64,000 nucleotides of DNA from Clostridia bacterium (GTDB lineage Bacteria; Bacillota; Clostridia; Oscillospirales; CAG-272): the NCBI GenBank assembly GCA_017472305.1, contig JAFUQP010000037.1, positions 43,410 through 107,409 on the forward strand. Direction: 5' to 3'. Under the pieces are notes generated by a model, which saw nothing but the letters and a program-made list of their open reading frames with translations, had not been told where the DNA came from and searched no databases. Of the stretch, positions 1-64,000 are shown piece by piece (positions within the stretch are counted from its first letter, which is position 1; every line of letters starts with the position of its first letter). A program made the position numbers and the translations under genes.

Positions 1-1
1 G

Positions 2-1057
2 ACCAACGGTCTTGATATTGATGCGGTAATGTGGCTTGAAAACTTTCTTGCCGACTACTTCGGAACGGTTCTCGTTGTGTCGCACGACCGTCACTTCTTA
101 AACGACGTTTGCACGAATATCGTAGATATCGACTACTCGGGCATTAAGATGTACGTAGGTAACTATGAGTTCTGGTATGAGTCGAGCCAGCTTATTCAGC
201 GTATGATTAAGATGCAGAACAAGAAGAACGAGGAGAAGATTGCCGAGCTTCAGAGCTTCATTTCGCGCTTTTCGGCGAACAAATCAAAGTCAAGGCAGGC
301 AACCTCGAGAAGAAAGCTGCTTGATAAGCTGACGGTTGAGGAGCTGCCCGCATCCTCGAGAAGGTATCCCTTTATCGGCTTCGATATGGACAGGGAAGCG
401 GGTAAGGAAATTCTTCACGTTGAGGGGCTTACAAAATCGCTCGGCGACAAGGTTCTCTTCCGCGACCTCTCTTTCCACGTGTTTAAGGACGATAAAATTG
501 CCTTTATCGGCAACGAGCTTGCAATTACAACACTCTTTAAGGTGCTCAATGAGGAAATACTTCCCGATGCGGGAGAGTTCAAGTTCGGCGTGTCGATTAC
601 AACCTCGTATTTCCCGCACGATAATTCACCCTACTTTGAGGGACATACAGAGTCGATACTCGACTGGATGCGCCAGTATTCAAAGGACCAGACAGAAACC
701 TATCTTCGTGGGTTCCTTGGAAAAATGCTCTTCTCGAACGAGGCTGTTTTCAAGCCCGTAAACGTTCTTTCGGGCGGCGAAAAGGTGAGATGTATGTTCT
801 CGAGAATGATGATGTTCGGCTCGAATATGCTGATTATCGACCAGCCGACCGACCACCTCGACCTCGAGTCGATTACCGCTGTAAACAACGGTATGCAGAG
901 CTTCAAGGGCAACATTCTCTTCTCCTCGCACGACTATGAGATTATCAACACAGTTGCAAACAGAATTATCGAAATTCTGCCCGACGGCTCATATATCGAC
1001 AGGCAGGGAAGCTACGAGGACTACCTCGACTATAAGCGCTCGCTTTCGGGAAAGTGA
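2..1057 (+). CDS. ABC-F family ATPase, 3' part (5' end outside window)
   Basis: The reading frame is already open at base 2 and shows the end of the first Walker B (PTNGLD) followed by the H-loop SHD, so the gene begins upstream. After it come the charged interdomain linker and a second ABC domain with signature LSGGE and the motif DQPTDHLDLES. ABC-F proteins are soluble tandem ATPases that act on the ribosome (translation factors or antibiotic protection). The second nucleotide site looks crippled: the P-loop reads IGNELAITTLF, without the invariant lysine, and the Walker B catalytic glutamate is glutamine. The visible linker resembles the YbiT/YkpA group, which would suggest a housekeeping factor rather than a resistance determinant; that subgroup call is inference. 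Confidence 0.88.
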   Translation, partial: TNGLDIDAVMWLENFLADYFGTVLVVSHDRHFLNDVCTNIVDIDYSGIKMYVGNYEFWYESSQLIQRMIKMQNKKNEEKIAELQSFISRFSANKSKSRQATSRRKLLDKLTVEELPASSRRYPFIGFDMDREAGKEILHVEGLTKSLGDKVLFRDLSFHVFKDDKIAFIGNELAITTLFKVLNEEILPDAGEFKFGVSITTSYFPHDNSPYFEGHTESILDWMRQYSKDQTETYLRGFLGKMLFSNEAVFKPVNVLSGGEKVRCMFSRMMMFGSNMLIIDQPTDHLDLESITAVNNGMQSFKGNILFSSHDYEIINTVANRIIEILPDGSYIDRQGSYEDYLDYKRSLSGK

Positions 1058-1163
1058 TTTCCGACTGTCAGCTTTAATTCGCCGAGCCGCGGTTTAGCCC
1101 GTCTTTTTGCCTTGTAGCGTCACTACTTCAAAAAGCTTGCTTTCACGCTAAAAGAATAATAAT

Positions 1164-1206
1164 AGCACACTCGATTTGGTTTTTTATCCATCGGGTGTGC
1201 TTTTTT
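1164..1206 (+). terminator. Rho-independent terminator after the ABC-F gene
   Basis: A 12-bp stem (AGCACACTCGAT with ATCGGGTGTGCT, one G-T pair) and a 14-base loop are followed by a run of T on the plus strand, about 110 bases after the ABC-F stop codon. Confidence 0.8.
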
Positions 1207-1319
1207 GTGCGATATGAACAAAAGCTCCTCGGAATTAGCCTCTGCTTTTGGCGGGCGGATATACTTACAGTGCGCCTCTTGGGTGTTAAAATTAAGAAAA
1301 AACGATTGGAGAGGCAAAA

Positions 1320-2117
1320 ATGGCTAAAAGAAGAATGTTACTTGGAGAGATAATTTTCACCGACGATTTCACCGAGCTTCCACACTCGGCGCAGGCGCTT
1401 TATATGCACCTGAACCTGAACGCGGACGACGACGGATTTGTCGCGGGGACTGCGGGAATACTCAAAAAGCTGTCGGTGTCGCGCCGCGAGCTTCAGCTGC
1501 TTAAGAAGCACGGATATCTCACCCTCTTTCCGTCCGGTGTAGTCCTCATAAATCATTGGCTGCTTCATAACCAAATCAGGCAGGACAGATACACGCCAAC
1601 TCGGTTTGTCGAGGAGTTTTCAAATGTTGAACTTTCTGTGAACAAAACCTATGAAGTCAAGAATTCGCGCCGAAATTCGGGTTCAAAGCGGTTGACAGAC
1701 TGTCAGCCAAACGACAACCAAATGTCACCCCAGGTAAGCGTAGAAAAGGTAAATAAAGAAAAGGAAAGCTTAAACAAGTCAATCGAAGGAAAGAAGAATC
1801 GAGTTGAGGGGCGCGATTCAGACAGCAGAGAGGCACTTGATGTTGATAACTCGGACGCTCTTTGTTATGACGGGGAATTTCCGCCGAGGCAGGAGTCCTT
1901 TCTTGAAAGGCTTTCCGACGAGCAGAAAAAGAAATACAGAGCGTTTTTAAACGAGCTGACACTGCATTTTATGAAGGAATACGGCTCGGTTGACGTATCG
2001 AGGTTTATAAAGTATAACGAACAAAGGCTTTGGATTGGTAAGGATGGCGAGAGTGTAATTGAAAACTATCAAAAATATGCCGCCGAATGGATGAAGAAGG
2101 AATTTTACTACCTATAA
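1320..2117 (+). CDS. Phage replisome-organiser-like / DnaD-type replication protein
   Basis: 265 residues, preceded by a good ribosome binding site (GGAGAGG). The N-terminal ~115 residues match the pattern of phage replisome organisers and replication initiators in Firmicutes: MAKRRM start, a DxFxxLPxSAQALYxHL helix, ADDDGFV, then a winged-helix-like section ending NHWLLHNQIRQDRYTPT. The middle (about 125-175) is low-complexity and charged, and the C-terminal ~80 residues form a helical domain rich in aromatic and basic residues. In phages such proteins load helicase at the phage origin. No other phage gene is visible, so this is either a prophage relic or a domesticated chromosomal gene. Role here unknown; family call is from motif pattern. 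Confidence 0.7.
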   Translation: MAKRRMLLGEIIFTDDFTELPHSAQALYMHLNLNADDDGFVAGTAGILKKLSVSRRELQLLKKHGYLTLFPSGVVLINHWLLHNQIRQDRYTPTRFVEEFSNVELSVNKTYEVKNSRRNSGSKRLTDCQPNDNQMSPQVSVEKVNKEKESLNKSIEGKKNRVEGRDSDSREALDVDNSDALCYDGEFPPRQESFLERLSDEQKKKYRAFLNELTLHFMKEYGSVDVSRFIKYNEQRLWIGKDGESVIENYQKYAAEWMKKEFYYL

Positions 2118-2206
2118 GGGGTGATATTTAAGAAAATTCGGTGAAGTATAGAGGGAAATCTGCCGCTAAAAACCTTGTGAGCTATATTTAGGTGGTATTG
2201 GCAAAC

Positions 2207-2233
2207 AAAAAAAGGCCCTCGAGTGAGAGCCTT
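2207..2233 (-). terminator. Terminator of the AEC permease gene
   Basis: A 9-bp stem (AAGGCCCTC/GAGAGCCTT, one mismatch) with a 4-base loop is followed on the minus strand by seven T. It lies about 100 bases past the stop of the minus-strand permease gene. Confidence 0.75.
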
Positions 2234-2331
2234 TGAGATATTCTTTTGCAGCGTTATACAAGCCTTTTTGTCGCGTTATCGCGGAAAACAGAGCTTTCAA
2301 GCTCGGTTTGGCTTTGATTTGCATTCGCTAA

Positions 2332-3318
2332 TCAAACTACCGGTGCGCCGAGTATTAATACCATAAGCGCGTAGAGAAGCGGAATAGTTATTACCGACAG
2401 CGGGTGAGATATAATTGCCATACTTGCGCCGGTTTTCGGATTTCCGCCGTATGCCTCGGGGAAAACTATCGTGTTCATTCCGAGGGGTCCCGCGTATGCA
2501 AAGAACATAAGGAATAGCACCGTCGTGCCGATACCGAGGCTGAACACTCCGTCAAGGAAGAGTACAGCAAGAGATGCGACGGTAACGTATACGGCAGGCA
2601 GAAGCACGAGCCTTGTGAGGGTTGCGACGTATACCTTTTTATTGACGAGCATTTCAGAAAGGTTGTAGTGTGCAACCGTTATGCCGACAAGAAGCATTGC
2701 GAGAGGTCCGTAGCACGCCTTAAGCGACTCGAGGGTGTTGACCGCAAAGGCGGGAAGGGCAGGGGTAAGTCCCGTAATTCCAACGAGCATACCGAAAAGA
2801 AGCGCAATAAACGGGGGATTGAAGAGATTTGCAAGAACCGAGCCACCCTGCTTTTTCGGGATAAGAACGCTCATACCCCAGGTGTAAGCAACAACCGTCA
2901 TAGGAAGGGTAAAGAGCTTGTAGCAGAAGAGCATGGGCTCGCCGAAGATTGCAAGCACCAACGGGTCGCCGAGGAAGCCGAAGTTTGCAAAGGTCAGTGC
3001 GTACTGATAAATACCGCGCTCAGGGGATTTCTTTCTTACGAAAACCTTTGATAGGGTTATTGCTACGAACACCGCGACGGCGACTGTTACAGTACCGATA
3101 ATAATAAGCTCGAGATTACCTACGAGCGACTTTACAGTGAAGTAGCGCGCCATAGTAATAAAGTTCAGCGCAGGGGTAAATACCCAGGTAACGAGCTTTG
3201 CGACGGTTTTGCCTGCGTTGTCGGGGAGTATACCGAGCTTGGCAAGCAGAAATCCTATTGCTATGCAGCAAAACAGCACGAGCATAGGCGTGAGGGTTAA
3301 ATAAAAGGTATCTAGCAT
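2332..3318 (-). CDS. AEC (auxin efflux carrier) family transporter
   Basis: 328 residues, almost entirely hydrophobic, with about ten predicted membrane segments. The opening (TLTPMLVLFCCIAIGFLLAK) followed by GILPDNAGKTVAKLV and the conserved AFVNTL/LLVGITVAHY-type segments are typical of the AEC/PIN-like permease family, whose bacterial members export or take up carboxylates such as malate, or other anions. Length is normal for the family. It stands alone on the minus strand with its own downstream terminator and no metabolic partner next to it, so the substrate cannot be deduced. Confidence 0.85.
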   Translation of the reverse strand: MLDTFYLTLTPMLVLFCCIAIGFLLAKLGILPDNAGKTVAKLVTWVFTPALNFITMARYFTVKSLVGNLELIIIGTVTVAVAVFVAITLSKVFVRKKSPERGIYQYALTFANFGFLGDPLVLAIFGEPMLFCYKLFTLPMTVVAYTWGMSVLIPKKQGGSVLANLFNPPFIALLFGMLVGITGLTPALPAFAVNTLESLKACYGPLAMLLVGITVAHYNLSEMLVNKKVYVATLTRLVLLPAVYVTVASLAVLFLDGVFSLGIGTTVLFLMFFAYAGPLGMNTIVFPEAYGGNPKTGASMAIISHPLSVITIPLLYALMVLILGAPVV

Positions 3319-3332
3319 ATTTCAATATTTTA

Positions 3333-3357
3333 GGGCTGTGGTATAATACAACAGCCC
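3333..3357 (-). terminator. Possible terminator of the cmk-plsC / ispH-S1 operon
   Basis: GGGCTGT and ACAGCCC form a 7-bp stem around an AT-rich loop, 55 bases after the ispH-S1 stop. The following minus-strand tract is TAAAATATT, a poor T-run, so termination is only plausible. Confidence 0.35.
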
Positions 3358-3411
3358 ATATGGTAGAGAGCTTCGCTCTCGGGTGGAATTCTGAATTATA
3401 CCGAACTATAA

Positions 3412-5460
3412 TCAGATAGAGCCTACGATGTAGGGAGCCATATCAGCTCTCTCCTGTGCAAGTCTTTCAGCCTCGGCAGCAGCCTCAGCCTCTCTCGCAG
3501 CCTTCTCCTCAGCGGCACGCTCTGCGGCAGCAGCCTTTTCGGCAGCCTCGGTGATAGCGCGGATAGAAAGAGCAAGCTTTCTGTTCTCGTCATCAATCTC
3601 GGTAATCTTAACGTCAACTACGTCGCCAACCTTAAGAACGTCAGCGGGGGAGTTGATTCTCTCGGTGGAAATTCTCGAGATGTGGATAAGACCGTCAACG
3701 TCCTCGAATACCTCTGCAAATGCACCGAAGGGCATAAGAGAAACAATCTTCGCGGAAACGATGTCGCCTTCCTTGTACTGCTGGGTGAACTTGAACCAGG
3801 AATCCATCTCCTGAGTCTTGTAGCCGAGAGAAATTCTTCTCTTCTCAACATCAAGCTCCTTGATGAATACGTCAATTTCCTGACCTACCGAAACAACCTG
3901 GCTCGGGTGCTTGATTCTCTTCCAGGAGAGCTCGGTGTTGTGAACCATACCGTCAATGCCGCCGATGTCTACGAACGCGCCGTAGCTCGTAAGGTTCTTA
4001 ACAGTACCCATATAGTGCTTGCCAACCTCGAGGGTAGCCCAAATTGCATCCTCTGCCTCGCGCTTCTTCTCATTAAGAACAACCTTGATAGAGCCGAGAG
4101 CCTTCTTTCTCTGCACGTCGAACTCGAGGAGCTTAAGCTCTGCGTCGGTTCCAACGAGAACCGAGAGGTCGCCGCCCTTTGCAATACCGGTCTGAGATGC
4201 GGGAACGAATACTCTGTTGCCATCAACAGATACGATAACGCCGCCCTTAACAACCGAAGTTACCTTGCCCGAGAGGACTGCACCTGCCTCGTATGCGTCC
4301 TTAAGAACAACCCAGCTGTTGTCAGCATCAACGCGCTTCTTGGAAACGGTTGCGAGTCCCTTGCCGTCCTCAACGCGGATAACGAATACCTCAACCTCGT
4401 CGCCGAGCTTAAACATTTCGGTAAGCTTTGCGGTGGGGTCGTCGGTAATCTGTTCCTTGGTAAGAACGCCCGTGAACTTAGCGCCGAGGTCGAGCTTAAT
4501 CTCGCTGTCGCTGACGGTATACACGGTACCGGTTACTGTTTCTCCTGTATGTAAAGTTTTGAGTGAGCCTTCCAGCATTTGGCTAAAGTTTTCCATAACT
4601 TTAATTACCTCCAATATTATACCGTCGGGAGTGGAAGCCCCCGCGGTTATTCCAACTGTCTTAGCACCGAAAAATTCCTCGGGCATAATTTCCTCTGCCG
4701 ACTCAACGAGAACGGTATGAGGACACACCTCTCGGCAAAGCGTATAGAGCTTAACCGTATTCGAGCTGCCTCTTCCGCCGATAACAATCATAGCATCGGA
4801 CTCACTCGCGAGCTTTATCGCCTCATTCTGCCTTTTTTCAGTGATATTACATATTGTATCAAAAATTTTCGCGTTTGTATATAGTTTTTTTAAAAATTTT
4901 TTAATTTTTATAAATTCTAACAAATTTTCGGTTGTTTGAGAACATAAAATGGGTATTTTGCCCTCTATAGGCAGCCCTAAGATGTCGTCCGCCGAATGAA
5001 TTATTGCTTTCTTGCCGCTTGCGCGCGAAAAAATACCGCGCGACTCGGGGTGAGTTTCCGAGCCGAAGAGCAGAAAGAAGGTGTCCTCGCCGGTTTCCTC
5101 CTCTGCAAGCCAGTGAATACGCTTGACGAAGGGACAGGTCATATCGAGAACCGAAAGGGCGGGGTACTTCACTAAAAGCCTGCCTATATATTCCTCGTCC
5201 TCTTTTGTAATTCCGTGGGTGCGGATTACGAGGAAGGTCGGCGCATCTGATTTACCGAGCAAATCCTCAAGCTCGGGAAGGGTGACAGGCGGCGCGCCGA
5301 GCGCCTTCATTTCGGCATTGTAGTGCGGGTTGTGGATAAGCTCCCCGAGGGTAAACATACGCTCGCCCTCAGAAAGCGCTGTAAGAAAGCCGCGCACCTT
5401 TGAGTCGGCACTCGATACCCCCGGGCAGAAGCCCGAGCCTTCAGAACGGACTATCCTCAT
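3412..5460 (-). CDS. ispH: Bifunctional HMBPP reductase (IspH) - S1 RNA-binding protein
   Basis: 682 residues. Residues 1-~290 are IspH, the [4Fe-4S] enzyme making IPP and DMAPP in the last step of the MEP isoprenoid pathway: the three cluster cysteines are C12 (FCPGV), C109 (DMTCPFV) and C204 (DTICNIT), with H43, H82, H137 (THPE) and the SQTT loop. Residues ~305-635 carry four S1 OB-fold repeats, followed by an alanine/glutamate-rich helix (640-675) and a short tail. This fusion is established in Clostridia, where the S1 part may serve as, or resemble, ribosomal protein S1. The start overlaps the cmk-plsC stop by 4 bases, so the two genes are translationally coupled. Confidence 0.96.
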   Translation of the reverse strand: MRIVRSEGSGFCPGVSSADSKVRGFLTALSEGERMFTLGELIHNPHYNAEMKALGAPPVTLPELEDLLGKSDAPTFLVIRTHGITKEDEEYIGRLLVKYPALSVLDMTCPFVKRIHWLAEEETGEDTFFLLFGSETHPESRGIFSRASGKKAIIHSADDILGLPIEGKIPILCSQTTENLLEFIKIKKFLKKLYTNAKIFDTICNITEKRQNEAIKLASESDAMIVIGGRGSSNTVKLYTLCREVCPHTVLVESAEEIMPEEFFGAKTVGITAGASTPDGIILEVIKVMENFSQMLEGSLKTLHTGETVTGTVYTVSDSEIKLDLGAKFTGVLTKEQITDDPTAKLTEMFKLGDEVEVFVIRVEDGKGLATVSKKRVDADNSWVVLKDAYEAGAVLSGKVTSVVKGGVIVSVDGNRVFVPASQTGIAKGGDLSVLVGTDAELKLLEFDVQRKKALGSIKVVLNEKKREAEDAIWATLEVGKHYMGTVKNLTSYGAFVDIGGIDGMVHNTELSWKRIKHPSQVVSVGQEIDVFIKELDVEKRRISLGYKTQEMDSWFKFTQQYKEGDIVSAKIVSLMPFGAFAEVFEDVDGLIHISRISTERINSPADVLKVGDVVDVKITEIDDENRKLALSIRAITEAAEKAAAAERAAEEKAAREAEAAAEAERLAQERADMAPYIVGSI

Positions 5461-6779
5461 TTCTTCTTACGCTTCGGCGCCTTGCGGCTGCCGGGGATAT
5501 ATTTCGGAAGGCTCTCGTAGTCGCCGAGCGCACAAACCGCGTGGAAAATCTTGTCGGTCGCGTCCTGATACTCTTGTCTTCCGCCGTTTACAAAGCCAAG
5601 CTCGGAGTAGCTGATAGGCTTGCCGAAGTGAACCTCTACTTTCTTTAAGAAGCCGTATTTTCCGCCCTTGACGTTAATGCAGACGGGAACGACGTCGCAC
5701 TTTGCGTGATAGGCAATAAGAGCAGCACCCGAGTGTACGGGGGTAGTAATGGGGTTCACGCCGGGGTATCTGTGGCCCTGGGGGAATATCGTCAGCACCT
5801 TTCCGTCCTCGGCTGCCTTGATGGAAGCCTTTATCGCGCCTACGTCAGCGCCGCCTCTGTCAATTCTGACCGCGCCGAGCTTGCGGCAGAGCCAGCCGAT
5901 TACGGGAACACTAAACAGCTCCTTCTTGGCAACGCAGGTGAGCTGTCGGGGACAAACCGCGCCTATGGATATTACGTCAACTGCCGCGATGTGGTTTGCA
6001 CAGATTACGAAGCCGTCGTACTTCGGCACGTTCTCAAGCCCGTACGCCTTAACGCGCATAAAGAAGCGGAAGGGGGGAGCAACGATTATTTTAGCCCTTG
6101 AATAGAAGTTGTGGGGCTTGGTTTTCTTCTTTACGATTTTAAGTACCTTCTTAAGGGAGCCTTCCTCGGTGAGCTTTGAGTTATCGAGCAGAACCGCGTC
6201 GTCTGCGGGAACGCAGGGGGCGATATCTCTCGTCGAGTCGTTCTTATCGCGCTCGACCATCTCGGAGTAGACCTTTTCATAGGTCGTCTCGACTCCCTTT
6301 GCGGAAAGCTCCTTGAATCTGCGCTCGGCTCTCGCCTCGGGAGAGGCGGTGAGGAAAATCTTCACCTCGGCATCGGGAAGAATAACCGTGCCGATATCTC
6401 TGCCGTCCATAATTACGCTCTTTTTCCTGGCGGTTTCCCTCTGCATTTCAAGAAGGAAGGCTCTGACCTCGGGGATTGCGCTCACCGCCGATGCCGCCAT
6501 AGAGCATTCGGGCGTTCTGATGTTATCGCCCTCGTCAACGCCCGAGAGGAGAATTACCTGCCTGCCGTTCTCAAATTTAAGCTCGAGAGTAATCTCGGGA
6601 AGAAGGGCACAAACCCCCTCTCTGTCCTTCGGGTCAACTCCGCGCCTGAGAACGAAAAGTCCTATATTTCTGTAAAGGGCGCCTGTGTCAACGTAGATTA
6701 TTCCAAGCTCGCTTGCAACTCTCTTTGCAAGACTGGATTTTCCTGCGCCGCCGGGGCCGTCTATTGCTATTCTGACCAT
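5457..6779 (-). CDS. cmk: Fused cytidylate kinase - 1-acylglycerol-3-phosphate acyltransferase
   Basis: 440 residues. Residues 1-~218 are cytidylate kinase (Walker A GPGGAGKSS at 8-16, DTGALYR, MDGRDIGT at 124-131, ERDKNDSTR), phosphorylating CMP and dCMP. Residues ~225-425 are a PlsC-type acyltransferase with the H-X4-D motif NHIAAVD (H263, D268) and a modified second motif FPQGHR (332-337; usual FPEGTR), the enzyme of phosphatidic acid synthesis. In many Clostridia cmk, plsC and ispH are adjacent separate genes; here the first two are one frame with no stop between them. It overlaps ispH by 4 bases. The lysine-rich tail (RKAPKRKKK) may aid membrane contact. Confidence 0.93.
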   Translation of the reverse strand: MVRIAIDGPGGAGKSSLAKRVASELGIIYVDTGALYRNIGLFVLRRGVDPKDREGVCALLPEITLELKFENGRQVILLSGVDEGDNIRTPECSMAASAVSAIPEVRAFLLEMQRETARKKSVIMDGRDIGTVILPDAEVKIFLTASPEARAERRFKELSAKGVETTYEKVYSEMVERDKNDSTRDIAPCVPADDAVLLDNSKLTEEGSLKKVLKIVKKKTKPHNFYSRAKIIVAPPFRFFMRVKAYGLENVPKYDGFVICANHIAAVDVISIGAVCPRQLTCVAKKELFSVPVIGWLCRKLGAVRIDRGGADVGAIKASIKAAEDGKVLTIFPQGHRYPGVNPITTPVHSGAALIAYHAKCDVVPVCINVKGGKYGFLKKVEVHFGKPISYSELGFVNGGRQEYQDATDKIFHAVCALGDYESLPKYIPGSRKAPKRKKK

Positions 6780-6830
6780 TTTGTTTTCCTTTCCGTCGCC
6801 TTGTGCGACTGCGCTGAACGCGCGTTGCCT

Positions 6831-6858
6831 CTTATAAGTCTTTTTTTTGACTGTGCAA
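6831..6858 (-). promoter_or_regulatory. Candidate promoter of cmk-plsC / ispH-S1
   Basis: On the minus strand TTGCAC, 16 bases, TATAAG, ending about 50 bases before the cmk start. It is a moderate sigma-A match only. Confidence 0.4.
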
Positions 6859-6954
6859 AAAGCGAGGTGTATTTTATTTTTGTTAAGTGGATTTATCAGC
6901 GTTTCTAAATGAGCTTTCGGCTTTTTTAGGTCTGAAGGTCCTTACCGACGACCC

Positions 6955-8193
6955 TTATCCCTCTGCTGCCGATTTGCCTGCAAGGTAGCCCGTCGAGAAG
7001 GCAATCTGAAGATTGAAGCCGCCTGTGTAGGCGTCAACGTCTATGATTTCGCCCGCAAAGTATAGCCCGGGCACGAGCCTTGACTCCATTGTTTTCGGTG
7101 AAATCTCCTTTACCTCAACGCCGCCCGAGGTGATTATCGCCTCTTCTATCGGGCGAGGACGGGAGAGGGGTAAATCGAAGGATTTAAGCGCTGTAAGTAT
7201 GCGTTTTCGCTCCTCGCGTGTGAGCGAGTTAACCTTCTTGCGTCCGTCGAGCGAGCAGTAGTCGATAAACGGCTCTATCATCTTCGAGGGGAGAAGGTCG
7301 GAGAGCGAATTTACGAGGTCGCGGTTTGCCTTTTTCTCAAAATCGGAAAGAAGCCTTAAATCGAGCGTCTTTTCGTCGAGGGCTGGCTTTAAGTCAATCG
7401 AAAGGGTGAGCGAGGATATGTCGTATTCCCCAAGATGCGCCGAAGCCGATAGCACCGTAGGGCCCGACACACCGAAGTGTGTAAAGAGCATCTCACCGAA
7501 GTCCTCGTAAAGAGCCTTGCCCTGCGAGTCCCTGACCGTCAGCTTGACGTTGCGGAGCGAAAGTCCCTGCATTCTCTCGGGGTAGGGGGAATTACATTCA
7601 AGAGGCACGAGAGAGGGCTTGATTTCGGTTACTCTGTGACCGAGCCTTCCTGCGAGCCTGTAGCCCGAGCCGTCAGAGCCTGTAAGAGGGTAGCTTCTTC
7701 CGCCCGTGGCAATTATTACTCTGTCAAAGTCCTCGGTAAAGTCCTTTGCTTTGACCGTGAAGCCCGTGTCCGTACGGAGAACCGACGTGACCTTTTTATA
7801 AACAATCCTTGCGCCCGAGGAATATGCCTTCATAGCCTCGACTATGTCGCGAGCCTTATCGGACACGGGAAAAACTCTGTTGCCTCTCTCTGTTTTCAGC
7901 TTAACTCCGAGGCTCTCGAAAAAGGTCTTGGTGTCCTCGGGGGAGAAGGCGGAGAGAGGAGCATACATAAAGCGCGGATTTCTTGGAATATTCTGTAAAA
8001 TGACCGAAATATCCGAGTCGTTGGTTACGTTGCATCTGCCCTTACCTGTGATGGCGAGCTTCTTACCGAGGCGGTCGGTAGACTCAAAGACCGTGACGAT
8101 AGCACCGAGGGAGAGTGCCGTGCCTGCCGCCATCATTCCCGCAGCGCCGCCGCCGATAACGGCTATCTTGATTTCATCGCTTGGTGTATACAT
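6955..8193 (-). CDS. HI0933/BaiN-type NAD(P)/FAD-dependent oxidoreductase
   Basis: About 412 residues from the chosen ATG at 8193 (a longer frame to 8238 exists, but would overlap the upstream gene by 65 bases instead of 20). The N-terminus is a Rossmann FAD site (IAVIGGGAAGMMAA), followed by GRLGKKLAITGKGRCNVTN, and the C-terminus has the GLYFAGEIIDVDAYTGGFNLQ segment that is diagnostic of this flavoprotein family. Family members are found in nearly all Firmicutes; one (BaiN) reduces bile-acid intermediates, but most have no assigned substrate. It follows the rpiR-type gene with overlapping ends, so the two are co-transcribed. Confidence 0.88.
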   Translation of the reverse strand: MYTPSDEIKIAVIGGGAAGMMAAGTALSLGAIVTVFESTDRLGKKLAITGKGRCNVTNDSDISVILQNIPRNPRFMYAPLSAFSPEDTKTFFESLGVKLKTERGNRVFPVSDKARDIVEAMKAYSSGARIVYKKVTSVLRTDTGFTVKAKDFTEDFDRVIIATGGRSYPLTGSDGSGYRLAGRLGHRVTEIKPSLVPLECNSPYPERMQGLSLRNVKLTVRDSQGKALYEDFGEMLFTHFGVSGPTVLSASAHLGEYDISSLTLSIDLKPALDEKTLDLRLLSDFEKKANRDLVNSLSDLLPSKMIEPFIDYCSLDGRKKVNSLTREERKRILTALKSFDLPLSRPRPIEEAIITSGGVEVKEISPKTMESRLVPGLYFAGEIIDVDAYTGGFNLQIAFSTGYLAGKSAAEG

Positions 8194-9031
8194 CGTATTC
8201 GTCCCAGATTTTTTCAAGTCTGTTGAAGCGCTCGACAATCTCGCTGCCGCGCTTCTTGGTTATAGCAACTATAATTGCGTTTACAATAGATAAGGGGGCT
8301 ACGAGCGAGTCCATATACGCCGCCATATCCGACTGTGCCGATATAAGAAGGGTAGAGTATTTTGAAAGCGGCGAGGTTTCGGCATCGGTAAAGCCTATTA
8401 CCGTCGCGTTGCACTCTCTTGCGTATCTTGCCGCGTTGACTATTTTCGAGGAGTAGCGGGGGAAGGAGAAGGCGATAAGCGTATCGTCCTCACCGATAGA
8501 GAACATCTGCTCGAAAACCTCTGCCGACGAGGTGGGGTTAATGAATTTTACGTTGTCGAATATTAACGAGAGGTTATAGGAAAAGAGTCTTGCAAGCGGC
8601 TCGGTGCTTCTCGCGCCTGTGATGTAAATCGTTTTTGCCGAGAGTATTGCGTCTACCGTGGCGTTGAAGGTATCTCTGTCGAGCCTCTCAAGGGTATAGC
8701 GTATCTTAGATACGTCGGACTCCATAACGCATTCGAGTATGTCCGAGCCGCCGATACGCGCGTTAGTCATTTTAATTCGCTGATTTGGGGTGAGCTTCGT
8801 TCTGACAAGCTCCTGAACTGCGTGCTGGAACTCCGAATATCCGTCGTAGCCGAGCGCGTCGGCAAATCTGACTACTGTAGACTCCGAAACGCCGACGAGC
8901 TTTCCAAGCCTTGCGGCGGTAAGATATGCCGCCTTCTCGTATTCCTCGAGGATAACCGCGGCAATTCGCTTTTGTCCCTTCGAGAGCGAGCCGTAGACCT
9001 CGTTAATTCTCTCGGTTATATCGCGTGCCAT
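8174..9031 (-). CDS. RpiR/MurR family transcriptional regulator
   Basis: 285 residues from the ATG at 9031, chosen because GGAG lies 6 bases before it; an in-frame ATG at 9043 has no ribosome binding site. Residues 1-~75 are the HTH_6 domain (QKRIAAVILEE, LGKLVGVSESTVVRFADALG), and ~115-250 form a SIS sugar-isomerase fold (IYITGARSTEPLARLF, TLIAFSFPRYSSKIV, VIGFTD) that binds a phosphosugar effector in this family. The only linked gene is the downstream flavoprotein. A palindrome between its promoter and start suggests autoregulation. Confidence 0.9.
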   Translation of the reverse strand: MARDITERINEVYGSLSKGQKRIAAVILEEYEKAAYLTAARLGKLVGVSESTVVRFADALGYDGYSEFQHAVQELVRTKLTPNQRIKMTNARIGGSDILECVMESDVSKIRYTLERLDRDTFNATVDAILSAKTIYITGARSTEPLARLFSYNLSLIFDNVKFINPTSSAEVFEQMFSIGEDDTLIAFSFPRYSSKIVNAARYARECNATVIGFTDAETSPLSKYSTLLISAQSDMAAYMDSLVAPLSIVNAIIVAITKKRGSEIVERFNRLEKIWDEYDVYTKR

Positions 9032-9050
9032 ATATTTCTCCATTCAAATT

Positions 9051-9068
9051 CATAAATTAAAATTTATG
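9051..9068 (-). promoter_or_regulatory. Perfect 18-bp palindrome, probable RpiR operator
   Basis: CATAAATT-AA-AATTTATG is a perfect inverted repeat lying between the -10 box (9078-9083) and the start codon of the RpiR-type gene, where a bound repressor would block transcription. AT-richness makes chance occurrence possible. Confidence 0.45.
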
Positions 9069-9077
9069 CCGACATTC

Positions 9078-9106
9078 ATTTTAACATAAATCCTTGCATT
9101 TTGCAA
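9078..9106 (-). promoter_or_regulatory. Promoter of the rpiR-type gene
   Basis: Minus strand TTGCAA, 17 bases, TAAAAT; about 47 bases before the start codon. Confidence 0.6.
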
Positions 9107-9225
9107 TACTTTTTTAAAGAATATGTTAGATAATTGACTGCAAATGAAAGAAATTCCTTCATTTCGGAAAAATTTAGTGCATAGAAAGCTTTGTAAGCGG
9201 TAAAGAATACTCGTCAAATGCAACG

Positions 9226-9252
9226 AAAAAGAGGCACGGTTGTCCGTGCCTC
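9226..9252 (-). terminator. Terminator of the ABC transporter operon
   Basis: A perfect 9-bp stem (GAGGCACGG/CCGTGCCTC) with loop TTGT, followed on the minus strand by TTTTT, directly after the ATPase gene stop. Confidence 0.9.
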
Positions 9253-9257
9253 AAAAA

Positions 9258-9845
9258 TTATTTAAGCGTGATAACAGTATGGGGCAGTGAGGAAAAGCTT
9301 GACGGCTCGTGCGTTACGGCAATAACGAGGCGGTGCTTTATTTCCTCTGAAAGTCTGTTTATAAAGAGCTTTATATTCTCGGCGTCAAGCTCCTTTGTCG
9401 GCTCGTCGAGAAGAAGTACGGAAGAGGGCTTAAGAAAGGCTCTTGCGAGCGATACGCGCTGCTTCATACCGCCCGACATCTCGTCGGGGTACAGCCTTGT
9501 GTCGGCAAGGGTGAAGCCTAGCTCTCTTAGTATGCATTCGGCATTTGAAAGCGACTCGGCATTAAGCCTTTCGGTGAGTGTTACGGCAATATTTTCGGCT
9601 GCCGTCAGCTCGGGGATTAGCCTGTATTCCTGAAAGGCAAAGGAAGTGCTTTTAAGACCGCCGCCTGTAATTTCACCCGAAAAGCGGGTGTCAAGCCCCG
9701 AGATAAGACGGAGCAGGGTTGTTTTTCCGACTCCGCTCTCACCCGTGATAAGGAAGAGTCCCGTGTCGGGAAATTCATAGGAGAAGTCGGAAAGCACTGC
9801 TTTATTCTCAAACGATTTTGAAACCGATTTTAGCGTGAGGCTCAT
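9258..9845 (-). CDS. ABC transporter ATP-binding protein (nitrate/sulfonate/taurine type)
   Basis: 195 residues. All ABC motifs are present: Walker A GESGVGKTT (35-43), Q-loop FQEYRL, signature MSGGMKQR, Walker B LLLDEPT, D-loop KELD and H-loop THE. It is short compared with the usual ~240-260 residues of SsuB/TauB proteins, lacking a C-terminal extension. It energises the adjacent permease: its ATG overlaps the permease stop by 4 bases. It is the last gene of the operon, with a strong terminator 6 bases downstream. Confidence 0.92.
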   Translation of the reverse strand: MSLTLKSVSKSFENKAVLSDFSYEFPDTGLFLITGESGVGKTTLLRLISGLDTRFSGEITGGGLKSTSFAFQEYRLIPELTAAENIAVTLTERLNAESLSNAECILRELGFTLADTRLYPDEMSGGMKQRVSLARAFLKPSSVLLLDEPTKELDAENIKLFINRLSEEIKHRLVIAVTHEPSSFSSLPHTVITLK

Positions 9846-10600
9846 TTTGACTTACCCCCTACCGAAAATTTTTTGAGAAGAAGCCTTGTCAGCCCCTCAA
9901 GAAGAATACTGAACAGCACGACCGAGAGCGTCCAGGCAAACACCTCGGCGGTCAGAAGATTGTACTTTGCGTCGCTTATCATCTGTCCTACCGAATTTCT
10001 TGCGTAGGCGATAATCTCGGCGGCAATCTCCGCCTTCCAGCCAAGTCCCACAGAGGTTATAATCGCGGGGATAAAGTACCTTTTTAGGGCGGGAAGGGTT
10101 ATGAGTCTGAAGTGCTTTTGCCGAGAGAAGCCGAACACAAGACTCATCTCGCAAAGCTCCTTATCAATCGAGGAGTAGCCGTCCATAAGGTTCTGCCAGA
10201 TTATCGGGAATACCATTAGCACCGTTACGAAAACGCAGAGCGCGTCGCCCGAGAGAAGTATCCATAAAATTATTATAAACGAGGCGATTGGCGTCGAGCG
10301 AATGACGGTTACGGGAAGCTTTACAAGGTGGTAGATAGGCTCAAAGCGGTGCGAGAGGACGGCAAGGATAATACCCAGTGAGGTGCCTATGAGAATACCG
10401 AGAATTACTCTTAAAAGAGTAAACAGGGTGATTTTGTAGAAGTCGGGGGTTATAAGAAGCTTAAAGAACTCCTCAAGAGTCCTCTCGACAGAGGGCAGAA
10501 AATACTCTCTGTCAAGAACGTGTGCCGAAATCTCCCATACAAGAAGCCACAGAAGAAGCGACAGGGCGGTGTAAATTAACCTCTTGTTTCTGTCAGTCAT
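9842..10600 (-). CDS. ABC transporter permease (BPD_transp_1, SsuC/TauC-like)
   Basis: About 252 residues from the ATG at 10600, which overlaps the stop of the binding-protein gene by 8 bases; a longer frame to 10654 would lie entirely inside that gene and is unlikely. Around six membrane segments are visible and the cytoplasmic EAA-like loop (SIDKELCEMSLVFGFSRQKHF...LPALKRYFIPAI) that contacts the ATPase. The SLLLWLLVWEISAHVL opening and the IRSTPIASFIIILW segment fit nitrate/sulfonate/thiamine-precursor permeases. It forms one importer with its two neighbours. Confidence 0.9.
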   Translation of the reverse strand: MTDRNKRLIYTALSLLLWLLVWEISAHVLDREYFLPSVERTLEEFFKLLITPDFYKITLFTLLRVILGILIGTSLGIILAVLSHRFEPIYHLVKLPVTVIRSTPIASFIIILWILLSGDALCVFVTVLMVFPIIWQNLMDGYSSIDKELCEMSLVFGFSRQKHFRLITLPALKRYFIPAIITSVGLGWKAEIAAEIIAYARNSVGQMISDAKYNLLTAEVFAWTLSVVLFSILLEGLTRLLLKKFSVGGKSK

Positions 10601-11582
10601 AGTAGAACTCGCCGTCGGGCTTGGGAAGTCCCGTTGCGGTGAAGAAGCCTTCAAGCGTAGTCTTCATATCCGCGCCGTCGATATAGGAAATTGCGTCACC
10701 GAGGTTGGAAAGAGCCTTCTTTGCCGCGGGTGCTGCCGCCATAATGCCTGCATCTGCGATATACTGCGCGGAGGTATCGAGGTTTTCAAGGTTGCCTATG
10801 AACTCAATCGACGCCTTGTACTCGGTAAGGAAGCTTGCAACGAGCTTTTCGTTGTCCTCGGTAAAGTCCTCGGTGGATACTATGCAGCCCATTGCAACGG
10901 GGGCATCGGGAGAAATCTTCGCCCACTCGTCACCGAGGTCGATGTCAACCGAGTAGGAAATCTCATTTGCCTTGCCTGCCTGCTGTATTGCCAGCTGTGC
11001 CGCGGTAATCATAGGCTCGGGAATGACAGCAAAGGGAAGCGCGCCGTTCACTACCTGAGCGCGAACGTCTGCGGGGGTTGCCATCTCCTTGCCGTCGGGA
11101 GTCGCGGTGGAAACCGTAATATCAAGGTCAAGCTCCTTAATGATATAGTCAAGCACCATCTTCGGCGTGCCGTTCTTGCAGGTGTATACGGTTTTTCCTA
11201 CAAGGTCAGAAAGCTGTGTTGCCGAGTTGTCCTTATCGGAAATGACGAAGAGCGAGTTTAAGCAGTTGATAGCGAGAACTCTTACGTCGTCGTCAACGGT
11301 CTTGTAGTATGCCGCCGCCTCATTTGTGGGAAGGCAGATTATATCGACGTCGCCCTTTGTGAGGTCAGCCTTTGCGGTGGCGGTGTCCTGGTAAACCGTG
11401 AAGCTGTATTTCTCGTTACCGTCTGTTCCGCCGTTGTCGGCTATAAGCTTTGCCATTCCCATTGCGGTAGGTCCCGCCATAACGCCGATACGGATTTGCT
11501 TTTCCTCTTCGCCGCCAAAGCAAGAGGCGAGAGAGAGAAGGCAGGTTGCTAAAATTACGAGTGTTGCGATTAGTTTTTTCAT
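10593..11582 (-). CDS. Lipoprotein substrate-binding protein of the ABC importer
   Basis: 329 residues. A lipoprotein signal peptide (MKKLIATLVILATCLLSLASC, lipobox LASC with C22) anchors it to the outer face of the membrane. The mature part begins IRIGVMAGPTAMGMAKLI and includes TKGDVDIICLPTNEAAAYY, the pattern of NMT1/SsuA-like periplasmic binding proteins that capture small nitrogen, sulfur or thiamine-precursor compounds. The ribosome binding site AAGGAG precedes the ATG. The specific ligand cannot be read from the sequence. No promoter or terminator of note separates it from the upstream Crp/Fnr gene, so the regulator may head the operon. Confidence 0.9.
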   Translation of the reverse strand: MKKLIATLVILATCLLSLASCFGGEEEKQIRIGVMAGPTAMGMAKLIADNGGTDGNEKYSFTVYQDTATAKADLTKGDVDIICLPTNEAAAYYKTVDDDVRVLAINCLNSLFVISDKDNSATQLSDLVGKTVYTCKNGTPKMVLDYIIKELDLDITVSTATPDGKEMATPADVRAQVVNGALPFAVIPEPMITAAQLAIQQAGKANEISYSVDIDLGDEWAKISPDAPVAMGCIVSTEDFTEDNEKLVASFLTEYKASIEFIGNLENLDTSAQYIADAGIMAAAPAAKKALSNLGDAISYIDGADMKTTLEGFFTATGLPKPDGEFYYD

Positions 11583-11716
11583 TTTTTATTTCTCCTTAAT
11601 TTATTAACTTGGTTATGCGGCCTCTTTTCTGAGGACAAAAAATGTGTTTTCGCATTTACAAAACGGACATTCTGACCTTGCCTTTCGCGCGCCTTGCAAA
11701 GCGTATTTTTTTGTAA

Positions 11717-12370
11717 TCAGAGCGCCGAGAGTCCCTCGTAATCGAGGATTTTTACGCTCTTGTTGTCAAAGGAAATAAGCCCGAGAGAGGAGAGCGAGTC
11801 AAGCGCGCGGTAGACCGAGGAGCGCCCCGAGTTTATCGTTTCGGCGGTTTTCTTACAGTTGAAGGGAATTTCTTCTCCGTGCCGTTCGTATTCCGAAAGC
11901 AAGAAGCTTCTAAGCCTGTCCTCAACGCGAGTGCCCGACATCGTGCGAATTTTTCTGTTAAGGAAGGAAACCTTTCCCGCGAGGAAGGATATAACCCTGT
12001 AGGATACCTCGGGATAGGCGTGAATGAGAAATATAAAATCCTCGGCAGAAATGAACATTACCGTACTGTTACGCTTTGCGTAAATCTCGGTCGGAAAGTC
12101 CGTCTTGCCGAAAACCGAAAGTATTCCGAAGGACTGCCCCTTGATTAGTCGGTTAAGCGACACGGGGGAGCCGTCGTGCTTGGTCTGCCTTACCTCACAC
12201 TCGCCCTCGACGATAAAGCCGACAGCGGGAGAGCTATCGCCGCAAAAAACCAGCTCACCGCGCTTGAACTCCTCTTCGGTGTAACGGAGTGAGGATATAA
12301 TCCTGTCAAGCGACTCCGCACCCGTACCGATAAAGGGAAACAGCGTTCCTATAAATTCCTTTGTAATCAA
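11717..12370 (-). CDS. Crp/Fnr family transcriptional regulator (TTG start)
   Basis: 217 residues from a TTG at 12370. The frame is open to an ATG at 12439, but that ATG lies upstream of the -35 box; TTG at 12370 has AGGAG 7 bases before it. Residues ~35-125 are the cyclic-nucleotide-binding-like beta roll (FKRGELVFCGDSSPAVGFIVEGECEVR, FGILSVF), ~135-215 the winged helix (ETINSGRSSVYRALDSLSSLGLI). No N-terminal cysteine cluster is present, so it is unlikely to be an iron-sulfur Fnr. Its location just upstream of the ABC importer genes on the same strand suggests it controls that importer in response to a related ligand. Confidence 0.88.
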   Translation of the reverse strand: MITKEFIGTLFPFIGTGAESLDRIISSLRYTEEEFKRGELVFCGDSSPAVGFIVEGECEVRQTKHDGSPVSLNRLIKGQSFGILSVFGKTDFPTEIYAKRNSTVMFISAEDFIFLIHAYPEVSYRVISFLAGKVSFLNRKIRTMSGTRVEDRLRSFLLSEYERHGEEIPFNCKKTAETINSGRSSVYRALDSLSSLGLISFDNKSVKILDYEGLSAL

Positions 12371-12385
12371 TTCGTCGCTCCTAAA

Positions 12386-12403
12386 GTGTATCATTTGATA
12401 CAC
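12386..12403 (-). promoter_or_regulatory. Perfect palindromic operator at the Crp/Fnr gene
   Basis: GTGTATCA-TT-TGATACAC is a perfect 18-bp inverted repeat placed immediately downstream of the -10 box and overlapping the expected transcription start. This is the classic position for negative autoregulation by the encoded protein. It differs from the E. coli CRP and FNR consensus spacing. Confidence 0.6.
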
Positions 12404-12432
12404 ATTATAGCACAAATTCTGTTGCTTGTCAA
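12404..12432 (-). promoter_or_regulatory. Sigma-A-type promoter of the Crp/Fnr gene
   Basis: Minus strand TTGACA, 17 bases, TATAAT: a full consensus match with optimal spacing, directly followed by the palindrome. Confidence 0.85.
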
Positions 12433-12523
12433 TAAGCATTGACGGGTTTTATGAAAATTCTTGAAAAAACGGAAAAAGTATGCGAAAAATTAATATATCG
12501 GCAATATTTTATTACAAAAATTA

Positions 12524-12552
12524 TTGAAATTTTAAATAATATGTGTTATAAT
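12524..12552 (+). promoter_or_regulatory. Promoter of cdaA
   Basis: TTGAAA, 17 bases, TATAAT, about 68 bases before the cdaA start; divergent from the Crp/Fnr promoter. Confidence 0.75.
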
Positions 12553-12619
12553 TAATTATAACTACGGCAATTTGCCTGATTTTCCCCAAAATTTCACTCT
12601 GAATTTGGAGTTTATATAT

Positions 12620-13483
12620 ATGAACATCTTGCTTACCGCTTCGGTGTCGGAATCTACGACACTCGGGGGCTTTCTTTCATTCGTTAAGAGTGCGTTCCTT
12701 GACTTCGGTGTCAACGACGCTATCGATATAATTTTACTTACCGTTCTTTTCGCCTTTTCCTTCCGCTTCTTGAAAAACAAGAAGGCGGGAGCGCTGATAG
12801 TCGGCATAGTCGTGCTTCTTTTCGTATACGCTTTTGCGAGCCTTTTTGATTTGCCGGGTATTAAATTCATTCTCTCCTGCCTATTCCAGATAGGAGCTAT
12901 TTCGCTGGTTATTATTTTCCAACCCGAGCTTCGGGAGCTTCTTGAGAAGGTTGGCTCGCGCTCTCTGAAGGGAATATCCTCTCTTGGCGATAAGAACAGC
13001 AAAAAGCAAATCTACTACCGCACAATAGACAGTATCTGCAAGGCTGTTCAGCTTCTTTCGGTTGAAAAGACGGGCGCGCTTATCGTTATCGAGCGTACGA
13101 CGCAGCTTGACGATATTCTTCACACGGGTATCACCCTCAACGCAGAGGTCAGCGACGCGCTTCTCCGTAACATCTTCTACAACAGAGCGCCGCTTCACGA
13201 CGGTGCAGTGGTTATTGACGACGGTAGGATTGCCGCGGCGTCCTGTATTCTTCCTCTCCCGAGAAGAACGGCGGTTGAAGCCGACCTCGGCACGAGGCAC
13301 AGAGCCGCAGTCGGTATGAGCGAGGTCAGCGACGCGGTTATTATCGTTGTTTCCGAGGAAACCGGAATTATCTCGGTTGCCAAGGAATGTGAGCTTATCC
13401 GTAATTTCTCCTCAGATACTCTCCGTAAGTATCTTCGCCGCGAGCTTCTGCGCGGTGAGCGCCGTGAGGAAGAGAACAATTAG
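12620..13483 (+). CDS. cdaA: Membrane diadenylate cyclase CdaA
   Basis: 287 residues from the ATG at 12620 (GGAG 9 bases upstream); an in-frame ATG at 12572 lacks a binding site. Three N-terminal membrane helices (about 32-100) precede a DAC domain with both catalytic motifs, HDGAVVI (DGA at 194-196) and GTRHRAAVG (RHR at 226-228). It condenses two ATP into cyclic di-AMP, the essential messenger for potassium and cell-wall homeostasis in Firmicutes. In most relatives the next genes are cdaR and glmM; here a tiny membrane peptide takes the cdaR position. Confidence 0.96.
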   Translation: MNILLTASVSESTTLGGFLSFVKSAFLDFGVNDAIDIILLTVLFAFSFRFLKNKKAGALIVGIVVLLFVYAFASLFDLPGIKFILSCLFQIGAISLVIIFQPELRELLEKVGSRSLKGISSLGDKNSKKQIYYRTIDSICKAVQLLSVEKTGALIVIERTTQLDDILHTGITLNAEVSDALLRNIFYNRAPLHDGAVVIDDGRIAAASCILPLPRRTAVEADLGTRHRAAVGMSEVSDAVIIVVSEETGIISVAKECELIRNFSSDTLRKYLRRELLRGERREEENN

Positions 13484-13499
13484 TTTGACGGAGTTTGAA

Positions 13500-13655
13500 A
13501 TGAATAAAAAGACTGGAAAATTAAAAATAGGTACGCTACTTACGGTTCTTCTGTCGCTTATGCTTGCGGTATCCTTCTGGCTTTTCGTCAGCTATGCCGA
13601 CTCGCTACAGTCGCTGGAGCTATTAAGGCTTGCTCTTCCGAAATGGAGTTATTAA
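13500..13655 (+). CDS. 51-residue membrane peptide, possible CdaR (YbbR) remnant
   Basis: Starts 16 bases after cdaA and ends in TAATG, sharing one base with the next start, so it sits in the operon as a real gene would. The peptide has a basic N-terminus (MNKKTGKLK), one membrane helix (IGTLLTVLLSLMLAVSFWLFV) and a short tail. CdaR proteins begin with the same layout, a basic stretch and one helix ending in a W-L-x-V motif, but then carry several YbbR domains that are absent here. I infer a truncated or minimal CdaR; an unrelated small membrane protein is possible. The ribosome binding site GACGGAG lies 6-7 bases upstream. Confidence 0.5.
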   Translation: MNKKTGKLKIGTLLTVLLSLMLAVSFWLFVSYADSLQSLELLRLALPKWSY

Positions 13656-15268
13656 TGAATACCGCCAAGGGATTTGTGGTTTTTAATAATATCAAGCTTC
13701 CTATCAGCGCCTCTATTCAAGAGGCGCTTTCCGTTGCTAAAAAGAGAGCCTTGCGGCTTGGTATTTCGGGGGAGGCTAAGAGCTACACCGTCTATAAGCG
13801 CAGCATTGACGCAAGGCGCAAGGATAATATACTTTTCGTATATTCCATAGCGGCAAGGGGCGACTATAAGCTGCCCGACGCGGCGGCGCTTTCGTCGGTT
13901 GATGCCTCGGTGCAAAGCGACGGCAGCCTACCCGAATTTGCCTTCGGCGACGAGAGGCTGTCCGCTCCGCCCGTTGTAGTAGGCACAGGCCCTGCGGGGC
14001 TGTTTGCGGCTCTCCTTCTTGCGGAGTACGGCTATAAGCCCGTGGTTCTCGAGCGTGGCGGCTCGGTTGCCGAAAGACAGGAGGAATACAGGAAATTCAC
14101 CAAAGAGAGAATTCTTTCTGAGGACACAAATATTCAGTTTGGAGCAGGGGGCGCGGGCACCTTCTCGGACGGTAAGCTTGTCACGCGCATCGGCGACCCG
14201 CTTTCGTCCTATGTTCTATCAAGGCTTACGGAGCTTGGGGCGCCTCGGGAGATTTTATATACCGCAAGGCCTCATATCGGCACAGATATACTTGCATCTG
14301 TCGTTGATGCTGCTATAGGCGAAATAGAGAGGCTTGGGGGCAGGGTGCTTTTCAATACGAAGTACCTCTCGCATAAGGAGAGCCTCGGAAGGGTCAGCTC
14401 TGTTATGACCTCGCGCGGCGAAATAGGGTGCGGCGCGCTTATACTTGCCGTCGGCCACAGCGCGAGAGATACCTATAAAATGCTGATTGAAGGCGGCACC
14501 GATATTATTCCGAAGGATTTCTCGGTAGGAATGAGAATAGAGCACCTTCGCTCGGATATCGACACTGCAATGTACGGCTCCGAGGCAGGAAATCCCGTCC
14601 TCGGCGCTGCGGAATACAATCTTTCGCACAATACGAAAACGCGCGGCGTTTACACCTTCTGTATGTGTCCCGGCGGTGAGGTCGTTGCCGCGGCGAGCGA
14701 GCAGCTTGGCGTTGTCGTTAACGGTATGTCCGAGAGCCGTAGGTCGGGCAGGAACTCAAACTGTGCGGTTGTCTGCTCGGTATTCAAGAGCGACTACGGA
14801 AGCACGGCAGAGGCGGCAATTGATTTTCAGCGGACAATAGAGCGCCGAGCATATATTGCGGGCGGCTCTGACTACTGTGCGCCTATAATTACGGTTGGCG
14901 ATTTTCTCTCGGGAGAGCTTCGCCGCGAGCCAAAGAGGATTACTCCCACCTATATGGACGGCTCGGTGCGCCTATGCCGCCCCGAGGAATATCTTCCTCT
15001 GTTTGTTTGTGAGAATATCAAGGGGGCGCTCGCTTCCTTTGATAAGAAAATATCGGGCTTTGCCCGAGAGGACGCGCTTCTTACGGGAGCGGAAACGAGA
15101 ACCAGCGCACCTGTCAGAATTGTTCGCGACAGGGTGACGCTTCTTGCAACGGGTTATCAGAACCTTTACCCCGCGGGCGAGGGCGCAGGCTACGCAGGCG
15201 GAATTACGAGTGCCGCAATAGACGGACTCCGCACGGCGATTGCCCTTATGTCTAAGTACAGGGCTTGA
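13655..15268 (+). CDS. FAD-dependent dehydrogenase, COG2509-like
   Basis: 537 residues from the ATG at 13655 (GGAG 8 bases upstream). The first ~95 residues form a small domain (NIKLPISASIQEALSVAKKR) typical of this family, followed by an FAD-binding Rossmann motif VVGTGPAGLFAALLLAEYG, a QFGAGGAGTFSDGKLVTR segment and a C-terminal NLYPAGEGAGYAGGITSAA motif that closes the FAD site. The family is widespread in anaerobic Firmicutes and is annotated as uncharacterised FAD-dependent dehydrogenases; the substrate is unknown. It is translationally coupled to the preceding membrane peptide. Confidence 0.85.
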   Translation: MNTAKGFVVFNNIKLPISASIQEALSVAKKRALRLGISGEAKSYTVYKRSIDARRKDNILFVYSIAARGDYKLPDAAALSSVDASVQSDGSLPEFAFGDERLSAPPVVVGTGPAGLFAALLLAEYGYKPVVLERGGSVAERQEEYRKFTKERILSEDTNIQFGAGGAGTFSDGKLVTRIGDPLSSYVLSRLTELGAPREILYTARPHIGTDILASVVDAAIGEIERLGGRVLFNTKYLSHKESLGRVSSVMTSRGEIGCGALILAVGHSARDTYKMLIEGGTDIIPKDFSVGMRIEHLRSDIDTAMYGSEAGNPVLGAAEYNLSHNTKTRGVYTFCMCPGGEVVAAASEQLGVVVNGMSESRRSGRNSNCAVVCSVFKSDYGSTAEAAIDFQRTIERRAYIAGGSDYCAPIITVGDFLSGELRREPKRITPTYMDGSVRLCRPEEYLPLFVCENIKGALASFDKKISGFAREDALLTGAETRTSAPVRIVRDRVTLLATGYQNLYPAGEGAGYAGGITSAAIDGLRTAIALMSKYRA

Positions 15269-15340
15269 TAGCAATTCAGCGATTTATACCCCCAAGAGGG
15301 CTTGAGCGCAACTCGGCGATTTATACCCCAAAGAGGGCTT
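15261..15340. repeat. Two-copy 37-bp tandem repeat
   Basis: The units beginning at 15271 and 15308 (core GCGATTTATACCCC, then AAGAGGGCTTG) differ at about four positions, with a further partial GGGCTTGA at 15261. They fill the start of the 235-base gap before recJ. The rest of the gap holds a hairpin (ACAAGGC...GCCTTGT, near 15361-15397) without a T-run and no gene. Confidence 0.75.
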
Positions 15341-15503
15341 AATATCTTAAGTAAAACCAATACAAGGCAAAGGCTCAAAGCCAAAGGCAGAGCCTTGTAA
15401 AAAATACAGGCATACGCTTCTACACGCTTGTCGGGTGAAATATAGACCGACCTTAATCAGTAATAAAATGGAAGGCGGGAGAAATCCCAAAACGTAAAAA
15501 TAA

Positions 15504-17699
15504 ATGGCAAAGCAAAATAATCAAAAGGAGAAGAGGTGGATTGTAAAATCCGAGCATTCTCCAATCCCCTCGTCTGCCGTAAAGGAAATTGCGGACGGAC
15601 TCGGGATAAATTCAACGGTTGCCTCGCTTCTTTATTCACGCGGATTTTGCGACGTGGCGAAGGCAAAGGATTTTATTTATATGGAGAGCGAGCTGCTCTG
15701 CGACCCGTTCCTTATGGCAGATATGGAGCGAGGCGTCGAGAGGCTTAGGCGCGCGGTTGATCAGGGTGAGAAAATCACGGTCTACGGAGATTACGACGTA
15801 GACGGAGTTACCGCCGTCTGTACGCTCTATCTCTATCTATGCTCGCTTGGCTGCAAGGTTGACTATTACATACCGAACAGAGTAGGCGAGGGCTACGGAG
15901 TTTCTCAGTCGGCAATAGATACCCTTGCCAAGGAGGGAACCTCGCTGATAATTACCGTTGATACGGGAATTACGGCAAACGAGGAGGTCGAATATGCAAA
16001 GGGTGTCGGAGTTGATTTTCTGATTACCGACCACCACGAGTGCCGCTCAACTCTCCCCGAGGCTTCGGCGGTTATCAACCCTCACAGACCCGACTGCCCC
16101 TATCCCTTCAAAGAGCTTGCCGGGGTCGGTGTCGTATTCAAGTTCATTTCCGCTTATGAGGAGCGTATCTTCGGTGTGTCGAAGCTCGAGGCGGCAAGGA
16201 AGCTCTTTGAGAGCTATTCCGACCTCGTTGCGATAGGCACTATCGCCGACGTTATGCCGATACGCGAGGAGAACAGAATTATCGTAAAGCACGGACTTAG
16301 ACAGATACAGAACACCTCGCGTCCCGGTCTTCACGCGCTTATTGAGGTTGCCTCCTCGCGCGGTGACTCCCACAGGTATCAGTACTGGGGCTTCGATATC
16401 CCGAAGATTACCTCGAGCTATATCGGCTACACGCTTGCGCCGCGTATCAATGCGGCAGGCAGAATTCACTGCGCGTCGGTTGCGGTCGAACTGTTCCTTG
16501 AGGAGGAGCTTGAGAGAGCTTACTCGATTGCCGAGGACCTTTGCAGAATGAACAAGGAGCGCCAGGCAGAGGAAAACAAGATAATGCAAGAGGCTTACGC
16601 GAAGATTGAGGCACAGGGGCTTCTGAACGATTCGGTAATAGTCCTTGATGCCGACGATTGGCACCACGGTGTAATCGGTATCGTGTCCTCGCGTATTACC
16701 GAGAAATACTGCCGTCCCTCGATTCTCGTATCCTTTGAGGGCAACGGTGACGGCGAGCCTTCTCCCGAGGACGTAGGCAAGGGGTCGGGCAGAAGCATCA
16801 AGGGAATGAACCTTGTTGACGCGCTTATGAACTGTTCCGACTGCCTTGTCAAGTTCGGCGGTCACGAGCTTGCCGCGGGACTCTCCGTAAAGAGATGCGA
16901 GCTGGAGAATTTCAGACGCAGGATAAACGAGTATGCAAGAGAAAACCTCACAGAGGAGGATATGATTCCCACAGCCGAGGCAGACCTTGCGGTCGATTTT
17001 TCAGAGGTTAATCTCGCGCTTGCAAAGAGCCTTCGTATGCTCGAGCCCTACGGCGTCGGAAATCCCGTGCCGCACTTCGTGCTTTACGGAGTGACGGTTT
17101 ACGAGATGACGGGTGTCAGCGACTCAAAGCACACGCGTCTTTCGGTAGGGTGCGGTGCCGGAAGCGTTACCGCAATGTATTTCGGTCATTCACCAAGCTC
17201 CCTCGGCGTTTACGTCGGTGACAGGGTAGACCTGCTCTTCAATCTCGATATCAACGAGTGGGGCGGCAGAGAAAGCGTTCAGCTTATCGTAAGAGATATC
17301 AGAATTGCAAAGTCAGAGGAAGAAAGAATTTCGCGTGAGCGTGAGAGATTTGAAGAAATCTGGGGCGGCGCTCCCTTTACGGAGAGCGAGAATATCCTGC
17401 CCACAAGAGATGACTTTGCGGCAGTCTATAAGCTTATCGCGGCGTCTATCCGCACAGGGGTAAACACTCTTTCGCACAGAGATATAATTTCGCGCCTTTC
17501 CTCGTCGGGCAACGCTATGACCTACGGAAGGCTGAAGATTATCATTCTCGTTCTAAAGGAATTAAACCTCGTCGGAATTACCGACCTTTCAGAGGAGCTT
17601 TATAAATTCAGTATTCACTACACGGCAAGTAAGACAAGACTCGATAAATCGGCCATATTAAGAAAGCTTCGCTCACAGCAAAAGCGCGGCACGGCGTGA
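15504..17699 (+). CDS. recJ: Single-stranded-DNA-specific exonuclease RecJ
   Basis: 731 residues. The DHH domain has DYDVDG (96-101) and DHH (176-178), metal-binding motifs of the 5'-3' exonuclease; the DHHA1 domain has GSGRSIKG and KFGGHELAAG near 445 and 470. An OB-fold region follows. The last ~130 residues (from about 600) are an extra helical extension, seen in some Firmicutes RecJ proteins, which makes it longer than the ~570-residue E. coli protein. It acts in recombination and mismatch repair. No strong ribosome binding site precedes the ATG. It lies 44 bases before rel, a common Clostridial arrangement. Confidence 0.95.
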   Translation: MAKQNNQKEKRWIVKSEHSPIPSSAVKEIADGLGINSTVASLLYSRGFCDVAKAKDFIYMESELLCDPFLMADMERGVERLRRAVDQGEKITVYGDYDVDGVTAVCTLYLYLCSLGCKVDYYIPNRVGEGYGVSQSAIDTLAKEGTSLIITVDTGITANEEVEYAKGVGVDFLITDHHECRSTLPEASAVINPHRPDCPYPFKELAGVGVVFKFISAYEERIFGVSKLEAARKLFESYSDLVAIGTIADVMPIREENRIIVKHGLRQIQNTSRPGLHALIEVASSRGDSHRYQYWGFDIPKITSSYIGYTLAPRINAAGRIHCASVAVELFLEEELERAYSIAEDLCRMNKERQAEENKIMQEAYAKIEAQGLLNDSVIVLDADDWHHGVIGIVSSRITEKYCRPSILVSFEGNGDGEPSPEDVGKGSGRSIKGMNLVDALMNCSDCLVKFGGHELAAGLSVKRCELENFRRRINEYARENLTEEDMIPTAEADLAVDFSEVNLALAKSLRMLEPYGVGNPVPHFVLYGVTVYEMTGVSDSKHTRLSVGCGAGSVTAMYFGHSPSSLGVYVGDRVDLLFNLDINEWGGRESVQLIVRDIRIAKSEEERISRERERFEEIWGGAPFTESENILPTRDDFAAVYKLIAASIRTGVNTLSHRDIISRLSSSGNAMTYGRLKIIILVLKELNLVGITDLSEELYKFSIHYTASKTRLDKSAILRKLRSQQKRGTA

Positions 17700-17743
17700 T
17701 TTTTCGGGACGGACAAAATAAATAATTCGGGAATTTCGGAAGG

Positions 17744-19996
17744 GTGCTTCAATCGCGGAGCAACCCTCTCATTCCTTCGGTAAATAATATGTATTGCGAA
17801 ATGAAAAGCCTACTCGAGTTCTTAAGTAAGAGCGAGAGAAACTACGAAACAGAAAAAATAATTTCGGCTTACGAATACGCCGAGAAGCTTCACGAGGGAC
17901 AGTTCCGCTTAAGCGGCGAGCCCTACGTCAGCCACCCCGTTGCGGTTGCGCGTATCGTTGCCGAGCTTGGTCTTGATACCGACTCAATCTGCGCGGCACT
18001 TCTTCACGACACCGTCGAGGACTGCGCCGACAAGACAAATCTCGATACTATATCGAAGATGTACGGCGCGGACGTTGCAATGCTCGTTGACGGTCTTACG
18101 AAGATTATACAGGTGCAGGTTGCCGACAAGGAGGAGGCTCATATAGAGAACATCAGAAAGATGCTTCTTGCTATGAACCGCGATATCCGCGTCATCTTCA
18201 TAAAGCTTTGCGACAGGCTTCACAATATGCGTACTCTTTCTGCAAAGAAGGAGGACCGTCAGCGCGCCATAGCTCTTGAAACTATGTATATTTACGCGCC
18301 GCTCGCGCATAGGCTGGGTATCCAGAAAATCAAGCAGGAGCTTGAGAATATCAGCCTTTACTACCTCGATAACGTCGGTTACGAGGAGGTGCACGAGGCT
18401 ATCGACAACAAGTTCGGTCAGAACCGCTCCTTCCTCGAGGAGGCTAAGGCGCAGCTCTCCGAGAAGCTTACGGAAAATCATATTTCCTTCACCCTCGAGG
18501 GCAGGGTAAAGTCGGTTTACAGCCTTTACCGCAAGATGTATACCCTCGGCAGAGCCTTTGATGAGATTTACGACTTCTATGCGCTCCGTATCATAGTAGA
18601 AACCGAGCTTGAGTGCTATACCGCGCTCGGACTCGTTCACGAGATGTTTAAGTCAATCCCCGGAAGGTTCAAGGATTACATTTCCACCCCCAAGCCCAAC
18701 CTCTACCGTTCGCTTCACACGACGGTTATAGGGCATTCGGGCATTCCCTTCGAGGTGCAGATAAGAACAAGACAGATGCACGAGGAGGCTGAATACGGTA
18801 TCGCCGCGCACTGGAAATACAAGTCGGGCGAGAAGTCGGGCTCGGGCATTGACGAGAAGCTTCGCTGGATTGCACAGCTTCTTGAGTCTGACGAGAACAC
18901 CCGTGACCCCGACGAGTTCATTCACTCCTTCAAGACCGATATATTCCACGACGAAACCTTCGTATTCACCCCGAAGGGCGACGTTATCTCGCTCCCCCTC
19001 GGCTCGACGGTGATAGACTTTGCCTACGCCATTCACTCGGCGGTAGGTAACAAGATGACAGGCGCGAAGATTAACGGCGTAATAGTTCCTATTGACAAAA
19101 TTCCCTCCAACGGCGACATTATCGAGATTATCACCTCACAGGGCTCGAAGGGCCCGAGCAGAGATTGGCTGAAGATAGTCAAGACGGGTCAGGCAAGGAG
19201 CAAAATAAGACAGTACTTCAAGCGTGAGAAGCGCTCGGAGAATATAATCGTCGGTAAGGCTGAGGTAGAGCGCGAGGTAAGACGCCTCGGAAAGAGCTAT
19301 ACCGACGCCGAGCTTTCCGAAATCATTGCAACCGTTGCAAAGAGAATAGGCATAAACAACGCCGACGACTTCTATAACACCCTCGGCTTTGGCGGAGTAT
19401 CTCTTTCGAGATTTATGCCGAAGATTAAGGAGGAGCTTGAAAAGCTTCATAAGGACGACACCCCCGCAACTCCCGAGGAAGAGCTTTCAAAGGTAAAAAT
19501 CACCCAGTCGAACCGCCGTAAGAGTACGGGCGGCGTTATTATCGACGGTGAGAGCGGCTGCGCTATCAAGTTCGCAAGATGCTGTAATCCTCTCCCGGGT
19601 GATAAAATCGTCGGCTTCGTTACCAGAGGCTTCGGCGTTTCGGTTCACAAGGCAGACTGCCCGAACGTTATTCAGTCGAGGGCTAACGAGGATAACCTTT
19701 CAAGATGGGTGAGAGCCGAATGGGAAGCCTCCGACACCGAGGGCGCGGCAAAGACCTACGAGGCTATGCTGTCAATCACGGCAGAGGACGGTATCGGCGT
19801 TATTGCGGGAATTTCTCTTGCGCTTGCCGATATGAAGGTATCCATCACCTCAATAAATACTCAGTCAGGCAAGGGCAAGGAGTCGCTTATCAATATCGTC
19901 GTTGCCTGCAAGAACGTTTCGCACTATAACGCCATAGTATCGAGGCTGTCCTCGGTACCAAAGGTAATTTCGGTTAAGAGAGGCTTTACGGGCTGA
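17744..19996 (+). CDS. relA: (p)ppGpp synthetase/hydrolase Rel
   Basis: About 735-750 residues. Domains in order: HD hydrolase (HPVAVARI, LLHDTVED), synthetase (GRVKSVYSLYRKM, DEIYDFYALR, PKPNLYRSLHTTV, EVQIRTRQMHEEAEYG), TGS (VFTPKGDVISLPLGSTVIDFAY), a zinc-finger-like region (CAIKFARCCNPLPGD) and a C-terminal ACT domain. It makes and degrades the stringent-response alarmone. The GTG at 17744 is the longest start; ATG at 17789 or 17801 is equally consistent, since no start has a clear binding site. The stop shares one base with the dtd start. Confidence 0.96.
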   Translation: MLQSRSNPLIPSVNNMYCEMKSLLEFLSKSERNYETEKIISAYEYAEKLHEGQFRLSGEPYVSHPVAVARIVAELGLDTDSICAALLHDTVEDCADKTNLDTISKMYGADVAMLVDGLTKIIQVQVADKEEAHIENIRKMLLAMNRDIRVIFIKLCDRLHNMRTLSAKKEDRQRAIALETMYIYAPLAHRLGIQKIKQELENISLYYLDNVGYEEVHEAIDNKFGQNRSFLEEAKAQLSEKLTENHISFTLEGRVKSVYSLYRKMYTLGRAFDEIYDFYALRIIVETELECYTALGLVHEMFKSIPGRFKDYISTPKPNLYRSLHTTVIGHSGIPFEVQIRTRQMHEEAEYGIAAHWKYKSGEKSGSGIDEKLRWIAQLLESDENTRDPDEFIHSFKTDIFHDETFVFTPKGDVISLPLGSTVIDFAYAIHSAVGNKMTGAKINGVIVPIDKIPSNGDIIEIITSQGSKGPSRDWLKIVKTGQARSKIRQYFKREKRSENIIVGKAEVEREVRRLGKSYTDAELSEIIATVAKRIGINNADDFYNTLGFGGVSLSRFMPKIKEELEKLHKDDTPATPEEELSKVKITQSNRRKSTGGVIIDGESGCAIKFARCCNPLPGDKIVGFVTRGFGVSVHKADCPNVIQSRANEDNLSRWVRAEWEASDTEGAAKTYEAMLSITAEDGIGVIAGISLALADMKVSITSINTQSGKGKESLINIVVACKNVSHYNAIVSRLSSVPKVISVKRGFTG

Positions 19997-20454
19997 TGAT
20001 TTGTGTAATTCAAAGAGTAAACTCTGCCTCGGTTATCGCCGACGGCGTGCAGGCAGGCAGATGCGGGAAGGGGCTGTACCTTCTTCTCGGGGTTCTTGAG
20101 GGTGACCTCGATGCAGATGCCACCGCCCTTGCGGAAAAGATTTCAAAGCTCCGCATTTTCACCGATGAGGGTGGCAAAATGAACCTCTCGGTGACCGATA
20201 TCGGCGGCTCGGCGCTTGTTGTGTCTAACTTCACCCTCGGCGCAAGCTACAGAAAGGGGAACCGCCCCGATTATCTTGCCGCCGCAGCCCCCGACGAGGC
20301 AAACAGGCTCTACGAGTTCTTTATTTCGGAGCTTTCTTCAAGGATAGGAAGGGTTGAGTCGGGCGTTTTCGGCGCGGATATGACGACCGAGATGTCAACC
20401 GACGGCCCCGTCACTATAGTTATGGACAGCAAAGTGCTGCTTAAGAAAAAATAA
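19996..20454 (+). CDS. dtd: D-aminoacyl-tRNA deacylase
   Basis: 152 residues, standard length. Begins MICVIQRVNSASV, with a variant of the SQxTL motif (SNFTLGAS) and the Gly-cisPro region TDGPVT near the C-terminus. Dtd hydrolyses D-amino acids and glycine mischarged onto tRNA. The start codon overlaps the rel stop (TGATG), giving tight coupling; rel-dtd adjacency is very common in Firmicutes, often followed, as here, by hemZ. Confidence 0.95.
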   Translation: MICVIQRVNSASVIADGVQAGRCGKGLYLLLGVLEGDLDADATALAEKISKLRIFTDEGGKMNLSVTDIGGSALVVSNFTLGASYRKGNRPDYLAAAAPDEANRLYEFFISELSSRIGRVESGVFGADMTTEMSTDGPVTIVMDSKVLLKKK

Positions 20455-20471
20455 AAGGGAAGGGAGAGCCT

Positions 20472-21977
20472 ATGATTTTAAAGGTAAACGGCAACATAAA
20501 CAGGTATTACGTAGAAACTCTGTGTATGGTATTTTTCCCCGGCTCGACCTTCGGTGAAAACGAGGAGCCGCGCGAGGGAGTGCCCGAGATAACCGTTGAC
20601 GTCTCACGCGACAAAAGCGGTAAGGCGGTCGCCTCCTACGTTTCTATAAAGCTTAACGACAGAGTCTGCGAGGCTACCGAAACCGTCAGCCTTGCAGAGG
20701 AGATTTCCATATCCACTCACGAGTCTATTGCCGTCGGCAGAGCTATGTTCGCGGCAGGTAAGGAAATGCTCGGTCACACGCCGCCGTGGGGAATACTGAC
20801 GGGCGTTCGTCCCGCGAAGGTTGCAAGAGGGCTTCTCTTCGAGGGGCGCGGTATTCTCAAAACCAAGCGCGCAATGCGTGACGAGTACTTCTTGAATCCG
20901 CAGAAGGCGGCGCTCGCCGTATCGGTTGCCTCTACCGAAATGAAGATTATGAAGAGGCTGCCGAAGAATACCTGCTCAATATATATTTCCATTCCGTTCT
21001 GTCCGACAAGATGCGCCTATTGCAGCTTCGTTTCTTACACGACACCGAGGCTTCTTTCTATGATTTCGGAGTACCTCGACGCACTCATACTCGACCTTCT
21101 TGACACCTTTGACACGGTGCGTAGGCTCGGAATGACGGTTTCCACAGTTTATATCGGCGGCGGAACGCCGACCACACTTTCGGCAGAGGAGCTCGAGAGG
21201 CTTCTTTCGGTGATTTCCGAGAATATAGACGTAAGCACGCTTCTCGAATTCACCCTCGAGGCAGGAAGGCCAGATACGATTACCGCGGACAAGCTCCGCG
21301 TGGCGAAGGAGTACGGAGTTACCAGAATCAGCGTTAATCCGCAGACGCTCTCCGACGATATTCTCCGCGAAATCGGCAGAAGGCATACCGTCAGCGATTT
21401 TTACGACGCTTACGAGATTGCGAAGGCGAGCGGCATTAAGGACATCAACGTTGACCTTATCGCGGGACTTCCCGGGGACGATTTCAAGAATTTCTCGGAA
21501 ACGGTTGACAAGGTTATCGAGCTTATGCCGACCAACATAACGGTACATACCTTCTCCGTAAAGAAGGCGTCGGACGCACTGAAGAACAACTCGGGCGTTT
21601 ATTCAATATCCGGCGGTGATGCGGCAAAGAGCATCTCTTACTCCCAGATACAGACGAAATTCGCAGGCTACAAGCCCTACTATATGTATAGGCAGAAGAA
21701 CACCGTCGGCAATCTTGAAAACGTCGGCTTTGCTCTTGAGGGGCACGAGGGACTGTATAACATACTTATGATGGAAGAGGTGCAGACGATATTTGCCGTC
21801 GGCGCGGGTGCGGTTACCAAGCTCGTTCGCGAGGCTACCGCCGACTCTCCGTCGAGAATTGAGAGGCTCTTCCGCCCGAAGTACCCCTACGAATATCTTC
21901 GTAAGGATAAGGACGGCGAGGACTTAAGGAAGAAGCACAAGGAGAAGATTTTCGCCTTCTTCGGCAAGGAAATCTGA
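20472..21977 (+). CDS. hemZ: Coproporphyrinogen III dehydrogenase-like radical SAM protein HemZ
   Basis: 501 residues. The radical SAM cluster motif is CPTRCAYC (C177, C181, C184), followed by the YIGGGTPT glycine motif and the HemN-type C-terminal region. A ~165-residue N-terminal extension separates HemZ from HemN. Members act in, or are related to, oxygen-independent haem biosynthesis, though HemZ function is less certain than HemN. No other haem genes are near. The ribosome binding site GGGAGAG is 5 bases upstream. A terminator follows. Confidence 0.93.
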   Translation: MILKVNGNINRYYVETLCMVFFPGSTFGENEEPREGVPEITVDVSRDKSGKAVASYVSIKLNDRVCEATETVSLAEEISISTHESIAVGRAMFAAGKEMLGHTPPWGILTGVRPAKVARGLLFEGRGILKTKRAMRDEYFLNPQKAALAVSVASTEMKIMKRLPKNTCSIYISIPFCPTRCAYCSFVSYTTPRLLSMISEYLDALILDLLDTFDTVRRLGMTVSTVYIGGGTPTTLSAEELERLLSVISENIDVSTLLEFTLEAGRPDTITADKLRVAKEYGVTRISVNPQTLSDDILREIGRRHTVSDFYDAYEIAKASGIKDINVDLIAGLPGDDFKNFSETVDKVIELMPTNITVHTFSVKKASDALKNNSGVYSISGGDAAKSISYSQIQTKFAGYKPYYMYRQKNTVGNLENVGFALEGHEGLYNILMMEEVQTIFAVGAGAVTKLVREATADSPSRIERLFRPKYPYEYLRKDKDGEDLRKKHKEKIFAFFGKEI

Positions 21978-21994
21978 AATTATTAATATGTTTT

Positions 21995-22026
21995 AAGGGT
22001 TGCTAATATATTTTAGTAGCCCTTTT
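21995..22026 (+). terminator. Terminator after hemZ
   Basis: AAGGGTTGCTAA pairs with TTAGTAGCCCTT (12 bp with wobble pairs), then TTTT, 17 bases past the stop. Confidence 0.75.
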
Positions 22027-22078
22027 TGCTTTCAGAGAAAGCGATAGCGGCATTTTCCGTAAAGATAAGGAGAAAAAT

Positions 22079-23644
22079 ATGACGCTTAATAAAAGCGACC
22101 GTCGCGGTACGGCTCTCGGCGGCGCTCTCTCGTTAATGCTTGCGACTGTTATAGTCAAGCTCCTCGGTGTTATTTATAAGGTGCCGCTCTCGTATATTCT
22201 CGGTGACGGCGGAATGGGATATTTCAATTCGGCTTACACCGTTTACAGCTTCTTTTATCTCATTTGTACCGCGGGCGTGCCTAAGGCTATTATGATATCG
22301 GTGTCGGAGTCACCCTCGCTCGGGAAAAGCATTACGAGGGTTGCTAAGTCTGCCTTTCTCGCAGTCGGGGCTGCCACAACGGTTCTGTTTCTTCTCTTAT
22401 CACCGCCTCTCTCGCATCTGATTGGCAACCCAAGCTCGATATACACTATGATAGCCGTCGCGCCCTCGATAATATTTATCGCGGTGTCGGGTGTTGTGCG
22501 CGGCTATCTCTCGGCAGAACACAAATTTCTCTCTGTGTCAATAAGCCAGATTATAGAGGGCGGTGGAAAGCTCGTCTTCGGGCTTGCCTTTGCTATACTC
22601 GCAAAGAGGCTCGGTATGCCACTCTACGCTATATCGGCATTCACTATCCTCGGTGTAAGCCTCGGCGCGATATTTGGGCTTGTATATCTTCTTATAGCCG
22701 CGCGCGGGGTAGGGGAGAAGAGCGATTTCCGCTTTACGCGCAGCGAGAGGCGCGAGGTAATGAAGAAGCTCTACTCTGTTTCCACCCCTATTACCGTCAG
22801 TGCCGCGGTTATGAGCCTGACGGGGCTGCTTGACCTTTTCTTGATTATGAAGGGGTTGATTTCCTCGGGGGTATCGAGAGAAAGCGCAAACGCGCTCTAC
22901 GGAAACTACACGACTCTCGCCGTGCCGATGTTCAATCTTGCCGTATCGCTCATCGTTCCGGTATCGGTTGCCTTTCTTCCGAGTATGACTCGCGCGTATA
23001 TAAATAATAGGAAGGACTTCTCGGAGGTGTGCGGTCTTGCCTTTGGGATTACGGCTGTTCTGACAGCGCCTCTTGCCTTCGGTATGATGATGTACCCGAG
23101 GGAAATTCTCGCGCTTCTGTTTGAGGACTCGGGCGCTGCGATCGGCAGCCGCCCTCTGCTAGTTCTGTCTATAGGACTGTTCTTCTATGCGGCGCTCACC
23201 GTCACGAACACAGCGCTCGAAAGCATGGGACTCGTACGGGCGCCGGTTTACTCGATGCTTGTCGGCTGCGCCGTAAAGACGGCGGTTTCCGTCCTGCTTA
23301 TCAGACTGCCGAGGTACGGTATAATGGGAGCGCCGATTGGCACTGTTGCCTCATACGGGGTGTCGCTTCTTGTATCGGTTGTGTACGGAGCTAAAAAATG
23401 TAAAGAAAAGTTTCCTATTATTTCCTCGTTTGCTAAGCCGACGCTGCTTGCCTTTAGCTCGGTTTACCTATCTAAGGGGGCGTATTTTGCGGTAAAAAAT
23501 ATGTTCGGCGAGGCGGCGGGAACCCTTGCGTCTATTGGAGTTTCGGGGATTTTGTACCTTGCTCTTTTGATACTGTTTGGCATTTTGCGAGGTAAGAAAA
23601 TTCTAAAGATGTCAAAATACACAAAATTAACAGGGGAGATATAG
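22079..23644 (+). CDS. SpoVB/MurJ-like polysaccharide flippase
   Basis: 521 residues with about 14 membrane helices. The opening GGALSLMLATVIVKLLGVIYKVPLSYILG followed by GMGYFNSAYTVYSFFY is characteristic of the SpoVB/YtgP branch of the MVF (MOP) superfamily. Such proteins flip lipid-linked sugar precursors; SpoVB-type members are needed for spore cortex formation, while others support vegetative envelope assembly. The ribosome binding site AAGGAG lies 7 bases upstream of the ATG. The yabP/yabQ genes just downstream make a sporulation role attractive, but this is inference. Confidence 0.88.
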   Translation: MTLNKSDRRGTALGGALSLMLATVIVKLLGVIYKVPLSYILGDGGMGYFNSAYTVYSFFYLICTAGVPKAIMISVSESPSLGKSITRVAKSAFLAVGAATTVLFLLLSPPLSHLIGNPSSIYTMIAVAPSIIFIAVSGVVRGYLSAEHKFLSVSISQIIEGGGKLVFGLAFAILAKRLGMPLYAISAFTILGVSLGAIFGLVYLLIAARGVGEKSDFRFTRSERREVMKKLYSVSTPITVSAAVMSLTGLLDLFLIMKGLISSGVSRESANALYGNYTTLAVPMFNLAVSLIVPVSVAFLPSMTRAYINNRKDFSEVCGLAFGITAVLTAPLAFGMMMYPREILALLFEDSGAAIGSRPLLVLSIGLFFYAALTVTNTALESMGLVRAPVYSMLVGCAVKTAVSVLLIRLPRYGIMGAPIGTVASYGVSLLVSVVYGAKKCKEKFPIISSFAKPTLLAFSSVYLSKGAYFAVKNMFGEAAGTLASIGVSGILYLALLILFGILRGKKILKMSKYTKLTGEI

Positions 23645-23694
23645 AAAAATAGACGAATTTTCGGCTAATTACTTAGAAAAACTTTTGATAACTA

Positions 23695-23723
23695 TTGCAT
23701 TTTTAGTCAATAATTGTTATAAT
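23695..23723 (+). promoter_or_regulatory. Promoter of the HU gene
   Basis: TTGCAT, 17 bases, TATAAT, about 35 bases before the HU start. Confidence 0.7.
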
Positions 23724-23757
23724 TAAAGCGTAAATCTTTTTTGAAAGGATGTTTAAT

Positions 23758-24033
23758 ATGAACAAGACAGAACTCGTAAACGTAGTTGCAGCTGCAACCG
23801 AAATCACCAAGAAGGACGTAGAGGCTGTTGTTAACGCAACGCTTGATGCTATCGCTGATGCTCTTAAGGCAGGCGACAAGGTTCAGCTTATCGGCTTCGG
23901 CACCTTCGAGGTTAAGGAAGTAGCGGCTAGAGAGGGCCGTAACCCCAGAACCGGCGAGACCATCAAGATTGATGCTTCCAAGAAGGCTTCCTTCTCGGCT
24001 TCCAAGGTTCTCAAGGATGCTCTCAACGCATAA
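23758..24033 (+). CDS. hup: HU family DNA-binding protein
   Basis: 91 residues from the ATG at 23758 (GAAAGGATG 6-9 bases upstream); the in-frame ATG at 23749 overlaps that binding site. Typical HU: MNKTELV start, LIGFGTFEV, and the DNA-minor-groove arm GRNPRTGETIKI. It bends and compacts DNA in the nucleoid. Codon choice is strongly biased (for example GCT, AAG, GGC), consistent with high expression. It is three bases from the S4 gene, with which it shares a terminator; the hup-rqcP-yabP-yabQ order is a conserved Firmicutes block. Confidence 0.97.
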   Translation: MNKTELVNVVAAATEITKKDVEAVVNATLDAIADALKAGDKVQLIGFGTFEVKEVAAREGRNPRTGETIKIDASKKASFSASKVLKDALNA

Positions 24034-24036
24034 TTA

Positions 24037-24291
24037 ATGAGACTTGACAAATTTCTGAAGGTATCAAGGCTTATCAAGCGGCGCACGGTTGCCAATGATG
24101 CCTGTGACAAGGAGCGTATTTCTGTTAACGGCAAGCAGGCGAAGGCGTCGTATACCGTTAAGCTCGGCGACGAGATTACGGTTTCCTTCGGTACCCGTCA
24201 GGTCACCGTAAGGGTGCTTGATATCAAGGAAACAACCAAGAAAAGTGAATGTCAGGGAATGTACGAGGTTATCTCGGAGTCCGAGGCATAA
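24037..24291 (+). CDS. rqcP: S4-domain RNA-binding protein RqcP (YabO/Hsp15 family)
   Basis: 84 residues made of one S4 domain (MRLDKFLKVSRLIKRRTVANDAC, RISVNGKQAKASYTVKLGDEI). Family members bind stalled large ribosomal subunits; in B. subtilis RqcP works with RqcH to add alanine tails during ribosome quality control. It lies between HU and yabP as in B. subtilis, which supports orthology. A strong terminator follows the stop by 11 bases. Confidence 0.92.
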   Translation: MRLDKFLKVSRLIKRRTVANDACDKERISVNGKQAKASYTVKLGDEITVSFGTRQVTVRVLDIKETTKKSECQGMYEVISESEA

Positions 24292-24302
24292 TTCTTTTCA
24301 TT

Positions 24303-24338
24303 GCGGCATATTTTCTATTGAGAATATGCCGCTTTTTT
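24303..24338 (+). terminator. Terminator after hup-rqcP
   Basis: Perfect 10-bp stem GCGGCATATT/AATATGCCGC with a 10-base loop and TTTTTT. Confidence 0.95.
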
Positions 24339-24375
24339 ATTTTTAAAACGGTTTTTGCGGAAGGATAAGTTATAT

Positions 24376-24642
24376 ATGGATAAAGAGGAATTAAAATACA
24401 CACTTACGCTGACCGACGGACGGGAGCTGCGCCTTAATTCGGTAGAGGGAGTGCTGCTTTTCGACGAGGGTGCGGTGACGCTCTCGCTCGGCGGGGGCAG
24501 GGTGGAGATTACAGGGGAAAATCTCAAAATAGAGGAGCTTACCAAAGAGCAGGGAGAAATTCTCGTAACCGGCAGAGTGGACTCGATAAGCTTCGAGGGA
24601 GCAAGGGACGTAAAGGGCGTCTTTGCAAAGCTCTTTAAATGA
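24376..24642 (+). CDS. yabP: Sporulation protein YabP
   Basis: 88 residues from the ATG at 24376 (AAGGAT about 9 bases upstream); a TTG at 24355 in frame is less likely. The sequence (LTLTDGRELRLNSVEGVLLFDEGAVTL, GGGRVEITGENLKIEEL) fits the YabP domain of small spore-cortex and forespore proteins, transcribed in the mother cell in B. subtilis. It overlaps yabQ by 4 bases. The presence of this pair is direct evidence that the organism, or a recent ancestor, forms endospores. Confidence 0.9.
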   Translation: MDKEELKYTLTLTDGRELRLNSVEGVLLFDEGAVTLSLGGGRVEITGENLKIEELTKEQGEILVTGRVDSISFEGARDVKGVFAKLFK

Positions 24643-25130
24643 TATACTACAGTCTGTCGGAGATTGCTATATCGGCGCTTTCTGCCCTGGTTTATGGACT
24701 GATATTTGCGTTTTCGCTTATTTTTGTTAAGAGTACGCTTGTGCGCGCATATTATTTTTTGAAGCTATTTTTTTCGGCTTGCTTTTGCTTTAGCGGTGGC
24801 TCGCTTAAAGAGAAAATACGCGACGGGATATCGGGAGCAAGGCAAGGCGGGCGCTTTGGCAATCTTTCTGCCTTCCTTACAGTACTTCTGTTTAGTGTCG
24901 GAATAATTCTTCTTTCGTATTATTCTCTCGACGGAGCGGTAAGAATATATACTGTAGCGCTGTCACTTCTTACGGCGACAAGTCTGTATAAATATGCAAG
25001 AGCGCCGATTGAAGCGCTTTTTGATAAGCTTCTTTTTGTCATACTCTTTTTCTTTGGCATAGCCGTCGGCGTGCCGCTTTCCTTTGTCAAACGAATTGTA
25101 TTACGGGCGCACAGAAGGATTAAGCATTAA
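24639..25130 (+). CDS. yabQ: Spore cortex biosynthesis protein YabQ
   Basis: 163 residues with about four membrane helices in the YabQ pattern (N-terminal hydrophobic helices, central KEKIRDGISGA loop, then two helices and a basic tail RAHRRIKH). YabQ is needed for spore cortex peptidoglycan in B. subtilis. It is translationally coupled to yabP. The usual next gene, divIC, is missing; the next gene is glgB with its own promoter. Confidence 0.85.
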   Translation: MIYYSLSEIAISALSALVYGLIFAFSLIFVKSTLVRAYYFLKLFFSACFCFSGGSLKEKIRDGISGARQGGRFGNLSAFLTVLLFSVGIILLSYYSLDGAVRIYTVALSLLTATSLYKYARAPIEALFDKLLFVILFFFGIAVGVPLSFVKRIVLRAHRRIKH

Positions 25131-25177
25131 AAAAGCAACTTAAATTGTATATTTTCATATATTACGGACTCGAGTAC

Positions 25178-25207
25178 TTGACAAATGTACAATAAATATG
25201 TTAAAAT
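25178..25207 (+). promoter_or_regulatory. Promoter of the glycogen operon
   Basis: TTGACA, 18 bases, TAAAAT, about 95 bases before glgB. Confidence 0.7.
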
Positions 25208-25301
25208 ATATTAAAAATAAGTGCGTTTTTTTTCATTTGTGATAACGCATTTGTAATAACTCGTTTATAATAACGGTAGCAAAAGTTTCGGAGGTACTCG
25301 T

Positions 25302-27218
25302 ATGAATGGCGGCTCGCTTGCGGCATATTATTTCCATCAAGGCACAAATTACTATTCGTACGATTATCTCGGTGTTCAGAGAAGAAAAATAAACGGAAAA
25401 TACGAATACACCTTCAGAACGTGGGCTCCAAACGCTCATTCGGTTTCGCTGGTTTCGGACTTTGTCGGCTGGGACAGTCCTCTGCCGATGACGAAAATCA
25501 CCGATAAGGGAATTTACGAGCTTGTATATTCGTCCTCTGTACCTCTTGAGGGCGAGCCGTACAAGTACAGAATTACCTCGGATGCGGGAGTGCACGACAA
25601 GGGTGACCCTTATGCACTGTTCTCCAGAGGAAAGGACGACGGTGCATCTATTATTTACGACCGTGGGGCATTCCGCTTTACCGACGGTAGATGGCTCGCC
25701 GCGAGGAAGAAGAAAATGTCGGTGAAGGAAGGCTCATATCTTCCGACCCCTATAAACATCTACGAAATGCACATCGGCAGCTTTATGCGCCACGAGGACG
25801 ACAATTCCTACGTTACCTACCTTGAGCTTTGCGACATTCTTCCGTCGTATCTGAAAAAAATGGGCTACACTCACGTGGAATTTCTTCCGCTTCAGGAGCA
25901 TCCTTACGACGGCTCGTGGGGATATCAGGTCTGCGGATTTTACGCCGTAAGCTCTCGCTTCGGCACGCCCGATGACTTCAAGAGGCTTGTAAACGCCCTT
26001 CATAACGCCGGTATCGGTGTTATAATGGACTGGGTGCCGGCGCATTTCCCGAAGGACGAGTGGGGACTCTACGAGTTTGACGGCAAGCCTCTTTACGAGT
26101 ATCAGGGAAAGGACAAGCAGGAATCGCGCTCCTGGGGAACGAGATTCTTCGACCTCGGCCGCGAGGAGATACAGTCCTTCCTTATCTCAAACGCGCTCTA
26201 TTTCCTTCGTGAGCTTCACGTTGACGGACTTCGGGTTGATGCGGTTGCCTCTATGATTTATCTCGACTACGACAGGCTCCCCGGTGAGTGGGTCCCCGCC
26301 TATGACGGAACGAACGAGAATAAAGAGGCTATCGCTTTTATCAAAAAGCTCAATTCCGCGGTGCTGGGAGAATTTCCCGACGCGCTTATGATTGCCGAGG
26401 AGTCAACGGCATTCGGAGGCGTTACTGCACCTGTTGGTGCCGGAGGTATGGGATTTTCGCTTAAATGGAATATGGGCTGGGCTAACGATTTCTACGATTA
26501 CCTTTCAACAGACCCGCTTTTCAGACAGTACAAGCATACAGCGCTTAATTTCCCGCTTATGTACGCCTTTAGTGAGAATTACGTTATGCCGATTTCCCAC
26601 GACGAGGTCGTGCACGGAAAGAAGTCCTTTGTCGATAAATTCTCGGGTGAGTACGGGGACAAGTTCCTCGGTGCCAGAGTAGGACTGCTTTTGCAGATGA
26701 CCTACCCCGGTAAGAAGCTCCTGTTTATGGGAACAGAGTACGCTCAGTTCCGCGAGTGGGACTTTGACAATTCGCTTGAGTGGTTTATGCTCGATTACCC
26801 GAACCATAAATATTTCCGCGACTACGTTTCGTCGCTTAACGCCTTTTATCTTGAAAGGCGGGAGCTTTGGGAGCGCGACTTTACCCCCGAGGGCTTCTCC
26901 TGGCTTCTTGCCGATGAGGCAGAGAAGAACCTGGTAGCCTTCAGGCGTCATTCGCTTGACGGACGCAGCATTATAGTTATCCTTAATTTCTCAGGTGTTA
27001 CTCAGGGAGGCTCATTTGAGGTAGGCAGCAGAGAGAGCTTTACGCCTATCTTCGATACCGGTAACCTTTCCGAGAGTGACAGAAGCGTTTCACTTAGCAA
27101 GGACGGGGAACGCACGCTTCTTAATTTCTGTGTTCCACGCCTTTCGGGACTTGTTCTTGAATGTAAAGTTAATAGACACAGACCTTCCGCCAAGCGCGCG
27201 GCGGCGGGCAAACAATAA
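25302..27218 (+). CDS. glgB: 1,4-alpha-glucan branching enzyme GlgB
   Basis: 638 residues. An N-terminal CBM48 domain (about 20-130, with [18 protein letters not shown]) precedes the GH13 barrel. The catalytic residues are D313 (DGLRVDAV), E366 (IAEESTAFG) and D434 ([12 protein letters not shown]), with the family-specific YEMHIGSF and MGTEYAQ motifs. It transfers alpha-1,4 chains to alpha-1,6 positions in glycogen. GGAGG precedes the ATG by 8 bases. It heads a seven-gene glycogen operon. The last ~15 residues are a basic, alanine-rich tail. Confidence 0.97.
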
Positions 27219-27240
27219 ACAATTTAAGGAGAGAAACAAG

Positions 27241-28395
27241 ATGTACTGTAAAAAAGAATGTATAGCGATGCTCCTTGCAGGCGGTCAGGGCTCAAGACTA
27301 TACGACCTTACCAAACAAATCGCAAAGCCCGCCGTATCCTTCGGAGGAAAATACAAAATTATCGATTTCCCTCTCTCCAACTGTATTAACTCGGGAATTG
27401 ATACCGTGGGCGTGCTTACTCAGTATCAGCCCCTCGCCCTCAACGAATACGTTGCCAACGGCGCTCCGTGGGACCTTGACAGAATGAGAGGCGGTCTTTC
27501 GGTTCTTCCCCCGTATCAGGGCGGCAAGCATTCCGACTGGTACAAGGGAACCGCGAACGCGATTTATCAGAATATCAATTTCATCAAGAGATATAACCCC
27601 GACTACGTTCTTATACTCTCGGGCGACCATATCTACAGAATGGACTACAAGCTTATGCTCGAGCAGCATAAGAGGACGGGTGCCGTATGTACCGTTGCTA
27701 CGATTACCGTTCCTATGGAGGAGGCTTCGCGCTTCGGTATCTGCAATACCAACCCCGACGGCTCGATTTACGAGTTTGAGGAGAAGCCGAAGCAGCCGAA
27801 GAACAACCAGGCGTCGATGGGTATTTACATCTTCTCGACCAAGACTCTTATAGAGTATCTTGAGGCAGACGAGGCGGACGAGAATTCCTCTAACGACTTC
27901 GGTAAGAACATTATCCCCAACCTTCTTAACAACGGTGAGAAGCTCTACTCCTACAAGTTCGACGGCTATTGGAAGGACGTAGGAACGATTTCCTCGCTGT
28001 GGGAGGCTAATATGGACCTTATCGGTGAGGAGCCTATTCTTAACCTTGCCGAAAAGAAGCTTCGTATTTACTCAAAGAACACCGCCCGCGCTCCGCAGTA
28101 CGTCGGCGCTAAGGCGAAGATTTCAAACTCACTCATACCCGAGGGCTGCCGTATTTACGGTACTGTCAAGAACTCCATTCTCTCGGGCGGAGTTATAGTT
28201 GAGGAGGGTGCTGTCGTTTCCGACTCGGTAATTATGGACGACGTAGTTATCAAGAAGGGCGCATCGGTCTATACCGCTATTATTGACGCCGACTCGATAA
28301 TCGAGGAGGGCGCCGTTGTAGGTACAGATGGCGCAGGCAAGGACAACATCACCGTTATAGCAAGCGGCAGCGTAGTAGCCGCAAAGAAGGCGTAA
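27241..28395 (+). CDS. glgC: Glucose-1-phosphate adenylyltransferase, catalytic subunit GlgC
   Basis: 384 residues from the ATG at 27241 (AAGGAGAG upstream). The nucleotidyltransferase domain has [28 protein letters not shown] and [10 protein letters not shown], and the C-terminus is a left-handed beta-helix of hexapeptide repeats. It makes ADP-glucose from glucose-1-phosphate and ATP, the committed step of glycogen synthesis, normally under allosteric control. The adjacent glgD encodes its partner subunit, an arrangement typical of Firmicutes. Confidence 0.97.
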
Positions 28396-28408
28396 GGAGG
28401 AAGAAGAT

Positions 28409-29539
28409 ATGGCAAACAGTGCAGCAGGAATTATATTCTCAAGCTTGAATATCAATACACTCTCGAGGCTTACGGGCGACAGAACGGTTGCGGCAATACC
28501 CTTTGCCTGCCGTTACAGACTCGTTGACTTCTGCCTCTCGAATATGGTTAACGCAAATATCTCGAACATAAACATAGTTGCAAACTACAATTACCGTTCG
28601 CTTCTTGAGCATATCGGAAGCGGTAAGGACTTCGACCTTGCAAGACGTGAGAGCAGGGTAACCTTCATTTCTCCCTTCCAGTCGGGTGCCTCGGCTTCCT
28701 CGAAGATGTTCTCCACTCATATGGAGGCTCTTAAGAGTATGAGAGAGTACATCAACGACTTCAAGGAGGAGTACGTCGTTATGATGGACTCCGACAACGT
28801 TCTTAATATAGACGTGTCCGAGGTTATCAAGTCCCACGAGCTTACAGGCGCGGATATCACGATAGTTACCCGTGCTATCGACAAGAGCTACAGCGCAAAG
28901 CACCCGAGAATGATGCTCTCCTCGGTTGCCGGCAAGATTACCGAGCTTGCGCTCGACTCGGCTTATAACGAAAGATACCCCGAGCTCTCTCTCGGCATCT
29001 TCGTTATGAAGACCGTTTATCTTCGTCACCTCATCTCCGAGGCAGAAGCCTTCGGTCTTAACAGCTTAACCCAGCTTATGCTTAAGAACTGCAAGTCCTC
29101 AAACTACAGAGCATATAAGTATACAGGCTTCGTTGCCTCGGTTTCGAGCTTCCTTGACTACTACAGATACTCTATGGAGCTTGCAAAGTGTGAACAGGCA
29201 AGAGAGAGCCTTCTCTGGAAGAAGGAAGCGCCTATATTCACGAGAGTTCATAACTCCGCGCCTACCGTTTATTCCGCGAAGGCGAAGGTTGAGAGCTCTA
29301 TGATTGCCGACGACTGCGTAATCGAGGGAACGGTTATCAATTCCATTATCTCGAGAGGCGTTAGAGTTGAGGCGGGTGCTGTTGTCAAGAACTGCGTTCT
29401 CTTTGCGGGAACCAGAGTTGGCAAGAAGGCAAGCCTTAACTGCATTGTCACCGACAAGGCGGTTGACATCTCCGACGGAGTAACCCTTTCGGGTAACGAG
29501 AATATGCCCTTCTATATCCAGAAGGGACGCAAAATCTAA
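28409..29539 (+). CDS. glgD: Glucose-1-phosphate adenylyltransferase, GlgD subunit
   Basis: 376 residues. It is homologous to GlgC but lacks the catalytic GGxGxRL loop; the N-terminus instead reads SAAGIIFSSLNINTLSRLTGDR, the mark of GlgD. The YRLVDFCLSNMVNA segment and C-terminal beta-helix are retained. GlgD joins GlgC in a heterotetramer and raises its activity. It lies 13 bases after glgC with GGAGGAAGA as a binding site. Confidence 0.95.
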   Translation: MANSAAGIIFSSLNINTLSRLTGDRTVAAIPFACRYRLVDFCLSNMVNANISNINIVANYNYRSLLEHIGSGKDFDLARRESRVTFISPFQSGASASSKMFSTHMEALKSMREYINDFKEEYVVMMDSDNVLNIDVSEVIKSHELTGADITIVTRAIDKSYSAKHPRMMLSSVAGKITELALDSAYNERYPELSLGIFVMKTVYLRHLISEAEAFGLNSLTQLMLKNCKSSNYRAYKYTGFVASVSSFLDYYRYSMELAKCEQARESLLWKKEAPIFTRVHNSAPTVYSAKAKVESSMIADDCVIEGTVINSIISRGVRVEAGAVVKNCVLFAGTRVGKKASLNCIVTDKAVDISDGVTLSGNENMPFYIQKGRKI

Positions 29540-29556
29540 AATTACAAGGAAATTAT

Positions 29557-30981
29557 ATGAAAATTTTATACGTAACAAGCGAGGCTAATCCCTTTGCCGC
29601 AAGCGGCGGACTTGGCGACGTTATGGGCGCGCTTCCGATTACCGTAGCAAAGGAAGAGGGAATTGTGGCAGAGGTTATTATGCCTCTTTACGACACTATG
29701 AAGAAGGAGCACCGCGACTCGCTTACCTGGGTGTGCGACCTTTCCTTCAAGCTTTCGTGGCGACAGACGGGAGCAACCGTTTACAAGACCGAAAGACTTG
29801 GAGTTACCTACTATTTCGTAGAGAACCACTACTATTTCGAGCGCGGAAGGCTTTACGGCGAGTTTGACGACGGAGAGAGATTTGCATTCTTCTCGCGCGC
29901 TGTTATTGAGTTTATACTCTCCTACGGCGAGGTTCCCGACGTTCTTCACGCAAATGACTGGCAGACGGCTCTGACGGTTATCTATCTTAAGACCGAGTAC
30001 AAAAATATTGAGCGCTTCAACGGAATAAAGACTGTATTTACAATTCATAATATCGAGTATCAGGGTAAATACGACCCCTATATTCTCGGCGACGTCTTCG
30101 GTCTTGACTTCAAGCACCGTGATATTGTTGAGTACGACGGCTGTATCAACCTTCTTAAGGGCGCTATCGTCACCTGCGACCACCTTACCACCGTCAGCCC
30201 AAATTACGCAAACGAGCTGACGCACGATTTCTTCGCCTTCGGTCTTTCGAAGGTTATCCTTGAGGCAAAGCCGAAGATGTCGGGAATTATCAACGGAATT
30301 GACTACGGTTATTTCTCGCCCGAGGAAGGCGGAGATATCTACGAGAGCTACAGAAAGAACAATTACAAGTCGGGTAAGGCAAAGAATAAGGCTGCTCTTC
30401 AGGCGGAGCTTTCGCTTCCCGTGAAGAAGAACGTGCCTCTTGTTGTAATGATTACAAGACTTACGGCAGGCAAGGGCATTGACCTTGTGCTTCATATACT
30501 CGAGGAGCTGCTCGCCGAGAACGTGCAGGTTGTAATTCTCGGTACGGGCGACAAGGAGTATGAGGATAAGCTTTCCGAGATTGCAAAAAGGCACGAAAAT
30601 CTTCGCGCTCTCATCAAGTTCGACAGAGTTCTCTCAAAGAAGATGTACGCAGCAGCGGATATATTCCTTATGCCCTCGAAGAGCGAGCCCTGCGGTCTTG
30701 CTCAGATGATTGCCTGCTCCTACGGAACTGTGCCTGTAGTTCGCTCGGTTGGCGGACTCTTTGACAGCATACGCACAGTCGGCGAGGAGGGTGCTAACGG
30801 CTTCCGCTTCGACAACTATAATGCCCACGAGATGCTCTTTACGATTAAGGCGGCTCTCGCACTGTATCAAAACAAGGAAGAGTGGGGCAAGCTTACGAAG
30901 GCAGCAAAGAATTCCTCCTTCACCTGGGAGAAGTCAGCAAAGAACTATATCGAGATATACAAAAAGGGAAACAGCAAATGA
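29557..30981 (+). CDS. glgA: Glycogen synthase GlgA (ADP-glucose type)
   Basis: 474 residues of the GT5 family. The N-terminal KILYVTSEANPFAASGGLGDVMGALP loop (ADP-glucose binding), HANDWQTAL, VFTIHNIEYQGKY and the C-terminal MPSKSEPCGLAQMIACSYGTVPVVR motif are intact. It elongates glycogen from ADP-glucose. The stop overlaps the glgP start by 4 bases. Confidence 0.97.
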   Translation: MKILYVTSEANPFAASGGLGDVMGALPITVAKEEGIVAEVIMPLYDTMKKEHRDSLTWVCDLSFKLSWRQTGATVYKTERLGVTYYFVENHYYFERGRLYGEFDDGERFAFFSRAVIEFILSYGEVPDVLHANDWQTALTVIYLKTEYKNIERFNGIKTVFTIHNIEYQGKYDPYILGDVFGLDFKHRDIVEYDGCINLLKGAIVTCDHLTTVSPNYANELTHDFFAFGLSKVILEAKPKMSGIINGIDYGYFSPEEGGDIYESYRKNNYKSGKAKNKAALQAELSLPVKKNVPLVVMITRLTAGKGIDLVLHILEELLAENVQVVILGTGDKEYEDKLSEIAKRHENLRALIKFDRVLSKKMYAAADIFLMPSKSEPCGLAQMIACSYGTVPVVRSVGGLFDSIRTVGEEGANGFRFDNYNAHEMLFTIKAALALYQNKEEWGKLTKAAKNSSFTWEKSAKNYIEIYKKGNSK

Positions 30982-33455
30982 TAAACAAAGCAAGTGCAAA
31001 TCCGATAACCGGAAAAAAAGACAAGATTACCAAGGCTGAGCTCAAGGAGAGAATTGAGGCTAAGCTTGTGACGAGGGGAATATTTGACCCTAAGAACGCA
31101 AGCGAGGAGCAGCTTTATCAGGCGACGGTTTACGCCGTCAAGGACATAATGCTCGAATACAGAGAGGACTTCAAGAGAAGAATCAAGGCTGTAGACGGCA
31201 AGAAGGTGTGCTACCTTTGTATGGAATTCCTTGTCGGCAGGGCATTGAAGAACGACACTATGAACCTCGGCATTTACGACGAGCTTTGCGAGGTGCTTTC
31301 GGATTTCGGTTCGTCCTTTGAGAAGGTTTATGCCTGCGAGGTTGACCCGGGTCTTGGAAACGGAGGTCTTGGCAGACTTGCCGCCTGCTTTATGGACTCG
31401 CTTACAGCAAAGGATTATGCCGCCAACGGCTACTCGCTCCTCTACGAGAACGGTCTTTTCAAGCAGAGAATTGTAGACGGCGAGCAGGTTGAGCTTTCCG
31501 ACGAGTGGCTCACAAGCGGCGGCGCGTGGCTCGTTCCGAGAAGCGAGAGAACCTTTACAATTCGCTTCGGCGGTAAGATTAAGGAGAGCTGGAAGGACGG
31601 CAAGCTCTGTATTGAAAACTACGAGTACGATGAGGTTAAGGCTGTTCCTTACGACCTTCTTATCCCCGGCACCGAAACCAACGCGGTCAATACCATAAGA
31701 CTTTGGCGCGCGCGTCAGTCGGTCAGCTGCGTAGGTAACTATACCACCCAGGACAGCTACTTCAAGAAGCTCTCCGAAACGGGTAACGCAGAGGTCATTA
31801 CAAAGCAGCTTTATCCGCCGGATAACTACGACGAGGGCAAGCTTTTAAGACTTACCCAGCAGTATTTCCTCGTTTCTGCGTCGCTTCAGTCGATTTTTGC
31901 CGATTATCTTGCCGAGCACGGCTCGCTTCGAGGCTTTGAGGACAAGATTTCCATTCACATCAACGATACCCACCCCGCACTCTGTATTCCTGAGCTTATG
32001 AGAATACTTATGGACGTTTACTCCTACAGCTGGGAGGACGCGTGGGCTATCGTCGTTAAGGTTGTTTCCTATACCAACCATACGGTTCTTCCCGAGGCTC
32101 TTGAGTGCTGGAGAGTTGACCTGTTCAGCATGAAGCTTCCGAGAATTTATATGATTGTAACCGAGATTAACCGCCGCTTTACGGCTGACCTCTGGAATCT
32201 CTATCCCGGTGACTGGGACAGAATTTCGAGAATGGCTATCGTCGCTTACAATCAGGTGAGAATGGCAAACCTCTCGGTTGTCGGCTCGCACACGGTTAAC
32301 GGAGTTTCCGCACTTCACAGTGATATTCTTAAGAAAACCATATTCCACGACTTCTACAAAATGACACCCTGGAAGTTTACTAACGTAACCAACGGTGTCG
32401 TACACAGAAGATGGCTTAACTATTCAAACCCCCGTCTTGCTTCGCTTCTTGACGAGCTTATCGGCTCGGATTTCAGGGAGAATGGACTAGAGCTTTCGAA
32501 GCTCCTTGAGTACAAGGACGACAAGGCGGTGCTTGAAAAAATAGCCGATATCAAGCACAAGAACAAGGAGAATTTCGCCTACTACGCATACTCGAGAACA
32601 GGAAAGAGAATTGACACAAGCTCAGTCTTTGACGTGCAGATAAAGAGAATGCACGAGTATAAAAGACAGCTTCTTAACGTTCTTAAGATTATGTCGCTCT
32701 ACAATGAAATTCTCGAGAACCCGAACGCTGATATTCAGCCCGAAACCTTCATCTTCGGCTGCAAGGCGGCACCCGGCTACGTTATGGCGAAGAAGCTTAT
32801 CAAGCTTATCTGGTTCCTTGCCGAGGAGCTTGAGTGCAACCCCAAGACGCGCGACGTCCTGAAGATTGTATTTATGGAAGAATACAACGTATCCGTTGCG
32901 GAAAATCTTATACCTTCGGCAGATATTTCAGAGCAGATTTCTCTCGCAGGTAAAGAAGCGAGCGGAACGGGCTGTATGAAGCTTATGATGAACGGTGCGA
33001 TTACCCTCGGTACGCTTGACGGCGCGAACGTTGAAATTGCCGAGGCGTGCGGCAAGGATAACATCTATATCTTCGGTCTTAACACCGGTGAGGTTGACGA
33101 GCTTTGGCGCAACGGTTATTCCTCGCGTGCCTTCTATCAGTCTTCGGAAAGACTTCGCAGAGTTATCGACCGCTTCTATTCTCCTATCGGCGGTCAGGAC
33201 TTCTCGCATATTGCAGACTATCTTATCAACTCGGGCTACGGTGTAGCTGACCCGTTTATGTGTCTTGCAGACTTTGATTCCTACTTCAACGCGCACGCTA
33301 TCGCAATGAAGGATTATAAGGACAGGGAAAAGTGGTCGAGAATGTCGCTTATCAATACTGCGACGAGCGGAATTTTCGCCTCGGACAACAGTATTACAAA
33401 TTACGCGAATAACATCTGGCACGCAAGCCCCATAAACAAAATCAAGCCTGTTTAA
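30978..33455 (+). CDS. glgP: Glycogen/starch phosphorylase GlgP
   Basis: 825 residues from the ATG at 30978, overlapping the glgA stop (ATGA). GT35 family: EVDPGLGNGGLGRLAACFMDS, IHINDTHPALCIPELMR, RMHEYKRQLLN and the pyridoxal-phosphate lysine region EASGTGCMKLMMNGAITLGTLDG (most relatives have GTGNMK; here Asn is Cys). It releases glucose-1-phosphate from glycogen with phosphate. Making synthesis and degradation enzymes in one transcript suggests control at the protein level. Confidence 0.96.
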   Translation: MINKASANPITGKKDKITKAELKERIEAKLVTRGIFDPKNASEEQLYQATVYAVKDIMLEYREDFKRRIKAVDGKKVCYLCMEFLVGRALKNDTMNLGIYDELCEVLSDFGSSFEKVYACEVDPGLGNGGLGRLAACFMDSLTAKDYAANGYSLLYENGLFKQRIVDGEQVELSDEWLTSGGAWLVPRSERTFTIRFGGKIKESWKDGKLCIENYEYDEVKAVPYDLLIPGTETNAVNTIRLWRARQSVSCVGNYTTQDSYFKKLSETGNAEVITKQLYPPDNYDEGKLLRLTQQYFLVSASLQSIFADYLAEHGSLRGFEDKISIHINDTHPALCIPELMRILMDVYSYSWEDAWAIVVKVVSYTNHTVLPEALECWRVDLFSMKLPRIYMIVTEINRRFTADLWNLYPGDWDRISRMAIVAYNQVRMANLSVVGSHTVNGVSALHSDILKKTIFHDFYKMTPWKFTNVTNGVVHRRWLNYSNPRLASLLDELIGSDFRENGLELSKLLEYKDDKAVLEKIADIKHKNKENFAYYAYSRTGKRIDTSSVFDVQIKRMHEYKRQLLNVLKIMSLYNEILENPNADIQPETFIFGCKAAPGYVMAKKLIKLIWFLAEELECNPKTRDVLKIVFMEEYNVSVAENLIPSADISEQISLAGKEASGTGCMKLMMNGAITLGTLDGANVEIAEACGKDNIYIFGLNTGEVDELWRNGYSSRAFYQSSERLRRVIDRFYSPIGGQDFSHIADYLINSGYGVADPFMCLADFDSYFNAHAIAMKDYKDREKWSRMSLINTATSGIFASDNSITNYANNIWHASPINKIKPV

Positions 33456-33588
33456 TATTTTTCGGGCTTTGGCTTGTTATTAAAAATCAGCATTACTTTA
33501 CGCGCGAAACTTCAAGCCTTAATTTAAGTCTACGCCTTAAATTCGGGTAAGAGGTGTCGCGCGTCAAAAGTTAATTTCGGAGGCTGAC

Positions 33589-35517
33589 TTGAAGAGTAGT
33601 TTAAGACTCGGTGCGTGTGATTTCCGGGCGGAATATTCATACTGCCACGAAAAAAAGAAGAATAAGCGCACAGCATTTCCTCTTGACGGCTTGGGTGCGC
33701 TTGAAATAAAGCTTCCGCGCTCGGCGGGCGTGTGCGAGATGTCACTCGAGATTTACTGCGAGTCGCTCTCAGAGAGGCTCTTCCTTGCTTCCTCGCTTTA
33801 TAGGCGCGAGGCGGGAGCCTTTGAGATTTACAGATTTTCACTGCCTATATCTACACTCGGCGTGGGACTGTACTTTGTAAGGCTTCGGGCAAAAGCCTTC
33901 GGCGAGGATTTCTATTCCCACCGCGCGGGTGATGGGCTTTACTTCGACCGAAACAGAGAGCCTTCGTCCTGCCTTCAGCTGACGGTATACGATTATAAGA
34001 GCGAGCGGGCAGAGGAAATACTTGGCGGAGTGATTTATCACGTCTTTTGCGACAGGTTTGCAAGAGGCGGCAAAACCGAGCTTCCCGAGGGAAGAAAGCT
34101 TATTTCGGGTGAATGGTCTGAAATTGCCGAGTACCCCGAATACAGAGGCGCTCCCTTGAAGAATAACACCTTCTGGGGCGGAACGCTCTACGGAGTAGCC
34201 GACAGACTTGATTACATTGCCTCGCTCGGCGCGACGGCAATTTACCTCTCCCCGATATTCACCTCTGCATCTAACCACAGATACGATACAGCGGATTATA
34301 TGTCGGTTGACCCGCTGCTTGGCGGTGATGCGGCTCTTTCTCATCTTATATTTGAAGCAGAGAAGAGAAATGTCAAAATCATTCTTGACGGCGTTTTCAA
34401 CCATACGGGCGCCGACAGTATCTACTTTAACCGCTACTCGCACTATGACACGCTTGGAGCGTATCAGTCAAAACAGTCAAGGTATTACCCGTGGTTTGAC
34501 TTCCAAAGCCACCCGAACAAATATACCTCTTGGTGGGGGATTGAAATTCTGCCCAGAATTAACCCCGATAAACCCGAATGCGGAGATTATTTTGTCGGCG
34601 TGGGCGGAGTGATTGCAAAGTATTCTCAGATGGGTGTCTACGGCTTCCGTCTTGACGTTGCCGACGAGCTTTCCGACGCCTTTATAGAGAAAATCAAGGC
34701 AAGGCTTAACCTTCGCGGTGAGAACGTTCTCTACGGCGAGGTGTGGGAGGACGCGTCAAACAAAATTTCCTACAATAAAAGAAAAAAGTACTATCTTGGC
34801 ACAGAGCTTGACGGAGTAATGAATTATCCGCTTCGCGAGGGACTTATTGATTACGTTCTACATAGGTCGACAGATAAGCTTCGCTACGCGCTCACAGACG
34901 TCACCGACAACACGCCCGACAGGGTAATGCACACCCAGATGAACCTGCTTGGAACGCACGATACAGAGAGAATTCTCACCGTGCTTTCGGGCGAGGACGT
35001 CTCGGGGCTAACCAATGCACATCTTGCAAAAAAGCGGCTCTCTCCCGAGATGCGCGCCCTTGCCAAAAGAAGACTTACGGCGGCTGTGACGGTGCTAATG
35101 ACCTTACCGGGAATTCCCTCTGTATTCTATGGCGACGAGGTCGGTCTTGAAGGCTACCACGACCCATTCAACAGAATGCCGTACCCTTACGGACGTGAGG
35201 ACGGAGAACTTCTTTCGCATTACAGAAGGCTCGGTGCGCTCCGCCGCCAAAACAGTGTATATCGCGACGGAGAATTTCTCCTGAACGAGCTAAACGACAG
35301 CTATCTCGTCTTTACAAGAAGCGAGGGCAATAAAAAATATATAACGGTATTAAACAATTCGGATAATCCGATTGAGGTGTCGGCAAACAAGAGAACACGG
35401 GCGCTTCTTTCGGGTGAGTATTCGAGGACGCATAGCTTAAATCCCACCGAGGCAGAGGTTTTCCTTACGCACGGGGGCGGTGAGCTTGAAATTAAATTCA
35501 GAGGCAAAAATCAATGA
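33589..35517 (+). CDS. GH13 alpha-amylase / neopullulanase-like enzyme
   Basis: 642 residues from a TTG start, chosen because GGAGG lies 7 bases before it. After an N-terminal beta domain (~1-140) comes a GH13 barrel with the four conserved regions: ILDGVFNHTG, GFRLDVADE (nucleophile Asp), VLYGEVWED (acid/base Glu) and NLLGTHDTER (third carboxylate). The layout resembles intracellular maltogenic amylase/neopullulanase or cyclomaltodextrinase. No signal peptide is present, so it acts inside the cell, most likely trimming glycogen or maltodextrins together with GlgP. The stop overlaps the next start by 4 bases. Confidence 0.9.
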   Translation: MKSSLRLGACDFRAEYSYCHEKKKNKRTAFPLDGLGALEIKLPRSAGVCEMSLEIYCESLSERLFLASSLYRREAGAFEIYRFSLPISTLGVGLYFVRLRAKAFGEDFYSHRAGDGLYFDRNREPSSCLQLTVYDYKSERAEEILGGVIYHVFCDRFARGGKTELPEGRKLISGEWSEIAEYPEYRGAPLKNNTFWGGTLYGVADRLDYIASLGATAIYLSPIFTSASNHRYDTADYMSVDPLLGGDAALSHLIFEAEKRNVKIILDGVFNHTGADSIYFNRYSHYDTLGAYQSKQSRYYPWFDFQSHPNKYTSWWGIEILPRINPDKPECGDYFVGVGGVIAKYSQMGVYGFRLDVADELSDAFIEKIKARLNLRGENVLYGEVWEDASNKISYNKRKKYYLGTELDGVMNYPLREGLIDYVLHRSTDKLRYALTDVTDNTPDRVMHTQMNLLGTHDTERILTVLSGEDVSGLTNAHLAKKRLSPEMRALAKRRLTAAVTVLMTLPGIPSVFYGDEVGLEGYHDPFNRMPYPYGREDGELLSHYRRLGALRRQNSVYRDGEFLLNELNDSYLVFTRSEGNKKYITVLNNSDNPIEVSANKRTRALLSGEYSRTHSLNPTEAEVFLTHGGGELEIKFRGKNQ

Positions 35518-36029
35518 CAGTAACACTTATCGGCATGCCCGGTGTCGGAAAATCCTGCATGGGCAAGGTTCTCGCAAGGAGAATGAAGCTGAAGCTTATC
35601 GACGGCGACAAGCTTATAGAACAGAATACGGGTAGGGAGCTTCACGAGATTATCTCAAACGACGGACTTGACGCCTTCAAGAAAATCGAGGAGGATACGC
35701 TTCTTTCAATCTCGGGCGACGGGCTCGTTATCTCGCCCGGCGGCAGCGCCGTCTATTACGAGGCGGCAATGGAGCATTTCAAGTCGCTTGGCCCCGTCGT
35801 CTACCTTTACGCTTCGCCCGAGGTGCTGACCGAAAGGCTTGGCGACTTCTCAAAGCGCGGAATAGTCCTCGCAGACGGAATGACTCTAAAAGACCTTTAC
35901 CTTGAGCGCGCACCTCTATACGAGAAATATGCCGATATTATAATCGACTGCAACGGCGAGGATTACCAAAAGTATCAGAACCGCCTTGTAACCTCACTCT
36001 TTGCCTACAAAAAATATAAGGCAAGATGA
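35514..36029 (+). CDS. Shikimate-kinase-like P-loop kinase in the glycogen operon
   Basis: 171 residues, normal shikimate kinase length. It has Walker A GMPGVGKS (8-15), the LIDGD motif, a KRGIVL lid and the ERAPLYEKYAD adenine-loop region. Two shikimate-binding features differ from AroK: the usual EFRxxE arginine is lysine (AFKKIEED) and the GGG loop is PGGS. It could still phosphorylate shikimate, or act on another small hydroxylated substrate. It is translationally coupled to the amylase (4-base overlap) and ends the glycogen operon; no aromatic biosynthesis gene is near. Confidence 0.75.
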   Translation: MTVTLIGMPGVGKSCMGKVLARRMKLKLIDGDKLIEQNTGRELHEIISNDGLDAFKKIEEDTLLSISGDGLVISPGGSAVYYEAAMEHFKSLGPVVYLYASPEVLTERLGDFSKRGIVLADGMTLKDLYLERAPLYEKYADIIIDCNGEDYQKYQNRLVTSLFAYKKYKAR

Positions 36030-36057
36030 CCTAAAAAGAGAAAATACCAAGAAAACA

Positions 36058-36094
36058 AATCGACAGAAGCAGGATAAGCCTCTGTCGATTTTTA
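36058..36094 (+). terminator. Terminator of the glycogen operon
   Basis: A 13-bp stem (AATCGACAGAAGC / GCCTCTGTCGATT, one mismatch) with a 7-base loop and a T-run, 29 bases after the last stop. Confidence 0.9.
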
Positions 36095-36244
36095 TATAAA
36101 CAAATCTTTAATGATACATAAAAATATTTTTCAAGAATATATAATTATAATTTCACTAAAAAGGTTTGATTTTTTGGTGCGGTGGCGAAGAAATCAAAAG
36201 GCGCAGGGTTGCGTTGTGCGAGGGGGCGCACTACTACAAAGCGA

Positions 36245-36319
36245 GCGATTTTGAAATATCCTTATCAAGCAAGCGATTTTGAAATTTCCTTATCAAGTAA
36301 GCGATTTTGAAATATCCTT
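36245..36319. repeat. 28-bp tandem repeat spanning the desulfurase stop codon
   Basis: Units start at 36245, 36273 and 36301 (partial), core GCGATTTTGAAATATCCTTA. The third unit is the coding 3' end of the cysteine desulfurase gene, so its last codons and stop have been duplicated downstream. Confidence 0.85.
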
Positions 36320-37414
36320 AATCGCCATATACGCTCGGTCAAGCTCCTTTTCGGTGTTGAGTGCCGAAAGCGATAGCCTTACCGTCCCGCCCTCAAGAGT
36401 CCCGAGAACAGAGTGTGCCGAAGGAGCGCAGTGAAGTCCCGCCCTCGTGCAGATACCGTGGCGGTCAAGCTCCTCTGAGAGTTCGTGCGAGGGAACACCC
36501 GAAAGATTAAAGGACAGTATACCGCCGCCAAAGGGGTAAACAGTCGTCCCCTTGACAGAGCTAAGCCTGTCGTATAGCTTTTCCGTCAAGAAATCAATCC
36601 GAGCTGATATGGCGTCTATTCCAACGCTTTCGATAAAGGAGAGCCCCTCGAGAAGTGAGATAATTGAAGGCACACCCGGCGTTCCCGCCTCGTAGCCGTC
36701 GGGGAGAAAGCTTGGCATATTTTTGTTTCTTGACTCGGTGCCGCTTCCGCCCTCAATTACCGTTTTCCCTCGCTTTTGACAAGAAAAGTAGACAAAACCC
36801 GAGCCTTGAATACCAAAAAGCGACTTATGCGACGGCGCACATATTGCATAGCAGGGGGATTTTTTCAGGTCGATTTTTCTGTGTCCGAGAGCCTGCGAGC
36901 CGTCGAGGATAAGGTATAGCCCGTGCTTATTTGCCACCCTCGATAGAATACTCTCGTCAACGCTTCTTCCGAACACGTTCGAGTGGAGCGTGCTGACAAT
37001 CGCCCTCGTGTCCTTCGTTATCAAGCCCTCAAGCCCTTCCTCTGTGAGCGAGCCGCTATCAAACTTGACTACCTTCACGCCATACCTCTTTCCAAGCTCC
37101 GCAAGCGGTCTTACTACAGCGTTATGCTCGATATCCGAGGTTATGACCTCACACGGCGAGTCTATGACGCTCTTGATTGCAATATTAAGAGCGTAGGTTG
37201 CGTTGTAGCTAAAGACCACCCCCTCGGGAGAGTCAACCGAGAGAAGGCGGCAAACCGCCTCTCTTGCCTCGTATATTTTTTCCTCGGCACTTCTTGCAAG
37301 CGCGTGAGTGCTTCTTGAGGGGTTGCCAAGCCCCTCTCTTATTGCCTCGCTTACGGCAAAGTAAACTCTTTCGGGCTTCGGGTGGGTTGTTGCGGCGTTA
37401 TCAAGATAAATCAC
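36293..37414 (-). CDS. Cysteine desulfurase family protein (class V aminotransferase)
   Basis: 373 residues. The N-terminal IYLDNAATTHPKPE, the H97 region SDIEHNAVVRPL, the pyridoxal-phosphate lysine K197 (SHKSLFG) and the catalytic cysteine C329 (RAGLHCAPSAH) place it in the family of desulfurase-like proteins exemplified by Enterococcus EF2568. These remove sulfur, or selenium, from cysteine or selenocysteine. The gene overlaps the preceding DUF3343 gene by 4 bases, a pairing reported in selenium-related clusters, which suggests the two act together. The 3' end lies in a tandem repeat. Confidence 0.9.
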   Translation of the reverse strand: MIYLDNAATTHPKPERVYFAVSEAIREGLGNPSRSTHALARSAEEKIYEAREAVCRLLSVDSPEGVVFSYNATYALNIAIKSVIDSPCEVITSDIEHNAVVRPLAELGKRYGVKVVKFDSGSLTEEGLEGLITKDTRAIVSTLHSNVFGRSVDESILSRVANKHGLYLILDGSQALGHRKIDLKKSPCYAICAPSHKSLFGIQGSGFVYFSCQKRGKTVIEGGSGTESRNKNMPSFLPDGYEAGTPGVPSIISLLEGLSFIESVGIDAISARIDFLTEKLYDRLSSVKGTTVYPFGGGILSFNLSGVPSHELSEELDRHGICTRAGLHCAPSAHSVLGTLEGGTVRLSLSALNTEKELDRAYMAIKDISKSLT

Positions 37415-37620
37415 GGCTGTGCCTTTACTCTGTAATTAAGATTTGCCCCCGAAAGAGCCGATATAGCCCGAAAGTAGTCTATATTCGATATCTCCAGCGC
37501 GTGAGAGCAGCCCCCCTCGGTATCTATTTTCCTTTTTACAGAGGAAACACCGACGCCCGAAAGCACTCTTACAGCTCGCGAAAGACAGGTCGGACTGTCA
37601 AGAATTAACAGTGTTTTCAA
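37411..37620 (-). CDS. DUF3343 protein, putative Se/S carrier
   Basis: 69 residues from a TTG start with AAGGAG 5 bases upstream. The small alpha/beta protein (MKTLLILDSPTCLSRAVRVL, EGGCSHALEI) has cysteines at positions ~12 and ~38 that could carry persulfide or selenide. DUF3343 proteins sit next to EF2568-type desulfurases and have been proposed as sulfur or selenium carriers. No selD, yqeB/yqeC or molybdenum hydroxylase genes are visible nearby. Confidence 0.75.
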   Translation of the reverse strand: MKTLLILDSPTCLSRAVRVLSGVGVSSVKRKIDTEGGCSHALEISNIDYFRAISALSGANLNYRVKAQP

Positions 37621-37743
37621 GCTTGCTCCTTTCGAGGCGGCAATATATGAGTTCGGTAAAGCTTATATGTGCCTCTCTCTATGCCGCCTACTTATATTTT
37701 ATGATATAAATATTTAAAAAGTTAAAAAAAGCCTAAAAAATGC

Positions 37744-37772
37744 TGGACATTTTGTTTTTGTTATGGTATACT
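37744..37772 (+). promoter_or_regulatory. Promoter of the MBL-fold / glnS / comFC group
   Basis: TGGACA, 17 bases, TATACT, about 70 bases before the MBL gene. Confidence 0.6.
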
Positions 37773-37842
37773 ATCTATTATAAGTGGTATTCTTGCATTT
37801 TTAAGAATCCGAAGAAGCCACAGGAAAGCACGGAGATAATTT

Positions 37843-38451
37843 ATGTACGAGATTTACTGTCCCGAGTCTGCATATCCGTTTGCGGCAAACACATACGTCC
37901 TCTCGTCCCAGGGCGAGGCGGTTGTTATCGACCCCACAGTGCCTAAGAGTACAGTCGACAAATACGGGCTGAAAATTAAATACGTTCTTCTGACTCACGG
38001 ACATTTCGACCACTTTCTCGAGCTTGACTCCTATACCGATAACGGTATAGAGCTTCTTGTTTCAGAGGAGTGTAACCGAGCTATCCGCGACGCTGAGCTT
38101 AACTGCTACCGTCGGTTCTTCGGCAGGGAAACGGTCTATTCGGGCGAAGCGACACTTATCGGAGAGGGCGAAACCGTTGAATTTGGCGACACGCAGATTA
38201 CGGCGATTGCAACTCCAGGTCATTCAGCAGGCTCGACCTCGTTTGTGCTGCCTGACGCTGTGATTGTCGGTGACGTCTGCTTTGCGGGCGGCGGTATCGG
38301 AAGATACGACCTGCCGACTGCCGACTATCCCAGCCTTCAGCAGTCTATACAAAGAATTTGCGCGCTCCCGCCCTCATACAAGGTCTACCCGGGGCACGGC
38401 GAGAGCACAACCGTAGAAAAATTAAAGCGCGAGCTAAATATATATTTTTGA
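37843..38451 (+). CDS. MBL-fold metallohydrolase, glyoxalase II-like
   Basis: 202 residues. The zinc motif is THGHFDH, followed by TPGHSAGS, VGDVCFAGGIGR-type sequence and a C-terminal YPGHGEST, the full set of metal ligands (HxHxDH, H, D, H) of hydroxyacylglutathione hydrolase-like enzymes. Likely a thioesterase acting on small thiol esters. GGAGA precedes the ATG at a usable distance. It is 11 bases upstream of glnS. Confidence 0.9.
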   Translation: MYEIYCPESAYPFAANTYVLSSQGEAVVIDPTVPKSTVDKYGLKIKYVLLTHGHFDHFLELDSYTDNGIELLVSEECNRAIRDAELNCYRRFFGRETVYSGEATLIGEGETVEFGDTQITAIATPGHSAGSTSFVLPDAVIVGDVCFAGGGIGRYDLPTADYPSLQQSIQRICALPPSYKVYPGHGESTTVEKLKRELNIYF

Positions 38452-38462
38452 GGACTTTCAAA

Positions 38463-40121
38463 ATGGAAGAAATGAGAAGCAATTTCATACACGACATTAT
38501 AGACGAGGACCTGAAGGACAACCCCTCGCTTAAAATTCATACCCGTTTTCCGCCCGAGCCTAACGGCTATCTTCATATCGGCTCCGCGAAGGCGATATGG
38601 ATTAACGCTATGACCGCAAAGAAGTACGGCGGTCTTTTCAACCTTCGCTATGACGATACCAACCCCTCAAAGGAGGACACCGAGTACGTTGACTCGATTT
38701 ACGAGGACTTAAAGTGGCTTGGCTGTGAGCCGAGCGGCGGTATCTATTACGGCTCGGACTATTTTGAGAGGTGCTACGAGTTTGCGGTAGAGCTTATCAA
38801 GGCAGGGAAGGCGTACGTTTGCGACCTCTCGGCTGACGAGATGCGCGAGTACCGCGGAACTCTTACAGAGCCTGGCCGTGAGAGCCCCTACAGAAACAGG
38901 AGCGTTGAGGAGAACCTTGAGCTATTTGAGAGAATGAAGAGGGGCGAATTCCCCGACGGCGCGAAAACTCTCCGCGCTAAAATTGATATGGCGTCGCCTA
39001 ACATCAATATGCGCGACCCCGCAATCTACAGAATAGTGCATACAAATCACCATAGACAAGGCGACAAGTGGTGCATTTATCCTCTCTACGACTACGCTCA
39101 CCCTATTCAGGACGCGCTCGAGGGTATTACGCATTCGCTTTGCTCGATAGAGTTTGAGAACCACCGTCCGCTTTACGAGTGGGTTATTGACAACCTCGGC
39201 TTTGAGAACAAGCCGAAGCAGAGAGAATTTGCGCGACTTAACGTTACCCACACGGTAATGTCGAAGAGATACCTTCGTAAGCTCGTTGAGGAAGGTCTTG
39301 TTGACGGCTGGGACGACCCGAGAATGCCTACGCTTTCGGGACTTCGCCGCCGCGGCTACACTCCCTCGGCAATCTTTGATTTCGTATCACGTGCAGGTGT
39401 TGCGAAGGCTTACAGCGTAGTTGACTACGAGCTTCTTGAGCACTGCATACGCGAGGAGCTTAACGAAACTGCGGAGCGCAGAATTGCCGTTCTTCACCCG
39501 ATTAAGGTTGTAATCACAAACTACCCCGAGGACAAGGTTGAATACTTCGAGGTTGCGAACAATCCTCAGAAGCCCGAGTGCGGCACAAGGCGCGTACCCT
39601 TCACAAGAGAGGTATATATTGACGCCGACGACTTTGCAGAGGTTCCGCCGCCCAAGTTCTTCAGAATGAAGCCTGGCAGCGAGGTTCGCCTTATGGGCGC
39701 TTATATCGTCAAGTGTAACGAGGTTATAAAGAACTCTGAGGGCTCTCTTGTGGAAATCAGATGTACTGCCGACCTTGAAACGGGCAACGGTATGCCTACC
39801 GACGGCAGAAAGGTGAAGGGAACTATACATTGGCTCTCCTCGTCCTTTGCAAAGGATACCACCGTACGTCTTTATGACTTCCTCTTTGATATTGAGAATA
39901 CCGCCGATATTCCCGAGGACAAGACCTACGACGATTACCTCAACAAGGCATCGGTTACCGAAATTCGCGGCGCGAAGATTGAGGAGGCACTTGCAGAGGC
40001 TCCCGCGGGCGAAAGGTTCCAGTTCGTAAGATGCGGTTATTTCGTTAAGGATACAAAATGCGAGAACGTCTTTAACAGAATAGTCGGTCTTAAAGACAGC
40101 TTCCCGAAGGCGCAGAAATAA
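38463..40121 (+). CDS. glnS: Glutaminyl-tRNA synthetase
   Basis: 552 residues from the ATG at 38463 (GAGGA 8 bases upstream). Class I signatures are FPPEPNGYLHIGSAKA (HIGH) and the VMSKRYLRKLV loop (KMSKS equivalent). The anticodon-binding beta-barrel domains follow and the overall length matches GlnRS. It charges tRNA-Gln directly. Many Firmicutes instead use GluRS plus GatCAB, so direct GlnRS is informative for the lineage, though it occurs in many Clostridia. Confidence 0.96.
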   Translation: MEEMRSNFIHDIIDEDLKDNPSLKIHTRFPPEPNGYLHIGSAKAIWINAMTAKKYGGLFNLRYDDTNPSKEDTEYVDSIYEDLKWLGCEPSGGIYYGSDYFERCYEFAVELIKAGKAYVCDLSADEMREYRGTLTEPGRESPYRNRSVEENLELFERMKRGEFPDGAKTLRAKIDMASPNINMRDPAIYRIVHTNHHRQGDKWCIYPLYDYAHPIQDALEGITHSLCSIEFENHRPLYEWVIDNLGFENKPKQREFARLNVTHTVMSKRYLRKLVEEGLVDGWDDPRMPTLSGLRRRGYTPSAIFDFVSRAGVAKAYSVVDYELLEHCIREELNETAERRIAVLHPIKVVITNYPEDKVEYFEVANNPQKPECGTRRVPFTREVYIDADDFAEVPPPKFFRMKPGSEVRLMGAYIVKCNEVIKNSEGSLVEIRCTADLETGNGMPTDGRKVKGTIHWLSSSFAKDTTVRLYDFLFDIENTADIPEDKTYDDYLNKASVTEIRGAKIEEALAEAPAGERFQFVRCGYFVKDTKCENVFNRIVGLKDSFPKAQK

Positions 40122-40151
40122 GTCGCTACAGCCTCTTTTAGCAGTAAATCA

Positions 40152-40901
40152 ATGAAGGATTTTTTCAAAAGGATTGCTTCTGATATAAAATATTATTTCT
40201 CTGTGCCGAAGTGCACCTCTTGCCGTGAGCCGCTCGATAAGGGCGGCTTACCGTTATGTAGGGAGTGTCACAAGGCTTACGCGAGAACGCTTGACAGGCA
40301 GTGCTCGCTTTGCGGAAGGCGGCTCTCTCTTTGCAGCTGCGCGGGAGAATTCTTAAAAAGCCACGGTATTAGCGGCCACATCAAGCTTTTCAGATACGAT
40401 AACAGGGAAGAAAACAGGGCTGCAAACAGTCTTATTTATTCGGCAAAATCGTCAGCAAGGAAGGACAACATAGACTTTCTCGCAGGCGAGCTTGCTCTCG
40501 CTGTAAAATTTAATCTACAGAAGATAGAGAATGCAGTAATCACTAATATTCCCCGAAGGCCGGGTGCGATAAGAAAATACGGCTTTGACCACGCACAACG
40601 GCTCGCGAGGGCACTTGCTGTTGAGCTTGGCATTGAGTATATTCCGCTACTTAATTCCGCGGCAAAAAGGCAGCAGAAGAAAATGAGCCGCGAGAAGCGT
40701 ATAGAGAACGCAAGCTTCACTCTGACGGATTCCCCCGACCTCACGGGAAAGGTGGTTCTTATAGTTGATGACGTTGTAACCAGCGGCGCTTCAATGTCTG
40801 TTGCGGCAGGGAAAATCAAGACGCTCGGCAAGCGGATTAAAATATACGCGGTGTCGGTTGCGCTTGCCTATAGGGACGAGTTTGATTACGTGTATTTTTA
40901 A
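40152..40901 (+). CDS. comFC: ComF family protein (phosphoribosyltransferase-like)
   Basis: 249 residues. The N-terminus has zinc-ribbon cysteine pairs (CTSC, CREC, CSLC, CSC), the middle is a PRTase fold and the PRPP loop is VVLIVDDVVTSGASM near residue 200. ComFC is part of the natural-competence machinery that handles incoming single-stranded DNA; related proteins occur in species without known competence. It starts 30 bases after glnS and ends before a bidirectional terminator. Confidence 0.9.
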   Translation: MKDFFKRIASDIKYYFSVPKCTSCREPLDKGGLPLCRECHKAYARTLDRQCSLCGRRLSLCSCAGEFLKSHGISGHIKLFRYDNREENRAANSLIYSAKSSARKDNIDFLAGELALAVKFNLQKIENAVITNIPRRPGAIRKYGFDHAQRLARALAVELGIEYIPLLNSAAKRQQKKMSREKRIENASFTLTDSPDLTGKVVLIVDDVVTSGASMSVAAGKIKTLGKRIKIYAVSVALAYRDEFDYVYF

Positions 40902-40944
40902 ATTATCAGCATATAAATCGAAGCAGAATTTCAAAACAAGTAAA

Positions 40945-41004
40945 AAAGCAAGAGCGAAAATCGGGAACATATCCCCGAAAATTTTACTCTTGCTTTCTTT
41001 TTTT
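40945..41004. terminator. Bidirectional terminator between comFC and the AraC gene
   Basis: AAAGCAAGAG / CTCTTGCTTT stem with an internal GGGAACATATCCCC hairpin, T-run on the plus side and A-rich flank on the other. It separates convergent genes. Confidence 0.8.
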
Positions 41005-41054
41005 ATGCGCTTCTAGAGCCTTTGGTTAAGACTCGTCGGCTTTTTTAGGAAACG

Positions 41055-42029
41055 TCAGCTTCTCTTACAGGACTTCTTATACTGCGTGGGAGTCATTCCC
41101 GTGTGCTTTTTAAACAGAGTGGAGAAGTAGTGCGAGTTCGAGAACATAAGCATCTCGGAGATTTCAAAGAAGTTGTACTTCGATTCACGAATAAGCCTTT
41201 TTGCCTCGTTGATTTTCATTTTTGTGAAATAGTCGATTACCGAATATCCGCAGGAGCGAACGAAGCAGCGCGATATGTAGGTTTTTCCAAAGGAAAGCTC
41301 GGCGCTTAATTCGTCCATAGTGAACTTGCCGTATAGCCTCTTTTCCATAAACGCGATAATCTTAAGAACGAACTCGTCGGCGATTATATCCTTCGGGAAG
41401 AACATTTTTCTGTTCGACTCGTAGTAGTGATTTTCTCTGACGATTTCTATGAGCATAAGCTCAAGGCGCAGAAGTATCGACTGCTGACCTGCCCACAGTC
41501 CGTCCTCGGGCTTTAGCTTCAGCCTTCTCATTCTCGGGTTATTGAACGGAAGGTCAAAGGTATTCGACGCCTCGTGAATTATAGCGGCAATGTGCTGCTT
41601 TGTAGACATAGAGGTTTCGATTTTTCTATGCTCGAAGTACTTCATAGCCTCGGAGCCTGAGGAAAAGGCGACTATAAAAATATTCGGCGCAATGCCCTTG
41701 ATTGTCTGAAGCATATGCTTCTCATAGGGCTTGTGGAAGTACATCTCGCCCTGCTTTAAATGGACTATTACGTCGTCGGCAACGACGTTGCACTCGCCTC
41801 TGTCTATATAGACAAGCTCCCAGGGCTCGTGTGCCTCGATACGGTCAACAAAGGAGTCGTCAAACTCAAAGTAGTGTATCGATGTCAAGGAGGTTATGTC
41901 AATGGATTTCTTGATTTTGTAGCCTACTCTCGGCTTTATCCCGTTTTCATCATCGGGACAACCTGATATTTTGGCTTTTAAGCCTATACTCGGCTTGATT
42001 TCGTTTTCGTATTCGGGACAACCTGACAT
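41055..42029 (-). CDS. AraC family transcriptional regulator
   Basis: 324 residues. Residues ~45-150 form a cupin-like ligand domain (HEPWELVYIDRGECNVVADD, GEMYFHKPYEKHML) and the last ~100 residues hold two HTH motifs (MDELSAELSFGKTYISRCF and FFEISEMLMFSNSHYFSTLFKKHTGMTPTQYKK). The first 41 residues are unusual: two head-to-tail copies of a 20-residue segment (SGCPxxENxIKPxxG). The gene is 11 bases downstream of the PEP-utilising enzyme gene, so both are probably one transcript. Effector unknown. Confidence 0.9.
   Translation of the reverse strand: MSGCPEYENEIKPSIGLKAKISGCPDDENGIKPRVGYKIKKSIDITSLTSIHYFEFDDSFVDRIEAHEPWELVYIDRGECNVVADDVIVHLKQGEMYFHKPYEKHMLQTIKGIAPNIFIVAFSSGSEAMKYFEHRKIETSMSTKQHIAAIIHEASNTFDLPFNNPRMRRLKLKPEDGLWAGQQSILLRLELMLIEIVRENHYYESNRKMFFPKDIIADEFVLKIIAFMEKRLYGKFTMDELSAELSFGKTYISRCFVRSCGYSVIDYFTKMKINEAKRLIRESKYNFFEISEMLMFSNSHYFSTLFKKHTGMTPTQYKKSCKRS
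41907..42026 (-). repeat. 60-bp coding tandem duplication at the AraC N-terminus
   Basis: Codons 2-21 and 22-41 encode two copies of a 20-residue segment with 12 identical positions (SGCP..EN.IKP..G.K.K). AraC relatives normally begin near residue 42 of this protein. Confidence 0.8.
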
Positions 42030-42040
42030 TTTGTTTACCT

Positions 42041-44215
42041 TTATTTAGTGTTTTTTTCTAGAATTGTTACCGTACCCTCGTAGGCATCAAGCATTACCGT
42101 GTCGCCGTCGGAGAGAAGGGCGGTTGCGCACCCCACACCTACAATACAGGGGACACAAAGCTCGCGCGCGATAATCGACGCGTGGCAGGAAATTCCACCC
42201 TCGTCGGTGATAAAGCCTGCCGCCTTCGAGAATGCTACCGTGTAGTCGGGTGTAGTCATACTCGCGACCATAATTTCACCAAGCGAAAGCTCGCGAGCAT
42301 CATTTGGTGTGCGAACTATTTTTACCTTTCCCGTCACTCTGCCAAGCGAGGCAGCATCACCGAAAAGCACAGATGAATCCGCAGAGTAAGTGCCCCTCAG
42401 CATTTGGACAAGCTCCTTTGGAGGAAGCCCGAAGCCTACCGTCGAAACACCGTCGCGCCATACCGCAAAATGACCGAGGGCGCGTATCTGAAGACCCGAG
42501 GGCAAATCCCCCTCGCGAAGAAGCGAGGTAAGCTCGCCGTGACCGAGAAGCTCAATTTCATTTTCTTTCAGACCCCGCGCAGCAGAAATAAGCGGGAAGA
42601 GATGCTTCTTTGCGGTGTAATAGAGCTTGTCAGAGCATTCGGCAACCCTCGTTCTGTAGTAAACGAAGCGTGAAAGAAGCCTTGCGTACTCCCTTGCCAC
42701 CCCCGAAAGCCTTTTTTCTTCCGCCTGCCTTCTTTTTATGTTTTCACGGCGGGAATTTTCCTTGCCGTCAAAGTGACTGTCGCTCGTGACAGGGAAGCTT
42801 CCATCTTTAGAATTAATTATTTCGGCATTCAATAAATTCACTCGCTCGATAACCGATTCGGCTGAGCGCTCGTCCTCGGGAAGCAGATAGGAGTATTTTT
42901 TAAGGTATTTCGCAATAAGCCTGCCCGCAGGCTTTCCTTTTGCGCATGTCCTAAGATTTTTTGAGAACAGCTCCGCCTGACCTCTGTAATCGGTGTAGGA
43001 GGGAACGAAGGAGAGCGATAGAAGGTCGCACCCGGGAGCAAGAGAGGAAAGCTTCTTTGCAAGATAGTCGTCGGGGCGCATCATCATAGGAATATAGCTT
43101 TCAAGGTAAATGCTCTCAAAGAACTCGGTAATATCCGAAAGTGCGGCTCTTGAAAGCGAGGAGGGAAGCCTTGAAATAATACGCGAAGCCTTATTAACAC
43201 GGCGGAGAAGCTTTGAAATTCTTCTGTCGAAAAGCCTGTAATCCTTAACCGAAAGCCCCTCGAAAATTTCCTCGGTAATTCCGTCGGAGCGTTCGGAGTA
43301 ATACTCCTCGCCGAATATCAGCGCACCCTCGGTAATCGGTGTCGCAAAGCCGTAGGACTCGAGCTGCTCCTCGGGGAGCGAAGCCTTAATTTGCACCGAG
43401 TGAACGTACCAGGGAAAGTCGCGCGAAACGTACATTGAGTAGCTGCCCTCGGGAAGAGAGTAGCTCGAAAACTCGCTTACGGTAAGGGGGCGCATCTGGA
43501 GAAAATACAGCACTCCCTCGCTGATTGCAAATTCAAAATCGAGGGGAAGCCCAAGCCTTTCCTCAAGCGCCGCGGCAGTGCTTCTTAACTCCTCGAAAAG
43601 CGGATTGTCAAGCCGCTTACACTTTTCTGCCTCGATTTTAGTCGGCTTTTCTGCACCCGAAACCAATTTCTCGCCTGCACCCTCAACATACTCAATAAGA
43701 ACGCTTTCCTTCGACGCGGGAGAAGTGGAGAAGCAAACGCCCGCAAAGTCGGGAGAAATTTGCTTTTGTACTATAACCGAAATTTTGGTGTTCTCGCCTA
43801 TACAGTATGCGCCCTCACCCTTCGGCTTGTATGCTGAGAGCCAGACTCGGCGGATTGCATCGAGAAGCCTGTCCCTTGTGACGGAAAGCACCGTTTCAAA
43901 CTGACCGGCAAAGCTTCTGTCATTGCCGTCCTCGACCTCGGCGCTTGACCTTACGGCATACATCTCACACCCAAGCGCGTCGGCAGAGGTGTAAATCTCG
44001 GAAATGAAGCTCTCGGGAAAGTCAAGACCTTTGATAAGCTCGGCATCGGATAGAGAGAAGCCTTCTTTTCTCGCTTCTCTCAAAAGTCCAATAAAGGAGT
44101 CACTTGTAATAACGAAAAATTCGGGAACGCGCAGCCCCATAGAGAAAAGCTCGTATAGTCCCTTCGCCTTACCGCCTGCCAAGAGGCAGCCCTCGTTATT
44201 CATTTCAATAATCAT
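42041..44215 (-). CDS. PEP/ATP-dependent phosphotransferase-like enzyme (PEP synthase/Rph family)
   Basis: 724 residues. The N-terminal ~300 residues match the pyruvate-phosphate-dikinase ATP-grasp domain (KAKGLYELFSMGLRVPEFF, YAVRSSAEVEDG, SFAGQFETVLSV, YFLQMRPLTV). A ~300-residue helical middle domain follows, then the swivelling phosphohistidine domain with GGISCHASIIARELCVPCIVG (H678). That three-part layout is shared with rifampicin phosphotransferase and PEP synthase-like enzymes; it lacks a PEP/pyruvate-binding barrel. The middle domain, which sets the acceptor, is not recognised. Lysine- and leucine-rich; no membrane segments. Confidence 0.85.
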   Translation of the reverse strand: MIIEMNNEGCLLAGGKAKGLYELFSMGLRVPEFFVITSDSFIGLLREARKEGFSLSDAELIKGLDFPESFISEIYTSADALGCEMYAVRSSAEVEDGNDRSFAGQFETVLSVTRDRLLDAIRRVWLSAYKPKGEGAYCIGENTKISVIVQKQISPDFAGVCFSTSPASKESVLIEYVEGAGEKLVSGAEKPTKIEAEKCKRLDNPLFEELRSTAAALEERLGLPLDFEFAISEGVLYFLQMRPLTVSEFSSYSLPEGSYSMYVSRDFPWYVHSVQIKASLPEEQLESYGFATPITEGALIFGEEYYSERSDGITEEIFEGLSVKDYRLFDRRISKLLRRVNKASRIISRLPSSLSRAALSDITEFFESIYLESYIPMMMRPDDYLAKKLSSLAPGCDLLSLSFVPSYTDYRGQAELFSKNLRTCAKGKPAGRLIAKYLKKYSYLLPEDERSAESVIERVNLLNAEIINSKDGSFPVTSDSHFDGKENSRRENIKRRQAEEKRLSGVAREYARLLSRFVYYRTRVAECSDKLYYTAKKHLFPLISAARGLKENEIELLGHGELTSLLREGDLPSGLQIRALGHFAVWRDGVSTVGFGLPPKELVQMLRGTYSADSSVLFGDAASLGRVTGKVKIVRTPNDARELSLGEIMVASMTTPDYTVAFSKAAGFITDEGGISCHASIIARELCVPCIVGVGCATALLSDGDTVMLDAYEGTVTILEKNTK

Positions 44216-44256
44216 ACAGCTCTCCTTTCCCGATACGGATTAATTTTTATAAGTAG

Positions 44257-44285
44257 AGTATAGCGAATATTTCGGGTTTTGTCAA
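44257..44285 (-). promoter_or_regulatory. Promoter of the PEP-enzyme/AraC operon
   Basis: Minus strand TTGACA, 17 bases, TATACT, about 40 bases before the start; divergent from the TIR operon promoter 80 bases away. Confidence 0.8.
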
Positions 44286-44365
44286 GTGTTTTTCGTCTTT
44301 CGGGCATTTTAGGTGCGCGCTTATGTCATTTGTAAACAAATATTGAAGAAATTCTTTCTTTTCTC

Positions 44366-44394
44366 TTGATTTATTTTGTCATATATTGTATAAT
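44366..44394 (+). promoter_or_regulatory. Promoter of the six-gene TIR operon
   Basis: TTGATT, 17 bases, TATAAT, about 38 bases before the TIR gene start. A near-consensus sigma-A promoter implies the operon is expressed in growing cells rather than silent. Confidence 0.85.
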
Positions 44395-44432
44395 AAAATA
44401 AATATTTATATAATTTTGCAGAAAGGCGAGAG

Positions 44433-45413
44433 ATGCACCTATTTATCAGTCATAAAAATACAGAACGCGATGCGGCTCTCACACGCGAGCTGGTTTCCTT
44501 TTTGGAGGAGCGCGGAGTATTCTGCTGGGTTGATTTCAATAACCTGAGGCTCGGCGACTGGCGCGAGCAGATTGAAAGGGCAAGAAGAACCGCCTCGGCG
44601 TATATCTTCGTTGTCAGCGAGGACCTTCTTCTCGGTGCAGAGGAATGCACAAAGGAGCTTCGCAATATTCTCGAGGGAGGCGGCAAGGACAGACTCATAC
44701 CGTTCTTTGCCGACGATTATTACTTCACTCACCCCGAAATCTCCGATAAATATAACTACGAGCTTGGACCGATAGCCGCAAAGCAGGGAGTTAAGCTCTC
44801 CTCGCTTGGTAAAACCGAGGCGTTCGAGAGAATTTACCTCTATCTTCCGCCCGAGCTTAAGGAGAACAAGGAGAGCCTGTCGGGCTTTGAGTTTGGTGCC
44901 GATATGAGCGCGCTTGTATCCTATACGGGAAACTCTGAGAGCGTTACTGTAATGGGCGTCAGGGCGATAGGCGACAGAGCCTTTCTCGGCTGCGAAACTC
45001 TTCAAAAAATCAAGGTTTGTGACGGTGTTCAGTCGATAGGCAAGCACGCCTTCCGTGACTGTCCACGGCTCGTCTTTGCCGAGGGCGGCGGCGGTCTTAC
45101 CGAATGCTCGGCGACTGTAATTGAGAAAAATTCGAGTGCCGTAAGGCTTACAGACGGAGTTTACTGCTTTCTTACCGCGGCTATCGGCTGCGAGGGAGAG
45201 CCGACTGAGCTAAAAATCCCCGAGGGAGTAAGGGTTATTGCCTCGGGTGCATTCCGCGACTGCTTCTCGCTTCGCAGGGTAACGCTTCCCGAGAGCGTCG
45301 TTTCAATCGGTGCGTCTGCCTTTGACGGCTGTATTAATCTATCTGAAATCAATTTATCCGAAAAAGTTTGTATCGGTAAGTCTGCGTTTGCCGATACCTT
45401 GATTAAATATTAA
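44433..45413 (+). CDS. TIR domain protein with BspA-type leucine-rich repeats
   Basis: 326 residues. Residues 1-~130 are a TIR domain: LFISHKNTERD (first strand and BB-loop side), a DWREQIERA helix, YIFVVSEDLL, and E75 in ECTKEL, which aligns with the catalytic glutamate (WCxxE) of NAD-cleaving TIR proteins. Residues ~165-326 hold five BspA-like LRR_5 units with the pattern IGxxAFxxCxxL (178-190, 200-213, 268-281, 291-304, 313-320). No signal peptide or membrane helix is present, so the protein is cytoplasmic. TIR is probably the effector or signalling part and the repeats a recognition part. First gene of the operon; 14 bases before the next. Confidence 0.88.
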   Translation: MHLFISHKNTERDAALTRELVSFLEERGVFCWVDFNNLRLGDWREQIERARRTASAYIFVVSEDLLLGAEECTKELRNILEGGGKDRLIPFFADDYYFTHPEISDKYNYELGPIAAKQGVKLSSLGKTEAFERIYLYLPPELKENKESLSGFEFGADMSALVSYTGNSESVTVMGVRAIGDRAFLGCETLQKIKVCDGVQSIGKHAFRDCPRLVFAEGGGGLTECSATVIEKNSSAVRLTDGVYCFLTAAIGCEGEPTELKIPEGVRVIASGAFRDCFSLRRVTLPESVVSIGASAFDGCINLSEINLSEKVCIGKSAFADTLIKY

Positions 45414-45427
45414 TTTTGAGGTGACTT

Positions 45428-47974
45428 ATGGAAAACAAGAACGGTGTTATCAATTCCTGGCTTGAAACCGAGAAGGAAATATCTTATAAAATTAAGAACG
45501 GAGTTATAAACGAGGCTACCCGCCGCGAGCGCGACCCCGAGAAGCTCTTCTCAAGCCTCACACCCGAGAGCCCTACTCTTAAGGTTACTTCGGCAAGCGA
45601 CGGCGCAATTCTTAATATGTGCTATGCCGTAAAGTCTGTGCTTTCGGTGCTTAACTTCGGCGAGCTTGACGAGATTACGGTGCGCGACAAGGAATTCGTA
45701 CGCCGCGGCATTACCGCGCTCGTTGACTACTATGAAAGCGACGAGAATACCTTCAATCAGATAACCGAGCTTAATTACGAGTACTGGGCTGATACCTTCG
45801 GCTCAAGCGAGGTATACATTAACCGTACTATGGTTGCCGTATTCGTTACCTTTATCTATTTCCGCCGCGCGGTAAAGAGAAAGGCGCTCTTTGACATCGA
45901 TACCCCCGAAATCAAGTCGCTCACCGAGCGTATGGCGAAGATTATGAGAGTTATCATTTCCAAGTGGCTCTCCGAGGTCAAGAGAAACAAATTCGAGGGC
46001 TGGGGCTTTATGACCACCTCGACCGAAACGAACCTTGCCGACACCTACAAGGTAGTTGAGGCGATTTCCAAGTATCAGGACGCCTTCGACCAGACCGGTG
46101 AGAAGGCTGACCCCGACTTTATGGCGCTTATCGACGGCGAGGACAACTACACCGAGCGTATCGAGGACGCTATGTACCGCGTCGCGCTCAACGTCTATGA
46201 CGACACGAAGAAGGACTGCTACGGCGAGGGCGTGTTCTACAAGGTTTCGGACTACACAGGCTCCTACTCGGGCTCGCAGAAGTACAAGAGAAGCGATATG
46301 GAGCAGCTTCTTTCCTCGAACCGCTCCTCGGCGCTCTTCCAGCCGCTCTACGTCGCTATGATTACGATGTACGGCTACACCGACAAGGAAGTCGTTATCC
46401 GTAAGTTTATGACCTCGCACACCGAAACGAAGGAAACCTACGAGAAAATTTGTGCTGAGCTTTCCTCTGACCTCGATATCGAGGAGCGCTCCGCCGACCT
46501 TTCGGGACTTACCGAGGTATATGAGTCGCTCGAGCTTATAGTACACGAGCACAAGCCCCTCACAGAGCTTAACGAGGAAGAATACAAGGCGCTCTACGAT
46601 GAGGCAAGAAAGCTCGAGAAGGCTCTCGAAAGGTATGCTCTTGCGGAAATGAAAACCCACGTCAAGGAGTACCGCGACTACCTCAACAAGACCAAGGACG
46701 CGATAGATAACGTTCAGGTATACTACAGAAAGTTCCAGGATTTGCAGAAGCTCGGTATCGTTGACACCGACTATACGATTTTCTCAGGCAGAGACCTCAA
46801 GGCAGGTCAGGTAGAGATTTCAAGACTTAACAAGTCGAATATCGTTACCGCATATCTGCGTCCGCTTCTTCTGACCGCAAAGACTATGATAGTTAACGCG
46901 CTTATCAAGTACCCTCAGGCGGATATGGAGGCGCTCTTTGTTGACATCATCAACTCGGTTTACACCAAGAGCCGCTCAAAGAAGGAGTTTATCTGGAACG
47001 AGGAGGAGAAGAACCTCTTTGCAACCTCGGTAAACTGTGATACCATCACCTACGATTACTTCGATTACTATTCAAAGTACGAGCTTAATTACCGTACTAT
47101 GTCGAAGATTTATCAGGAAACCCAACAGTACCTCAAGGAGAAATTCGCGCTCACCGAGAAGGGAACACCCGACCTCGAGGAGGCGAAGGCAGAGGTTGCC
47201 GAGAAGGTAGGGCTCGGTGACAGTGAAACCGTAAAGGTTACAGTAAACGCTATATTCGACGTAGCGGGCGAGCAAATTAAGGCACTTAAGAACGAGTACG
47301 ACAGCCAGCTTGCACAGAGAGAAAAGAGCTCTGACAAGGAGCGAGCAGAGTATGAGCGCGACAAGGCAAGGATTGCCGAGGAGCGCGAGAAGGAAAGGCT
47401 TCAGTACCGCGAGGAGCGCGCAGAGCTTGAGGAGAACACGAAGGTTGCGACCGTAATTGAGGAGCTTATAAACAACAAGCTCGAGATGTACTTCGACGAC
47501 CTGCTCGGCAGCATTACGCTTCTTAACTTCACCGATACCGAAACCCTGACCCCCGACTTTATTGAAAAGGCATCAAGAGAGGACTCTCCGCTTCCCGAGC
47601 TTGCAAAGGCGAGGGCTAAAAAGTATAAAAAGCAGCTGAAGGCTCTTGCCCTTGACTCCGAGGAGTCGGGACACAGACAGGAAACCGTCTACCTTCGCCG
47701 TGAGAGCGAGAGGCTTCGCGCGCTTCGCGACTCCTTCGCCATATCCTTCGACGGAGTGCTTGACAACGTAATTTCAAACTTCGGCGGCTCGCTTGAGCAG
47801 AAGATGAACGATTACAAGGCGTTCTCCTCGGAGATGAACGTATTCAAGAGAAACTGGTTCGAGAGAACCGTTAAGGAGCAGTCGGGCAAGAGTATGAAGC
47901 ATCTCTTCACCGCGGCAGACCAGCAGAAAATTTATATTTTGACTCCCCAGAAGCCTGAGGAGAATAAGGAGTAA
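45428..47974 (+). CDS. 848-residue coiled-coil protein of unknown function in TIR operon
   Basis: I do not recognise the family. The protein is soluble, acidic and mostly helical. Residues ~185-215 read FEGWGFMTT...NLADTYKVVEAI, reminiscent of the GWG-x-T-x-AL helices of alpha/alpha-toroid folds (weak analogy). Residues ~613-672 form a strongly charged coiled coil (EREKERLQYREERAELEE), followed by a helical C-terminal domain and a short disordered tail (TPQKPEENKE). Low cysteine, no catalytic motif seen. GAGGTGA precedes the ATG. It ends 2 bases before the ParA-like gene, so the two products are likely made in balance and may form a complex. Confidence 0.8.
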   Translation: MENKNGVINSWLETEKEISYKIKNGVINEATRRERDPEKLFSSLTPESPTLKVTSASDGAILNMCYAVKSVLSVLNFGELDEITVRDKEFVRRGITALVDYYESDENTFNQITELNYEYWADTFGSSEVYINRTMVAVFVTFIYFRRAVKRKALFDIDTPEIKSLTERMAKIMRVIISKWLSEVKRNKFEGWGFMTTSTETNLADTYKVVEAISKYQDAFDQTGEKADPDFMALIDGEDNYTERIEDAMYRVALNVYDDTKKDCYGEGVFYKVSDYTGSYSGSQKYKRSDMEQLLSSNRSSALFQPLYVAMITMYGYTDKEVVIRKFMTSHTETKETYEKICAELSSDLDIEERSADLSGLTEVYESLELIVHEHKPLTELNEEEYKALYDEARKLEKALERYALAEMKTHVKEYRDYLNKTKDAIDNVQVYYRKFQDLQKLGIVDTDYTIFSGRDLKAGQVEISRLNKSNIVTAYLRPLLLTAKTMIVNALIKYPQADMEALFVDIINSVYTKSRSKKEFIWNEEEKNLFATSVNCDTITYDYFDYYSKYELNYRTMSKIYQETQQYLKEKFALTEKGTPDLEEAKAEVAEKVGLGDSETVKVTVNAIFDVAGEQIKALKNEYDSQLAQREKSSDKERAEYERDKARIAEEREKERLQYREERAELEENTKVATVIEELINNKLEMYFDDLLGSITLLNFTDTETLTPDFIEKASREDSPLPELAKARAKKYKKQLKALALDSEESGHRQETVYLRRESERLRALRDSFAISFDGVLDNVISNFGGSLEQKMNDYKAFSSEMNVFKRNWFERTVKEQSGKSMKHLFTAADQQKIYILTPQKPEENKE

Positions 47975-47976
47975 CA

Positions 47977-48936
47977 ATGAAGGTTATCAGCTTTAATTCA
48001 TACAAGGGCGGCGCCTGCCGTACGACTACTTGCTACAATACTATTCCTTACCTTGCAAAGATACTCGGCGCAACAGAGAAGCGCCCGCTTCTTATAGTTG
48101 ACTTTGACCTTGACAGTATGGGTATGACAAAGCTTATATCCGACGACGACCGCTTCAACAACACCTATTCGGCAAACAGCCTTCTTGACGCGAGAAACTC
48201 GAAGAACCGCGATATAGTTGACGAGGGTCTTGACGACGAGGCAGGCAAGAGATACTTCTCGGCTTGGGAGAAGGCGGGCAGGATATTCGGACTCGAGGAG
48301 GGAAGCGTTCTTTTTCTCGGTGCCGATGCCGACGTAAAGACTATTTCCGACGCAGTGTTCGAGGCTCTAAGAACCAGCTCACCGATTGAGTGGCTGATAA
48401 AGGAGCTTCGCGACCTCGACGAGGACGTCCGTCCCGTCGCAATGATATTCGACTGTGCCGCAGGTATGCAGAAAACCACGCAGATGGCTCTCTCATACTC
48501 CGACATCTCGGTCGTTTGTATGCGCCCGACTTCGCAGTTCCGCGACGGCACCGCATACTACTTAAAGAACTCATATCGCAAGATATTTGAGAGCAGAAAC
48601 GTTCAGGCAAGGCGAGTTATCGTCGTTCCGACCTCGGTTGCACCCATCACCGCAGGCAAGGGCAGCCTTGCGTATCAGATAATCAGAAACTTAAGAAGCG
48701 ACGCCTTTACCGAGATTGAGGACACGGTAAGCTTCATTTACAGAAGGCTCTCCGACTACTTCACGGTCGATGCCTCTATGATTGACTCCGAGGACGAGTC
48801 GAATATGGGTATTCCCGAGGTTGAGAGGCTTAAGTGGTGCGAGGAAACGCCTCTTATCGCCATCAAGGACCCTACCGAGGGTGAAATTGAGGCTCTCGAG
48901 AGATACAAGAAGCTTGCAGAGGTAATCGCAAGGTAA
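47977..48936 (+). CDS. ParA/MinD-like ATPase with altered P-loop
   Basis: 319 residues. The start MKVISFNSYKGGACRTTT is the deviant Walker A of the ParA/MinD/SIMIBI class (KGGxGKTT): the signature lysine K10 is kept, but the usual G-K pair is C14-R15. Walker A' (LLIVDFDLDSMGMT, with D42) and the Walker B region (AMIFDCAAGMQ, D159) are present. ParA-like proteins with an arginine in this place (KGGVGR type) are known next to signalling and conflict genes. It may act as a nucleotide-dependent switch for the flanking large proteins. AAGGAGT lies 6 bases upstream; the gap to the next gene is 39 bases. Confidence 0.88.
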   Translation: MKVISFNSYKGGACRTTTCYNTIPYLAKILGATEKRPLLIVDFDLDSMGMTKLISDDDRFNNTYSANSLLDARNSKNRDIVDEGLDDEAGKRYFSAWEKAGRIFGLEEGSVLFLGADADVKTISDAVFEALRTSSPIEWLIKELRDLDEDVRPVAMIFDCAAGMQKTTQMALSYSDISVVCMRPTSQFRDGTAYYLKNSYRKIFESRNVQARRVIVVPTSVAPITAGKGSLAYQIIRNLRSDAFTEIEDTVSFIYRRLSDYFTVDASMIDSEDESNMGIPEVERLKWCEETPLIAIKDPTEGEIEALERYKKLAEVIAR

Positions 48937-48975
48937 TTCTCCTCTCACAAATGCATTGAAAGGCAATTTGGCACT

Positions 48976-51210
48976 ATGATTGAAGAATACAAAATTCAAT
49001 ACAACAACCTTGACGAGGTAGCCGAGCAAATCCGCGAGCTCGTTCCCTCGCGCGATATGCAGAGAATTCTTTTCGGCTGTAAGAAGAACAGGGAATTCGA
49101 CAAGAGCGACCTGCTTCAGAATATGACCTTCGTTATCAGAAACGTCATTTCAATGGCATTCGTTCTTCTGTATACGCGCTGGAAGCAGATTTACGATAAC
49201 GAGGCGGAGCTGTCCGCCGAGAGGCTTCGCCGCTTCAGAAAATCGAGATACTCGGGTATCTTCACAAGCCTTAAGGAGCATGAGGAAACTACGCTTGACA
49301 TTATGGTATTCGCCATAATCGAGGTCTGGGTAGGCACTCACGTTGACAACGACACAAGAAGGCTCTTTGACCGCTTCTTCTCGGCTGATAACGAGTGTAT
49401 CGGCGTTTTGCTACAGGACGCTTTGCGTATTGCCTCGATTGACGAGGAGCTGCTTGACGACTCGGGGGCAGAGAAGAAGAACGAAACGGTTTGCGAGCTG
49501 CTTTCTGCCTTTGAGATTTTCCGCTACCTCGATATGCCCGAGGGACGCGAGGACTTCTTTGAGTTCACCTATAAGATTTCAGCCACCAAGCTCGTAAGGC
49601 TTCAGCCCAACAAGAGCTTTGGCGAGCCGAAGCTCGTCTGCCATTCGGGATATTTTGCATATATTAAGGGTGAGCGAGAAACCGAAGAGGTCCCCAACAG
49701 AATAAAGCCCTACATACTCTACGCGACAGGCAAGTTCCTTGACGAAACGAAGTACCTCTACAGAACCTTTGACGATACTATGTACGCCGAGTTCTCGGAG
49801 AAATCCCCCGAGCTGCCGAGCGAGGACGACCCGAAGGAGCGCGAGCAGGTTGAGGCTATGCGGCAGTTTCTCGCCTTCAATTACAAAAGGCTGCGCGACT
49901 TCGCGATAGTTATCTCCGACGCGATTAACGAGATGCCCGGCTACAAGAGAAATATCGTCGAGCAGTTCGGTCAGCGTTTTCCCACGCTTCTCGGAAATCC
50001 CGCGGTCGTTGAGGAAAGTGCGGGCTGGGATAATATAATCTCGCTTCTTCTCGTTGAGCTTGGAATCAGCGAATTTTTGCAGCCTGTAATCGACGACAAC
50101 CTCTTTGAGCATATTATGGAGAATATCAACCGCCGTTATCTTCGCGGTGAGATGTTCGACGAGATTATGGCAGAGTACAGGCAGAATTATAAGAAACTTG
50201 AGGCGAGCTGCCGCTTCCAGAGGCATTTCCTTTCCTCAAACCACAGAGCTTTGATGGCAAGAACCGTTTACACCGCCATCAAGGAGCACGAGAACAGCAA
50301 GTGCGACGTTGACTACAGCGTTTACGAGGAGAGCCTTGCGACAAAGTACGACAAAACGAAGAACCTTGTTGAAAAGCTCCGTCAGCGCCCGGGAAAGATG
50401 ATTGACATCACCGACTTTGAGGAAACGAGAAGAGAGCTTGAAAAAACGCTTCACGACGTTCTCCTCTTTATACAGGTCTACTACAGCGGTATCGACGGAT
50501 ATTCTAAGTACCTTAGCACCTCGGACTTTATTGAGTCGGCAAGGGAAACCTACCTTGAAATCAAGGGCAAGTCGCTCACCGAGCTTTACGACTCCTTGCA
50601 CGAAAGGTGCCTCGAGTATAAGCCCGACACCTCGTACAGCTACTATTCGCTCAACCCCAAGGCAACGAGGCTTAAGAAGCTCATCACGCGCTCATATATC
50701 TGCGACGTTACAAAGCTTGAATACTACGTAACAATAAAGAACGCAATAATCAATTCCAACATTTTCTATTTCGTTGAGCATCTCGGCGACTTCGTCGGCT
50801 GTCGGGAGTATAACGAGTGGCTTGATTATATCCTCGATTTCTTTATCTTCCTCGTTTACAACGACGACTGCATCAACAGAGGACTCGTTGACAGCTTTGA
50901 GTCGGGAGCAATATCCGAAAAGGAGATAGACCCCATCTATCCTTACATAGTCTGCTACTACAGCCAGAATATCGACAGGGACAAGGTAAAGAGATGCGAC
51001 TACAAGGCGTACGTTCCCGCAAAATACACAAGCGACAACACAAACGAGGCGAGCATTACCGTAACCCTTCTTACAGAAAAGGACTACGATATTGACTCAA
51101 ACTACTACTGTATGCCCTTGAAATACGGCGCAACCGGCAATTGGTGGATTGACCCTCTTATGATACCCACCAAGGTCTTTGCCGAAATACTTAAGGAAGA
51201 AAACCGATGA
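48976..51210 (+). CDS. 744-residue orphan protein in TIR operon
   Basis: No family recognised. The protein is mostly helical, rich in Tyr, Phe, Glu and Arg, with no signal peptide or convincing membrane helix. A hydrophobic stretch near residues 50-66 (TFVIRNVISMAFVLLYTRW) is probably a buried helix. The C-terminal ~110 residues are more beta-like and end with a conserved-looking GNWWIDPLMIP segment. Its style (large, helical, aromatic-rich) resembles the 848-residue protein two genes upstream, and the ParA-like gene lies between them. Its stop overlaps the next start by 4 bases, so it is coupled to the SpeD-like protein. Confidence 0.8.
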   Translation: MIEEYKIQYNNLDEVAEQIRELVPSRDMQRILFGCKKNREFDKSDLLQNMTFVIRNVISMAFVLLYTRWKQIYDNEAELSAERLRRFRKSRYSGIFTSLKEHEETTLDIMVFAIIEVWVGTHVDNDTRRLFDRFFSADNECIGVLLQDALRIASIDEELLDDSGAEKKNETVCELLSAFEIFRYLDMPEGREDFFEFTYKISATKLVRLQPNKSFGEPKLVCHSGYFAYIKGERETEEVPNRIKPYILYATGKFLDETKYLYRTFDDTMYAEFSEKSPELPSEDDPKEREQVEAMRQFLAFNYKRLRDFAIVISDAINEMPGYKRNIVEQFGQRFPTLLGNPAVVEESAGWDNIISLLLVELGISEFLQPVIDDNLFEHIMENINRRYLRGEMFDEIMAEYRQNYKKLEASCRFQRHFLSSNHRALMARTVYTAIKEHENSKCDVDYSVYEESLATKYDKTKNLVEKLRQRPGKMIDITDFEETRRELEKTLHDVLLFIQVYYSGIDGYSKYLSTSDFIESARETYLEIKGKSLTELYDSLHERCLEYKPDTSYSYYSLNPKATRLKKLITRSYICDVTKLEYYVTIKNAIINSNIFYFVEHLGDFVGCREYNEWLDYILDFFIFLVYNDDCINRGLVDSFESGAISEKEIDPIYPYIVCYYSQNIDRDKVKRCDYKAYVPAKYTSDNTNEASITVTLLTEKDYDIDSNYYCMPLKYGATGNWWIDPLMIPTKVFAEILKEENR

Positions 51211-52013
51211 ACCATATAATGATTGACTGCTACGGCGCAAACGAGTCGAGGCTTGACGATATGAGGGGAATTAACGATTTGTTCTCCGAAATCACGGGCA
51301 CTCTCTCGCTCACCGCCGTAATGCCGCCCTTTCTTTTACCCTATTATTATTCGAAAAATCCGCTTGACGTAGGAATATCCGCCTTCGTGCTTCTCGAGGG
51401 CGGACACATAACTATGCACACCTTCCCACAGAGGGAGTGCGTGTTTATCGATATGCTCGTTGACGGATATTTTGACCCGCGAAGGCTTCGCGAGATACTT
51501 CAGGGCTACTTTAACTACACCGACGAGAATATCGTCAGAACCGAGCGCCGTTATCTTGATACGAGCATTGATAAGGATAGAATTCTCGAGCCGGGATATC
51601 TTGGAGAGGGTGATTTCGGGCCTCACATAATCGCAAGAATTGAGGACTGTGACGTGACGCTCGAGGGTATTTACGATATTCTCGATACTATGCCCGAGAG
51701 AATTAATATGTGCCCGATTTCAAGGCCTCTTGTGCTTAAGAGCAGCGCAACCGAGCCGAAGTACATCTCGGGTATTGTTCTTATCGCGCAGAGCCATATC
51801 GCCTTCCATTACGATATTGAGCTGCGTACGCTTTACTGCGACCTCTTTAGCTGCTCGTTCTATAAAAGTGAGAAATTTACCGCTTTTCTTGAGGGAATTT
51901 TCGGTAAGTTTGAGAATATGACTATAATCCGCGGCTCAAAGCACGAAAAGAACATCAAGAACTATGAGAGCAAGATTTGTAAGCTTGCCAAGTGGACAAA
52001 GAACGCAAAATAA
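51207..52013 (+). CDS. Internally duplicated S-adenosylmethionine decarboxylase-like protein
   Basis: 268 residues made of two SpeD-like repeats. The N repeat (about 1-115) has HIMIDCYGA and EGGHITMHTFP (64-74): the serine that becomes the pyruvoyl group in SpeD is Gly66 and the catalytic cysteine position is not Cys. The C repeat (about 138-250) has GPHIIARIEDCD and IAQSHIAFH (193-201), with S196, H201 and C216 at the same spacing (+5, +20) as S63, H68 and C83 of bacterial SpeD; only the preceding Glu is Gln. So one half could self-process and the other looks structural. SpeD makes decarboxylated SAM for spermidine; relatives acting on arginine or ornithine exist. No spermidine synthase is present here. 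Confidence 0.78.
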   Translation: MNHIMIDCYGANESRLDDMRGINDLFSEITGTLSLTAVMPPFLLPYYYSKNPLDVGISAFVLLEGGHITMHTFPQRECVFIDMLVDGYFDPRRLREILQGYFNYTDENIVRTERRYLDTSIDKDRILEPGYLGEGDFGPHIIARIEDCDVTLEGIYDILDTMPERINMCPISRPLVLKSSATEPKYISGIVLIAQSHIAFHYDIELRTLYCDLFSCSFYKSEKFTAFLEGIFGKFENMTIIRGSKHEKNIKNYESKICKLAKWTKNAK

Positions 52014-52064
52014 TTATTCAGGCACGGTAAAGTGTTTTTCTTTGCCTGTGAAAAGGGAGTAAAA

Positions 52065-53123
52065 ATGACCTGTGAACAGTTAAGGGAGCTTAAGGCAGGG
52101 CTTCTCTGCTACGGAGTCAACGTTGACCCCGAGGTAGGAGAGGCGCTCGTCAAGGCGCGTCCGTATTTTTATGATAAGGGATTTGTGCACGCGATAAATT
52201 CGAACGTGCTTGGTACTAATATATGCGTCAGCGTTGCCGAGGCATTCAGCGGTCGTTCGCCCTATACTATGTATGAGGAGGGCGGAGAGTTCTACCTTCA
52301 TTACGGCGATGGGGAAAAGACGAAAATAAGGCTCTTTGACGACCTGCCAAAGACAGGCACCGTTATTGATATGCTCGCGCGCCCTCATTCGGACAAGGTT
52401 ATCTCGCTCTGGCCGTCGCTTGTCTGCTGCTACGACCGCCCGGGCAAGAAATGCAAGTTCTGCTCGATAAAGCCGACAGAGGAGCAGGGAATAGTACCCG
52501 CAAAAGATGTTGTAGAGGGACTTTGTGCCCTGTTTTTGAAGAATGACACCTACGAAATGAATATTGGCGGCGGCACGGTGGAAAACCCCGACAGAATGGC
52601 AGATTACCTTGCAGAAATTTGCCGCGGCGTAAGGAAATTTACAAACAACGCAATTTCTCTTGAGATAGCACCGCCCACCCTTTCTAAAATCGCAATGCTG
52701 AAGGAAGCAGGCGCAGACTCGCTTATTATCAATCTTGAGATTGCGAACGATACTCTTCGCCACGAAATCTGCCCCGGTAAATCCTCTATCAAGTACAGCC
52801 ACTACTACGACTGCTACAGAGAGGGTGTCAGGGTGTTCGGCAGAGGCAACGTGTCCTGCGTATTCGTAATCGGTATCCAGGACCCCGAGGACGTTATTGC
52901 GGAGTGTGAGAAGCTCACCGACCTCGGAGTTATCCCGACGCTTATCCCCTTTAAGGCAATGGACGACTGCGAGTTCCGCGACAGACCCAACTGCCCGAAG
53001 GAGGAGCTGCTCTACGTCAGCGGAAAGCTTGGCGAGATGCTCGCAAAAAAGGAGCTTTATCCCGAAAGACAGAAGGGCTGCACAAAGTGCGGCGGCTGCT
53101 CGCTTGAAACGAATTATTGGTAA
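52065..53123 (+). CDS. Radical SAM enzyme with atypical cysteine motifs, TIR operon
   Basis: 352 residues from the ATG at 52065 (GGGAG 5 bases upstream; a longer frame begins at 52032). The radical SAM segment reads CCYDRPGKKCKFCSI: C130 and C133 form the usual CxxC end, but the first ligand would be C121 or C122, giving CX7-8CX2C rather than CX3CX2C. A GGGT motif follows (NIGGGTVENP, ~167-173). The C-terminus carries GCTKCGGC (C339, C342, C345), a possible second cluster site. The fold pattern suggests a BioB-like or MSMEG_0568-like barrel, but the substrate is unknown. Last gene of the operon. Confidence 0.85.
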   Translation: MTCEQLRELKAGLLCYGVNVDPEVGEALVKARPYFYDKGFVHAINSNVLGTNICVSVAEAFSGRSPYTMYEEGGEFYLHYGDGEKTKIRLFDDLPKTGTVIDMLARPHSDKVISLWPSLVCCYDRPGKKCKFCSIKPTEEQGIVPAKDVVEGLCALFLKNDTYEMNIGGGTVENPDRMADYLAEICRGVRKFTNNAISLEIAPPTLSKIAMLKEAGADSLIINLEIANDTLRHEICPGKSSIKYSHYYDCYREGVRVFGRGNVSCVFVIGIQDPEDVIAECEKLTDLGVIPTLIPFKAMDDCEFRDRPNCPKEELLYVSGKLGEMLAKKELYPERQKGCTKCGGCSLETNYW

Positions 53124-53128
53124 AAAAG

Positions 53129-53169
53129 AAAGCAAGAAACCAGGTATGTAGCCCCGTTTCTTGCTTTTT
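53129..53169 (+). terminator. Terminator of the TIR operon
   Basis: 12-bp perfect stem AAAGCAAGAAAC/GTTTCTTGCTTT with a 15-base loop and a T-run, 6 bases after the radical SAM stop. Confidence 0.9.
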
Positions 53170-53345
53170 AATTCATTTGTTATTTTCAATAATTTCGTTG
53201 ATTATTCGATTTCTATTATACTGCGCTTATCAAATATAAGCATTTATAAGCTTTGTGGAAAAAAGGGATATGGCTACGCGGGATAATATTTTATCTGATT
53301 GTTAGGGAAGCAGAGCTTGCATATTCGTGCTCCGCGTAACGCCAG

Positions 53346-53423
53346 ATACCGCTTTCGCGGTATGCGAACCCTATCGCTTCGCGATAAGGGTTCAAATCCT
53401 CTTTCTCTTCGCCACACGCAAAA
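53346..53423 (+). other. Two hairpins and a tRNA-Ser 3'-end-like fragment
   Basis: ATACCGC-TTTC-GCGGTAT (53346-53363) and GAACCCTATCGC-TTC-GCGATAAGGGTTC (53366-53393) are near-perfect hairpins. From 53386 the sequence AAGGGTTCAAATCC...CTTCGCCACACGC matches, in inverted orientation, the T-arm, acceptor, CCA and flank of the intact tRNA-Ser on the opposite strand. No complete cloverleaf can be folded, so it looks like a broken, convergent tRNA copy. Confidence 0.5.
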
Positions 53424-53426
53424 CAA

Positions 53427-53450
53427 AAAGCTCCCCTATTGGGGAGCTTT
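53427..53450 (-). terminator. Terminator of tRNA-Ser
   Basis: AAAGCTCCCC-TATT-GGGGAGCTTT, perfect 10-bp stem just past the tRNA 3' end, with a TTTTTG tail on the minus strand. Confidence 0.85.
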
Positions 53451-53455
53451 GCGTG

Positions 53456-53546
53456 TGGCGGAGAGAAAGGGATTCGAACCCTTGATACCGGTTAGGGTAT
53501 ACACGATTTCCAGTCGTGCGCCTTAGACCAACTCGGCCATCTCTCC
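53456..53546 (-). tRNA. tRNA-Ser (GGA)
   Basis: 91 bases with encoded CCA. Acceptor GGAGAGA pairs with TCTCTCC; the anticodon stem-loop is CACGA-CTGGAAA-TCGTG with anticodon GGA; there is a long class II variable arm and the T-arm AAGGG-TTCGAAT-CCCTT. It reads UCC and UCU codons. Confidence 0.97.
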
Positions 53547-53694
53547 ACGCGACTCCTATATTATAGCAGAGTAGTTTGAAAAAGTCAAGACATTTTCTGA
53601 ATTCTTTTTAAGAGATTTTATTACTTTTTTAAAGTTTTATTTAAAAACTACTATTAAATGCGCTAAAATATTTATTATTTATATAGTTTTTCTC

Positions 53695-53723
53695 TTGACA
53701 AAAGGGAAATAATTTCATATAAT
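53695..53723 (+). promoter_or_regulatory. Promoter of the aspartate kinase gene
   Basis: TTGACA, 17 bases, TATAAT: full consensus, 31 bases before the start codon. Confidence 0.9.
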
Positions 53724-53753
53724 AATAATATCTTTTTCGACAGGAGAAAATTT

Positions 53754-55067
53754 ATGGGACTTAAGGTGCTTAAATTCGGCGGTTCTTCTTTGGCTGACGC
53801 GGCTCATTTCCGTCAGGTTGCCGAAATTATTAAGAGCGAGCCTCAAAGACGATATATAGTTGCCTCGGCTCCGGGTAAAAGGCACAGCGGTGACTCCAAA
53901 ATCACCGACCTTCTTTACAAGTGCTACGCGCTTGCGGCTGATGAGGAGGATATTACCGAGGTATTTAACGAGATAAAGGGTAGATACAACGATATTATAA
54001 CCGAGCTCGGAATTGACCTTGATTTGACCGAGGTTTTCGAGAAAATCAGACTTTCCGTTCTTCATAGCTCGGGCAGGGACTACGTTGCTTCAAGAGGTGA
54101 ATACCTCAACGCAATGATTCTCGCTAAGTATCTCGACTACACCTTTATTGATGCAAAGAAGGTTATCTTCTTCAAGGAGGACGGCACCTTTGACTCCGAG
54201 AAGACCAACGATATCCTTCGTGACCGTCTTTCGAGATGCGACTATGCGGTAATCCCCGGCTTCTACGGCTCTATGCCTAACGGAACTATAAAGACCTTCT
54301 CGCGCGGCGGCTCGGATATTACCGGCTCTATCGTTGCGAGGGCTGCGTCGGCTACTCTCTACGAGAACTGGACCGACGTTTCGGGCTTCCTTATGGCTGA
54401 CCCGAGAATAATCGACAACCCCAGAGTTATCGAAACTATAACCTACAAGGAGCTTCGCGAGCTTTCTTATATGGGCGCTACCGTTCTTCACGAGGACGCT
54501 ATTTTCCCCGTAAGATATTCGAAGATTCCGATTAATATCAGAAACACAAACAAGCCGAGCGACAGAGGTACCTTTATCGTTCCCGAGTCCGACGAGGTCA
54601 GTGACTGCATTATCACGGGTGTTGCAGGCAGAACAGGCTTCTCCTCGATAACCATAGAGAAGGATATGATGAACTCCGAGCTTGGACTTGGCAGAAAGGT
54701 GCTTCAGGTCGTTGAGGAGCACGGAATTTCCTTTGAGCATTTCCCCTCGGGTATCGATACTATGACGGTTATCGTATCGACGAAGGCACTTGCCGCAAAG
54801 CGTGCCGACGTGCTTGCCGGTATTTGTAAGAACGTTAACCCCGAGAACATCTTCGTTGAGGAGAACCTCGCGCTTATCGCAGTCGTTGGCCGCGGTATGG
54901 TTAAGGCGAAGGGAACTGCCGCAAGAGTGTTCGTTGCGCTTGCAAATGCGGGCGTCAACATTCGTATGATTGACCAGGGCTCGAGCGAGCTTAATATCAT
55001 CGTCGGCGTTGATGCTAACGATTATATCATAGCGCTTAAGGCGATTTACGACGAGTTTGTAAAGTAA
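53754..55067 (+). CDS. lysC: Aspartate kinase
   Basis: 437 residues. The kinase domain has the KFGGSSLAD N-terminus, SRGEYLNA and the FSRGGSDITGS substrate loop; two ACT domains fill residues ~305-437 (TIEKDMMNSELGLGRKV, VVGRGMVKAKGTAARVF) and presumably bind lysine or threonine for feedback control. The N-terminal variant VASAPGKRHSGDSKITDLL and the length match the monofunctional Clostridial type. It starts with AGGAG 7 bases upstream, alone between promoter and terminator. The first step of Lys/Thr/Met synthesis. Confidence 0.96.
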   Translation: MGLKVLKFGGSSLADAAHFRQVAEIIKSEPQRRYIVASAPGKRHSGDSKITDLLYKCYALAADEEDITEVFNEIKGRYNDIITELGIDLDLTEVFEKIRLSVLHSSGRDYVASRGEYLNAMILAKYLDYTFIDAKKVIFFKEDGTFDSEKTNDILRDRLSRCDYAVIPGFYGSMPNGTIKTFSRGGSDITGSIVARAASATLYENWTDVSGFLMADPRIIDNPRVIETITYKELRELSYMGATVLHEDAIFPVRYSKIPINIRNTNKPSDRGTFIVPESDEVSDCIITGVAGRTGFSSITIEKDMMNSELGLGRKVLQVVEEHGISFEHFPSGIDTMTVIVSTKALAAKRADVLAGICKNVNPENIFVEENLALIAVVGRGMVKAKGTAARVFVALANAGVNIRMIDQGSSELNIIVGVDANDYIIALKAIYDEFVK

Positions 55068-55078
55068 ATTATTAACAG

Positions 55079-55116
55079 AGCAGGGCAGAGCGGTTACGCT
55101 TTGTCCTGCTTGCCTT
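55079..55116 (+). terminator. Terminator of lysC
   Basis: AGCAGGGCAGAGCG / CGCTTTGTCCTGCT form a 14-bp stem with wobble pairs and a GTTA loop, then TGCCTTTTC. Confidence 0.7.
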
Positions 55117-55143
55117 TTCTCGCACTTTTATGCTTCCAAAAAG

Positions 55144-55176
55144 AAAAAACGGGCTATGCGTGAAGGTCATAGCCCG
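55144..55176 (-). terminator. Terminator of the flavodoxin-like gene
   Basis: CGGGCTATG/CATAGCCCG, perfect 9-bp stem with a TTTTTT tail on the minus strand, 30 bases past the stop. Confidence 0.9.
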
Positions 55177-55205
55177 CTATATGTATTAAACTGTTTGGTA
55201 AAGAC

Positions 55206-55628
55206 TTATGCGAGGTTTGCTCTGATATCGGCAACCCACGCGCGTACCTTCTCCATCTCCTCGGGAGCAACCTTGCGAAGGAACTTGAAGGGAAGTCCGC
55301 CCTCGAGGTAAAGAATTTTGTCTTCCATTACGTTAGAGTTATTGGTCTTTGCCATCTCGACGATTTTAGCAGCGTTTTCGGGAGTACCGTCGATAATGAA
55401 GGCGATATTCGCGGTAACGCTCTTCTTAAGCGAGCGAACGAAGCGGCAGAAGCTGTCGGGCATATTAGCCTTCGCGGTAGCAACGATAACGATAAGTCTT
55501 TCGCCGTCGCAAGGATATGCAGGCATAATAACGTCGGTCTGCTTGTCAGCCTCGATAAGCTTTGTAACCTCGTCAGCGATTGCAAGGAGCTTTCCCTTGC
55601 TTGTTTGAGTAAGAACACGCATTCTCAT
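55206..55628 (-). CDS. Flavodoxin-like small protein of unknown function
   Basis: 140 residues from the ATG at 55628, with GGAGG 10 bases upstream; ATG 55622 is an alternative. The order of elements fits a flavodoxin-like fold: MRVLTQTSKGKLLAIADEVTKLI, a central strand LIVIVATAKANM, SLKKSVTANIAFIIDGTPENA, and ILYLEGGLPFKFLRK near the end. The phosphate-binding loop TxTGNT of true flavodoxins is replaced by TQTSKGK, so FMN binding is doubtful. It is monocistronic. I cannot assign a function. Confidence 0.6.
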   Translation of the reverse strand: MRMRVLTQTSKGKLLAIADEVTKLIEADKQTDVIMPAYPCDGERLIVIVATAKANMPDSFCRFVRSLKKSVTANIAFIIDGTPENAAKIVEMAKTNNSNVMEDKILYLEGGLPFKFLRKVAPEEMEKVRAWVADIRANLA

Positions 55629-55793
55629 TTTTAAAAATCCTCCAAAAAATAATAATAGGGGAGAGAACAACGCCCGACTCAAATCAAGAGCCGAAGGGGC
55701 AGGGTACACTCCGTATTACTATTATATCATATAAAGCACAGGAATTCAACATTTTTCTTTAGAGAAATGAAAATTATTGTATTTTAAAAAACT

Positions 55794-55908
55794 CTGACCG
55801 ACCGACGGGCATTCCTTAAATTTATCCGAAAAGGCAAACGGCACTGCCCGACTGACAGGCATTCCGTAAATTCAGCAAAACAGGTGAAACCGCCGAAAAG
55901 ATAAAACT
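55794..55908. repeat. Two-copy ~50-bp imperfect repeat
   Basis: CCGACYGACRGGCATTCCKTAAATT occurs at about 55797 and 55847, 50 bases apart, with diverged 3' halves. It opens the gene-free stretch 55710-56605. Confidence 0.6.
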
Positions 55909-55916
55909 CACCAACA

Positions 55917-56040
55917 GGGCAGTAGAAGCTACAGGTAACAATACAGCTTAGCAAGACAGTCGAAGTTACAGATAACGATACAGCTTAACAGGGCAGTCAA
56001 AGCTACAGATAACAATACAGCTTAGCAGGGTAGGCGAAAA
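55917..56040. repeat. 37-bp tandem repeat, about 3.3 copies
   Basis: Units start at 55917, 55954, 55991 and (partial) 56028; core GAAGCTACAGATAACAATAC. Copies differ at 3-5 positions. There are no spacers between units, so this is not a CRISPR array. From 56041 to about 56370 I see no gene. Confidence 0.85.
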
Positions 56041-56096
56041 TTCGAGCAATACATACACACATATTCGCAGGGAAGGCTATATCAAGATATATATCC

Positions 56097-56126
56097 AATT
56101 ATACAAAATGCAAATTTTGTATAATT
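56097..56126. other. Perfect AT-rich 13-bp hairpin in gene-free region
   Basis: AATTATACAAAAT-GCAA-ATTTTGTATAATT is a perfect inverted repeat without a T-run, between tandem repeats and an orphan promoter. Function unknown; possibly a protein-binding site. Confidence 0.5.
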
Positions 56127-56377
56127 AAGGGAACTTTGAACAAGGCTCTTTATTGTTTTTTGCCTTGATTTATCCCGCGGATTATTTATTTGCTTGTATT
56201 TTTCGGTACTGTAGTCTTGTATTCGTACGCCGGCTTTCTATAGCTATCAGAGCCTTGCTTACGTACGTATCAAACCTTGCATAAGCACCGCATTCTTTTG
56301 CTTGCATATCTTTGTATTCCTGCCTTAGCTTCCTTTGAGCCGTATAACCTTATAGAGAAAATAATTTTCTTTTACTC

Positions 56378-56406
56378 TTGAAAAGGCTGCCGTAATTATG
56401 TATAAT
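56378..56406 (+). promoter_or_regulatory. Orphan sigma-A-type promoter facing spoIIID
   Basis: TTGAAA, 17 bases, TATAAT on the plus strand. No plus-strand gene follows before trmH; the transcript would run into the 3' end of spoIIID in antisense. Confidence 0.6.
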
Positions 56407-56412
56407 ATTTAA

Positions 56413-56605
56413 TGTAGGATTTATAGGTAAGTAATTATCGGATTTCAAGCTGGCAGGATTTGTATTGCCACTGTCCGGCTCTGTGCCTTCGCCGGGGGAA
56501 ATCAAGGACAGCCGTAAGAGTTATCGGCACAAGGTAACAGTGAGCAAAGCGGAAATTTCAAAAAACAGTAAAATCGGGGTAGGGTGCTTCCCTGCTCTCT
56601 GCTCT
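56413..56605 (+). ncRNA. Possible structured RNA downstream of the orphan promoter
   Basis: The segment has several short complementary pairs: TGGCA/TGCCA, CTGTCC/GGACAG enclosing CCGGC/GCCGG, GCCG...CGGC, and CACTGT that can alternatively pair with a downstream ACAGTG. Competing stems of this kind occur in regulatory RNAs. I do not recognise a known class and there is no strong terminator. Speculative. Confidence 0.25.
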
Positions 56606-56893
56606 TTATTTCAGCTGCCAGCGCTTTTCGCTCTTTTTGATTTTCTCAAGAAGATACTTTTTCTTCGTTGCCGCACCGCCGCGCAGGTGCCTTTCGGATT
56701 TGTTATGTACCAAGACTTCCCTGACCTGCTCCCACAGCGACGGGCTTATCTCTCTTAATTTATAGGTTAAATCCTTGTGTACGGTGCTTTTGCTGATGCC
56801 GAAATGCTTCGCACAGGCTCTGACCGTTGCCTGTGTTTCTATTACGTATTCCGCGAGCAGCTCTGCGCGCTCTCTTAGCCGTAGGTCAATCAT
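56606..56893 (-). CDS. spoIIID: Sporulation transcription factor SpoIIID
   Basis: 95 residues, a close match in layout to SpoIIID: RERAELLAEYVIETQATVRACAKHFGISKSTVHKDLT contains the HTH, and the basic KSERHLRGGAATKKKYL tail contacts DNA. It controls mother-cell genes together with sigma-E and sigma-K, so its presence supports full sporulation ability. The start is weakly marked (GGCGG 9 bases upstream). Divergent from trmH. Confidence 0.95.
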   Translation of the reverse strand: MIDLRLRERAELLAEYVIETQATVRACAKHFGISKSTVHKDLTYKLREISPSLWEQVREVLVHNKSERHLRGGAATKKKYLLEKIKKSEKRWQLK

Positions 56894-56982
56894 AAATAAT
56901 ACCGCCTGTTGTTTCTTTTATATATCTACCAAATAATCAAACAATTCAATCTGATTAAATATATGCACCGAGGATTCTGAAA

Positions 56983-57762
56983 ATGCAAAAAGAAAGCATT
57001 AAATTTGAAAGCTCCACAGTCTTTGAAGGTATGACCTCCATAAGAGCCTTGATAAAGGGCATTGATGAAGGGGTTACCGACAGAAGGCTTGAAAAGCTCT
57101 TCTTTGACAGGGACAGAAAGCAAAAAATATATAAGGAGCTTGGCTACCTTCGAGCTATAAGCGAAAAATACGGCTTTGAAATAGTTGAAAGCGATGCTCA
57201 CGAGCTTGAAAAAATCACCCTCGGCACCTCTCACGGCGGTCTTGTCCTTCTTGCAAGCGACAGAACGCTTCCCCGCCTTACAGAGTCAACTCCCTTGAAG
57301 CCCGACGGCTTCTACGTTATGCTCGAGGGCATTGAGGACCCATATAATTTCGGCTACTGCCTGCGCTCGCTTTATGCTATGGGCTGCGACGGCATAATTC
57401 TCACCGAGCGCAACTGGATGAGTGCCGCGGGCGTCGTTTGCAGAAGCTCGGCAGGCGCTTCGGAATGCTTACCTATTTACGTGACCGACGGAAATGACGT
57501 TATTGAAATATTCAAGGTGGCAGGCTACACGGTCGTATCAGCCGACGAGCACACCGACAATATTCTCGGCGAATGCGCCCTCACCCTTCCCTTACTGCTT
57601 ATCGTTGGCGGCGAAAAGCGCGGTATTTCGAAAAAGCTCCTGTCTGACTGTGATATGCTTGTAAAAATCGACTACTCGCGCGAGTTTCGCGCGTCGCTTT
57701 CTGCTGCCTCGGCGACGACTATGTTTGCCTACGAAATCAGGCGACAAAATAAGACTAAATAA
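56983..57762 (+). CDS. TrmH/SpoU family RNA 2'-O-methyltransferase
   Basis: 259 residues. An N-terminal substrate-binding domain (SSTVFEGMTSIRALIKGIDEG) precedes the SPOUT catalytic domain with motif 1 LEGIEDPYNFGYCLRSLYAMG, motif 2 LLLIVGGEKRGISKKLL and a motif 3 variant (FRASLSAASATT; usual SLNVSVAA). Such enzymes methylate the ribose of tRNA or 23S rRNA from SAM. GAGGA precedes the ATG. Which RNA is modified cannot be told. Confidence 0.9.
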   Translation: MQKESIKFESSTVFEGMTSIRALIKGIDEGVTDRRLEKLFFDRDRKQKIYKELGYLRAISEKYGFEIVESDAHELEKITLGTSHGGLVLLASDRTLPRLTESTPLKPDGFYVMLEGIEDPYNFGYCLRSLYAMGCDGIILTERNWMSAAGVVCRSSAGASECLPIYVTDGNDVIEIFKVAGYTVVSADEHTDNILGECALTLPLLLIVGGEKRGISKKLLSDCDMLVKIDYSREFRASLSAASATTMFAYEIRRQNKTK

Positions 57763-57766
57763 AATC

Positions 57767-57795
57767 AAAAGGACGAGAGTTATCTCGTCCTTTTT
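57767..57795. terminator. Bidirectional terminator
   Basis: AAAAGGACGAGA-GTTA-TCTCGTCCTTTTT, perfect stem between convergent trmH and the cysteine-rich gene. Confidence 0.93.
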
Positions 57796-57821
57796 CTACG
57801 CTAAAGCAGAAAATATTTACC

Positions 57822-58679
57822 TTATCTGCCGCAGCTACAGCCGCCGGAGCGTCTGGGTGGCTCGGGAGTCTGGCAGCAATCGGTGCCCTTGAACTGCGAT
57901 ACCGGGAAAGCAATGCTTCTGAAGAGCGAGCAGGGGTTATCGTCGTTCTGTGCCGCGGTACACTCCTTCTCGGGCACGCTGTAGTCGGTTGCCGTTACGA
58001 GAAGCTGCGCGGGACGGACAATTCTGATAACCGAGAAGATGCCGAAGGAAACGTAAACCTTAGCGCCGTCGGAGTCGAGCACAAGCTCCTCACCGAATGC
58101 ATCTCTGATACCCTCGGGAATATCGGTAAGAGATGTGCAGGTGCAGGGGCAAGGACAGTTGCAGTCAACTATCTTCAAGCCGAGAACGACAGGCTCAACC
58201 GTTTCAACTATTGCGACGGGGTCGTTAGTCGATACGTTATTAAGGTTATAGCCGTCGCAGTAGCCCTGGGTGCTCTCAGAGGTGTAGCTTATTGCCCTGC
58301 CCTCACCGCCGTAAAGAACGACGTCCTTTTCAAGAGCGGCAAGTCCCTTGAAGGTCTGGCTTCTACCGACTGCTACGCAGCCCTCGAGTTCAACCTCGAT
58401 GTAATAACGCACGGTAATCTGATAGAAGCCGCAGTTGAAGGGTATCTCGCTGACTCCGACGTACGCCCAGAGAAGCTTTGCATAGCGAACTCTTACGTTG
58501 CTTGCGTTTGCGAGAATTTCCTCGCCCGAGGCGGTAAGATATACCCTCGCATTCTCAAAGCAGTCGCGGTCACGGCAAGAGTCGAGCACTCTCTTTGTAT
58601 CTATGCATACCGCAGAAGGGCAGACGGACTGTTCCTTATCCTTGCCCTGACAGAACGATGAGTTTTTATTATCTTGCAT
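57822..58679 (-). CDS. Cysteine-rich protein, possible spore-coat component
   Basis: 285 residues from the ATG at 58679. There are about 20 cysteines, in a charged N-terminus (QSVCPSAVCIDTKRVLDSCRD), a central CNCPCPCTC run and a C-terminal CCQ...GGCSCGR tail. Between them are beta-rich segments (YQITVRYYIEVELEGC). No signal peptide. Proteins of this type occur in sporulating Clostridia and I suspect a disulfide-cross-linked or metal-binding spore coat role, which a possible sigma-K-like promoter upstream would fit. No recognised domain; the function is a guess. Confidence 0.6.
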   Translation of the reverse strand: MQDNKNSSFCQGKDKEQSVCPSAVCIDTKRVLDSCRDRDCFENARVYLTASGEEILANASNVRVRYAKLLWAYVGVSEIPFNCGFYQITVRYYIEVELEGCVAVGRSQTFKGLAALEKDVVLYGGEGRAISYTSESTQGYCDGYNLNNVSTNDPVAIVETVEPVVLGLKIVDCNCPCPCTCTSLTDIPEGIRDAFGEELVLDSDGAKVYVSFGIFSVIRIVRPAQLLVTATDYSVPEKECTAAQNDDNPCSLFRSIAFPVSQFKGTDCCQTPEPPRRSGGCSCGR

Positions 58680-58806
58680 TTGTTTGACCAATCCTTAAAA
58701 ATTGTTATAGAAAAATCAGCTTGGACCGGATTTTGTCCCTAGACGAAATCCTATGCGTTACAGCAAGGCAGTTCGGAAAACCCAAGCAGATTTCCTATAC
58801 TGATAA

Positions 58807-58833
58807 TATTCTATGATTATCGGCGGTTTTCGT
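58807..58833 (-). promoter_or_regulatory. Possible sigma-K-type promoter of the cysteine-rich gene
   Basis: Minus strand AC, 16 bases, CATAGAATA, fitting the sigma-K pattern AC-N16-CATANNNTA. It lies about 130 bases before the start codon. The motif is short, so chance matches are common. Confidence 0.3.
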
Positions 58834-58837
58834 TAAT

Positions 58838-58868
58838 AAAAAAGCCTGCGGTAATCAAACCGCAGGCT
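58838..58868 (-). terminator. Terminator of the small P-loop gene
   Basis: AGCCTGCGGT-AATCAA-ACCGCAGGCT, perfect 10-bp stem with TTTTTT on the minus strand. Confidence 0.93.
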
Positions 58869-58891
58869 CTCTGCAAGATAGTTTTTATGTC

Positions 58892-59293
58892 TTATGCGTA
58901 TGCCTTGATTCCCTCGGGGCACTCCTCAACCGCGATAGAAGCAGTCATAACGAGGTTTACGTCCTTGGTAATAGCAACAAGCTTATTAAGCATTGCCTCA
59001 AACGCTGCAGTGTCATTGCCGACAATCTTAAGCGCGGAGTCAACGAAGATATCGGTGATATCCGAGTTAGATGCAAGAATACCTGCAATGAAGCCGTAGA
59101 GAGCCTCTGCGTCGGTAACCGCATAATAATCGGTATCAATAAGTCTTGCCTTATATGTTATATCGAGCTTGAGCTTATCACCCTTCTCTATGCAAACTAC
59201 GCTGCCGTCCGAGGTGTTAGCCGCGTTGTTTACAAGCTCTATAAGAGTCTTGGTTTTACCGGAGCCCTTGCCGCCGATGAATAACTTAATCAT
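58892..59293 (-). CDS. Small P-loop NTPase of unknown function
   Basis: 133 residues. MIKLFIGGKGSGKTKTLIELV gives a clean Walker A (GGKGSGKT, 7-14); ITDIFVDSALKI is the Walker B. Nothing follows the ~110-residue core, which is shorter than most ATPases. Homologues are common as single genes in Clostridia and are sometimes labelled PilT-like, but no pilus genes are near. GGAGG is 8 bases upstream of the ATG. It has its own promoter and terminator. Confidence 0.75.
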   Translation of the reverse strand: MIKLFIGGKGSGKTKTLIELVNNAANTSDGSVVCIEKGDKLKLDITYKARLIDTDYYAVTDAEALYGFIAGILASNSDITDIFVDSALKIVGNDTAAFEAMLNKLVAITKDVNLVMTASIAVEECPEGIKAYA

Positions 59294-59335
59294 TTTGAAA
59301 TCCTCCTGTCTTTTGAGATGTAATCTCTTGTATAT

Positions 59336-59364
59336 ATTTTACACTAATGTACTAAAAATTGCAA
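59336..59364 (-). promoter_or_regulatory. Promoter of the small P-loop gene
   Basis: Minus strand TTGCAA, 17 bases, TAAAAT, about 45 bases before the start. Confidence 0.65.
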
Positions 59365-59429
59365 TAGCTTTCGAGTAAAATTATTTCTCAAAAATACGAT
59401 TTGTAGAATATTTACAAGAAAGGGGAGAT

Positions 59430-60773
59430 TTATTTGTCAGAAATCCTTTTTTCTAATGCAGATTTCATATCCTCATATCCGGGCTTGCCAAGAAGGGCGA
59501 ACATATTCTTCTTGTAAGCCTCAACGCCGGGCTGGTCGAAGGGATTTACACCGAGAAGGTATCCCGACATAGCGCAGGCAAGCTCGAAGAAGTAGAAGAG
59601 ATAACCGAGCGAATGCGCGCCTCTGTCAGAAAGCTCAAGGAGAACGTTGGGAACGCCGCCGTCGTTATGCGCGATAAGAGTTGCGAGCATTGCGGTCTTG
59701 TTTACGTAGTCGAGCGACTTGCCCGAGATAAAGTTGAGTCCGTCAACGTTTGCGGGGTCCTCGGGAATAGTGAATTCTGCGCCCGAGTTCTCAACCGAGA
59801 TAACCGTTTCAAAGAGATTTCTCTGTCCTGCCTGGATATACTGACCGAGAGAGTGAAGGTCGGTCGAGAAGATAACCGAGTTCGGGAAGATTCCCTTTCC
59901 GTCCTTGCCCGAGCTCTCGCCGTAGAGCTGCTTCCACCACTCGTTGAGCATAAGCATATAGGGCTCGTAGCCTACGAGAATTTCGGAGTTCTTGCCCTTT
60001 CTTACGAGTATGTTTCTGATTACAGCATAGCGAAGAGCGGTGTTCTTATCGAGGTCTGCGGTAGAGTAGTCGCGCTTTGCGTCGGCAGCACCCTGCATAA
60101 GTGCGTCGATATCAACTCCCGCGCAAGCGATAGGAAGAAGTCCTACCGCGGTAAGAACCGAGTATCTTCCGCCTACGTTGTCGGGTACTACGAAGGTTTC
60201 GTAGCCTGCCTCGTCGGAGAACTTCTTAAGCGTGCCTCTTGCCTTATCGGTGGTAACGAAGATACGCTCCTTCGCACCCCCCTCGCCGTACTTCTTAACG
60301 AGAAGCGACTTGAATACTCTGAAGGCAATCGCAGGCTCGGTGGTGGTTCCCGACTTCGAGATTACGTTTACCGATATATCTCTTCCCTCACAGATAGAGA
60401 GAAGCTCTGTAAGTGCGGTTGTAGAAATGTTGTTACCTGCAAAATAGATGTCGGGGGTGTCCTTCTTAAGATTATTGTAAAGAGGGCTCTTTACGAACTC
60501 GATTGCCGCGCGCGCGCCGAGATACGAGCCGCCGATACCGATTACTACGAGAACGTCGGAGCTCTTCTTGATTTTTTCAGCAGCGACCTTAATTCTCGCA
60601 AACTCCTCCTTGTCGTAATCCTCGGGAAGCGTGTACCAGCCGTGGAAATCGTTTCCCTGACCTACTCCCTTATCAAGAAGTCCGAAGGCAACCTCTGCAA
60701 AGGGCTTCATATACTCAATCTCGTGAGCCCCTACAAAACCTTCAAGGAATTTCTCATTTAACTTAATGCTCAT
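59430..60773 (-). CDS. pgi: Glucose-6-phosphate isomerase
   Basis: 447 residues, the shorter bacterial type. [44 protein letters not shown] and the C-terminal [16 protein letters not shown] motif include the active-site residues. It interconverts glucose-6-phosphate and fructose-6-phosphate, linking glycolysis to the ADP-glucose route of the glycogen operon 30 kb away. Codon use is biased towards a small preferred set, as in a highly expressed gene. Confidence 0.97.
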
Positions 60774-60818
60774 TTTTAAACCGCCTTTCTTTTTGTGTCA
60801 ATAAAATACTACATAATA

Positions 60819-60847
60819 ATTATACAACAAAACGAGTTTCTTTTCAA
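60819..60847 (-). promoter_or_regulatory. Promoter of pgi
   Basis: Minus strand TTGAAA, 17 bases, TATAAT, about 45 bases before the start. Confidence 0.75.
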
Positions 60848-60886
60848 GTAGCGACAGAAGAAAAATGCCCTAATAAGAAAATATTT

Positions 60887-62074
60887 TTATACTCCCGAGA
60901 AAATATTCGATAGAATACGCAAATAAATGTCAATAAAAGTGATTTTTTCTACGTCTGCGTCGGCGTAAATATCGGCTCTTCCCAGCTCCGCGCCGTCAAG
61001 AGTATATATGATACTGCCTATCACGTCGCCCTTCTTTATAGGTGCTTCGAGGCTTTCGGGGATATCAAAGTGCTTTTCAACCTTCGAGAGCTTTGCCTTC
61101 GGAGCGAGTGCTGAAAATCCCTCGGAAACCGCCGCGACACCGTCAGACTTACCCGAAAGCACAGGAACGTCTTCAAGGTACTCAGCTCCGTCGCAGTAGA
61201 GCGCGAAGCTCGAAAAGCCGTAGTCAAGCATTGCCCTCGCGGCAGCATTTCGCTTATCGCGGCTTTCCGCACCCATAACGACGGAAATAAGCGTCAGTCC
61301 GTCACGCTCCGCAGTAGCGCTGACGCAATATCCCGCCTTATCCGTCGAGCCTGTTTTCAGTCCGTTGCAGCCGTCGTAGTATCTGACAAGTCGGTTTGTA
61401 TTTGTCAGAGTGAACTCACCGTCACGGATTGTGTCCTGCCATACCGAGCTGTATTTTAAAATTACGTCGTGCTTTATAAGCTCGCGCGACATCACGGCAA
61501 TGTCCCTTGCCGTCGTATAGTGATTAACCGTTTCGTCGTCAAGCCCCGTCACGTTCTCAAAGGACGTGTTCGTAAGCCCGAGAAGCCTTGCACGCTCGTT
61601 CATTTTCGAAACAAACGCCGCCTCGCTGCCCGCACAGTACTCGGCAAGAGCCACCGCCGCATCGTTTGCGCTTGCGATAACGGTGCATTTTATCAGCTCC
61701 TCAACCGAGAAGCGCTCACCCTCCTCGAGAAATACCTGACTGCCGCCCATAGATGCTGCGTAGGCGCTGACAGATACCTTATCATCAAGCTTTATTGCGC
61801 CTTCCGCGAGTGCTTCGCATACGAGCAGAAGCGTCATAACCTTCGTTACCGACGCCGGTGAGCGGCGCTCGTTTTCGTTTTTTGCGTAAAGGACTGTGCC
61901 CGTCTGCGCGTCGCACAAATATGCCTCAGCCGCATCAATTTCAAGGTCTACGGTCGGAACAAAACCGCTGCTTTCATTCTCTGCCTCGGAATTTGTCGCG
62001 GTATCTGCAAGAACTGTCAAACCTGTTGTCAAAACGATAGCTGTCGCAAGTATAAATGCAAGAAGTCTTTTCAT
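60887..62074 (-). CDS. dacF: D-alanyl-D-alanine carboxypeptidase (DacF/penicillin-binding protein 5 type)
   Basis: 395 residues. The N-terminus is a Sec signal peptide (MKRLLAFILATAIVLTTGLTVLA). The penicilloyl-serine transferase motifs are SVTK (S75-K78), SAN (135-137) and KTG (240-242). A C-terminal PBP5-like beta domain (~300-370) ends in an amphipathic helix (TFIDIYLRILSNIF) for membrane attachment. It trims the terminal D-Ala of peptidoglycan peptides. DacF in B. subtilis is sporulation-specific; whether this copy is vegetative is not clear. AGGAG lies 7 bases upstream. Confidence 0.93.
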   Translation of the reverse strand: MKRLLAFILATAIVLTTGLTVLADTATNSEAENESSGFVPTVDLEIDAAEAYLCDAQTGTVLYAKNENERRSPASVTKVMTLLLVCEALAEGAIKLDDKVSVSAYAASMGGSQVFLEEGERFSVEELIKCTVIASANDAAVALAEYCAGSEAAFVSKMNERARLLGLTNTSFENVTGLDDETVNHYTTARDIAVMSRELIKHDVILKYSSVWQDTIRDGEFTLTNTNRLVRYYDGCNGLKTGSTDKAGYCVSATAERDGLTLISVVMGAESRDKRNAAARAMLDYGFSSFALYCDGAEYLEDVPVLSGKSDGVAAVSEGFSALAPKAKLSKVEKHFDIPESLEAPIKKGDVIGSIIYTLDGAELGRADIYADADVEKITFIDIYLRILSNIFSGV

Positions 62075-62194
62075 AGCTTTCTCCTAATTAAGTTTCTTCT
62101 CTACATTTTATTAAGCGAAAGCTTTAGTTATTACAAGGAGTTTGTTTTCACTCGCCCTCGCTTTACGCTTTTTGAGGGGCCTTCGGTCGGACGC

Positions 62195-62770
62195 TTATTT
62201 TTTGGCACTCCTTGTGTAGGCGTCCTTAGTAATAGCCGCAATTGAAATATCGCGCGCCCTGCCCTTTACCTGCATATAGCTTTTCAGCGTGCCCTCCTTC
62301 TGCATACCGAGAGAATGTAAGAGCCTCTCGCTTCGCTCGTTTCCGTCGATGAAGAGCGCCTCTATTCGCTCAAGCTCCAAGACCTCAAAGCCGTATTTTA
62401 TAAGCCGCTCTGCCGCTTCCCTTCCAAGCCCCAAGCCCCAATAGCTTTTGTTCAGAACAAAGCCTATCTCTGCTCGCTGATGCTCGGGATAAAGCGATGT
62501 GAAGCCGACCGTGCCAATCATTTTACCCTTGTATTCTATAGCATAATCGTAAAACTCGGCAAGCTTGTATTTTTTCTCGATATTCTTAAGATAGCTTTTT
62601 GTAAACGCCTTATCGGGGTGCGGAAGCCATAAAAGGTATTCCGACACCTCGGGGCAGCTTGCATACTCGTAGACGTCGTCAAGGTCGGATTGACCCATCT
62701 TACGAAGCGTCAATCTTTCGGTTTTCAGTATTTCGGGATTTATAAATCTTTTAAGGTCGTATCTTTTCAT
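62195..62770 (-). CDS. GNAT acetyltransferase (RimJ/RimL type)
   Basis: 191 residues from the ATG at 62770 (AAGGAA 10 bases upstream); an in-frame start at 62815 has no binding site. TERLTLRKMGQSDLDDVYEYAS is the usual opening, and EIGFVLNKSYWGLGLGREAAERLI is motif A with the acetyl-CoA loop. Likely N-acetylates an amino group of a protein or small molecule. It is a single gene. Confidence 0.9.
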   Translation of the reverse strand: MKRYDLKRFINPEILKTERLTLRKMGQSDLDDVYEYASCPEVSEYLLWLPHPDKAFTKSYLKNIEKKYKLAEFYDYAIEYKGKMIGTVGFTSLYPEHQRAEIGFVLNKSYWGLGLGREAAERLIKYGFEVLELERIEALFIDGNERSERLLHSLGMQKEGTLKSYMQVKGRARDISIAAITKDAYTRSAKK

Positions 62771-62924
62771 ATTAATTACCGTTCCTTTTTTGCAAGCGTT
62801 TGCCTTGTGTATCATTTTGACGGTTGATTTTTAACGATAGCAAAACTATTTTATCACAGGGCGGGTTTTCTTTCAATAGTTTTTAGCTATTTTTGAATTT
62901 TTATATAATTTTTATTAAATTTCC

Positions 62925-62953
62925 TTGTATTTATATTTTAAATATGATAATAT
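62925..62953 (+). promoter_or_regulatory. Candidate promoter of the YesL-like gene
   Basis: TTGTAT, 17 bases, TAATAT within very AT-rich DNA; moderate match. Confidence 0.4.
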
Positions 62954-63044
62954 ATATATGTTATTTTCGGCAAAGGGTAAGTCGGCTGATTTTTCGGTAT
63001 TCTTCCCTTTTTCATTATTACAGCTTTCATAGGGAGGCAGAGCT

Positions 63045-64000
63045 TTGGCAGACAAGGATTTAAAAAAGCCCTTAAGAATTTTTGATATAACCCGCGACGG
63101 CAGGGGCATAAGTAAAAAGACGGCACTAAACGGCTCGGGACTTAAAAGATTTTTTATAACCTATAAGGACAACTTCGGAAAGCTCGTTTCGACCAATATT
63201 TTCTTCGTTCTCGGCAATTTCCCGCTCTTCTTCCTTGTTGCGGTGCTGTCGGGGCTTACTAAAGCAGAGAGTCTTATTCCTTCCTCTGACCTATTTCAGA
63301 ATCTTGGCGCACTGTTTATGACAAACGACCCAACCCCCTACTCAATGACGCTGTACGCGCTTGAGGGACTTCACACAGAGGTGCTTGTCAACACGGCGCT
63401 TTCCTACGTGTTCTACGGAATTTCGGCGCTCGCGCTCTTTACCTTCGGTCTTGTCAACGTCGGTACGGCGTACATACTCCGCAATATTGCAAAGGGTGAG
63501 CCTGTATTCCTATGGACGGATTTCTTCTACGCTATCAAGCGTAACTGGAAGCAGGCTCTGCCCTTCGGTATGATTGACGCGGCAATTTGCGCGCTTCTCG
63601 GCTTTAACGTCTATTGGACTATAATTACCGCGGGCGGCGGCTTCCTTCAGTCTATGATGTTCTGGGCGAATATCGTGGTTATCATTATTTACTTCTTTAT
63701 GCGCTGTTATATCTACGTGCAGATGGTAACCTTCAAGCTTTCGGTCTACAAGATTTTGAAGAACTCGCTTATTTTCTCGCTTATCGGACTTAAGAGAAAT
63801 ATTCTTGCCCTTCTTGGTTCGCTCGTACTTATCCTTTTTGAGATTATGTTCATATTCTCGCTCGGCGGTGTGCTGGTGCCGCTTGCCGTGGCAATGCCTC
63901 TCGCTATCGCATTCTCGACTATGGCGTATATGAAGGTTTACGCCTCGTATTTCAAGATTAAGGAAATTATGATTGACCCGTATATGGAGGAGCACCCCGA
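63045..64000 (+). CDS. YesL/DUF624-like membrane protein, 3' end outside window
   Basis: The frame opens with a TTG that has AGGGAGG 7 bases upstream and runs to the window edge, giving at least 318 residues. After a charged N-terminus (DKDLKKPLRIFDITRDG) come six or so membrane segments, beginning ...NIFFVLGNFPLFFLVAVLSGL, and the conserved DFFYAIKRNWKQALPFGMIDA loop that marks DUF624/YesL proteins. YesL in B. subtilis sits with carbohydrate utilisation genes. Role unknown, possibly linked to sugar transport downstream. Confidence 0.82.
   Translation, partial: MADKDLKKPLRIFDITRDGRGISKKTALNGSGLKRFFITYKDNFGKLVSTNIFFVLGNFPLFFLVAVLSGLTKAESLIPSSDLFQNLGALFMTNDPTPYSMTLYALEGLHTEVLVNTALSYVFYGISALALFTFGLVNVGTAYILRNIAKGEPVFLWTDFFYAIKRNWKQALPFGMIDAAICALLGFNVYWTIITAGGGFLQSMMFWANIVVIIIYFFMRCYIYVQMVTFKLSVYKILKNSLIFSLIGLKRNILALLGSLVLILFEIMFIFSLGGVLVPLAVAMPLAIAFSTMAYMKVYASYFKIKEIMIDPYMEEHP

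What the first reader, a model, noticed from the sequence alone, without database searches (positions are those of the whole stretch)
44366..53169. Six-gene TIR / ParA-like / SpeD-like / radical SAM operon, possibly an undescribed system
One strong promoter and one perfect terminator bound six same-strand genes with gaps of 14, 2, 39, -4 and 51 bases. The mix is a TIR-LRR protein, two large orphan proteins around a ParA-like ATPase with an altered P-loop, a duplicated SpeD-like protein and an unusual radical SAM enzyme. I know of no named system with this set. A working idea: the SAM enzymes make or modify a small molecule or peptide, and the ATPase with the large proteins and TIR act as sensor and effector, as in immune or conflict systems. 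Codon use matches the neighbours, so it may instead be a resident physiological module.
Basis: partly seen in the sequence, partly recalled or inferred. Interest (0 to 1): 0.92.

Follow-up and report, generated by a model that had tools for sequence, protein, structure and literature searches.

The report
TIR–ATPase island with amine-making enzymes
Scattered bacteria, many from animal guts, share a movable gene cluster in which an immune-type TIR protein, a ParA-like ATPase and two unknown large proteins sit beside an enzyme that probably turns arginine into agmatine; it looks like an undescribed bacterial defence or stress system.

Summary
It is a real, unnamed system. In a 31-locus table B, C and D keep one order: B and C in 31 of 31, D in 29 of 31 (two contigs end before it). 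TIR: 24. After D comes the doubled SpeD-like protein E (18), a GNAT (6) or a PLP decarboxylase (2); 3 loci instead have a SPASM-type radical SAM gene upstream. Three TIR-less loci carry a CorA-like protein.

E is probably an arginine decarboxylase: two E relatives sit in operons with a bona fide speD and speE, one also with an agmatinase gene; four system loci pair E with agmatine-deiminase- or agmatinase-like genes. The island is absent from the matching site of a congener. Three loci have CRISPR or restriction genes nearby (chosen by eye, no background rate).

Best reading: a conflict/stress system with a B-C-D switch, a TIR or CorA killer arm and an agmatine-making arm. The immune role and the link between the arms are inferred.

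The parts
44366..44394 (+). promoter-like site TTGATT-17-TATAAT of the operon
   Evidence: (10 of 12), sequence
44433..45413 (+). A: TIR domain (residues 4-103) + BspA-type LRR_5; putative NAD+-consuming effector
   Evidence: Glu75, at what I recall as the catalytic position of NADase TIRs, invariant in 20 of 20 aligned; profile hits to TIR structures incl. NAD+ hydrolase AbTIR
45428..47974 (+). B: 848-aa core protein of unknown fold (conserved GW.F, P496, W523, Y547)
   Evidence: no Pfam/NCBIfam above cut-off, no PDB relative (best E 0.07); present in 31 of 31 loci
47977..48936 (+). C: ParA/MinD-like ATPase with P-loop Lys replaced by Arg (KGGACR)
   Evidence: NF047398 52.7 bits, below cut-off 90; motif in 31 of 31
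48976..51210 (+). D: 744-aa core protein of unknown fold with C-terminal YYC.P...W.IDP motif; carries a TIR insert or a GNAT fusion in some relatives
51207..52013 (+). E: doubled SpeD-like pyruvoyl-type decarboxylase; N copy degenerate (Ser to Gly, Cys83 to Asp), C copy with Ser196, His201, Cys216; probable arginine decarboxylase
   Evidence: relatives in operons with speD, speE and (one) agmatinase
52065..53123 (+). F: variant radical SAM enzyme (CYDRPGKKCKFC, C-terminal CTKCGGC)
   Evidence: NF045502 130.9 bits over cut-off 125, MSMEG_0568 family under cut-off; motif; follows E in 4 other loci, split in one of them
53127..53169 (+). hairpin terminator of the operon
   Evidence: -20.4 kcal/mol, z -4.25
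42041..44215 (-). G: PPDK_N + PEP-utiliser phosphohistidine protein, no other Pfam domain found; in four relatives it is the gene after F
   Evidence: His motif GG.[ST]CHA in 4 of 5 (the fifth runs off its contig)
41055..42029 (-). AraC-type regulator in the same insert, behind G; membership in the system not shown
   Evidence: HTH_18 and HTH_AraC; lies inside the insert
53456..53546 (-). tRNA-Ser(GGA) at the right edge of the insert
   Evidence: same tRNA beside the aspartate kinase gene in 4 of 4 congeners looked at

Best explanation
A horizontally moving conflict (probably anti-phage) or emergency-stress island. Shown: B, C and D form a fixed core; the TIR gene is coupled to it in most loci; behind D lies a decarboxylase or a GNAT, or another SAM enzyme lies upstream instead; the whole is patchy and its site varies. 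Inferred: B-C-D is a sensor and nucleotide-bound switch (C keeps the signature Lys of KGG but not the P-loop Lys, so it may bind rather than turn over ATP). When triggered it releases the killer arm: TIR, which would destroy NAD+ or convert it into a signal, or in other lineages a CorA-like membrane protein that would breach the membrane. E converts arginine to agmatine; agmatine deiminase- or agmatinase-like genes, where present, take it further. The metabolic arm would either drain arginine during the response or supply an amine that the effector or switch reads. In the window's clade F and G would modify that amine or another small molecule.
For: Core order in 31 loci, from records titled Clostridia, Bacilli, Bacteroidota, Fibrimonadales and Treponema (drafts binned from metagenomes). 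Distances of all ten pairs of A-E correlate (rho 0.57-0.88, 0 of 999 permutations as high), as for a unit inherited together. TIR Glu75 invariant in 20 of 20. Effector swap: the 3 loci with the CorA-like protein (PADLOC CorA, 4e-10 for the one tested; two C-terminal hydrophobic helices in 2 of 3, one in the third) have no TIR hit. Neighbours: Csn2-Cas2-Cas1 (L065), type I restriction and PDC-S49 (L066), Cas9 (L085). Insertion: congener L151 has a ComF-like gene, tRNA-Ser and aspartate kinase close together without the island; L045's island lies between 510-base, 95.7% copies of folC sequence. E as arginine decarboxylase: relatives in speD-speE-agmatinase-E and speD-speE-E operons, whose SpeD, SpeE and agmatinase pass their NCBIfam cut-offs; E occurs in 4 of 4 loci with AguA- or SpeB-like genes; SpeD-derived arginine and ornithine decarboxylases are established (PMC10407285, passages read); the C copy keeps Ser and Cys in 18 of 18 and His in 17 of 18; the host has no spermidine synthase match and no other AdoMet_dc (86% complete genome).
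Against: No phage or stress phenotype is known. The defence neighbours are 3 of 31 loci, two of them (L065, L066) with near-identical islands, and only those flanks were scanned; no background rate was measured. Patchiness alone also fits other accessory functions. In L061 the E active-site His is Tyr although an agmatinase-like gene is present. The E relative L129 is only 32-38% identical to the 18 system E proteins, so the substrate may have changed; L130's operon has no agmatinase gene, which also allows ornithine. The agmatinase-like protein of L061 and the AguA-like one of L057 score below their NCBIfam cut-offs (158.3 of 174.3; 316 of 483 and 307.6 of 381.8), so their substrates are unsure. 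GNATs and the AA-kinase/SPASM pair do not obviously fit an arginine theme. The host has another OKR-type decarboxylase, so it may make amines anyway. The CorA likeness has no Pfam or PDB support.
Confidence: 0.55

Rival explanations
1. A regulated polyamine or acid-stress module: B-C-D sense NAD+, arginine or pH and switch an agmatine-putrescine route on; the TIR is a scaffold, not a toxin.
For: E, PLP decarboxylase, AguA- and SpeB-like enzymes and a GNAT can all fit amine metabolism; E is the commonest gene behind D (18 of 31) and may be ancestral on the ATPase tree (root unknown); three loci have the amine enzymes and no TIR hit.
Against: No transporter or spermidine synthase was recognised in the operons (by eye and the scans made); TIR Glu75 is kept in 20 of 20; TIR-less loci bring a CorA-like membrane protein; patchy spread over several phyla and varying sites are unusual for a housekeeping route.
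Confidence: 0.25
2. A natural-product or signal-molecule cluster: E, F and G (decarboxylase, radical SAM, PPDK-like phosphotransferase or ligase) build a small molecule from arginine, and A-D control or resist it.
For: F and G follow E in 4 loci besides the window, one well supported group; G's weaker NCBIfam hits include prodigiosin ligase and rifampin phosphotransferase models, far below their cut-offs.
Against: F and G occur in only 5 of 31 loci; no carrier protein, peptide precursor or exporter was noticed (not searched for systematically); most E loci have neither F nor G (13 of 18).
Confidence: 0.12
3. E is still an AdoMet decarboxylase and the system handles SAM-derived signals (compare SAM-AMP and CorA in type III CRISPR).
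For: E is SpeD-like, F is a SAM enzyme, and a CorA effector binds SAM-AMP in the Bacteroides fragilis Cmr system (PMC10600005, passages read).
Against: E relatives sit in operons with a separate SpeD that passes its equivalog cut-off; window E is below the SpeD equivalog cut-off TIGR03330 (66.1 of 75.65 bits); the C copy lacks a Pro at the place of T. maritima Pro71 in 18 of 18 system E proteins (that this is the paper's marker Pro is my assumption, its figure was not seen, and relative L130 has Pro there); a PLP decarboxylase stands in place of E in 2 loci.
Confidence: 0.08

Closest known systems
MinD/ParA-like domains of VMAP and AP-ATPase conflict systems (Kaur et al. 2020, PMC7159879, passages read)
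   Same: MinD/ParA-like domain predicted inactive and linked to effectors of conflict systems; the NCBIfam AAA_KGGVGR model weakly matches C (that this model covers those domains is my inference)
   Different: C scores 52.7 of a 90-bit cut-off; no VMAP, MoxR, vWA or AP-ATPase gene among the window operon's hits; partners B and D are different; a standalone small ATPase
Thoeris and other TIR defence systems (CBASS TIR-SAVED, Argonaute-linked TIR)
   Same: TIR protein in a short operon; PADLOC hits of A: TIR-SAVED 32.9 bits, Aga-TIR 21.9, ThsB 19.6
   Different: no ThsA, SAVED, cyclase or Argonaute hit for the other operon proteins; ATPase, B, D and decarboxylase have no counterpart there (recall)
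Type III CRISPR CorA / SAM-AMP signalling (PMC10600005, passages read)
   Same: CorA-like membrane protein in the TIR-less loci (PADLOC CorA 4e-10)
   Different: no Cas10, NrN or SAM-AMP lyase noticed beside them (by eye only); the messenger, if any, is unknown
SpeD-derived arginine/ornithine decarboxylases and SpeD1SpeD2 fusions (PMC10407285, passages read)
   Same: E is two SpeD-like halves, one degenerate; E relatives or E itself beside SpeB- or AguA-like genes
   Different: the published fusions are AdoMetDC + ODC, or AdoMetDC + a dead C half, the N half being the AdoMetDC where tested; here the N half is degenerate and the C half intact, and the gene sits in a TIR/ATPase island
PspA-linked polyamine operons (PMC11237479, passages read)
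   Same: polyamine enzymes tied to a stress-response scaffold
   Different: no PspA, CesT/Tir chaperone or band-7 gene among the operon's hits

Membership tests
KGGVGR-motif variant ATPase (NF047398) | score over the curated cut-off of 90 bits | tested here: not met
   52.7 bits
KGGVGR-motif variant ATPase (NF047398) | P-loop Lys replaced by Arg in a KGGxxR motif | tested here: met
   31 of 31
Thoeris | ThsA-like NAD+-binding effector beside ThsB TIR | tested here: not met
   window A-F and G scanned with PADLOC: weak ThsB hit for A, no ThsA
VMAP ternary / AP-ATPase conflict systems | VMAP, MoxR-vWA or AP-ATPase partner | tested here: not met
   no such family among the Pfam/NCBIfam hits of window A-F and G; whether VMAP has a model in these libraries was not checked; other loci not scanned one by one
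NADase TIR effectors | catalytic Glu (position from recall) | tested here: met
   invariant in 20 of 20
NADase TIR effectors | NAD+ cleavage | not testable with these tools
   needs enzyme assay
AdoMet decarboxylase SpeD (TIGR03330) | score over cut-off 75.65 bits | tested here: not met
   66.1 bits; the broader Pfam AdoMet_dc is passed at 88 bits, cut-off 25
SpeD-derived arginine decarboxylase | pyruvoyl Ser, His, Cys present | tested here: met
   C copy: Ser and Cys 18 of 18, His 17 of 18
SpeD-derived arginine decarboxylase | agmatine produced from arginine | not testable with these tools
   context only
MSMEG_0568 radical SAM family (TIGR04043) | score over cut-off 303.7 bits | tested here: not met
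   143.7 bits
CRISPR-type CorA effector (for the TIR-less loci) | CorA-like C-terminal membrane helices with soluble N domain | tested here: inconclusive
   37 bits to PADLOC CorA for L062's protein, hydrophobic C-terminal helices; no Pfam or PDB match

The most novel reading that the evidence does not exclude
The decarboxylase makes an amine (agmatine) that the TIR enzyme joins to ADP-ribose by base exchange on NAD+, giving an ADP-ribosyl-amine messenger or poison; the B-C-D switch gates it, and in other lineages the same or a related amine signal opens the CorA-like channel. This would be an immune signal built from arginine metabolism.
Probability: 0.1. Interest if true: 0.95.

Novelty: categorically new. 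Interest (0 to 1): 0.86.

Why it matters
It is a recurring multi-gene system with two core proteins that match no Pfam family above cut-off (26 B and 25 D members scanned, apart from D's fused GNAT or TIR), no NCBIfam family (window B and D) and no solved structure by sequence profile. Its loci come from records of four phyla, and it ties a TIR or membrane effector to what looks like arginine-agmatine chemistry. The searches showed no description of such a set (open-licence papers only; listings, abstracts and passages seen). If it is immune, it would add amine metabolism to the known currencies of bacterial defence, and the replacements of effector and enzyme make the role of each slot directly testable.

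Tried and rejected
E as AdoMet decarboxylase: rejected as first choice because E relatives sit beside a separate, cut-off-passing SpeD.

F as a core part: rejected, 5 of 31 loci, and an F relative (47% over residues 85-350) stands without B-E or G hits in the part of G111 shown.

NF047398 as a finder: it rings in 142 of 142 family genomes and 14 of 14 controls, 0 over its cut-off, so it cannot single out the system, although its list did show G031's ATPase; six others of its loci that I opened (L006, L007, L010, L011, L012, L018) looked by eye like ordinary ParA/MinD-type proteins.

Phage or viral carriage: one scan of viral contigs gave 6 weak ATPase relatives, not opened. Plasmid, phage and E. 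coli record collections were not searched. B as CorA-like: a 16.9-bit hit in 1 of 26 members, dropped. D's 15.5-bit JetC and C's 18.7-bit PDC-M28B PADLOC hits: dropped as weak. Fold of B and D: no result. Flanking direct repeats: of 29 rows (27 distinct loci) only L045 had a long one; 29-base matches in L061, L065 and L066 were not followed up.

Dropped rows: L044 and L004 are the same loci as L067 and L070 and were left out of the 31; L065 was left out of the tree and the distance test as a near-copy of L066; also L053's short D, L085's split B, TIR domains inside D, L049's second TIR and ORFs open at contig ends.

Counts corrected: A-E together 13 (not 14) of 31; four or more of the six families 28 (not 29) of 31.
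Full report
What is there. The window is G000:C19:43410-107409, part of a 2.03-Mb draft genome, 86% complete. Its family mate G031 has the system on a contig of 178,603 bases, the same length and gene map as a record titled Oscillospiraceae bacterium (L070), which suggests Clostridia. The six genes, their gaps, the promoter-like site and the terminator are as described. A is TIR_2 plus LRR_5; C a ParA-like ATPase; E two AdoMet_dc stretches; F a variant radical SAM enzyme; B and D match nothing above cut-off.

Finding relatives. B as a single query is found in 2 of 146 family genomes, the second (G031) weakly, and in none of the 3 congeners drawn. In G031 the same order B-C-D appears, with a TIR domain inside D, then a CxxCxxCC (YkgJ-type) protein and an Orn/Lys/Arg decarboxylase. 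A profile of the two ATPases found 3 further genomes of 295 in the order, all with TIR-B-C-D; one has E directly after D with the same 4-base overlap, two have a GNAT fused to D. The five-row ATPase profile then brought in 28 system loci among the 80 kept from genome contigs.

The 31-locus table (window, L043, L045-L070, L073, L085, L112; L065 and L066 near-copies; L044 and L004 dropped as duplicates). B and C: 31 of 31. D: 29 of 31; in the other two (L054, L068) the contig ends inside C. L053 has a 270-aa D piece; L085's B is split over two frames. TIR (own gene or in D): 24; of the other 7, three (L057, L061, L062) have a CorA-like protein, L053 has an upstream 581-aa protein with a sub-threshold TIR (24.7 of 28 bits), and L055, L063 and L068 are cut by contig ends. 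Behind D: E 18, GNAT 6, PLP decarboxylase after a YkgJ-type gene 2; SPASM-type radical SAM upstream instead 3 (with an amino-acid-kinase gene in 2); not visible 2 (L054, L055). Labels other than A-E come from single-sequence searches at E 1e-6; representatives were tested against Pfam (L085's YkgJ-type protein gave no Pfam match). F and G: 5 (window, L060, L063, L069, L073); F is split in L069; in the window G is the divergent gene at 42041-44215, elsewhere it follows F. AguA-like: L053, L057, L062 (PAD_porph in 3 of 3); SpeB-like: L061; all four have E. A further protein H (589-765 aa, RyR domain in the one tested) lies nearby in 5 (L058, L059, L069, L085, L112).

One unit. Distances of A to E correlate for all ten pairs, rho 0.57-0.88, with 0 of 999 permutations as high. 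On a tree of 30 ATPases the GNAT (5 rows), SPASM (3) and PLP (2) types are each one side of a supported branch, E (18) needs 4 changes, and the window forms a group (100/99) with the four other F/G loci. So E may be the older partner that was replaced several times; the root is not known.

E. The C-terminal copy keeps the equivalents of T. maritima Ser63 and Cys83 in 18 of 18 and His68 in 17 of 18 (L061: Tyr); the N copy lacks Cys83 in 18 of 18 and the Ser in 12 of 18 (residue roles from PMC10407285, passages read). An E profile finds 3 of 391 class genomes: the window and two in which E lies in speD-speE-agmatinase-E (L129) and speD-speE-E (L130); no B-D profile hit was seen in the 7.0 and 19.9 kb held there. 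SpeD (428 and 438 bits, cut-off 256), SpeE (310 and 305, cut-off 250) and the agmatinase (275, cut-off 174) pass their equivalog cut-offs. A separate SpeD and an agmatinase beside E argue for arginine decarboxylase; L130 would also allow ornithine. The own genome shows no other AdoMet_dc and no spermidine synthase match, but one OKR-type decarboxylase elsewhere.

Effectors. TIR Glu75 is invariant in 20 of 20. The profile's best solved relatives are bacterial TIR proteins; the third is named NAD+ hydrolase AbTIR and the fourth the CRISPR-associated Cat1; that the first two and Cat1 are NADases is recall. The CorA-like protein matches PADLOC's CorA (37 bits) and has C-terminal hydrophobic helices, but no Pfam or PDB match. 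All 31 ATPases have Arg in place of the P-loop Lys.

Mobility. B: 2 of 146 family genomes; D profile: 1 of 348 phylum genomes, the window's own; F: 2 of 246; G: 1 of 246 at E 1e-40. These are draws with a loose first filter, so misses are possible. Congener L151 has a ComF-like gene and tRNA-Ser(GGA)-aspartate kinase about 0.8 kb apart, where the window has 12.5 kb holding an AraC-type gene, G and A-F (ComF is below its NCBIfam cut-off in L151 and unmatched in the window, the two being 43% identical; the next gene on that side, 552 aa in L151, is 86% identical). I looked at 4 of the 13 congeners with the aspartate kinase: all 4 have the tRNA-Ser beside it and no hit to the operon in the stretch held; only 1 has ComF on the other side. 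L045's island lies between 510-base, 95.7% copies of folC sequence. GC and GC3 are near those of the neighbours, so the acquisition does not look recent by that measure. Defence genes lie near L065, L066 and L085; they were picked by eye and the other flanks were not scanned.

Mechanism and limits. That this is a conserved mobile system I hold at about 0.97; that E is an arginine decarboxylase at about 0.75; that the role is conflict or immunity at about 0.65; the combined statement at 0.55. The way the metabolic arm and the TIR arm meet is a guess. B and D have no assigned fold: structure prediction was off and profile searches found nothing.

Literature. PMC10407285, PMC7159879, PMC11237479 and PMC10600005 were seen as passages; PMC8195603 held none of the terms searched in it; others only as listings. 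The searches showed no description of this set; most subscription papers are outside that library. Thoeris, base exchange by TIR enzymes and the TIR catalytic position are from general knowledge, not from a call.

Noticed in passing
window 53389-53469: A near-copy of the tRNA-Ser 3' end (31 bases) lies on the opposite strand just beyond the real tRNA-Ser, as an inverted repeat; a 19-base inverted copy is in congener L152, an imperfect one in L151, none of 18 bases or more in L153.
   Followed up: partly
L058:4377-6650, L069:2123-4420, L059:4222-6459, L085:5527-7734, L112:35-1804: A protein of 589-765 aa (RyR domain in the one tested), 50-60% identical to L058's copy, far more alike than B-D, sits near the system in 5 of 31 loci.
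   Followed up: partly
L129:3582-6905 and L130:7232-9840: Clostridial spermidine operons with a doubled SpeD-like protein beside a bona fide SpeD and SpeE: a likely fused arginine/ornithine decarboxylase with the active site in the C half.
   Followed up: partly
L049:2145-3422: A second TIR protein (425 aa, TIR hits), with a Cys-rich gene behind it, about 3 kb from the system on the other strand.
   Followed up: no
L069:14270-15334: The radical SAM gene F is split over two ORFs in this contig; left as it is.
   Followed up: no
L050:5968-6459 and L068:1571-2005: Small related proteins that look by eye like HD-type (RelA/SpoT-hydrolase-like) enzymes beside two of the loci.
   Followed up: no
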